DNA of 34,518 bases, taken from positions 1,765,722 through 1,800,239 of the forward strand of contig CP070632.1 in NCBI GenBank assembly GCA_020356065.1. Direction: 5' to 3'. Within the stretch, counting starts at the first letter, position 1; each line of letters opens with the position of its first letter. This document shows positions 1 to 34,518 of the stretch, piece by piece. Under the pieces are notes generated by a model. The model had not been told where the DNA came from and searched no databases. It saw nothing but the letters and a program-made list of their open reading frames with translations. This stretch comes from Nitrospiraceae bacterium (GTDB taxonomy: Bacteria; Nitrospirota; Thermodesulfovibrionia; UBA6902). Made by a program: the position numbers and the translations under genes.

Positions 1-147
1 ACACCTTATCAGAGAATTATGAAATCACCTCATATATCAGATACTATAAAGCAAGCTCTTACAAAAGAGTTTGATCAATTAAATCCTTTTAAACTGAGAA
101 AGAAAATTGAGAAAAAACTTGCTAACATCTTTGATCAATTAAAATAG
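1..147 (+). CDS. IS transposase, C-terminal end (partial, runs off left edge)
   Basis: The frame is open from base 1 to TAG at 145-147 and encodes 48 residues. It contains TPYQRIMKSPHIS followed by a basic, helical tail (LNPFKLRKKIEKKLANIF). This resembles the tail of DDE integrase-core (rve) transposases, where a 'TPYERLLASPHIS...LNPxxLKR' ending is common; this is family recognition by eye. The catalytic domain lies outside the window, so completeness cannot be judged. The following ~60 bases (GGTAACATT, AATGAGGCAACA) may be the non-coding IS end, but no inverted repeat can be checked without the left end. Confidence 0.6.
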   Translation, partial: TPYQRIMKSPHISDTIKQALTKEFDQLNPFKLRKKIEKKLANIFDQLK

Positions 148-220
148 ACTCTGATCACTGCTTCGGTAACATTCTTTAATGAGGCAACATGCACATGCAT
201 CAGGCAGGAGAATTATCACC

Positions 221-257
221 CCTTAAATTCTCCCTTTAGTAAGGGAAGACATGGAGG
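221..257. repeat. Short REP-like hairpin sequence
   Basis: CCCTT (232-236) and AAGGG (241-245) form a small hairpin in a purine/pyrimidine-biased context (CCCCTTAAATTCTCCCTTTA). The style matches the two hairpins at 4498-4571, suggesting a dispersed intergenic repeat family. It is too short for a firm call. Confidence 0.3.
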
Positions 258-304
258 GTAGTATCATAAAAGTAACTATTGCTGAAAATAGAAAAGGGAG
301 ACCG

Positions 305-1231
305 TCAGGGCATGGAACAGGTGGTTTCATCCCTGTACATGGTAATACAGTTTCTGCCGGAGTGCTTGCTTTTGTACATCAGCTGATCTGCTCTTTTCAG
401 AATGGAAAATTCGTCATCTCCGGGCAAACCCAGTGTTGCCCCTATGGAAACAGTTACATTAACAGATTCCGAGTCTATGACAATGCCGGACTGTTCAACA
501 AGGAGACGTAGCCTGTCTGCTACAGCGTAAAGCTGTTCTTCATAAACATTTACCACTACAACAACAAATTCCTCACCGCCCCATCTCCCCATGAGGTCGA
601 AGGACCGCAGGCTGTTGGACATGGTCTTACTTACCATCTTAATTACTCTGTCCCCGGAGTCATGGCCATAGGTATCATTTATCCTCTTGAAATGATCGAT
701 GTCAACAAATAAAATGCCGAATGACCAATTATATCTTTTCAGTTCCTCTAACTTTCCCTTGATACTCATCTCAAGAAACCTTCTGTTGCCGAGTTCTGAA
801 AGCGGGTCAAGCAGTGCCAGGTCCTTCATTTCCTTGAGCTTCTGCTGTAACGTGTATTTTGGTGACCCTTCTCCACAAATCTCAACCGCAACAACGACCT
901 GGTTATCGCAGTCCTTGATAGGCGCTATCCGCATTGATACCGGGAGGCGGTGGCCTTCATTATGACGAAGATATACATCGACCTCCCTCAGCTTATTGTC
1001 CTTTATTGTCTTTGATACCGGACAGTCATTATTACAGAGAACGATCCCTTTATCATCAACATGCCTGAGTACTTCATGACAGGGCATGTTCATGACCTCG
1101 GATTTTGTAAATCCGGTATGCGTTTCAGCACCCTTGTTCCAGTATATTATTCGTTTCTTGTCATCCAGAAGGTAGATGCCATCATACAGATTGTCCAGTA
1201 CTTTTTTATAATGCCCGTCATCTAACCACAT
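305..1231 (-). CDS. PAS-GGDEF diguanylate cyclase
   Basis: 308 aa, predicted soluble. An N-terminal PAS domain (about residues 8-118, with GIYLLDDKKRIIYWNKGAE) is followed by a short linker helix and a GGDEF domain (about 135-300). The GGDEF domain starts with the typical DPLSELGNR and carries an intact GGEEF active site at 218-222, so it should make c-di-GMP from two GTP. An RxxD inhibitory site (RSFD, 209-212) lies exactly five residues before GGEEF, predicting product inhibition. The PAS has two nearby Cys (66 and 70) that could sense redox or bind a cofactor; this is speculation. The start is supported by GGGGAG about six bases upstream of ATG. Two PilZ genes follow on the same strand upstream of it, fitting a small c-di-GMP signalling neighbourhood. 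Confidence 0.93.
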   Translation of the reverse strand: MWLDDGHYKKVLDNLYDGIYLLDDKKRIIYWNKGAETHTGFTKSEVMNMPCHEVLRHVDDKGIVLCNNDCPVSKTIKDNKLREVDVYLRHNEGHRLPVSMRIAPIKDCDNQVVVAVEICGEGSPKYTLQQKLKEMKDLALLDPLSELGNRRFLEMSIKGKLEELKRYNWSFGILFVDIDHFKRINDTYGHDSGDRVIKMVSKTMSNSLRSFDLMGRWGGEEFVVVVVNVYEEQLYAVADRLRLLVEQSGIVIDSESVNVTVSIGATLGLPGDDEFSILKRADQLMYKSKHSGRNCITMYRDETTCSMP

Positions 1232-1413
1232 AGTGTCTCCCCGTGTTCTCCTGATACTGAATAAATACGGTTATTTTCTGATAAACTTTAGTGAAACCCG
1301 CCCACCTGTCAGACCTGTAGAGCATGGTTACCGGAATCTGGCATAAAAAATCCCCCTGACTTACCCTGCTTACTTATTTCTGTTGCGGAAAGACTCAGGG
1401 ATAGACATTAATG

Positions 1414-1728
1414 CTATTGCATGGAACTTCTCAGGCTGTCAATATATTCAAAATATGCCTGAGGCGGATTAATCAGTTCAATTCCTATAACGTCATAAAT
1501 GTTCTCAGTCTTAATCAGCCTGCACACTTTGGCGGGAACTACGAGAACCTTTTCCTTCAGGTGTATAAAAATTTCAAATTCAGTATCCAGAGGAAAATGT
1601 ATTTCTGCGGTTCTCAAAAGCATTCCATTTTCAGAAAGATTGATGGCAGCACTGCAACAGATAGTGTTATTGCAGTCAAATTCTACTCTTAGACGTGTAT
1701 TGAATCTTTCATGGGATCTTCTATTCAT
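1414..1728 (-). CDS. PilZ domain protein (c-di-GMP receptor), copy 1
   Basis: 104 aa, essentially one PilZ domain. Both c-di-GMP contact motifs are present: RxxxR at the N-terminus (RRSHERFNTR) and NxSxxG (NLSENG). The protein should bind c-di-GMP and act as an adaptor, because it has no output domain. It starts 11 bases downstream of the stop of a second PilZ gene on the same strand, so the two are very likely co-transcribed. They look like tandem duplicates: both have the HER and NLSxNGM motifs and similar FPxDTxFEI strands. AGGAAG sits just ahead of the ATG. Confidence 0.88.
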   Translation of the reverse strand: MNRRSHERFNTRLRVEFDCNNTICCSAAINLSENGMLLRTAEIHFPLDTEFEIFIHLKEKVLVVPAKVCRLIKTENIYDVIGIELINPPQAYFEYIDSLRSSMQ

Positions 1729-1739
1729 CTTCCTGACAT

Positions 1740-2093
1740 CTATATGTTGTGGAATGAAACAAGACTGCGGTCACTTGCCCGGAGTCTGCTGATGAATTGC
1801 AGATACTTTTCTGAAGGATTTACCAGTTCAACAGCTACTCCGTCATAATAACCCGTGGACTTGGTAATTCTGTTAACTCTGACCCCGACTTTTAACTCGT
1901 CCTCCTGTAAAGGAATACATATTTCAAATTTCGTATCAAAAGGGAAACTCATTTTTTGAGATGTTATGAACATTCCATTGACAGAGAGATTTGTAATGGT
2001 CCCGTAACAGTCTATGCTAAAACAGTGAATATCAATTAGCGCAGGGATTCTCTCATGAGCTCTTTTTTCCGGATGAGGTGAATCTACTCTCAT
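1740..2093 (-). CDS. PilZ domain protein (c-di-GMP receptor), copy 2
   Basis: A single PilZ domain of 117 aa from the ATG at 2093; a GTG at 2129 would add 12 residues. Motifs RAHER and NLSVNG correspond to RxxxR and NxSxxG, so c-di-GMP binding is predicted. It is the upstream partner of the adjacent PilZ gene (11-base gap) and probably its paralogue. The start is uncertain: AGGA is only about two bases from the ATG, and the GTG has no clear ribosome binding site. Confidence 0.85.
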   Translation of the reverse strand: MRVDSPHPEKRAHERIPALIDIHCFSIDCYGTITNLSVNGMFITSQKMSFPFDTKFEICIPLQEDELKVGVRVNRITKSTGYYDGVAVELVNPSEKYLQFISRLRASDRSLVSFHNI

Positions 2094-2242
2094 TTCCTGT
2101 TCGTGTAGGATCCTCAATGTAACACACACAAATATTTAAATATAGTTCTTAACTTATTGTAATTACAAATTATAATGGGGTTGTTCCATTCTTTCGGGCC
2201 TTTTAACCGGATAAAGCAGTTCAAACTTCTAAAATATTACTC

Positions 2243-2286
2243 AAAAAAAAAGAATGCTGAGCAATTCATGCTTCGCATTCTTTTTT
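2243..2286 (-). terminator. Rho-independent terminator after the lipoprotein gene
   Basis: The arms AAAAAAGAATGC and GCATTCTTTTTT pair around a loop of about 18 bases. On the minus strand the hairpin ends in a run of about nine U, 14 bases after the stop at 2300. The flanking A/T tracts could also make it work for the plus strand. Confidence 0.75.
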
Positions 2287-2299
2287 ATAATACTGCCTC

Positions 2300-2794
2300 T
2301 TAATTCCAGGGATTTGTTTTTTCAGTCACTTTCCACTCTCCTGCAATGGATTCGAGAATGATCACTTCATTTTCTGCCACTGTTTCAGACTTTCCGTTCC
2401 TGGTCTTTGTGTAGTTTCCGATGGCTGCAACTTTGAGAAATGTCACTGCTTCATCATTAATATACTCCTCCTTCTCATCAATGATTTCAACTTTTATCTT
2501 TGAAAAGTCGTACGTTGCGGTGCTGGGAGCTGCAACATTACTCTTTTTGCTGTTCGCTGCCTTAATAGCTTTTATTCGAGCAATTATTCCTGCCTGTTCT
2601 TCTTTTACATAAAAATCAGCAACCGACAGATCAATCATCGGAATATGTTTTTGTATAAAATTCTGAACGAAGGTCTCAGGAGTCATGGACGGACCAGAGT
2701 TGCAGCCAACAGTAGTTAGCAGTATCACCGCAGAGATAAAAAGCATTCCCAGCGTCAGAGCGTGTCTGAAACTGCTTTGTGCATATGAGTTCAT
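2300..2794 (-). CDS. Putative lipoprotein, unknown function
   Basis: 164 aa. A hydrophobic signal segment (about residues 12-30) ends at Cys31 in TTVGC, a slightly atypical lipobox with Thr at -3. The mature part is small, alpha+beta and polar; its last half (VTFLKVAAIGNY... EVIILESIAGEWKVTEK) resembles the small DUF4878/NTF2-like lipoproteins in which a Trp near the C-terminus is typical. That family link is only a suggestion. AAAGGAG seven bases before ATG supports the start. It is monocistronic with its own terminator. Confidence 0.75.
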   Translation of the reverse strand: MNSYAQSSFRHALTLGMLFISAVILLTTVGCNSGPSMTPETFVQNFIQKHIPMIDLSVADFYVKEEQAGIIARIKAIKAANSKKSNVAAPSTATYDFSKIKVEIIDEKEEYINDEAVTFLKVAAIGNYTKTRNGKSETVAENEVIILESIAGEWKVTEKTNPWN

Positions 2795-3115
2795 TTGTTA
2801 TTCTCCTTTCGGTATTTTTTTGACTCAGTAACAGAATATGCAAATTGAGTACCAGCGAGCCGAATTATATTTAGTCTTATAATTCGGGGGCCTGGAAGGC
2901 AATCAATGCAGAGAACATACAGGCAGTGTAACTTATAGTTACATATACTGTTTAACGTTACTTTTATCAACTGTTTATTAATTGTATTTTAAAGTGCATT
3001 CGCTCATATGATAAATTTTGGTGAACTCTGTTCCAACGGAGTTTATATGTTATTCGTTAATCATAATTTGTTTATGAAATACTTGCAGCAAGGAATTCCT
3101 TTTGTGCCTGATAAC
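2795..3115. other. Intergenic stretch, no gene seen
   Basis: About 320 AT-rich bases between the lipoprotein gene and the FrnE-like gene. No ORF with a ribosome binding site, RNA gene or clear terminator was found. It should contain the promoter of the minus-strand lipoprotein gene. Confidence 0.5.
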
Positions 3116-3748
3116 TTATAACTCATAACTTCTTTTTTTAACGCCCTTTTCTTCCATAAGTCTTTCGAGCATCTCATAAGGCTGCGTACCTACCAGCCTG
3201 GCATTATTCATCACAAACGTGGGAACTGCGGTTATGCCTTTTTCACTCGCAAGCGACCAATCCTTATCCACATCTGCTTTAAAGGTCCTATAAGAAATAA
3301 CTTCTTCAGCCTCATCACGGGAAAGCCCGACTGAGGCGGTAATATCCATAAGCGCTGAAATCTTTGCGATGTTTATCCCGTCTGCAAAAAAGGCCCTGAA
3401 GACCGCAAAGTGGAATGGATCACCTTTATCTTTGGTTTCAGCCCATTTCCCCAGTTCCTGGGCAAGGCTACTGTTAAAGGTCTTCATACGGTCACCCAAA
3501 GGCAGCCCGGCTTCATCAGCTGCTTTTTTCAACCGGTCTTTCATGGTCTTCAGATCTTGGCTGCTGAAACCGGAAAAGAGATCCTCAAGGAGCGTCCCCT
3601 CTTCCGGCGTTTCAGGATGAAGAGGAAAGGCCCGCCAGCAGACATCGATTTCATATTCCTTTTTTAGTTGTTCAATACGCCCGGTAATGAAATAGCACCA
3701 GGGTCATATGTAATCGGAATATATTTCAAGTGTTGAACGTAAAGTCAT
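3116..3748 (-). CDS. FrnE/DsbA-family thiol oxidoreductase, probable selenoprotein (UPWC)
   Basis: If the in-frame TGA at 3704-3706 is read as Sec, the gene gives 210 aa without another stop. The start is ATG 3748 with AAGGA seven bases upstream. The first 14 residues end in IYSDYI, then Sec15-Pro-Trp-Cys18. Members of the DSBA/FrnE family (PF01323) have CPWC exactly here. The rest matches the family: CWRAFPLHPE, a helical insert, FRAFFADGINI, and the cis-Pro motif AVPTF (Pro176). Sec thus replaces the attacking Cys of the CxxC motif, predicting a fast thiol-disulfide or peroxide-handling oxidoreductase. No signal peptide is visible, so it is probably cytoplasmic, as FrnE is. A SECIS-like hairpin follows the TGA. 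A plain nonsense mutation of a TGT/TGC codon is the alternative; intactness of the remaining 195 codons, the hairpin and the Sec formate dehydrogenase in this window argue against it. Confidence 0.8.
3671..3691 (-). promoter_or_regulatory. Candidate bacterial SECIS hairpin of the FrnE-like gene
   Basis: In the mRNA, UUCAUUAC pairs with GUAUUGAA (seven pairs, one U·U mismatch) around the loop CGGGC. The stem begins 13 bases after the UGA, the loop starts at +21 and has G in its second position. This fits the known bacterial SECIS rules (apical loop about 16-37 bases after UGA, G in the first two loop positions). Confidence 0.6.
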
Positions 3749-3769
3749 TTGTTTATCCTTTTCACACAT

Positions 3770-4250
3770 TACCAGCCTGTCTTCATAAGGAGAAAAAGCC
3801 GGAAAAAACCCTAGTAAAACCGCCTTGCCAATCAGCACCCCTCCAGCCAGGGCAATGCCAACGATAATAGCTTCGAAAATGTCATCAATGATTGATCCAA
3901 TGGCAATGGCAACTTCATTCCCGCCTTTTTTGTCTTCCCAAAGACGCACAATGCATTCCGAACAACGTTTCCTGTGTTCGGCCCCTCTATTGGCAAGGAT
4001 CCGGTTAGCAGTGCTGAACAGTACCGCACACGCGAGAAATCCTGCAACTGATGAAGTTAATCCGTATGGATGTATGCTTCCGCAATCAATTCGAATTCGA
4101 GAATAGAAATCAGCACACGCCTCCGCCGAAACCCATAACAGCCGCAACAAGGCGATGAGAGAGGTTCAGATAGCAGCTTATTACCGCACAAACAAGCAGA
4201 CCTGAACCCACTACCAGACTCCTCAGAAATGCTTCAATCCAGACAGGCAT
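3770..4250 (-). pseudogene. ZIP-family metal transporter remnant, frameshifted
   Basis: From ATG 4250 (GGAAG upstream) the frame reads MPVWIEAFLRSLVVGSG and LSHRLVAAVMGFGGGV, then stops at 4110. The sequence resumes in another frame with LTSSVAGFLACAVLFSTANR, a basic loop, then VAIAIGSIIDDIFEAIIVGIALAGG. This order of hydrophobic segments resembles the ZIP-type permease family, whose 'GxxxDGxPExxxxG' segment seems degraded here to IDDIFEAIIVG. The frame change lies near 4110-4150 and corresponds to an insertion of one base or loss of two. The usual last transmembrane helices are missing. The broken reading frame runs straight into the start of the FrnE-like gene. Identity is moderate; loss of function is likely. 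Confidence 0.5.
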
Positions 4251-4497
4251 ATAATCTTCCGTCAGTTGATACCAGCTATTGTGATAATATGCCAGAATGA
4301 TATCATTTGCAACTGTCAATGAAAGCAAATGCGGCTTTGAGGTCGCTATTTGATAGATGAAAAGAGAAGTTGAATAACATGAGACATCGCTGAACTCGAC
4401 CCAGTATCTCATTAAGAAAGTACGGGATTAAAGCTCTCCACATCCAAGGCAGAGCATCAAAAAGGACTTATAATAATTAATAATACAGCCTGTTTTT

Positions 4498-4571
4498 CTC
4501 TCTTTGGCAAAGAGGGGAAGGGGAGATTTTACAGGAGAAATTTTCGTTAAATCCCTCTTTTCAAAAGGGGG
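4498..4571. repeat. Pair of REP-like hairpins
   Basis: CTCTTTG-G-CAAAGAG (4500-4514) and CCCTCTTTTCAAAAGGGG (4553-4570) lie in tandem in the gap between the ZIP remnant and Pal. Both have the CTTT/AAAG palindromic style of a dispersed intergenic repeat. Neither has a U-run expected of a terminator on the minus strand. Confidence 0.4.
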
Positions 4572-4674
4572 ACATCAAAGAAGAATTTTTCATTCTCGTT
4601 TACATAACGAGGTATTCAACATCACTTCTTTATAAAGAATAAAACTCTGACAACCTTAACAATTGAACTCTTTT

Positions 4675-5229
4675 TTAATCCAAATCAGACAATTTTATGG
4701 AAGACCGCCTGTTTCTCTGCCAGCATGATTCAGAACTGTCTGTACAAAGAGGTTTCTCTTCACCATATGTCACAGTAGATACTCTGGAAGGAGATACCCC
4801 GAGAGAGCGGAGATAATTCTTTGTTGCCCTTGCCCTTTTTTCACCGAGTGCAAGATTGTATTCGTTCGTTCCTCTTTCATCGCTATGACCCTCTATAACA
4901 ATATGTATTTCTCTTTTCTTATTAAGATAAGAGGCTGCGGCATTCAGTGCGGGTCTAGCATCCTCTCTAATGTTATATCTATCATAATCAAACAGTACGT
5001 CATTTACATCTGCTTTTGCATCAGGGGTCAATTTTACTCCTTCCCCCTGTGATAATGCCTCTTCCCAGACTTTTTCCCAGGCCACTGCCTCTTTATCTTC
5101 TCCAGTTACTCCCTTGTTGTCCTCCATGTCTGAAACCCCGGCAACCTTTGATGTCTTCCATGCACCACAGGAGATTAATAAAAAAGTCAATGACAGAACT
5201 GCTATTGAATAAACTATTTTCTTCATCAT
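4675..5229 (-). CDS. pal: Peptidoglycan-associated lipoprotein (OmpA-like)
   Basis: About 184 aa from ATG 5229 (or the adjacent ATG at 5226); AAGGATGG lies some eight bases upstream. A signal peptide ends in the lipobox LISC. After a polar linker, an OmpA-like domain fills the C-terminal half, with NIREDARPALNAAASYL, GHSDERGTNEYNLALGEKRA and the final NRRSSIKL. These residues form the diaminopimelate-binding site of Pal/OmpA domains. The protein should anchor the outer membrane to peptidoglycan as part of Tol-Pal. No tolQRAB gene is beside it, so it is an orphan copy and could instead be another OmpA-domain lipoprotein. Confidence 0.88.
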   Translation of the reverse strand: MMKKIVYSIAVLSLTFLLISCGAWKTSKVAGVSDMEDNKGVTGEDKEAVAWEKVWEEALSQGEGVKLTPDAKADVNDVLFDYDRYNIREDARPALNAAASYLNKKREIHIVIEGHSDERGTNEYNLALGEKRARATKNYLRSLGVSPSRVSTVTYGEEKPLCTDSSESCWQRNRRSSIKLSDLD

Positions 5230-5651
5230 TTTTAACCATCCTTCTTGATAATGTTTACAATGCCTTGAAGATGCCACATTGTTTCCATTTATCGGCTTTT
5301 TTCAATAAAAAATTAAGGATACATTCAGATATACTTGCTCTGATCTCAGGGATTTTCAGTACGAGTCGTTCCGACAGGGGGGTAAAGTATTCTGGGATGC
5401 GGGAGAAATGCTGAAAAACCATTGAGGATTTAACTGTCTGGGAAAATGCTATAAATTGCGTATGGAAATTAATAAATATCAGAAGAAATTTCAAAGAATA
5501 TAGATCTGGCTCAGGTGTAAAGTATGCTCCAGTCGCTTTTAAGGTCAATGGAAAATAAACCCCTGAATCTCTTAGCGTATACGCAAAGAGTCGCCCCGAT
5601 CTGGAATCCCTGAACTCTGCTTTAAATTAAAACCGGTCATTTCTATTCAGT
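5230..5651. other. Intergenic stretch, no convincing gene
   Basis: About 420 bases between pal and the next terminator. A 97-codon frame on the minus strand (5255-5548) has no recognisable domain and no ribosome binding site, so it is not called. A perfect 10-base palindrome GCGTATACGC lies at 5574-5583. Confidence 0.4.
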
Positions 5652-5678
5652 AAAAAAGGGCAACCGTAAGGGTTGCCC
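5652..5678 (-). terminator. Rho-independent terminator of the SH3 protein gene
   Basis: GGGCAACC and GGTTGCCC form a perfect 8-bp stem with a 5-base loop. On the minus strand it is followed by six U, 35 bases after the stop at 5713. Confidence 0.88.
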
Positions 5679-5712
5679 TAAGTCTATTCTCACTGCCTGA
5701 GGGAATGGTCTT

Positions 5713-6543
5713 CTATCCACTTCCGGGCGCTTCCAGCCGGTATGTAAAATCAGTCATTACCCATCCAAATTCTCCATTCGGGAGTTCAACATATAACCAT
5801 TCTCTTGACTGGCCATGGACTTCCAGGATATAGCCTCTGTGGACCTGATAAATGAGAGGAAAGTGCAACCCCGGTCCGGACCGGACGTTCAAAATGGACG
5901 CTGTTACTGATACCTGTCCGCTGGCAGCCTCAGACGGTTGAACAATAATCGGGACCTCTTCCTCCAAAATCACATCAACAGGGGGATTAACGACCACATA
6001 TCCGGAGGGCGCTCTCCGGTAAAATACACCGCCGTAGGTGTAGTACCATGAACTACCAACCCATACTCTTGTGTACCCGATAGGGAGGCTGACAATCACG
6101 GCTCCGATTGGTGCACTCACCGACACGAAACCAGAAGGGCCCTTTAAATAGAATACCCCGCCAAAATAGAAGTATGGTTTATCTCTGTGCCAGACTCTTC
6201 TGTATCCCCTCGGAAGCTTTCGAACGACATGACCGTAACGGGTTACACGGGGGGAGATTATGCGTCTTTTGCTTCTTTGCTCGGTCACACGCGGAGCATC
6301 ACTGCCCCTTCTTTCTCTCTGTTTGCTGACACGCGGAGCATCGCTGCCCCTTCTTTCCCTCTGTCCGCTGACACGCGGAGCATCGCTGCCCCTTCTGTCA
6401 TCCTCTCTGCTGACACGGGAAGAATCACCATCCCTTCTTTCTCTCTGGGCAAATGAATAATCCGCCAGTATAAATGTCAATGCAACCATACTGAGAAAAA
6501 CAATAGCCAGGAAATGATGCGGTTTTATTAATTGTATGGACAC
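5713..6543 (-). CDS. Exported SH3b-domain protein with RERRGSDAPRVS repeats
   Basis: 276 aa from GTG 6543, chosen because AAGGAGG lies eight bases upstream. A signal peptide (to about residue 33, ending in YSFAQ) is followed by about four copies of an Arg-rich 14-residue repeat. Next come two related Tyr/Gly-rich segments (YRRVWHRDKPYFYFGGVFY and YTRVWVGSSWYYTYGGVFYRR), the style of DUF6515-like envelope proteins. The C-terminus is a bacterial SH3 domain (ILNVRSGPG... GEFGWVMTDF). The protein is probably secreted to the envelope and may bind peptidoglycan. The basic repeat might bind nucleic acid or anionic polymers; that is inference. It is monocistronic. Confidence 0.82.
   Translation of the reverse strand: MSIQLIKPHHFLAIVFLSMVALTFILADYSFAQRERRDGDSSRVSREDDRRGSDAPRVSGQRERRGSDAPRVSKQRERRGSDAPRVTEQRSKRRIISPRVTRYGHVVRKLPRGYRRVWHRDKPYFYFGGVFYLKGPSGFVSVSAPIGAVIVSLPIGYTRVWVGSSWYYTYGGVFYRRAPSGYVVVNPPVDVILEEEVPIIVQPSEAASGQVSVTASILNVRSGPGLHFPLIYQVHRGYILEVHGQSREWLYVELPNGEFGWVMTDFTYRLEAPGSG
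6277..6444 (-). repeat. Intragenic tandem 42-base repeats
   Basis: About four 42-base units encode RERRGSDAPRVSxQ in the SH3 protein. The two central units are nearly identical; the outer ones have diverged, as expected from expansion by slippage or unequal exchange. It is a coding repeat, not a CRISPR array. Confidence 0.85.
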
Positions 6544-6831
6544 GTTATTTACCTCCTTTTTGTAAAGTATATCATAGTGCAAATGGCCCGATGCCTTTTC
6601 TATGCAAGATATAAAATAACATATATTTTCAATAAATTAGCGTATATGTGTGATGAAAAGATGAAGATCCAATAAATATTATTATTCACTTTTTGGACGA
6701 GCAACCTAATGATCAGTATTCAAGTAATTTGCCTTTCAGGCCGGCTTACCCATCTTTTACCAGCAAAGAAACGTATTTTCCTGTATCCTATACAATGCTT
6801 TTAATTTATAAGATATTTAAAGGAGACTAAC

Positions 6832-7392
6832 ATGTTAGAGCCTATAAAAATAACTATGTATTCAGGTGGCCACAGAGGTACAGAAGAATATTTCGGAAAA
6901 GCTGCTGAGCAGTGGGGCATGCAGGAGGTAACATTAAATTTTGAAGGTCATGAGATAAGCCGTGACCGGGGACTGAAAATATTGACCGAAGATGAGCTGT
7001 CTCGTGGAGGTGTAAGTTCGGACATTATCTCGAAACGCATGGAGCGCTCGTTTGCCAGAACACCCTTTATGCAGAATATTTTCAAAGTCCAGTTTCATAT
7101 TGTTAACAGCGGCTATCAGGTCTTTGCAGCCGGCTGGTTATTGTCTAATGGCACTGTAAAGGGCGGTACCGGCTGGGGTGTTGAACTTGCAAAGTTGTTC
7201 AACAGGCCGGTGCATCTGTTTGAACAGGAAAGAAAAGAGTGGGTATCATGGGTAAACAATGAATGGGTTATGGATGAGCCGGTTATAAGCCATAAAACAC
7301 TGGGAGTTACCGGCACGCGCTATCTGAGCGATGAAGGCAAACAGGCCATTGATGATCTGTTTAACAGGTCGTTCAAGACGTCTGATTCATAA
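6832..7392 (+). CDS. SLOG/YpsA-like nucleotide-binding protein
   Basis: 186 aa. The N-terminus ITMYSGGHRGTEEYFGKAAEQWG matches the first strand and glycine-rich turn of SLOG/LOG Rossmann folds (compare TGGxxG). The second motif, GTGWGVELAKLFNRPVHLF, resembles the GGTxxxVxxA strand-helix that binds nucleotide in the same superfamily. Related proteins include YpsA and 'putative molybdenum carrier' proteins. The assignment is by motif order only. AAAGGAGA six bases before ATG gives a strong start. It stands alone on the plus strand. A role in binding a nucleotide-like ligand is plausible, but its reaction is unknown. Confidence 0.65.
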   Translation: MLEPIKITMYSGGHRGTEEYFGKAAEQWGMQEVTLNFEGHEISRDRGLKILTEDELSRGGVSSDIISKRMERSFARTPFMQNIFKVQFHIVNSGYQVFAAGWLLSNGTVKGGTGWGVELAKLFNRPVHLFEQERKEWVSWVNNEWVMDEPVISHKTLGVTGTRYLSDEGKQAIDDLFNRSFKTSDS

Positions 7393-7821
7393 AAATGCCT
7401 GTTCCAGCAGCGTGAACTTTTATTTGGGTCAAGCAGCTCAATGAATAAAACATGAGAACAGCTATCTTTTCCATGACCGATAACCGCTGACCCGGAACCT
7501 GTTGCCTTTAATTCCACAGGAAGATGCTGTTTCATTTTCTGCTTTTGCTCTGTTGAATGAACTCATTGCCCTGCTTAATAGCTGATTATTTATAAGCGAT
7601 GCAGGCCTTCCGGATGAATGCAGGCTCTCCCAAGTAGTGCTATCAAAAAATAAGATATACTTAATATTGAGGCGAAGCCTCCAGACAAACTGGGAGCATG
7701 ACTTCCAAACGACTTTTTTAAAACAGCCCGTAAGTTAACAAGATATAATTACATTCATACCATGAACGCATTATGACGCATTCAATACGTTGTTACGATA
7801 TTCCTGCTGTTATTGGTAAAA
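7393..7821. other. Intergenic stretch with small hairpin
   Basis: About 430 bases between convergent genes. A GAGGC-GAA-GCCTC hairpin lies near 7670-7682, but no U-run follows. The short minus-strand frame at 7320-7535 overlaps the SLOG-like gene, has no recognisable domain and was not called. Confidence 0.4.
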
Positions 7822-8682
7822 TTATGAATAATGCGGATTAACAGCTTTTCTCAGTTCATGCAACATCTTCTGAATTACGTCACTGCTGATTCTCTTTATA
7901 AACCGTATCCGGTCAATACATTCAGGATCCTTTACAATATTGATTAGGTCAGCCTTGCGAATAATTCTGTCAGGAGGCACGTCGTATTTTTTTGCATATT
8001 TATCCCTGATATGAAACACTCTTCTAAATACTGTCTTTTTATCGCTTTGAAGCCTGCTGTATCCGCTTATCTTTCTGTACCTGTCTTCAGGATCTCTGGT
8101 GTAATCCTTGTTCTGGATCTGTAAATTCTTCAATAGAAAAGGCTCTAGTAATTTTTTTGCATACAGCTTTGCCAGAAAAACATCTTTCAATGAAAACAGG
8201 TGAATGACATCATTGAGAGCATATGAAATTGCCTTATCAGACACAGGTCTGTTTATCCAGTTATATCGCTGATATTTCCTTTTCTGTTCAAGAAATATTC
8301 CGAGTTCAAATGCGATGAGCGAATGCAGGTCTTTTTTCTCGTAATCAAGAAGTTCGGCAGCCGGTCTCAAATCCAGTATTGATTTTATCTCGATGCCGGC
8401 ACTATTTTTCAGTAAAGACAAATCGCTCCCTGCATCGTACATTACTTTCAGGATCTTTGGATTTTCAAAGAGATGTTTAAGAGCATTATTGTCTATGTTT
8501 AGCGTATCAATGATTATGCTGTCTACTCCGTCAAAGATCTGCGTTAAGCATAGTTTTTCGCCATAGACATGCAGGTTATTCTCAGCTTCAATATCCAGAG
8601 CAATGATATGATATCCCTTATCATCAATTTTCTTCAGATATGATTTGAGTTCAGCAGCGCTTTCAATATATAAGTAAATCAT
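7822..8682 (-). CDS. RNase D-like 3'-5' exonuclease (DEDDy)
   Basis: 286 aa from ATG 8682; a GTG at 8700 would add six residues and neither start has a strong ribosome binding site. In the 292-residue numbering the catalytic set is complete: Asp36 and Glu38 (ALDIEAEN), Asp93 (DAGSDLSLL), Tyr160 and Asp164 (YALNDVIHL). The exonuclease domain covers about 1-175. The remaining 100 residues include an HRDC-like helical region (FHIRDKYAKKYDVPPDRII). This is the architecture of RNase D, with a shorter C-terminus than the E. coli enzyme (375 aa). It likely trims 3' ends of tRNA and other structured RNAs in the cytoplasm. Confidence 0.88.
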   Translation of the reverse strand: MIYLYIESAAELKSYLKKIDDKGYHIIALDIEAENNLHVYGEKLCLTQIFDGVDSIIIDTLNIDNNALKHLFENPKILKVMYDAGSDLSLLKNSAGIEIKSILDLRPAAELLDYEKKDLHSLIAFELGIFLEQKRKYQRYNWINRPVSDKAISYALNDVIHLFSLKDVFLAKLYAKKLLEPFLLKNLQIQNKDYTRDPEDRYRKISGYSRLQSDKKTVFRRVFHIRDKYAKKYDVPPDRIIRKADLINIVKDPECIDRIRFIKRISSDVIQKMLHELRKAVNPHYS

Positions 8683-8790
8683 TGATTTCTCATAGGACAC
8701 ACGTTCATCGATATAATAGCAGTTTCAGGAAAAGAAGACGCGAGATGCTGAGATTACGAGAGAAGTATGAATGATACAACATCAAAATCG

Positions 8791-8877
8791 TTTCAGCCGC
8801 TTGATCAGTTTCAACCGCTTAACTTAAACTGTTAAGCCCTGAACCATTGAAGCGGTTGGAACGGTTCAAGCTGTTTA
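8791..8877. repeat. Long imperfect palindrome (dispersed repeat element)
   Basis: TTCAACCGCTT (8810-8820) faces AAGCGGTTGGAA (8850-8861) around an inner CTTAA-ACTG-TTAAG hairpin. Outer parts (CAGCCGCTTGA and TCAAGCTG) also pair imperfectly. The core is shared with the palindrome at 13780-13796, so both probably belong to one repeat family. Confidence 0.6.
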
Positions 8878-9040
8878 ATTAATGAGTCACTACTTCTTTA
8901 TCTTTTGCTCGTAAATGTTAATCCTCTCTTTAACAGTCTTTTTTTATTGAGTGACCGATTAATTTTAGAAGTACTTTTTCCTCTCACCCGGAACTTCTTT
9001 TAAATATTCTATAACACTTCCGGCTTTCGTTTGCATATGC

Positions 9041-9275
9041 CTAGTCTCCGCTGATTGAGATGCTCGTCATACGAGTGGGCGAGCGGGGAGGACAAATGAT
9101 GGTGGACTGCGACGATCCGGTGGCCGTTCATAAGGTTTGCCCAACAAGGCTATTCACCGGGCCTATCGCTGGAATCAGATCTTTCTCTGTGACTAAACTG
9201 TCACGATTAACGATCTGATCCCGCACAGTTGACTTACATAACTAATAACTGAAGTCGGCACGGGAACGAGATCAC
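9041..9275. ncRNA. Candidate structured RNA: cluster of nested hairpins
   Basis: The segment is GC-richer than its flanks and holds four consecutive paired elements. These are CTCCGCT/AGCGGGGAG (9046-9090) enclosing CTCGT-CAT-ACGAG (9063-9075); CCGGTGGCC/GGC...CACCGG (9117-9160); GTGAC/GTCAC (9189-9204); and a nested GATCT-TCCCG-GACTT with AAGTC-CGGGA-AGATC (9212-9273). The strand is not determined. It matches no RNA family I can name; RNase P, tmRNA, SRP RNA and tRNA-Sec hallmarks are absent. A 40-codon frame (ATG 9096, TGA 9216-9218) with GGGGAGG upstream lies inside it and may or may not be translated. Confidence 0.4.
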
Positions 9276-9343
9276 AAGATATATAAGATAAATGAGAAAT
9301 CATCTTTTCAAACATTATTATTAAGCTGTAAAGTATTTACCTC

Positions 9344-9814
9344 TTATTCAGTAGCAGCCGGAGCAACTGACCGTTCCGGTGCAACATCCGGTGTCCCTGT
9401 TGAAGCAAAGGCCGGACTTACTTCAAAGTTGTCCTTGTACCACTTTGAATAGTGATGTTTTGCCCACTGTCGGTCCACATTACCATTGATCATGCCTGAG
9501 AGTCCCATGCTGGTATCAAAATTAATTGTGGCCATAAATTTATGCCCAAGCAATAATGATGTTGCAAGCAGAGTCATGCCAAAATGGATGATCCAGGACA
9601 GTATGGCACCGTTAGTCAGCCATATAAACATCCCGGTAACAATATAGAGGGGATAAGTGGCCATTACAATCATGAATTTGATTTTCTCTGCTGCATTGAA
9701 CTTCCCCTGTTAAGGCAACCTGAATCTCTTATTCATAGCTGCCAGACCCATCATAATAATCCACTTGAAATCTTTCAGTGGCACATTAAAGAAGGAGAAG
9801 GTTATCTGGCTTAA
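9344..9814 (-). pseudogene. Formate dehydrogenase cytochrome b (gamma) subunit remnant
   Basis: An open frame of 109 codons (9673-9344) reads back through KFNAAEKIKF and then hits TAA near 9710. Beyond it the same frame continues with LKDFKWIIMMGLAAMNKRFRLP and meets another TAA close to 9814. The pattern FNAAEKIKF, two membrane segments, a His in the second (IIHFGMT) and WAKHHYSKWYKDN matches the C-terminal half of FdnI/FdoI-type cytochrome b subunits, which are normally about 210-220 aa. The first half, with its helices and haem ligands, is missing. The stops are TAA, so Sec cannot rescue them. It is a decayed membrane anchor beside a now soluble-type formate dehydrogenase. Confidence 0.75.
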
Positions 9815-10027
9815 TTACGAAGGATTAGAATCATTGATAACACATGTAGGCTTGACCCCACGGACTTTCTTTCCACGGTTGCACGATCCACGACAGGACG
9901 CACAGCGTGAATCACCGCACCATTGACAGACAAAACAATCCGTACACGGATGTTTTTTGGATTCATTATCCGCTTTTGGATGGACGTATATAAGTCCTTC
10001 GATACCAGGTATCCGTTCGTAGGGCAT
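9815..10027 (-). CDS. Small cysteine-rich protein
   Basis: 70 aa with nine Cys, eight of them in residues 28-49: CTDCFVCQWCGDSRCASCRG, then one more Cys before a basic GKK stretch. The spacing suggests a zinc or iron-sulphur knuckle, not a standard 2x4Fe-4S ferredoxin. I do not recognise a named family with confidence. It lies downstream of the fdh terminator and directly abuts the cytochrome b remnant. The ribosome binding site is weak, so the start is uncertain. A metal-binding accessory role in formate metabolism is only a guess from position. Confidence 0.55.
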   Translation of the reverse strand: MPYERIPGIEGLIYVHPKADNESKKHPCTDCFVCQWCGDSRCASCRGSCNRGKKVRGVKPTCVINDSNPS

Positions 10028-10460
10028 AATCAGGTTTGTCCAGATTAAACAGGTACCAGCTTATATGAGAGTGCGTCAGTATCCTTTCTTTTTTTATGCC
10101 TTCTCTTAACATTAAATTATGCTGATCAAAATCGTATTACTATGATATAAGTCATAAATGAAGTGTTGCCAAAAGCCTGATTGAACTCTACACTAAAAGA
10201 AATTCACGGAATCAACACATTTTTTTTCACGCTCAATTCATAATTACTAATTTGTAATTTGTAATTGTTAATGAATACTCGGCTCACGTTCCATGTTAGA
10301 TGAAAAAGAGAAGTAAGAGGAATTGTTAATGGACGTTTTACGAATTTCAAACTACTAATTATTGGGTGGTTGCCCACTAAAACTGATCTGATGTATCACT
10401 GTTCACATGTGCACTGATAATTAATGAATTGATAACGCAGGATTACACACTCATATAACA
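10028..10460. other. Intergenic stretch, no gene seen
   Basis: About 430 AT-rich bases with simple-sequence character (TAATTTGTAATTTGTAATTG near 10248) between the fdh terminator and the Cys-rich gene. No ORF or RNA gene is supported. Confidence 0.5.
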
Positions 10461-10489
10461 AAAAAAAGCCCCTTGAATTAGGGGGCTTT
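10461..10489 (-). terminator. Rho-independent terminator of the fdh operon
   Basis: AAAGCCCC and GGGGCTTT form an 8-bp stem with a 9-base loop. On the minus strand it runs into seven U. It lies about 90 bases after the fdhA stop. Confidence 0.88.
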
Positions 10490-10509
10490 GGATTCTTTTA
10501 ATGAAATGG

Positions 10510-10534
10510 ATTCCGGCTCACAGCCTGCCGGAAT
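10510..10534. repeat. Dispersed palindrome ATTCCGGC...GCCGGAAT
   Basis: Perfect 8-base arms surround a 9-base spacer, in the GGATTCC...GGAATGACA style of common intergenic repeats. It sits between the fdhA stop and its terminator. Confidence 0.5.
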
Positions 10535-10579
10535 GACAGCGAACGAGGGAATCCGCCTCAAGTGCGGAATAACACCAAG

Positions 10580-13270
10580 CTATTTCTCTATCTTAACCGC
10601 ACAAGCCTTATACTCCGGTGTACCAGTAATCGGATCCTTATGCTCAGAAGTAAGCAGGTTAACCAACGCATCAGCATAATGAAATGTCATGAACACATTG
10701 CCCTTCTGGGAGCGGCGGGTTACTTTCGCCCTCACATTAACCTTACCTCTTCTTGAAGAGACCTTCACATAATCACCGTCTTCAATATTAAGTTTCTCTG
10801 CGTCGGCAGGGCTGATCTCAATCATTTCTTCTGAGACAAGCTTCATAATACCCTTTGCCCTCCTGGTCATTGAACCATTGTTGTAATGCTCCCTGATCCT
10901 TCCGGTAATTAAGGTATAAGGATATTCCCTGTCAGCAGCTTCACCCGGTCCCTTGTGATCAAGCACCATGAACTTGGCCAGTCCGCCCGGTCTTGAAAAA
11001 AGATCGGTATACATCGTCTTTGTCCCGGGATGATCTTTTGTGGGACAGGGCCACTGCAAGCTCTCTGTCTCAAGACGTTCATAACTTATGCCGCCATACT
11101 GAGGCGTAAGGCTCGCGATCTCGTCCATGATATCTGAGGGATGTTCATATGTCATAGGATATCCCATCCTGTTTGCCAGTTTGCATATGACTTCCCACTC
11201 TGCCATTCCGGCAATCGGTTCAATCGCCTTTCTGACTCTCTGCACCCTTCTTTCACCATTCGTGAATGTGCCGTCTTTTTCGGCAAAGCTTGCACCGGGC
11301 AAGATCACATCAGCATATTTTGTGGTCTCTGTATGAAAAATGTCCTGTACAACAAGAAATTCAAGGGAACTGAGTGCTTTTCTCACCTCATGTACATTGG
11401 GATCTGTATGTGCCGGATCTTCACCGAGAATGAATATACCCTTGAATTTTCCATGGCATGCCCTGTCCAGCATCTCTACAGATTTAAGACCAGGAACTGG
11501 ATCAATAGGAACCTTCCATGCCTTTTCAAACTTTGCTCGCACTGCCGGATCAGATACCGACTGATATCCCGGCAGAGTCGCAGGAAGCGGCCCCAGGTCA
11601 GACGCTCCCTGAACATTGTTCTGCCCTCTCAGGGCCATAATGCCAGTTGAAGGACGGCCGATGTGTCCGCAGAGCAGGGCAAGGTTTGCAATTGACATTG
11701 AGTTCTCAGTCCCTGTCTGGTGCTCGGTAACTCCCAGACCGTAGACTATCATTGCCTTGTCAGCATGTGAATACAGGCGTGCCGCCTCTACAATATCATC
11801 CGCTTTCACACCGGTGAGTCTTTCCACTGTTTTCAGGTCATATTTCTCAACCTGTCTTTTAAATGCCTCAAAACTCTCTGTTCTCTTTTCAATAAAATCC
11901 CTGTTCTCCCATCCATTTTTCAGTATGACATGGGCAAGTCCGTTCATTATCGCGATATTGCTGCCCGGCTTGAGATTAAGCCATACATCAGCGCGCTTTG
12001 CCATCCATGTTTTTCTCGGATCACCAACAATCAGCTTGGCCCCTTTACGCAATGCCTTTTTTAAATACAGGGAAACAATAGGATGGGCCTCTGTCGGGTT
12101 TGAACCAAAGAGAAACAGTGTGTCTATATCAGGCATCTGTGCCAGTGAATTGGTAGCAGCTCCCGCTCCCAGGCTGGTGGCCAGACCGGCCACAGTCGGA
12201 GCGTGTCAGACTCGTGCACAGTTATCAACGTTATTGCTCCTGAAAACTGTGCGTACGAATTTTGAAAGTAAGAAGTTTTCTTCATTGGTACAGCGGGATG
12301 ATGAAAAGCCTCCCACCGAGCCGGGGCCGTGCTTTTTCAGAAGCTTCCTGAAACTGTCCGCCACATGATCAAGGGCCTCGTCCCAGGATACGGTGTGCAT
12401 CCTGTCACCCTTTCTGATCAGGGGATGTTTTATCCTCTCAAAGCTGTGTATGAAATCATATCCGTACCGTCCCTTTATGCAGAGGTTGCCATGGTTAACA
12501 GGTGCATCATATGCAGACGTTACTTTAACGACCTTGCCCTCTTTTACATTAAGGTCAAAGTTGCAGCCCGTGCCGCAGTAGCTGCAGGTAGTCCTGACCT
12601 TTTTAAGTTCAAAGGACCGTCCCTTGCCTCTTCCCTTTTTATCGGTCAGCGCGCCTGTCGGACAGGTAGAGACACACTGGCCGCAGAACTCGCAGTTTTT
12701 TAATGTACGGGGTTTACCGAATGATGTATCAGGAAGCGCCCTGAATCCTCTTCCGGTGAGCTCGATCGTTCCTGCCATTACCACTTCATTGCAGATCCTG
12801 GTGCACCGGCCGCAAAGAATACATTTGTTCGGTTCAAAGGTAATAAATGGATTGTCATCGCGAATCGGCAGGTTCCATTTTTCACCGTAAAATCGTGCAC
12901 CCTTTACATTGTACTCATAAGAAAGGTCCTGAAGTGTGCATGATCCTGTTGCCTCACAGCGCATGCAGTCATTGGGATGATTGGACAGCAGGAGATCAAT
13001 GATATTGGCCCTGATCTTTCTTATTTCATCTGTCTCGGTAAGAATCTCCATATTGTCTGCGACCGGCGTGGTACAGGCCGGTAAAGGCCTGGGTATACGA
13101 TCAACCTTGACAAGGCAGAGACGGCATCCGCCATATGGCTCGAGCCGGTCGTCATGACAGAGGGTCGGAATATATACATTGCCCCTCTTTGCGACCTGCA
13201 GGATCGTTTCATGCGGGCTGCACTCGATCTGCTTGCCGTTTATTTTTACTTTTAATGTGTTATCTGACAA
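10580..13270 (-). CDS. fdhA: Formate dehydrogenase catalytic subunit, selenoprotein (Mo/W-bisPGD)
   Basis: 896 aa when the in-frame TGA at 12206-12208 is read as Sec355; it falls in CARV-Sec-HAPTVAGL, the classic Sec site of FDH-H (RVUHGP). The start is TTG 13270 with AGGAGG six bases upstream. N-terminal cofactors are NuoG-like: a 2Fe-2S domain (Cys38, 49, 52, 66), HxxxCxxCxxxxxC (98-111) and two 4Fe-4S clusters (Cys150-160 and 193-203). Then comes the 4Fe-4S of the molybdopterin domain (Cys229, 232, 236, 264) and the bis-PGD domain, ending in the dinucleotide-binding C-terminal barrel (TGRIREHYNNGSMTRR). It oxidises formate to CO2, or the reverse, and passes electrons to the HydB/NuoF-like and NuoE-like partners encoded upstream. 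It is cytoplasmic, with no Tat signal. Mo or W cannot be told from sequence. Confidence 0.95.
12177..12193 (-). promoter_or_regulatory. Bacterial SECIS hairpin of fdhA
   Basis: GUGGCC-GGUCU-GGCCAC is a perfect 6-bp stem with the same GGUCU loop as E. coli fdhF. The loop begins 19 bases after UGA. Outer GCUCC and GGAGC can extend the stem. Confidence 0.88.
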
Positions 13271-13288
13271 TGTATTCCTCCTGCAAAA

Positions 13289-13750
13289 TTAATCCCAGAG
13301 AAAATCAACCATATTGATAAACTTGTCATTCATATTGCGTAATATGTGACTGATCTCTATGGCCATGTCACGTACTATTTTATACGCAATCTTCGGATTC
13401 CTGTTAAGTAGCTTGTCCATGTCTGCCTTGCGGATGATAAAAAGGTTCGTCTTCATCAGGGCCTCGGCAGAAGCAGAGTGAGAACGTCCGTCTAGACAGG
13501 AGAGTTCTCCGAGGAAACTGTCTTTCTTGAGCACCGCAAGGACCTGCTTGTTACCGTCCTTGGTCCTCCGGCTGATACCGACCTTTCCCGCATCTATAAT
13601 ATGGAGTCCCTGTTCAGGACTGCCCTCTTCCCATATGACCGCACCCTTTCTTAATGATTTCTCCTTTATCAATTTGGAGACTTTTTTCAGCTCTTCATTT
13701 GTCAGGTCCTTGAATAACGAAATCTTCTTTAATCGGGCTAAAGTCGGCAT
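13289..13750 (-). CDS. Cyclic-nucleotide-binding-domain protein in the fdh operon
   Basis: 153 aa from ATG 13750, chosen for its strong AAAGGAGG. A cNMP-binding (Crp-like) beta-barrel domain fills residues 8-125 (LFKDLTNEELKKVSKL, GDGSxxxG-type turn EEGSPEQGLHIIDAGKVGIS, FLGELSCLDGRSHSASAEA). The phosphate-binding cassette resembles FGExxxLxxxxRxAxA with Arg retained. There is no DNA-binding helix-turn-helix; the C-terminus is helical only. It lies between the diaphorase and catalytic subunit genes with 18 bases to fdhA, so it is made with the enzyme. It may be a ligand-sensing accessory or regulatory subunit; the ligand is unknown. Confidence 0.88.
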   Translation of the reverse strand: MPTLARLKKISLFKDLTNEELKKVSKLIKEKSLRKGAVIWEEGSPEQGLHIIDAGKVGISRRTKDGNKQVLAVLKKDSFLGELSCLDGRSHSASAEALMKTNLFIIRKADMDKLLNRNPKIAYKIVRDMAIEISHILRNMNDKFINMVDFLWD

Positions 13751-13779
13751 AGTTCCTCCTTTAAAAAACATTTCAAACG

Positions 13780-13796
13780 GTTCAAGCCGCTTGAAC
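13780..13796. repeat. Perfect intra-operon palindrome
   Basis: GTTCAAG-CCG-CTTGAAC lies between the diaphorase stop and the cNMP-domain gene. It would form a 7-bp mRNA hairpin with a 3-base loop and may mark mRNA processing or simply be a repeat insertion. It shares its core with 8791-8877. Confidence 0.6.
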
Positions 13797-13802
13797 AATG
13801 TA

Positions 13803-15599
13803 TTATAATATCGCTCCAAACGGACATGCGTCGTAGCATGATCCGCATTTTATACATTTTGATTTATCAAGTTGTGCAAACTGCTTTTTCTCCCATATAA
13901 TAGCTTCAGTCGGACAGACCCTGAAACATTTACCGCACTTTTTGCAGAATTCTTCACTGATAAGATACTGGCGCAGGGACTTGCATGCCCCTGCCGGACA
14001 GATTCCATCATTTATATGGGATTCGTACTCATGTCTGAAAAAATTTATAGTGGACATGACCGGATATGGCGCTGAACGGCCTAAACCACAGAGAGATCCG
14101 AGCCGTATCGTATCAGCCAGCTCAAGCAGCAGCTCTATGTCGCCCTTCTTCCCTTTGCCTTCTGTTATCCTGGTCAGCATCTCGAGCATTCTCTTGGTCC
14201 CCACCCTGCAGGGAACACATTTTCCGCACGATTCGTCTTCGGTAAAGGTCAGGAAGAACTTGGCCATATCTACCATGCAGGTTGTGTCATCCATCACCAC
14301 CATGCCGCCCGAACCCATCATCGAACCTATTTTTGTAAGGGAATCGAAATCAACAGGCATATCAATATGTTTGGCCGGAATACAGCCGCCTGAAGGTCCG
14401 CCTGTCTGCACTGCTTTCAGTTCACGGTTCTTTTCAACACCGCCGCCAATGTCATAAATAATTTCCTTAAGGGACATTCCAAGAGGAACTTCAATCAGTC
14501 CTGTGTTCTTGCATTTGCCTGTAAGCGCAAACACCTTGGTCCCTGTATTCTTCTTTGTGCCGAATGAAGTAAACCAGTCCGCGCCTTTCAGCATAATCAG
14601 AGGAACATTTGCAAGGGTCTCCACATTATTAAGTGCGGTCGGTTTGTCATAAAGACCCCTGGTCACAGATCTCGGAGGTGTCGGCCTTGGCATACCGCGT
14701 TTGCCCTCAATGGAACGCATCAGGGCAGTGCTCTCACCACAGACAAAAGCGCCGGCGCCGAGTTTGATTTTAATATCAAAGTTATATGAGGACTTGAATA
14801 TATTCTTTCCAAGATAATTTTTCTCTCTTGCCTGATCAAGGGCTATCCGCAGCCTCTCCACTGCAAGAGGATATTCAGCACGGATATATACATACCCGAG
14901 CTCTGCTCCGATGGCATACCCACCAATAATCATGCCCTCAATAACAGCATGCGGATTCCCCTCAATTATCGAACGGTCCATGAATGCACCTGGATCTCCC
15001 TCATCAGCATTACAAATAATATATCTCGGTGTGACCGGGGTCCTTCTGCAGAAATCCCATTTCATGCCGCATGAAAAACCTGCACCACCCCTTCCGCGCA
15101 AACCGGAATTGCGTACTTCCTCGATAACCTCAAGGGGATCTAACGTGAGTGATTTTTTAGCGGCTTTGTAACCGTCAATGGCAATATATGCGTCGATGTC
15201 TTCCGGGTCGATCTGTCCGCACTGGTGAAGCAGTATTTTGGTCTGTCTGTTATGAAATTCATGGTACTCAGGCCCAACCAGCCATTTTTCAACAGGTTCA
15301 CCTTTTACAATATGTTCTTCCACAATGGTATTTACCATCTCAGGGGTGATCAGCTGGTAGGTCTCGGTCTTTTTGTTGCGGATTACGTCTACAAGAACGT
15401 CCTTGGCACAGAAACCTCTGCAGCCCGTCTTGTTCACGCATTTTTTTACAATAGTGGCCTTGATCTTTCTGGCCTTGAGCTGATTTGTAAATTCATCGAT
15501 GACACCCTGACTGCCCGCAGCCAGACCGCCTGTTCCAACGCATACTCTGATAGTCAGGCTCTTCAGATCAGATTTCTTTGTTTTTGTCTTTACCGGCAT
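13803..15599 (-). CDS. HydB/NuoF-like flavoprotein subunit of formate dehydrogenase
   Basis: 598 aa, the usual size of HydB/HndC-type subunits. A thioredoxin-like 2Fe-2S domain comes first (Cys20 ... Cys60 and Cys64); the residue four after Cys20 plus one, normally Cys, is Gly25, so one ligand may be missing. Next are the NADH/FMN motifs: GRGGAGFSCGMKWDF, NADEGDPGAFMDR and GAGAFVCGESTALMRSIEG. A 4Fe-4S site follows (CGKCVPCR ... CGLG). The C-terminus adds a 2x4Fe-4S ferredoxin domain (CKKCGKCFRVCP, CIKCGSCYDACP). It transfers electrons between formate dehydrogenase, NAD(H) and probably ferredoxin. The extra ferredoxin domain is shared with electron-bifurcating complexes, so bifurcation is plausible but not proven. 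AGGAG precedes ATG by six bases. Confidence 0.93.
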   Translation of the reverse strand: MPVKTKTKKSDLKSLTIRVCVGTGGLAAGSQGVIDEFTNQLKARKIKATIVKKCVNKTGCRGFCAKDVLVDVIRNKKTETYQLITPEMVNTIVEEHIVKGEPVEKWLVGPEYHEFHNRQTKILLHQCGQIDPEDIDAYIAIDGYKAAKKSLTLDPLEVIEEVRNSGLRGRGGAGFSCGMKWDFCRRTPVTPRYIICNADEGDPGAFMDRSIIEGNPHAVIEGMIIGGYAIGAELGYVYIRAEYPLAVERLRIALDQAREKNYLGKNIFKSSYNFDIKIKLGAGAFVCGESTALMRSIEGKRGMPRPTPPRSVTRGLYDKPTALNNVETLANVPLIMLKGADWFTSFGTKKNTGTKVFALTGKCKNTGLIEVPLGMSLKEIIYDIGGGVEKNRELKAVQTGGPSGGCIPAKHIDMPVDFDSLTKIGSMMGSGGMVVMDDTTCMVDMAKFFLTFTEDESCGKCVPCRVGTKRMLEMLTRITEGKGKKGDIELLLELADTIRLGSLCGLGRSAPYPVMSTINFFRHEYESHINDGICPAGACKSLRQYLISEEFCKKCGKCFRVCPTEAIIWEKKQFAQLDKSKCIKCGSCYDACPFGAIL

Positions 15600-15610
15600 T
15601 CATGCTCCTG

Positions 15611-16069
15611 TTATGTATTTTCCAGACCCTTGATCATCTCATCAGCCATCTCAGATGTCAGTTTGCCGAATACCTTTTTATTGGCAATAAAGACAGGCGC
15701 GATACTGCAGGCTCCTACGCATGCCACGCTCTCAAGCGTATATTTGCCGTTCTTGCTTGTGTTATCGCCTTCCGGAATTTTCAGGTCGTTTCTCAGCTTC
15801 TCGATTATCGGGGCAGAGCCTTTCACATGGCATGCTGTTCCGCAACAGGCAGTAATAATATTTTTCCCCCGGGGCTTGAGGTAAAACTGGGCATAAAAAG
15901 TGGCCACGCCAAAGAAATTGCTTTCCGCTATATTGAGCTCTTCCGAAAACCACTCAACCACATCTTCACGAATGTATCCAAAGGTTTCCTGGATGTCCTG
16001 GAGAAGGGACACAACACTGCCGCCATCACGGTTAAATTTATCAAGGATCTTCTGACACTCTTTTTCCAT
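15611..16069 (-). CDS. NuoE-like 2Fe-2S subunit of formate dehydrogenase
   Basis: 152 aa, the typical length of NuoE/HydC/FdsG. It has an N-terminal helical region (LLQDIQETFGYI, LNIAESNFFGVATFYAQF) and a thioredoxin-like 2Fe-2S domain with CCGTACHVKG and CVGACSIAP, giving the C-x4-C and C-x3-C ligand pairs. It pairs with the HydB/NuoF-like subunit, which starts 11 bases later, and is the first gene of the operon fdh(NuoE)-fdh(NuoF)-cNMP-fdhA. The ribosome binding site is weak. Upstream is a divergent intergenic region with a long palindrome. Confidence 0.93.
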   Translation of the reverse strand: MEKECQKILDKFNRDGGSVVSLLQDIQETFGYIREDVVEWFSEELNIAESNFFGVATFYAQFYLKPRGKNIITACCGTACHVKGSAPIIEKLRNDLKIPEGDNTSKNGKYTLESVACVGACSIAPVFIANKKVFGKLTSEMADEMIKGLENT

Positions 16070-16231
16070 TTATGTCTGCCGCCTTCTTAAAGGAAGTTAA
16101 AATGATACATCATAAATATGGATGCTTAATTTCCCAATGAACATTATCAAGTGGATGAATATTTTAAATAAACATCCCTTTGAAAATCAATACGAATAGA
16201 AAAATAAATATATTTAATGGGACTGAATAAT

Positions 16232-16252
16232 TATCGAAGTTCAACTTCGATA
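16232..16252. promoter_or_regulatory. Perfect 21-bp palindrome between divergent genes
   Basis: ATCGAAGTT and AACTTCGAT face each other about one base, with one more T/A pair outside. It lies about 50 bases before the plus-strand PPC gene and 163 bases before the fdh operon start. This is the size and symmetry of a dimeric-repressor operator; a 5' UTR hairpin is the alternative. Confidence 0.5.
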
Positions 16253-16302
16253 GATATTTGAAAGGATATAATTTAAAATATTCAAAACTTTATGGAGGAA
16301 TT

Positions 16303-16737
16303 ATGAAATATCAGGTGGGCAACCCCGGAAGAATGGTAGTTGCAAAGTTTGATGATCATGATGATGTATTGGGAAACATTTCGGACATAGCCAAAAAAGA
16401 AGATATCAAAGCCGGAGTTTTTTACCTCGTAGGCGGCATGCGTGAAGGAAAGATAGTGGTTGGTCCTGAGAACGATGAACTGCCGCCAAAGCCGGTCTGG
16501 AAGGAGCTTGGGGAAAGTCATGAAATCCTTGGTGTGGGCACGATCTTCTGGCTTGATGATGAGCCAAAGATACACTTCCATGGCGCATTCGGAAAGAAGA
16601 ATATGGTCAAAATCGGCTGTCTGCGTGAGCAGGCTGAGACTTTTCTTGTTCTTGAAGCAATAATTATCGAGATACAGGGGATCAATGCTGTGAGGGAGAT
16701 TGATCCGGCAATTGGCATGCCTCTCTTAAAGATTTAA
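16303..16737 (+). CDS. PPC/DUF296 domain protein
   Basis: 144 aa from ATG 16303, chosen because GGAGG lies just upstream. The whole protein is a PPC (DUF296) domain: GVFYLVGGMREGKIVVGP, the Trp-rich strand VGTIFWLDDEPKIHFHGAFG with a conserved His pair, and EAIIIEIQGINAVREIDPAIGMPLL. PPC domains form trimers and bind a metal through such His residues. In plants the domain is linked to AT-hook DNA-binding proteins; in bacteria the domain stands alone and its role is poorly known. It is transcribed divergently from the fdh operon. Confidence 0.88.
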   Translation: MKYQVGNPGRMVVAKFDDHDDVLGNISDIAKKEDIKAGVFYLVGGMREGKIVVGPENDELPPKPVWKELGESHEILGVGTIFWLDDEPKIHFHGAFGKKNMVKIGCLREQAETFLVLEAIIIEIQGINAVREIDPAIGMPLLKI

Positions 16738-16810
16738 TAGACTACGACAGTCGAATGAAAATCTATGCGATGATAAGCAGGGGCGAACAGCAATTCGGCC
16801 CTGAAAAATT

Positions 16811-17443
16811 TTATAGCGACTCATCCAGGTCTTTAAAAGTTGTGATATCGTTTTCCGTTGTATTTTGCTCCATACCAGTCTTTTTTTTGCCGGCAGTCTC
16901 GACAAGAAATTCATTAATGTCAACAGACGCATTACTAACGGAAATTATCACGCACTGCTCCTCACTTCTTTTGACTTTCAGATTGCTCGGCCGGTAACTT
17001 TCCGTAACAATTTGCCCAGTTTTGACGTCTATCACTTTTACACTTGCCACAGCATCAATGGATTTCCCTTTTTTCAATGTTTTTATGTTTCCAAGTATCA
17101 ATGCCTGGGCATCCAGATGCTGAGCAACTAATCTTGCGTTCTCAATTGTTATGAAATTGTCTTCAACCTGAACGCCTAATTCTTTTATCGAAGCATAAGC
17201 AGTCTCAGCCGGAATAATCATAAAATGATCTTTTGCCTTGATATGAAAGGTAAACGCCTCTGTGGCAAGATAGGTGAAACCACGGCTTCCTGTGAAAGGA
17301 AAGACAATAATTTTATCCCAGTCATCAGGGTTAAAGGAGGATCCTTTTTTTACATAACTGTTAAGTGCGCAGCTGACAAGAGAGATTAACGAAAGGGAAA
17401 TCATTGCAAGATACAGTGTCTTATTAATCGTCTTAAGTATCAA
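16811..17443 (-). CDS. Putative lipoprotein (CsgG-like fold suspected)
   Basis: 210 aa. The signal peptide ends with lipobox LVSC (Cys26). The mature protein has IIVFPFTG... FTFHIKAKDHFMIIPAETAYASIKELGV ... ARLVAQHLDAQALILGNI ... VKVIDVKTGQIVTES, a pattern reminiscent of CsgG/TolB-N-type small-molecule or export lipoproteins (an N-terminal 'VFPF' strand, then 'ADALILGxI' and 'VKVIDVxTGxIV'). That similarity is by eye. It is probably a periplasmic, outer-membrane-anchored protein. No neighbour on its operon explains its job. Confidence 0.7.
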   Translation of the reverse strand: MILKTINKTLYLAMISLSLISLVSCALNSYVKKGSSFNPDDWDKIIVFPFTGSRGFTYLATEAFTFHIKAKDHFMIIPAETAYASIKELGVQVEDNFITIENARLVAQHLDAQALILGNIKTLKKGKSIDAVASVKVIDVKTGQIVTESYRPSNLKVKRSEEQCVIISVSNASVDINEFLVETAGKKKTGMEQNTTENDITTFKDLDESL

Positions 17444-17704
17444 TTTACCTAAACCTTTGTAGAGACCTTACATCATCCTAAAAAATTCATTAAAGCAGCT
17501 CTGCACATAAAAGTAGCATGATTATATAAAATTACTGATATATTATCCATGTTTTTCATACCTGTACATAACGTTGATTTATCTTTCAGATATTTTCAAT
17601 ACGTCAGCCCGGATTATTACGGTGAATCAAGCTCTAATGGAGGACGTTTTACATCATTCGTTATCTGTTATTCGAACATAATGTCATCGAGGTATTTAAC
17701 ATCT

Positions 17705-18268
17705 TTATTTTAATTTGATTCCCAGTTTCTTGATCTTGCTGCGGAGAGTATTCCGGTTAATTCCCAGAAGTTTTGATGCCCTTATCTGATTGCCCTTTGT
17801 TTCTCTCAAAACCATTTCAATGAGAGACTTTTCAACTTCAGGGATAACCATGCCGTAGAGATTAAAATTCTCAAATTGTTTGATATTGCGCATGAATCCC
17901 TTAAGTTTTGCCTCTACAAACTTGCCAACAGACTTTGCCTGTCTCTGTTTGATATCAAAATCCTCGGTCCGGAGCAGGGGTCCGTCTGATAATATACAGG
18001 CCCTTTTCACTGCCAGTTCAAGCTCTTTTTCATTACCGGGCCATTCATACGACAAAAGATATTTCTCTGATTCCCCTGACAGCTCCCTGGGCTCGGTACC
18101 GACCTGCTCCTGGGCCAGCTTAATAAATTCCCTGGCAAGAGGAATAATATCCTCTTTGCGGTTTTTTAGTGCTAATTCTTTCGAATTGTCCATGCTGATC
18201 TTGTCGCGGTTATTCATTTTTGAGTATTGAATCAGGCCCTGAAACCCTAATGGATCGAAATGTTCCAC
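17705..18268 (-). CDS. Fis-type HTH regulator with AAA+ lid but no ATPase core
   Basis: 187 aa from GTG 18268. Residues 36-103 match the C-terminal helical part of sigma-54 activators (RKEDIIPLAREFIKLAQE, then YEWPGNEKELELAVKRACIL, where the family has WPGNVREL). Residues 140-187 are a Fis-type HTH (VEKSLIEMVLRETKGNQIRASKLLGINRNTLRSKIKKL). The Walker A, Walker B and GAFTGA parts are absent, and the remaining N-terminal 35 residues are unlike a receiver. It can therefore bind DNA but not remodel sigma-54 holoenzyme. It follows panC on the same strand by 33 bases, so they may be co-transcribed. The start has no clear ribosome binding site. Confidence 0.78.
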   Translation of the reverse strand: MEHFDPLGFQGLIQYSKMNNRDKISMDNSKELALKNRKEDIIPLAREFIKLAQEQVGTEPRELSGESEKYLLSYEWPGNEKELELAVKRACILSDGPLLRTEDFDIKQRQAKSVGKFVEAKLKGFMRNIKQFENFNLYGMVIPEVEKSLIEMVLRETKGNQIRASKLLGINRNTLRSKIKKLGIKLK

Positions 18269-18301
18269 ACTAAGAAGGAACGTTCAAAAACCCGTGCAGA
18301 T

Positions 18302-19147
18302 TTACTGAAGTATTATATTATCAATCAGCCTTGTATTTCCAATATACACAGCAATGCATATAGCGACAGGGCTTCTGATTGTGTCCAAGGGCAAAAGCTT
18401 CTCTGCATCAACAATTTCAACATAATCTACCCGGGCGCTGTCCTCTGAGTTTATTATCTCTTCCAGTTCTTTTATTATCAGTGCGGTATCTGACACCTCT
18501 TTTATCAGTATCATCTCCCGGCCATGTTTAAGGGCCCTGTTTAATACGGTTGCTGCCCTTCTTTCTTCTTTACTCAAATAACTGTTTCTTGAACTCATAG
18601 CCAGTCCATTAACTTCTCTCACTACAGGACATACAATTATATCAATATCAAAATTCATTTCCCTGACCAATTTTTTTATAACAACAGTTTGCTGAAGGTC
18701 TTTCTGCCCAACATAGGCCCTGTCAGGACAGATAATATTAAAGAGCTTGGCAACCACTGTTGCAACACCATCAAAATGACCCGGTCTGGACCTGCCGCAC
18801 AACCTGTTTCCTGTTTCTCCCACCTGTACTGATAATGAAAAACCTTCGGGATACATCTCTTCATTAACTGGAAGGAGTACAGCATGAACACTCAGCTCCG
18901 ACAATAATTGAATATCACCCTCTGAATTTCGTGGGTACGCATGAAAATCCTCATCAGGTCCAAATTGAGTGGGATTTACAAATATACTTACTAAGGTAAT
19001 GTCATTATCACGGAATGACTGCCGTACAAGACTTAAATGACCTTCATGCAGGGCCCCCATTGTGGGGACAAAACCGATTGTCCTGCCCGCAGACCTGTGG
19101 TTTCTGCTATAGGCCTGCATTTCCTTAATGTTTTTGAATACCAGCAT
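18302..19147 (-). CDS. panC: Pantothenate synthetase
   Basis: 281 aa, the normal family length. PTMGALHEGHLSLV (28-41) holds the HxGH nucleotide-binding motif; NPTQFGPDEDFHAYPR, GxSRPGHFDGVATVVAKLFN, VGQKDLQQ and the MSSRNSYLS loop are all present. It joins pantoate and beta-alanine with ATP to make pantothenate for CoA. PanD, which supplies beta-alanine, lies 6 kb away in the window; panB is not seen. The ATG has no Shine-Dalgarno. A TATAAT sits seven bases before it, so the message may be leaderless. Confidence 0.96.
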   Translation of the reverse strand: MLVFKNIKEMQAYSRNHRSAGRTIGFVPTMGALHEGHLSLVRQSFRDNDITLVSIFVNPTQFGPDEDFHAYPRNSEGDIQLLSELSVHAVLLPVNEEMYPEGFSLSVQVGETGNRLCGRSRPGHFDGVATVVAKLFNIICPDRAYVGQKDLQQTVVIKKLVREMNFDIDIIVCPVVREVNGLAMSSRNSYLSKEERRAATVLNRALKHGREMILIKEVSDTALIIKELEEIINSEDSARVDYVEIVDAEKLLPLDTIRSPVAICIAVYIGNTRLIDNIILQ

Positions 19148-19691
19148 TGAAAAATTATATTACATTCATGCGATAAATGGACAGAGGGGATACGGCACAC
19201 GATGCCTTATGCGATTCTTTTATCACTGTGACTTGGGGACGCTATGACTATTCATTACGTCTGCTTTCTGACTTACATATTAACTAATACCTATTAAGAC
19301 ATCCTGATCCTCCAGAGATCAACAATTGAGATATTAATGCTGATTATCTCATTCCGTTGACATCAACGCGAATTTCAGTTATAAATGCATTAAGGTCCAA
19401 AACGCACGCATTAACAACTGCGGGTACAGATTTATACCGATACGGAGCTGTCTCCTAACTTCTTTAAGACTTTCGCTTTTACCGATTTTCGCCACCTCGG
19501 GTTATTAGAGAAAATTCTATGCTATCTGTAAATAGTAATAAATACCTTCTAAACGGTATTCTATAATAGATAAATTTACCATACGGATAAAGTTGAAAAG
19601 AATATTCATCTTTATCTTATATTTTTATTACTTTTGAAGAGCAATTTAGTGAAAAGCGAGGATGATTATTGATAGGGCCTCATCAGTATAA
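19148..19691. other. Intergenic stretch, no gene seen
   Basis: About 540 bases between panC and the broken sulfatase. AT content rises toward the right. No ORF with support, RNA gene or strong hairpin was found. Confidence 0.5.
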
Positions 19692-21537
19692 ATGAAATCA
19701 ATTGAAATTTGCAGAAAATTAGTGCCTCTTAAAATGGGGGCCGTAGGTTATTTCCTTCTCGTTATGCATTCCTATCATTTATACACAGCTCATATAACAG
19801 ATGGCATTTCTCATTTTTATTTCACTTTGAATGACGCTTATATGATTTCTCTGAGCTATGCAACCTTGTTTCTTTCATTTCAATTTATCCGTCTTATATT
19901 CAATAAAAATACAGGTACCCGTATAGTGGGGAATATGCTTTTTTTGCTTTTCTATGCAGTGATGTCTGCGTATTTGTTCAGCGCAAAGTCCAGTCTTGAT
20001 TTTGCTGTTATCATCGATAATATTGACTCTACTTTTTCACAAGAAGCAATCTCAGTTGTTTTGTCTTCCTTTAATTGGGCTCATCTTAAAATTACTATTT
20101 CATCTATTTTAGTATTATTAGTTCTTGAGATAGGAAAGAAAACAATTTCCAAAATAAAACATCCTCAGCCATTTTGGCCAAAATTTTTTATTACGGGAGG
20201 ATTATTGCTTACGTTTTTATTTTCTCCTTTGACTCTTATGACGAATTCACCAATTTCTTTCAATCGATAATTCATTATTATATTTCACCAAATCAACCAA
20301 AAATAACTATTAAACCTGATGTGTATCCCTTGATTCAAAAGCATGGAATTGACAGTGGTCCAAATATTAGACCGGATATCTATTTAGTTTTTATTGAGTC
20401 ATTTAATGCCATGTCTGTTTCAGTAAAAGGACCAGACAACAAACTTGTTATTCCATATTTTAATAAACTATTGAAAAAGGTGCTCGTGCTGAAAAACTAT
20501 TACTCTAATTCAATTCAAACCTGCAAGGGCCATTTTGCCGCATTATCCTCTGTGATTCCAAGTATCGAAGGAAAAGTTTTTCTTGATATCCAAATTTAAA
20601 TATTAGAATGTTGCCGGAAGTGCTAAAAGACGCGGGTTACCACACAATTTTTTTTCAGGCTCATGATGACAAAAATTTTGATAATACCAGGAATTTTTAT
20701 AGGGACAACGGTTTTGAAGAGCATTTATCTGTTGCGGATTATGTAAATAATAAAGACAATCCATTTATTTGGGGATGGGGTCCAGAAGATAAACTATTGT
20801 TTAGCTCTGCTCTGAATTATCCTGATAATTCAAAGATTAATAAGCCGATTTTTATGGTCATGGCTACAATAAATAATCATATGCATTTTGAGGTGCCTGA
20901 ATCTAAAAGAAAAATTTACAAAGAACCTAAAAACATGAAGCAGTCATACATTAATTCTATTGCATTAGCTGACGAGGGCATCCAGTATTTGATAGACGGT
21001 TTGGAGAGAAGAGAAAAGCTAAGTAATAGTATTGTCATAATTACAGGGGACCACCCCTTCCCATTAGGTGAACATGGTATAACCCATAATGAGGCCGGTT
21101 ATTATGATGAATCATTCAGGGTTCCTTTTCTGTTTTTATATCCAGACAAAGTAAAACCTCAGGTTATTAATGGCGAGTCGTTTAGTCATCTGGATCTTAC
21201 ACCTACCATACTTGATTTAATCGGGCTTGAACTTGGTACTCACCATTATATAGGGCAGTCAGTATTTGAAGCTCAAAGAAATAATCCTGTTTACCTCGTG
21301 CAACCCTATAGCGGACGGTATCTTTCTGTTGTTGATTACCCCTTCAAGTTAATCCATCATGTGAAAACCGGGCGTAATTGGCTTTTTAATCTTGAAAAAG
21401 ATCCTGCTGAAATAAAAAATTTATTACATGATAAGAACAATCCCCTGGCTCAACAGAATTTGAAGAGTCTTAAAAAGAGTATTGATTTTATATTTTTGAA
21501 TCAAAAACTTTTTAAGTTAGATAGGATTTGGAAATAG
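19692..21537 (+). pseudogene. LTA-synthase-like sulfatase, broken by two frameshifts
   Basis: Three overlapping frames together encode about 610 residues of one alkaline-phosphatase-superfamily membrane protein. Frame one (19692-20270) has at least four membrane helices. Frame two (to 20599) has PDIYLVFIESFNAM and YYSNSIQTCKGHFAALSS, where the nucleophile Thr should lie. Frame three (to 21537) has IVIITGDHPFPLGEHGI, the metal-site DH, and SHLDLTPTILDLIGL. Relatives transfer phosphoglycerol or phosphoethanolamine to envelope polymers. The shifts near 20262-20280 and at about 20593 each fit loss of one base; restoring a T after GAT at the second would give a continuous YPNLNIRMLPEVL. The gene is visibly more AT-rich than its neighbours, suggesting transfer. 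Sequencing error is possible. Confidence 0.78.
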
Positions 21538-21734
21538 CATAAATTGATGCAGTCAATCCGGGGAAAACAGGGTGACATGGTCAGCTATCGTTTAGATTAT
21601 ATGCATGCATCGGCTTATACTAAAACTTGAAGACATCGATCTGAACAGAGGCACTAAGTATTGCATACATAACTTGATAATCAAAAAAAGATGCAGGTTG
21701 CAATAATTATCAGTATATGATGCTGATTCAGAAG

Positions 21735-22808
21735 TCATATCTTCTCTATCTCTCTCATCAAGGTGCTGAACAGTTCCCTTTCTTTAATGGTTTTCACTAC
21801 CTTTCCATTTTTAAAGAGTATGCCCATGCCCCTGCCACCGGCAATCCCGATATCAGCCTCTCGTGCCTCACCCGGACCGTTTACCACGCATCCCATTACA
21901 GCAACCTTTATGGGTTTGTCCATTCGGTCCAGCTTTGCTTCCACCTTACTCACAATACCTCGGATGTCCACCTTGCACCTGCCGCAGGTAGGGCAGGAAA
22001 TCAACTCCGGACCTGCCTTCCTCAGATGAAGAGATTTCAATATCTCATATGCAACTTTTACTTCTTCAACCGGATCAGCTGTCAGAGAAACCCTTATCGT
22101 ATCTCCAATTCCCTCAGACAGCAAAATGCCGAGCCCAACCGCACTTTTTATGGTTCCGGTAAAGGCGGGACCCGCCTCTGATATTCCGATATGCACAGGG
22201 TATCTGTACTTATCAGCAAACAGCCTGTATGCATCAACCGTTTTCATTACATCCGAGGCCTTCAGCGAAACCTTAATCGATGTAAACTTCAGATCTTCAA
22301 GGATCCTGATATGTCTGCCTGCACTGGCTACGAGTGCTTTTGCTGTAGGGTGCTTATGCTTTCTCAGCAAATCCTTTTCAAGAGATCCGGCATTTACCCC
22401 TATCCGTATAGGCACCTTATTGGCTTTGGCTGCTGCAACAACCTCTTTTACCTTGAGCCTGCTTCCAATATTGCCCGGATTGATCCTTAATCCATCCGCT
22501 CCGCTGTCTATGGATTGAAGAGCAAGCTTATGATTAAAATGAATATCAGCAATAAGCGGTATGTTTATTCTCTTTTTTATTGTCTTAATGGCAGCAGCGG
22601 CATCGTTATTTAAAACAGCAACTCTCACCGCTTCACATCCGGCTGACTGAAGTCTTTTTATTTGTGATACTGTTGCCGCAACATCACAGGTGTCTGTCTT
22701 TGTCATTGACTGGACAACAACAGGCGCTTTCCCGCCTATTTTGATCCCTCCAAGGACGATCTGTTTCGTCAGGGCTTTTCTAATTTTTCTTGAATTTATT
22801 AACGCCAT
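21735..22808 (-). CDS. ispG: 4-hydroxy-3-methylbut-2-enyl diphosphate synthase (flavodoxin/ferredoxin)
   Basis: 357 aa, the compact bacterial form. The TIM-barrel part has VVQSMTKTDT and ADIHFNHKLAL; the 4Fe-4S ligands are Cys272, Cys275 and Cys307 with Glu314 (CPTCGRC, GCVVNGPGEA). It reductively opens MEcPP to HMBPP in the MEP pathway. The start ATG lies inside the end of mltG (29-base overlap), implying translational coupling; no independent Shine-Dalgarno is seen. Confidence 0.96.
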   Translation of the reverse strand: MALINSRKIRKALTKQIVLGGIKIGGKAPVVVQSMTKTDTCDVAATVSQIKRLQSAGCEAVRVAVLNNDAAAAIKTIKKRINIPLIADIHFNHKLALQSIDSGADGLRINPGNIGSRLKVKEVVAAAKANKVPIRIGVNAGSLEKDLLRKHKHPTAKALVASAGRHIRILEDLKFTSIKVSLKASDVMKTVDAYRLFADKYRYPVHIGISEAGPAFTGTIKSAVGLGILLSEGIGDTIRVSLTADPVEEVKVAYEILKSLHLRKAGPELISCPTCGRCKVDIRGIVSKVEAKLDRMDKPIKVAVMGCVVNGPGEAREADIGIAGGRGMGILFKNGKVVKTIKERELFSTLMREIEKI

Positions 22809-23802
22809 TTAATTGGAACTGCACAACTGCTTTGGTATGTTCTGCGTTTGTTTTAGAGAAATAATGCCAGCCATCGTTCTTGGCAACAAAATACAGATAA
22901 TCATCATCGGAAGGATAAAGCGCAGCCCTGATCGATTTTATTCCCGGAGATGCGATCGGCCCGGGTGGCAGTCCTTTGAACCTGTAGGTGTTGTACGGGG
23001 TCTCTCTTTTAAGGTCCTTGTATCTGATACGCTTCCATCTCTTTTTTACTCCATAAAGCACAGTCGGATCAGCCTGAAGCCTCATGTTCTTTTTCAGGCG
23101 GTTATGATACACAGCTGAAATCTTCGGTCGCTCTATATCATATATTGCCTCTCTTTCAATTATAGATGCAAGGGTAAGCACTTCATTCACGCTCATACCC
23201 AGCTCGTCAGCTCTTTTTCGTAAAGATTCATCAAAGTTCTCTTTCATCCGCTGCACCATGATGGTAAATATAGTCTCCGGCCTGGCACCTTTTGAAAATT
23301 TATATGTGTCAGGATAAATATATCCCTCAAGACTTGGCGCATCAATATCCAGTGATTCGAGAAATTCCTCGTTGTACACGATCTGCCAGGATTCATTGTC
23401 CAAGAGGCCTGTTTTAATAAACTGCTTTTTTATTCTTCTTAGTTCAGACCCTTCGGGGATGGTAATTGTATGCTGAATTGTCCTGCCCTCGATCAGTTTT
23501 TTTAATATCTGAACAGGACTCATGGATTCACTGAGATTATAAAAGCCTGCCTTTATGTCTTTGTCAGACATGGTGATTTTCCCAGCCAGAAGCATACCAA
23601 GGCCGTACTTGACAAGCCCTTTTTCTTTCAATATGTCAACACTGTCCGTAAACGTTGAACCCTCGGGTATTTCTACCTCCCGCCACTTCTCCTTATAGGA
23701 GACGGGCGTTAACATGTAATTAAACAGTAACAGACCGATCAGAACAGTAATGCCGATGAACAGGGAAATGGTTTCTAACAGACTGAGAGAAATCTTTTTC
23801 AT
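22780..23802 (-). CDS. mltG: Endolytic murein transglycosylase MltG
   Basis: 340 aa from ATG 23802; an ATG six codons upstream (23820) is possible. One N-terminal membrane helix (about residues 8-28) is followed by a LysM-like region (WREVEIPEGSTFTDSVDILKEKGLV) and the YceG domain. Key motifs are LEGYIYPDTYKF, LASIIEREA with the catalytic Glu, LQADPTVLYG, YNTYRFKGLPPGPIASPG and YLYFVAKNDGWHYFSKT. It cuts nascent glycan strands at the inner membrane. It overlaps ispG by 29 bases. Confidence 0.95.
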   Translation of the reverse strand: MKKISLSLLETISLFIGITVLIGLLLFNYMLTPVSYKEKWREVEIPEGSTFTDSVDILKEKGLVKYGLGMLLAGKITMSDKDIKAGFYNLSESMSPVQILKKLIEGRTIQHTITIPEGSELRRIKKQFIKTGLLDNESWQIVYNEEFLESLDIDAPSLEGYIYPDTYKFSKGARPETIFTIMVQRMKENFDESLRKRADELGMSVNEVLTLASIIEREAIYDIERPKISAVYHNRLKKNMRLQADPTVLYGVKKRWKRIRYKDLKRETPYNTYRFKGLPPGPIASPGIKSIRAALYPSDDDYLYFVAKNDGWHYFSKTNAEHTKAVVQFQLNGVNKFKKN

Positions 23803-24162
23803 GATAATGTACTCAATCAACCTAACGGTCTAATCAGGCGCTAACTTGATTTCCAATTATACTATTATAACCTGAGGCAATACACATAATAAATTAATGT
23901 ACGATGAATCAGTTATAGGATTTGGCTTTGTAATCAGACATCGGGATATATATGAAATGTATGATGCCAAATAGCAGATTTAAAAGCAAACACAGAGCAT
24001 AGGCGATGTAAAAAATACCTGATACATATAGTGAAGAGCCCGTTACGCCCAATCAATTTCACTGCAGATCAACTACATTGCAGAAATGAACAACCCTGAA
24101 GCAGAGCCTTGAGGAATTCTGTTTATTTAAAAAGTATCTGAATCTGATAAAATTATTTATAA
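23803..24162. other. Divergent intergenic region
   Basis: About 360 bases between mltG (minus) and the FmdE-like gene (plus). TATAAT at 24158-24163 is a good -10 candidate for the plus strand, though its -35 is weak. No gene was found. Confidence 0.45.
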
Positions 24163-24807
24163 TTGTATACAGTTGATGCTGGAAAAAGAAAGGGTTGTCA
24201 GATTTCGAAAGATCTGTTAATTTCTCAACGCAGCTTTAATGACCTGCTTGATGAATCTGTGAAGATACACGGTCATCTCTGTCCCGGGCAGGTACTTGGA
24301 GTCAGGCTGAGTATGCTGGGGCTTGATAAAATAGGGATTTATGATCCAAAAGGGGCAGACAGGAAAAAGCTTATCGTCTATGTTGAGATAGACAGGTGTG
24401 CCACAGACGCGATCCAGTCAGTCACAGGGTGTTCTCCCGGGAAAAGATCTTTAAAACTCATGGACTACGGCAAAATGGCAGCTACTTTTGTTAACCTTGG
24501 GACAGATAGGTCTATTCGTGTCCTTTCCAGAGAAGATTCAAAGCAGAGAGCAAAAAACTACTTTCCGGAGATAGAAGACAAATACAAGTGTCAGCTTGAA
24601 GCCTACAAAGTCATGCCTGATGAGGAACTCTTTGAATGCCGGGAAGTTAAGGTTAAAGTCCCTGTTGAGGATATGCCGGGCAGGCCAGGGAGAAGAATTG
24701 CATGCGATACATGCGGTGAATTTGTTCAGGACAGCCGCGACATTACCATTGACGGCAAAGTGGTATGCAAGGCATGCGCTCACGGAGGTTATTACGATGT
24801 TTTATAA
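24163..24807 (+). CDS. FmdE-family protein with C-terminal zinc finger
   Basis: Up to 214 aa. The FmdE domain occupies the first two thirds (ESVKIHGHLCPGQVLGVRLSMLGL, VEIDRCATDAIQSVTGCSPGKRSL), with the invariant HGHLCPG and the Cys-rich GCxxGKR. A DksA/TraR-like zinc finger follows (CDTCGEFV ... VCKACAHGGY). FmdE proteins occur with molybdenum/tungsten enzymes and formylmethanofuran dehydrogenase; their exact reaction is unsettled. The link to the local formate dehydrogenase is inference. The frame opens at TTG 24163, but a TATAAT overlaps that codon, so the true start is likely downstream; AAAGAAAGGG at 24185-24194 stands seven bases before an in-frame ATT (24202). Confidence 0.88.
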   Translation: MYTVDAGKRKGCQISKDLLISQRSFNDLLDESVKIHGHLCPGQVLGVRLSMLGLDKIGIYDPKGADRKKLIVYVEIDRCATDAIQSVTGCSPGKRSLKLMDYGKMAATFVNLGTDRSIRVLSREDSKQRAKNYFPEIEDKYKCQLEAYKVMPDEELFECREVKVKVPVEDMPGRPGRRIACDTCGEFVQDSRDITIDGKVVCKACAHGGYYDVL

Positions 24808-24829
24808 GAGGTCATGTCGCACCGGTATT

Positions 24830-25177
24830 TTATGACTTCAGGTATTCGACGAACCGGTTATCCCTGTCCACAAGAACAACCTTGGGACTGACAGGTTTAT
24901 CAGTTAACTCAAATCCTATGATGATAATTTCTTCCCCTTTTTTAATCAGATGAGCAGCAGCACCGTTCAGACAGATAGTCCCTGATTTTCTCTCACCTGT
25001 TATTACATAGGTCTCCAGTCTAGCACCGGAAGTATTACTGGCTACTAAAACTTTTTCACCGGGCCATAACCCTGTCATCTCCATTAATTCTTCATCAATC
25101 GTAATACTGCCAACATACTCAATATTGGCATCTGTTACCGTGGCCTTATGTATTTTAGATCTCATTACCCAGCGCAT
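24830..25177 (-). CDS. panD: Aspartate 1-decarboxylase (pyruvoyl)
   Basis: 115 aa from ATG 25177, chosen because AGGAG lies seven to eight bases upstream and family members start MLxxMLKSKIHRA as here (MRWVMRSKIHKATVT). The self-cleavage site is the Gly-Ser in EYVGSITID, giving the pyruvoyl beta and alpha chains. ICLNGAAAHLIKKGEEIIII is the conserved core. It makes beta-alanine for pantothenate. It converges on the FmdE-like gene with 22 bases between stops. Confidence 0.96.
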   Translation of the reverse strand: MRWVMRSKIHKATVTDANIEYVGSITIDEELMEMTGLWPGEKVLVASNTSGARLETYVITGERKSGTICLNGAAAHLIKKGEEIIIIGFELTDKPVSPKVVLVDRDNRFVEYLKS

Positions 25178-25602
25178 ACTTTCACTCCTGTGTGCGTTAT
25201 ATGTAATTATCAAGCATACTTGCTTTCATACTGACGGATTAAATTCGAACGGTAGAATGAATTGCGAACAAAACAATAAACATATTCGTATTCTGCAGTC
25301 ATTTTAACCTGCTCCAACCTGTTTATTGTACTACCTGAAACGAAAAAAATCTTCCCATGAATACAGAAGATGTGATCATCCAAAAAAAGAAGGTCTCGTA
25401 CACAGGCAGACAATCTTCTAACTCTTTAAATTTATAGACTTATTCTTAATTCAGTTTTCTCTTGAACCGGTGAATAGATTCAAGAAATGTGTCGTCATCC
25501 CAAAGCCTGCCTGCCGGAAGGCAGGTACGATTACTGACTCTCCTGCATACTGAAAGCTTGGGAAGGCTTAGGGGCATAACAAAAAAAATGTTCATACTGA
25601 TT
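25178..25602. other. Intergenic stretch with a repeat
   Basis: About 425 bases. A 67-codon minus-strand frame (25210-25413) has no recognisable feature and no ribosome binding site. A palindromic repeat lies at 25506-25525. Confidence 0.4.
25506..25525. repeat. CCTGCCT/AGGCAGG palindrome
   Basis: Perfect 7-base arms with the loop GCCGGA. The CCTGCCTGCCGGAAGGCAGG core is a widespread type of dispersed intergenic repeat. Confidence 0.5.
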
Positions 25603-27702
25603 TTAATTAACAGCAGGGACTCTCTGCCTCCTCAGCTGATTGAGGTATATCAAGCCGGCCAGCAAAAGACCTGCTGCATATATCAGATATTTATTTTGAA
25701 CGCCAAACCACTCTGCCACATACGAAGGCTGCATCATACCAAATGCAACCAGGAGAAAGAAAGGGATTTCATACCACCTGTTCTTACACACAAACCATCC
25801 CTGTGTTGCAGCAGCAAATGAAAAATTACCTATACATGCCATAGTAAATATCAAAAACCCCAGCCCCCAGCTGTTAATATTATGCAGAATCAGGTCATGG
25901 TTGAATATAAACATGAATGCAATCATTGCTGTTCTTATGTCATAGATAAACCCCTGAATGCCTGTCTTGATGGGCGGTGATTTTGCAATTGCTGCTGCAG
26001 CGTAAGCTGCCAGACCTACAGGAGGAGTATCATCAGCCAGAATGCCAAAATAAAAGCAGAAGAGATGTGCCGCCATAAGAGGTACCATAAACCCGTTTGC
26101 AAGACCTACTTCCATAATAACAGGAGCAATGAGCACTGCCATAACAATATACGTGGCAGTTGTGGGAAGCCCCATGCCGAGAAGCAGGCTGGCAATTGCC
26201 GTAATGGTAATCAAGGCAAAGATATTTCCTCCTGCAAGAAACTCCACCAGTTCCGTGAGAATACTCCCGATCCCCATGGTTATCACACCAACAATTATGC
26301 CTGCTGCTGCGCATGCAATGGCAACGGTTACCATGTTGCGTCCTCCTGAAACAGCAGCCTCATAAAGACTTGTCAGGCCTGATCTGAACGCCGGACCGAG
26401 AGGTTTTTTATTCCTGAAACATCGTACCGGCTCCTGAATGACCATTATCAGTGCCTGAAGCGTAATCGCCCTGAATGCGGAAACTTCAGGAGAATGACGA
26501 AGTACTACCAGCTCATACACCAGTGCTCCAATCGGTATAAGGTAATGGAGGCCTGATTTCAGAACTTCCCTAAAATCCGGGGCTTCATCCCTGGTTAGTC
26601 CACGCAAACCTGCTTTTGAGGCCTCCACATGAACTATGAAAAAAAGTGTTGCATAGGAAACAAAGGCAGGAATGACCGCTGCCTTTACAACATCGAGATA
26701 TGCAACCCCTAGGTACTCGGCAATAATAAATGCTGCTGCTCCCATTATGGGCGGTGCCAATTGACCATCTGTACTGGCAGCAACCTCAATTGCGGCAGCT
26801 TTCGTGGGTTTATAACCGACCTTTTTCATTAGCGGTATGGTAAACGTACCAGTTGTGACGATATTGGCAATTGATGACCCTGACACCATTCCTGTCAGTC
26901 CTGATCCCACGATGGCAGCCTTTGCAGGTCCGCCTTTAAACCTTCCCAGTATGCTTAATGAAAGCTCGATAAAGAATTTTCCGGCACCGGCCCTATCCAG
27001 CATTGCACCGAACAGAACAAACAGGAACACTATTGTCGCAGAAACGTCAAGGGGTATCCCGTAAATGCCTTCAGTTGAAAGGGCGATTTTGTCAATGTAT
27101 TTGCTAAGGGACGCGCTTCTGAATGCAAAGTCACCGGGCATATGTTCAGCAAAAAAAACATAGGAACTGAAGAACGTTGCAATGACCGTGAGGGCCGGTC
27201 CTATCACACGTCTCGCAGCTTCCAGCAGCAGCAGCACAAGAGCTGCACCAATGATCATGTCCCGCAAAAGAGGGGTACCCGACCGCATGGCAAGGCCCGT
27301 ATAATCAACTAAATAATACAGGGCTGCTCCGCAGGCAGTAATGCCCAGCATTAAATCGATCAATGGGATATGAGACCTCTCAGACAGAAAGGAAAAGAGA
27401 CCTTTTACCGGTCTTTTAATTGCCGGGTAGGATAAATATGCGATGGCTATGGCAAATCCAAGATGAATGCTTCGAATGTACGATGAATTTACGATCAGCC
27501 AACTGGCAATAGAAAGTTGAAATATGCACCAGCCGACGGCCAGGGCAGGAACAATGAAACGTTGCCATCCGGATACATGGCGAAGGGCAGACAGCTCATC
27601 TTCTGCTGTCCGCCCCTGTTCTTCGGCAGCTTTTTCAATTTTTCTGAATTCTTCATGAGCAGCAGTCTCATAATCGGACCCTGCACTTTTATGCCCGCGC
27701 AC
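25603..27702 (-). CDS. TRAP transporter permease, fused small and large subunits (TAXI type)
   Basis: 699 aa from GTG 27702, with many membrane segments. A short cytoplasmic N-terminus and a 4-helix DctQ-like part (about 45-200) are fused to a DctM-like 12-helix part (about 210-690). DctM motifs include GAMLDRAGAGKFFIEL, GSGLTGMVSGSSIANIVTTGTFTIPLMKK, QLAPPIMGAAAFIIAEYLG, LGMGLPTTATYIVMAVL and LADDTPPVGLAAYAAAAIA. It imports organic acids or amino acids with Na+ or H+, together with the TAXI binding protein encoded seven bases upstream. The substrate is unknown. Confidence 0.94.
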   Translation of the reverse strand: MRGHKSAGSDYETAAHEEFRKIEKAAEEQGRTAEDELSALRHVSGWQRFIVPALAVGWCIFQLSIASWLIVNSSYIRSIHLGFAIAIAYLSYPAIKRPVKGLFSFLSERSHIPLIDLMLGITACGAALYYLVDYTGLAMRSGTPLLRDMIIGAALVLLLLEAARRVIGPALTVIATFFSSYVFFAEHMPGDFAFRSASLSKYIDKIALSTEGIYGIPLDVSATIVFLFVLFGAMLDRAGAGKFFIELSLSILGRFKGGPAKAAIVGSGLTGMVSGSSIANIVTTGTFTIPLMKKVGYKPTKAAAIEVAASTDGQLAPPIMGAAAFIIAEYLGVAYLDVVKAAVIPAFVSYATLFFIVHVEASKAGLRGLTRDEAPDFREVLKSGLHYLIPIGALVYELVVLRHSPEVSAFRAITLQALIMVIQEPVRCFRNKKPLGPAFRSGLTSLYEAAVSGGRNMVTVAIACAAAGIIVGVITMGIGSILTELVEFLAGGNIFALITITAIASLLLGMGLPTTATYIVMAVLIAPVIMEVGLANGFMVPLMAAHLFCFYFGILADDTPPVGLAAYAAAAIAKSPPIKTGIQGFIYDIRTAMIAFMFIFNHDLILHNINSWGLGFLIFTMACIGNFSFAAATQGWFVCKNRWYEIPFFLLVAFGMMQPSYVAEWFGVQNKYLIYAAGLLLAGLIYLNQLRRQRVPAVN

Positions 27703-27709
27703 TAATCAC

Positions 27710-28690
27710 TTATTTAAGAAGTCCCGCTTCATTGAAATATTTGGTTGCACCAGGGTGAAGCGGAGCAGACAATCCCGTAAGCATGGACTCCTTTGTTAGG
27801 ACACTGTACGCAGGATGAAGTTTTTTAAAGTCTTCAAAATTTTCAAAAATTTCCTTTACTACATGATACACATCTTCATCAGGAATCCTGCTGTGCGTAA
27901 CAAATGTAGCTTTCACACCAAAGGTTGGGATGTCCTTATCGTTTACCGCATTCGGATAAAAACTCATGGGCACCACACTGCGGGCATAATAAGGAAAGTT
28001 CAGGTAAAACGAATCCGGAAGAACGATCGGGATGAAACTAACCTTTCTTGTTCCTGCTGTGGCTTCCTTAAATGCCCCGGAAGGATGGCCTACGGTGTAG
28101 AAAAAGGCATCAATACGTCCATCAAGAAGGACGCCCGGAGCCTCAGCAGCCTTCAGCCCTTCTGCCTTCAGGTCGACTTTATAATTGATCCCTGCAGATG
28201 TCAGGGCATCTATTGAGTTTTGCCTCTGGCCGGAACCTGGATTACCTATATTCACATGTTTTCCTTTGAGATCCCTGATTGATTTAATTCCTGTATCCGT
28301 ACCTGCAAGAAGGGTAACACTTTCAGGATGAATACTGAATACTGCCCTGAGGTCCTTCTGGGCGCCATTGTCCTTCCACTCGGCAAGGCCTCTGATTGCC
28401 TGAAACTGCCTGTCAGACTGGACGATACCAAAATCAAGGTCTCCAGCCATGATTGCGTTGATATTGTAAACAGAGCCGCCTGTTGACTCGACGGTGAGTC
28501 GCATGTTGTAATCATTTTTCTTTGCATTCACTATCCTTGATATTGCTCCACCCGTGGGGTAATAAACTCCGGTCACTCCCCCGGTTCCAATGGTGTAAAA
28601 CCTGGTGTTCGCCGCATCCGACCGCCCTGACCAGCTCACCACCATGACTAAAGATAAAATAAACATTATTACCAATATATTTTTTTTCAT
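27710..28690 (-). CDS. TAXI-family TRAP transporter solute-binding protein
   Basis: 326 aa from ATG 28690, preceded by GGGGAGGG. A cleavable signal peptide (to about residue 26) is followed by the family's start FYTIGTGGVTGVYYPTGGAISRIVN. Further motifs are ESTGGSVYNINAIMAGDLDFGIVQSD, GKHVNIGNPGSGQRQNSIDAL and DGRIDAFFYTVGHPSGAFKE. It is periplasmic and hands its ligand to the fused permease that follows seven bases later. Glutamate-like or carboxylate ligands are typical of the family; nothing here fixes the choice. Confidence 0.94.
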   Translation of the reverse strand: MKKNILVIMFILSLVMVVSWSGRSDAANTRFYTIGTGGVTGVYYPTGGAISRIVNAKKNDYNMRLTVESTGGSVYNINAIMAGDLDFGIVQSDRQFQAIRGLAEWKDNGAQKDLRAVFSIHPESVTLLAGTDTGIKSIRDLKGKHVNIGNPGSGQRQNSIDALTSAGINYKVDLKAEGLKAAEAPGVLLDGRIDAFFYTVGHPSGAFKEATAGTRKVSFIPIVLPDSFYLNFPYYARSVVPMSFYPNAVNDKDIPTFGVKATFVTHSRIPDEDVYHVVKEIFENFEDFKKLHPAYSVLTKESMLTGLSAPLHPGATKYFNEAGLLK

Positions 28691-29001
28691 ATTTCCCTCC
28701 CCTTTCTGGATACCCGGTTGCATAGACCGGTTTATCAGGTTAAAAATAAATCTAGTATTGGTACTGCAGGCAATTTCAATTAAATACCATGAGATAAAAA
28801 TGATGCACGCTGATTATCCATTATAAAGAGAATGGCTCAAAAAATAAAGGAATTTTTTCGTATTGAATAAAATGGGGGCATTAATAGCAGGGAGCGGGTC
28901 ATGAATTAGCGTTCAGTGGCCTGCCATAATAATTGTTAAAGAACAAATAACATTATCCCGATAAAGATGGGAAGTATACTTTTATTATATATTATTGGGG
29001 A

Positions 29002-29978
29002 ATGATGAACTTTCAAAAGATCAACAAAGATCTCATTATAACGTTTCTACTCGTTGCAATATCAGGAATGATATTCTTTTTTGTGTCAAATCAGCGGGCT
29101 TTTCTCAATTTCTTCTATATACCGGTGCTCTTTGGAGCTTATTATTTTGGTAAGCGCTACGCAACCCAGGCTGTTGCTTTATCAGCTATAATGATCTTCA
29201 TGATAGCTTATTATTATCCTCACACCTTTGACTTCAAAGGAACAAGCGACTTGTACAAATGGCTGGATATAGTAACGTGGGGAGGATTTCTGCTGGTGAC
29301 TGGATACTGCATGGGTATTCTATATGATAAAAGGAAGAGAAGACCAGAGAAGTCAACAAGACCTACAGAGGTATCATAGAAATGCTCTCCGTTATTATTG
29401 ATACAGCAGATAAACATACCCAGAGTCACTCATTCAGAGTTTCAGTAATATCAGAAATGATTGCCAGTCATCTGGGCCTTTCTGAAAAGGATATTGAAAA
29501 CATCAGAATCGGGGCGTTGCTTCATGATATCGGCAAATTGGGGATTAGTGCAGAAACACTTAACAAGATAGGGAAATTGTCTTCAGCTGAGAGGATTGAA
29601 ATTAGTGAACATACCAGAATTGGAACAAATGTGCTTGGTTCTTCAAGCAGCCGGGTCGTTGATCTTCTTCCGATTATCCTGCACCATCATGAAAGATACG
29701 ATGGAAGCGGCCACAATGGATTATCAGGTAAAGACATTCCTCTCGGGGCACGAATTGTAGCTGTTGCAGATGTATATGAAGCACTGACATCCGATCGGCC
29801 CTACCGTAAGGCACTGAGACCATCTGAAGCGAGAAAGAATATAATAGATAATTCAGGCACTCATTTTGACCCGGATATAGTAAAAATATTTGATGTTATA
29901 TACCCGTCTCTTTTGAGAGAAGGACCAATGTTCCCATCGGCAACACTAGGGGCATCCATGGTTGGTACCGGGAACTGA
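29002..29978 (+). pseudogene. Membrane-anchored HD-GYP phosphodiesterase, interrupted by a 1-base frameshift
   Basis: The first frame (29002-29379) encodes about four membrane helices ending GYCMGILYDK. The second (from ATG 29382) encodes an HD-GYP domain. In that frame the codons upstream of the ATG read EEKTREVNKTYRGIIEML, the usual entry to HD-GYP domains, so one gene was split near the A4 run at 29329-29332; one more A restores a single frame. The HD domain keeps HDIGK and HHERYDGSG, but the third motif is GHNG instead of GYPxG. It would cleave c-di-GMP if made. The break may be a homopolymer sequencing error, a real mutation or slippage. Confidence 0.75.
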
Positions 29979-30081
29979 TGATCCTGTATCCCACACTATT
30001 CATACATATATGAGCCATGGAGGTAAGCCTTAATAATAGTTTTTAATATTTAAGGTGAATGGAATTGCTGATGGATAATTC

Positions 30082-30957
30082 TCAGAGCCCGCGCAGTTGC
30101 TCGATTAGTTCGACTACTTTAGCTGCTGGAGTAATCACGGCCATTTCACCTCCTGACTTATCGCCATGAGTACCATGTACAAACCCAATGCAACTCACTG
30201 TTTTAGATGTGATTATTGACTCACCTTTAAGATACGTGCCAGGAAGTTCGAAAATTGGTGCTCCACTGTATCCCCCTATGCCGGGATTGTCAAGTAAAAA
30301 AGATACCTGTGGAGTTTCAGTATCAAATCGGTTTAACGTCAATAAGCCGCTTGAAATTTTTGTCACTCTGGAGAGGGGTGAAAAATATTCTTCTACAACC
30401 AACCCAGGGGGGAATCCCAACATAATAAGCGGTTTTGCTCTATCTGGCAAAACTAACTCTTTTTGTAAAAAACTTAAAGGCAGGAAGTGCTCCCGCAATA
30501 TTGGTTTTAGGCTTGGATCCGGCTCAAGTTTTAAGACTGCTATATCAGCAGTGTCATGAGATATCCAGTTTGGACTTTCCGTGACTCCAGTTAATGTAGT
30601 AAGTTCAAATGAATAAGGAATATCTCTGTTTTCTTTAACTATGATTTCAGTATCTATTGATGTCTTCTTTGCAACATGATCAGCAGTAACTAAATAGAGT
30701 ATTTTATTATCTGCCACAAGCAATCCCGTTGCTACGTCAAGTGACTTTTTAGGTTGTACATAGCCTGTTTCTGGATCACGGAGTAGTATCTCGTAGGTTT
30801 TATTATTAAACGAAGTACGCTCTATAATTTCAGTTCTCAGAAACACGACCGTAACAGAAAGTTTTTCTATATCCATTACAGATGGATTTGACTCTGTTTT
30901 GGTGCACAAAGTGAGGAATAATAAAACGGATGTAATAAAACCTGTTAGTGATCGCAT
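30082..30957 (-). CDS. Trypsin-like serine protease, exported
   Basis: 291 aa. A signal-like hydrophobic segment (7-18) is followed by a chymotrypsin-fold domain with a complete triad: His94 in VTADHV, Asp138 in TADIAVLKL and Ser231 in GGYSGAPIF. There is no PDZ domain and no Walker motif. The disorder-free C-terminus ends in a short helix (VVELIEQLRGL). The fold is that of DegP/HtrA-type proteases without PDZ, and the protein is probably periplasmic. It is monocistronic. Its target is unknown. Confidence 0.82.
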   Translation of the reverse strand: MRSLTGFITSVLLFLTLCTKTESNPSVMDIEKLSVTVVFLRTEIIERTSFNNKTYEILLRDPETGYVQPKKSLDVATGLLVADNKILYLVTADHVAKKTSIDTEIIVKENRDIPYSFELTTLTGVTESPNWISHDTADIAVLKLEPDPSLKPILREHFLPLSFLQKELVLPDRAKPLIMLGFPPGLVVEEYFSPLSRVTKISSGLLTLNRFDTETPQVSFLLDNPGIGGYSGAPIFELPGTYLKGESIITSKTVSCIGFVHGTHGDKSGGEMAVITPAAKVVELIEQLRGL

Positions 30958-31231
30958 AGATTAACCCTAAATAATTGATAAGAGCTTACTATTATTATAT
31001 ATGATTTTAATATCCAAACGCATCATAATTTCTAAATGTTATGCAAATGGAACACGCCCTTAAAATCAGGTTCTTAAAAATGAATTTGTGGTATTCCAGC
31101 TTTGCACCCGACCACATCATCAAGGCAGTTAACATGCTGAATAAAACTCCCAACAGCAAGAGCGAACTATACAATAACTGTATTATGGGGGGTTTAAGTG
31201 AAGTCCATCAGATGTAAGTCATTGATTTTAA

Positions 31232-31309
31232 TGGCGGGGTGGACGGGACTTGAACCCGCGACCTCTGGCTTGACAGGCCAGCGTTCTAACCAATCTGAAC
31301 TACCACCCC
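31232..31309 (-). tRNA. tRNA-Asp (GTC), CCA encoded
   Basis: The full cloverleaf is visible: acceptor GGGGTGG/CCACCCC, anticodon stem CTGGC/GCCAG with loop CTGTCAA, T arm GCGGGTTCAAGTCCCGT, discriminator G and encoded CCA. 78 bases. Confidence 0.97.
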
Positions 31310-31384
31310 GAAATAGGTGAAAAGTAATAAGTGAGAAGTAAGAATTACACTTCTTAGATCCGACTTTTTACTTCTTATTTATAA

Positions 31385-31460
31385 TGGTAGGCGGAACAGG
31401 GCTTGAACCTGTGACCCCAGCCTTGTAAGGGCTGTGCTCTCCCAACTGAGCTATCCGCCC
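31385..31460 (-). tRNA. tRNA-Val (TAC), CCA encoded
   Basis: Acceptor GGGCGGA/TCCGCCT, D arm GCTCAGTTGGGAGAGC, anticodon stem CAGCC/GGCTG with loop CTTACAA, T arm ACAGGTTCAAGCCCTGT, and encoded CCA. 76 bases. It lies 75 bases upstream of tRNA-Asp and is likely co-transcribed with it. Confidence 0.97.
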
Positions 31461-31581
31461 GCATTCTCTATTATAGAATGAATAATATAACAAAAGAGAT
31501 ATGAAAATTAAAAGCCCGTAACGTTTGTTTGATTTATATGAATCCCTTCATATACAATTTACAGACAGGATGAAAAATTTC

Positions 31582-32355
31582 ATGAAACGTAAACAACTTA
31601 AGTACCTAACAAGACTCGGTTTAATGTTCCTGTTGCTGACATTGCTTCTGTCATGTTCAAAGGACAAACATGAATCTTCATATTTTGAGCCGGAAGAGTC
31701 ATTAAAAGAAGCTGATACACTTATCAGCAATCGTAAATTTGAAAAAGCCAGGGAAATTCTTGAAGATATCAAGGCAAAAGATGCCTCACAAAAATATGCC
31801 ACTGTAGCGCGTTTAAGAATAGCCGACACTTATTTTGAAGACGGATCATATGAAGAAGCAGCTGTCGAATATGAATCATTTCTCAATATCCATAACCGTC
31901 ACAGATATGCTTCATACGCCCAGTTTAAGCTGGCAATGAGCTATTTCAAGAGAATAAAGACCGTTGACGTCAGTTATTCATGGGCAAAAAGGGCATTAGA
32001 TGAATTTGAGAGACTGCTTCAGGCGTATCCCCGGAATCCTTACCTTGAAGTGACCGAGGATAGGATCAGGACATGCAGGAAACTACTCGCTGATTATGAG
32101 CTTTATGTCGGCAAATTCTATTTCAAAAAAAAATCATATACGGCAGCACTCCTGCGTTTAAACAATATTCTTAAAACCTATCCCGACTATGACAATGAAT
32201 CTGAAACTCTTTACTACATCGGCGTCTCATATAACAAACTGGGGCAGCAGGATGAGGCCATGACTACTTTACATGCACTTATCAGTAAATACCCCGCATC
32301 GAAAATCTCAAATGACGCAAAGAAAGTTCTCGCCTCAATACATAAGAAACAGTGA
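31582..32355 (+). CDS. bamD: Outer membrane assembly lipoprotein BamD-like
   Basis: About 257 aa from ATG 31582 (AGGA about eleven bases upstream); an ATG at 31570 is possible. The signal peptide ends in lipobox LLSC. Five TPR-like repeats follow, from SLKEADTLISNRKFEKAREIL to QDEAMTTLHALISKYP, with the BamD-typical YAQFKLAMSYFKRI and FERLLQAYPRNPYLE. It should sit on the inner face of the outer membrane and assist beta-barrel insertion by BamA. It is the first gene of a pair with the siroheme gene (4-base overlap). Confidence 0.92.
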   Translation: MKRKQLKYLTRLGLMFLLLTLLLSCSKDKHESSYFEPEESLKEADTLISNRKFEKAREILEDIKAKDASQKYATVARLRIADTYFEDGSYEEAAVEYESFLNIHNRHRYASYAQFKLAMSYFKRIKTVDVSYSWAKRALDEFERLLQAYPRNPYLEVTEDRIRTCRKLLADYELYVGKFYFKKKSYTAALLRLNNILKTYPDYDNESETLYYIGVSYNKLGQQDEAMTTLHALISKYPASKISNDAKKVLASIHKKQ

Positions 32356-32987
32356 AATATTATCCTGCCTTTATTGATCTGAAAGACAAACCTACTGTTG
32401 TTATAGGAGGCGGCAGGGTCGCGGAGAGAAAGGTACGATCATTGTTGCAGGCAGGAGCACAAGTCAGAGTCATAAGTCCAGAAATTACAGAGGGCCTCGC
32501 AAAACTCCGGAAACAGGGTTTGTTGAAGCATGTGAAACGAACCTACAGAAAAGGTGATCTCAAAAATGCGTTCATGGTAATAGCAGGAACCTCCAGTTCC
32601 ACAGTGAATAAGAAAATCGCTGAAGATGCCGAATACCTGGTTAATGTCATTGATGCACCCCTAGAGGGGAACTTCATTGTCCCCTCCCTGATCAGAAAGG
32701 GAGCACTGACGATTGCCATATCAACAGAAGGTACAAGCCCTGCAGTATCCAGGAAGATCAGAAAAGAGATTGAAACTCTTTACGGAAAAGAATACAGCCA
32801 GTATCTCAAATTTTTAGAAACCGTCAGACAGAAAACCCTGACAACGGTAAAAGACAGCAGAAAGAGAAAAAGAATCCTTAATTACCTCGCCTCGGATAAC
32901 ATACTTCATCTCTTGAGAAATAAAGGGTTAAAAGAAACTTGCACGGAAATCAAGATCTATCTGGAGACCAAGACTGACAAACTATGA
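32352..32987 (+). CDS. Precorrin-2 dehydrogenase / siroheme synthase N-terminal domain
   Basis: 211 aa, GTG start overlapping the bamD stop (GTGA). The NAD-binding motif VVIGGGRVAERKVRSLLQAGAQVRVISPE is at the N-terminus. VNVIDAPLEGNFIVPSLIRKGALTIAISTEGTSPAVSRKIRKEIE is the core of the Met8p/CysG-B family. It oxidises precorrin-2 to sirohydrochlorin and may insert iron. No methyltransferase domain is fused. Siroheme points to sulfite or nitrite reductase, which are not in the window. Confidence 0.95.
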   Translation: MKYYPAFIDLKDKPTVVIGGGRVAERKVRSLLQAGAQVRVISPEITEGLAKLRKQGLLKHVKRTYRKGDLKNAFMVIAGTSSSTVNKKIAEDAEYLVNVIDAPLEGNFIVPSLIRKGALTIAISTEGTSPAVSRKIRKEIETLYGKEYSQYLKFLETVRQKTLTTVKDSRKRKRILNYLASDNILHLLRNKGLKETCTEIKIYLETKTDKL

Positions 32988-33389
32988 CGTTCTTGATATG
33001 GACCATATCTCGTCATGAACCCGTTCCGCCGCTTCACTGTCGCTGAAAAGTCCCACCACAACGACTATTCTTGTTACACCAATCCCCTGATCTTTTAAGA
33101 TCAATGTTATCTTTTTGCCATCCTTGTTTACTGCTTCTATCCGGCCTTTGCCCCCTTCATCAATACTGTTCGAAATGCTGATACCAAGGTTTTCAAGTGC
33201 CTTGTTTGCAACATCCCATGCATCTGCATAAGCAAGAGGATAGTCCCTAGACAAACGACCCTCAACCCATCGATAACCGCCTAATGCAGCAAGTCCTCCT
33301 CCGGTAAACCAGGCAGCAGCACACCCGTATAAAATAGATAGTGAACATAAAAGAAGAATACATTTCAATAGTTGTCTTTTTAGTGTCAT
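32982..33389 (-). CDS. DUF3568-family lipoprotein
   Basis: 135 aa. Signal peptide with lipobox LYGC (Cys23). The mature domain (YPLAYADAWDVANKALENLGI... GRIEAVNKDGKKITLILKD... TRIVVVVGLFSDSEAAERVHDEI) matches the DUF3568 pattern of small alpha/beta lipoproteins common in Deltaproteobacteria and Nitrospirota. Its function is unknown. It overlaps the end of the convergent siroheme gene by six bases. Confidence 0.85.
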   Translation of the reverse strand: MTLKRQLLKCILLLCSLSILYGCAAAWFTGGGLAALGGYRWVEGRLSRDYPLAYADAWDVANKALENLGISISNSIDEGGKGRIEAVNKDGKKITLILKDQGIGVTRIVVVVGLFSDSEAAERVHDEIWSISRTS

Positions 33390-33486
33390 ACCTATAATGA
33401 GATACCAGAAAGTAGCAGAAATTACAAGTTTTAATTAGCAGTTACATGTTTTTGCATTCATGTCCAGTTCTGCTTCGGGAGTTGAT

Positions 33487-34107
33487 ATGTTAGAATTCGT
33501 AATGAAATTTTTCACACTTACAGAACATAATTATCAAAAAGCAGTTACAGAAGCAGCCGTAATTCTCAATGCAGGAGGAATAATTGCATTTGCTACAGAA
33601 AGTTATTACGCAGTGGGTGTAATTGCCATGAATGAAAAGGAAGTAAGGAGGATATTTGATCTCAAGAACAGGCCTCTCGACAAACCTATCCCCCTGATTG
33701 TGAGCGATAGAAAAACTCTGTGTACTGTTGCAGAAGAAGTTCCTGATCAGGCACATGATTTAATGAAGAAGTTCTGGCCAGGTCCCTTGACACTGATATT
33801 TAAGGCTCGTACTGAAGTTCCGACATTGATAACGGGAAGCAGTGGAAAAGTCGCTGTCAGGGTTCCGGGAGACAGCACGGCACTTCAGATCGCAAAAGCC
33901 ATAAAAAAACCTGTAACTGCTACAAGCGCAAATCTGTCCTCCATGCCTCCTGCAGTTAATGCCAGAGACGTGCTTTCTTACTTTGGAGATAATATAGATC
34001 TCATACTTGACGGGGGGCAGGCTCCGGGAGGGAAACCGTCAACAATACTGGATGTAACTGTTACCCCCCCAAGAATCCTTCGACAGGGAAGCATTATATT
34101 GACTTAA
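33487..34107 (+). CDS. L-threonylcarbamoyladenylate synthase (TsaC/Sua5/YrdC family)
   Basis: 206 aa from ATG 33487, with CGGGAG five bases upstream; an earlier ATG at 33460 would add nine residues. YrdC motifs: AGGIIAFATESYYAVGV, FDLKNRPLDKPIPLIV (the KxR site), FWPGPLTLIFKA and VTATSANLS. It makes threonylcarbamoyl-AMP for t6A37 of ANN-decoding tRNAs. The usual TDTxYGL is here TESYYAVG, a subfamily variation. It converges on the PiT gene with 12 bases between. Confidence 0.92.
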   Translation: MLEFVMKFFTLTEHNYQKAVTEAAVILNAGGIIAFATESYYAVGVIAMNEKEVRRIFDLKNRPLDKPIPLIVSDRKTLCTVAEEVPDQAHDLMKKFWPGPLTLIFKARTEVPTLITGSSGKVAVRVPGDSTALQIAKAIKKPVTATSANLSSMPPAVNARDVLSYFGDNIDLILDGGQAPGGKPSTILDVTVTPPRILRQGSIILT

Positions 34108-34119
34108 ATTGCCGTAAAG

Positions 34120-34518
34120 TCAGAAGCCCAACATTACAAACAGATTGTATGTCAGCCATGACATAACTATACAAGCAGGCAGTGTAAATATCCATGCAAG
34201 AAGGATCTTTCCGGCAACTCCCCACCGTACAGCTGAGAGTCTCCTGGTGGCCCCAACACCCATGATACAGGTCGTTATCACATGAGTTGTACTGACCGGC
34301 ATTCCTAATGCACTGGCACCCATAATTACCGCAGTTGCGCTGGTCTCAGCGGCAAATCCATGGACGGGCTGCAGTTTAAGCATCTGATGGCCGAGTGTCT
34401 TGATGACCCTCCAGCCACCCATGGCCGTGCCCAGACCCATTGCAAGGGCACAGGTCAGTATGACCCAGAATGGCACTTCCAGGGTTCCGATATAACCTCC
34501 GCTTAACAGGGCCAGTGT
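34120..34518 (-). CDS. PiT-family inorganic phosphate transporter, C-terminal part (runs off right edge)
   Basis: 133 residues of open frame to the window edge. The C-terminal PiT half (PF01384) is clear: GLGTAMGGWRVIKTLGHQM, LQPVHGFAAETSATAVIM, GMPVSTTHVITTCIMGVG and RWGVAGKILLAWIFTLP. These form the second copy of the family's inverted repeat, with phosphate and Na+ or H+ ligands. The N-terminal half lies outside the window. Confidence 0.93.
   Translation of the reverse strand, partial: TLALLSGGYIGTLEVPFWVILTCALAMGLGTAMGGWRVIKTLGHQMLKLQPVHGFAAETSATAVIMGASALGMPVSTTHVITTCIMGVGATRRLSAVRWGVAGKILLAWIFTLPACIVMSWLTYNLFVMLGF

Follow-up and report, generated by a model that had tools for sequence, protein, structure and literature searches.

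The analyzed window comprises 34,518 nucleotides of a Nitrospiraceae genome (GenBank assembly GCA_020356065.1, contig CP070632.1). A gene on its minus strand (3748-3116) encodes a 210-residue protein and ends with a normal stop codon when its single in-frame TGA, codon 15 (3706-3704), is read as selenocysteine (Sec). This TGA occupies the catalytic Cys position of a DsbA/FrnE protein, in the motif SDYI-U-PWC, where Sec is the first residue of UPWC. The following features were assigned to the locus:

3116..3748, minus strand: predicted Sec-containing FrnE/DsbA-type oxidoreductase gene, 210 residues, stop included (read-through frame, Pfam, phmmer, AlphaFold, Foldseek)
3704..3706, minus strand: TGA codon 15, read as Sec (TGA in 7/7 family copies and in 14 more Sec forms among the phylum matches listed; Cys in other homologues)
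3671..3706, minus strand: 36-base block starting with the TGA (identical in 7/7 family copies; P=1.3e-5 against the remainder of the gene)
3672..3690, minus strand: most likely SECIS hairpin, arms 3690-3684/3678-3672, loop 3683-3679, invariant G 3682 (RNAalifold and pair counts, 14 distinct Sec sequences)
3680..3702, minus strand: alternative hairpin, more stable and less conserved, arms 3702-3696/3686-3680 (mutually exclusive with the 3672-3690 hairpin)
3221..3223, minus strand: Pro176 codon; this residue is presumed to be the cis-proline facing the active site (almost unchanged across 34 homologues)
3755..3759, minus strand: AAGGA, likely ribosome binding site (sequence)

Conventional calling of open reading frames (ORFs) splits this gene, and the active site is lost. 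Thus, with translation table 11, an ATG-started fragment of 142 aa (3544-3116) was obtained, together with a separate TTG-started ORF that begins at 4150 and terminates at the TGA. The AAGGA motif lies about 8 bases upstream of the ATG at 3748-3746 and likely serves as the ribosome binding site of the Sec-encoding gene. TGA is the stop codon of 7 of the 33 ORFs in the window and is therefore a normal stop here, with no general change of the code. Upstream, on the same strand (3752-4412), two overlapping frames jointly correspond to a single intact gene in the same genus (L022:2155-2979), which is ZupT-like and encodes 275 aa. This pair looks like a frameshifted remnant, and its tail stays open into the start of the FrnE gene. 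No conserved operon partner of the FrnE gene was found in the neighbourhoods compared; only the same-genus locus L022 has an SH3-type protein and the ZupT-like gene in common with the window neighbourhood.

The read-through protein belongs to the DsbA family. The Pfam DSBA domain (PF01323), a thioredoxin fold with a helical insert, covers residues 6-197 (E 2.7e-31), and the best solved relatives identified by phmmer are the structures of Deinococcus radiodurans FrnE (E 8e-19). An AlphaFold2 model, built from an alignment of the window and locus proteins, has a pLDDT of 95.4 and a pTM of 0.91. Five FrnE entries rank first for this model in Foldseek, with TM-scores of 0.86-0.89 on the query and 26-27% identity. 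The active site of the FrnE subfamily, CP(W/F)C with a first Cys that may be Sec, is present as UPWC. Additionally, Pro176 hardly varies in an alignment of 34 homologues, from which L047 was omitted because it contains a stop, and is presumed to be the cis-proline. The C-terminal CXXXXC motif is absent, as the protein has no Cys beyond residue 37. This motif is present in many FrnE proteins but not in all, and FrnE proteins lacking it have been named (PMC8945050); its absence therefore does not exclude membership in the family. No NCBIfam model matched the read-through protein above its cut-off. In particular, the model for the Rcas_1661 thioredoxin-like (seleno)lipoprotein (NF041057) gave 40.1 bits against a cut-off of 190, and only its C-terminal part matched. 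Two further DSBA-domain proteins were found in the genome, with the motifs CPYC and CGHC and apparent export signals; no FrnE-like protein other than the Sec form was found there. The sequence-only reading, which had proposed a FrnE/DsbA gene split by the TGA with no other stop, a ribosome binding site before the ATG, a cis-Pro motif, and a 142-codon fragment as the sole product of automatic pipelines, is confirmed on all of these points, with the frame placed on the minus strand.

The in-frame TGA was found at codon 15 in all 7 copies from the host family, which come from 6 genomes of 4 genera and contain no other internal stop. The six relatives in this family share 70-79% identity with the query. 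Among 47 genomes of the order, none was found to have a Cys form. A survey of 396 genomes from the phylum revealed further TGA forms in G261 and G332 (57 and 54% identical, respectively), in at least 10 genomes of the family f25 (31-35% identical), and in G292 and G054. The families f22 and f29 have Cys at this position, and Cys homologues use TGC or TGT. The in-frame UGA thus aligns with the conserved Cys of homologues, a mark of selenoprotein genes. The start codon is kept 11-14 codons ahead of the TGA in the relatives. Downstream of the 36-base block, dN/dS among the family copies is 0.16-0.34, with a dS of 0.5-0.9. No scatter of other stops or frameshifts, which would have spoken for decay of the gene, was found among the relatives compared. 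On a tree of 63 rows that excludes the Sec/Cys residue and was built by a quick method, with some long branches and an arbitrary root, the Sec/Cys label needs five changes, three of which are forced by well-supported branches. Sec and Cys forms have therefore interconverted, or moved between lineages, several times.

The 36 bases starting with the TGA are identical in 7/7 family copies, whereas the remainder of the gene is 75-84% identical. Among degenerate codons with an invariant amino acid, all 10 in this block are identical, compared with 25 of 88 elsewhere (P=1.3e-5), and the codons immediately 5' of the TGA vary synonymously. Two mutually exclusive hairpins can be formed here. When the block is folded alone, a hairpin arises directly after the UGA (3702-3696/3686-3680, -7.8 to -9.4 kcal/mol). 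One compensatory double change from C-G to A-U keeps a pair of this hairpin in G261/G332, and the f25 Sec forms do not keep the hairpin. In the bSECIS model, an apical loop of 3-9 nt lies 16-37 nt downstream of the UGA and carries a G within its first two positions; the upper stem has 4-16 bp, and the minimum free energy is -7.5 kcal/mol or lower (PMC13188914, Fig. 2A). The 3702-3680 hairpin has a loop without G that lies 8 nt after the UGA, so it departs from this model in both loop G and spacing.

The other hairpin (3690-3684/3678-3672, loop 3683-3679) was found by RNAalifold in 14 distinct Sec sequences, with compensatory changes at 4 of 6 pairs. In the pair counts, this structure is paired in 93.9% of cells, compared with 23-54% when it is slid along the alignment, 77.6% in shuffles, and 78.6% for the 3702-3680 hairpin. 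It is kept better in Sec forms than in Cys forms (mean 6.1 vs. 4.1 of 7 pairs; Mann-Whitney P=8e-6). Its shape agrees with the bSECIS model: the loop CGGGC has 5 nt and is separated from the UGA by 20 nt, the stem of this species consists of 4 bp, a U.U mismatch, and another 3 bp (that of L097, of 8 uninterrupted pairs), and the loop G (column 25; position 3682) is invariant in the 14 distinct Sec sequences. Its energy, about -3.3 kcal/mol here and -6.5 in L097, falls short of the limit of -7.5; the value for f25 is -8.5. Most of the covariation stems from a single split between clades, and it was observed in coding sequence, where amino-acid differences add to the counted changes, so the exact SECIS structure is taken as likely rather than as demonstrated. 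With this reservation, the 3690-3672 hairpin is the likely SECIS of the gene. The 3702-3680 hairpin, the most stable one, was taken as the SECIS at first and lost this rank once the f25 Sec forms were compared. A Geobacteraceae Cys form (L049; 36 bases from TGC, in the 3001-3600 match) also retains every one of the seven pairs in each hairpin, possibly as a vestige of a SECIS that was in use before a change from Sec to Cys.

The genes for Sec synthesis and insertion were found in the same 3.17-Mb genome, selC being represented by 52 nt in front of an assembly gap. The selB gene was identified with 353 bits (cut-off 242), selA with 630 bits, and selD with 329 bits. The selD gene (L016, G000:C1:1606201-1607112) is of the Sec type and itself carries one in-frame TGA, so SelD is probably a selenoprotein as well. 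The selA (G000:C1 3055973-3057319) and selB (3058919-3060778) genes are neighbours with a 405-aa transposase-like gene between them (L001:56-1273), and a 100-N gap lies behind selB. A search of the genome with the Rfam covariance model for tRNA-Sec returned only other tRNAs below the cut-off, neither Rfam nor ARAGORN detected a tRNA-Sec near selB, and a pattern search gave no match. The gap behind selB was suspected to contain selC; BLAST with the selC of a relative placed the gene elsewhere. Its first 52 nt were found at G000:C1:2032116-2032167, including the anticodon loop CTTCAAA with the UCA anticodon, and the remainder falls into another 100-N gap. The two differences from the selC of relatives, read by eye, fall on one D-stem pair, G14-C24 being changed to U14.G24. 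Both substitutions keep the pair as U.G, which argues against decay and suggests a functional selC. Among the relatives that bear the FrnE gene, one (G021, an assembly of 640 contigs) has no selB above the cut-off. The window also contains a formate dehydrogenase gene, fdhA, with a Sec TGA at 12208-12206 followed by a textbook SECIS hairpin. In some relatives, the assemblies break at selC, and tRNA-Sec fragments standing alone were found, either from the 5' end (up to position 27-51) or from the 3' end (the last 22 bases) (L076-L082); these pieces resemble attachment-site remnants of elements integrating at selC.

Taken together, these data indicate that the locus very probably contains a FrnE-type DsbA-family gene in which UGA 15 is decoded as Sec by SelA, SelB, SelC, and SelD via a downstream SECIS hairpin. 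Every check proposed with the sequence-only reading that was run agrees with this view: the Sec machinery was found as selA, selB, selD, and most of selC, the alignment of homologues gave TGA in 7/7 family copies and TGC/TGT in Cys homologues elsewhere, and the canonical Sec formate dehydrogenase noted in the window is indeed present. The SECIS-like hairpin proposed after the TGA fared less simply: constraint and covariation support a SECIS there, but the strongest hairpin is probably not the one recognized by SelB. Points against Sec insertion are the energy of the shared hairpin, above the -7.5 limit, its overlap with a stronger hairpin, the assembly of only the 5' part of selC, and the missing selB hit in G021.

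A pseudogene or a sequencing error, in which a gene once encoding CPWC would have acquired the TGA by chance, would account for a regular stop codon interrupting the frame, and the apparently frameshifted ZupT-like remnant just upstream would fit such decay. The occurrence of the same TGA in 7/7 family copies and in distant Sec forms refutes it, however; the absence of any other stop, a dN/dS of about 0.2, and bases 3' of the TGA that are more conserved than the protein requires point the same way, and this explanation is scarcely credible. Nearly as improbable is the 142-residue protein from the ATG at 3544 as the real product, with the TGA ending an unrelated upstream ORF. Standard ORF calling gives exactly this product, but protein constraint is the same in the region from the TGA to 3544, which also bears the core of the thioredoxin fold, the domain homology spans the TGA (residues 6-197), and the start codon of the relatives is kept 11-14 codons before it. 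SelB-dependent insertion of Cys at UGA is conceivable under limited selenium. Such insertion, or a selenium-free reading of UGA as another amino acid (e.g., Trp or Cys) through suppression or an altered code, is compatible with the sequence, as the sequence alone does not give the identity of the inserted residue. We nevertheless regard it as very unlikely, since TGA is a normal stop for 7/33 window ORFs, the full set of Sec genes is present, the TGA replaces exactly the catalytic Cys, and the block 3' of it is constrained and forms a shared hairpin.

Two further possibilities accept Sec and concern only the signal. The functional SECIS could be the stable 3702-3680 hairpin instead of the shared one; its fold has the lowest energy (-7.8 to -9.4 kcal/mol), and the double change in G261/G332 preserves one of its pairs. 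Its absence from the f25 Sec forms, its lack of the loop G and spacing of the bSECIS model (PMC13188914), and the compensatory changes at four pairs of the competing hairpin make this rather unlikely. Still more doubtful is a switch in which the weak hairpin and the stronger, mutually exclusive one, both invariant in nucleotide sequence, would set the frequency of UGA read-through. If this were true, the 36-base block would act as a regulatory SECIS of a kind that the bSECIS model leaves uncovered. The invariant block with its two competing hairpins provides a clean test case for the minimal strength of a bacterial SECIS.

Under decoding of UGA 15 as Sec, SelB carrying Sec-tRNA-Sec would bind the hairpin located in the coding sequence 14-32 nt downstream and deliver Sec at this codon. 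Sec15 and Cys18 would then stand at the start of helix 1, adjoining Pro176, in a position for thiol/selenol-disulfide exchange: Sec15 would attack a disulfide, Cys18 would resolve the intermediate, and Pro176 would shape the site. We infer both the Sec insertion and this catalytic role. Only 14 residues precede the active site, leaving no room for a signal peptide, so the protein is presumably cytoplasmic. Most likely, it would reduce or isomerise disulfides there. CXXXXC has been proposed to regenerate the active site of D. radiodurans FrnE; judged from the family, the protein without this pair would need an external reductant, such as thioredoxin or a small thiol (PMC8945050).

Sec at the FrnE active site is already on record, which answers a question raised by the sequence-only reading about its frequency there. 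Nine DsbA-like UxxC selenoprotein sequences of COG2761 were reported from the Sargasso Sea in 2005 (PMC1088965), followed by four in bacterial genomes (PMC1794560) and 45 in 41 organisms (PMC5029168); a 2026 review lists the family as "DsbA-like protein form 1" (PMC13188914). The frnE gene of D. radiodurans belongs to the same COG2761 (PMC1978522). Under the names FrnE or 2-hydroxychromene-2-carboxylate isomerase, no relevant selenoprotein was found in the literature, the known family being named "DsbA-like". The protein described here shares with the published DsbA-like selenoproteins COG2761, PF01323, Sec as the first residue of UxxC, and a SECIS within the coding sequence (PMC1088965, PMC5029168, PMC13188914). 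Compared by description, it differs from them, including NIP15863.1 and those from the Sargasso Sea, in its lineage, in having UPWC, and in its weak shared hairpin with a stronger competitor. It resembles D. radiodurans FrnE (DR_0659; PDB 5cnw, 5co3, 5coh, 5cp1, and 5xwh) in fold, cytoplasmic type, and place of the active site, and differs from it in having Sec for the first Cys and in lacking the C-terminal CXXXXC. The NF041057 proteins (DsbG-like in PMC13188914) have a related thioredoxin/DsbA fold with Sec in UxxC; unlike them, the protein of the window has no lipoprotein signal and scores far below their cut-off. The gene is thus a well-supported further case of a selenoprotein family known since 2005, to which it adds a densely sampled lineage, the placement of the structure with FrnE, and the block with two hairpins. 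Sec and Cys forms of the FrnE-type protein occur interspersed in a single phylum (three or more state changes are forced on the tree), so this set of presumably cytoplasmic proteins lends itself to the question of what advantage Sec has over Cys in the FrnE fold.

The relatives G039, G057, G032, G028, and G020 (L027-L031) have another Dsb protein of the Sec type, whose start resembles a signal peptide and whose motif is [TL]DY[RQ]-U-P-[YH]-C; the related protein in the genome studied here (L125) has Cys. Many more genomes at the class level show similarly truncated frames of 140-147 aa.
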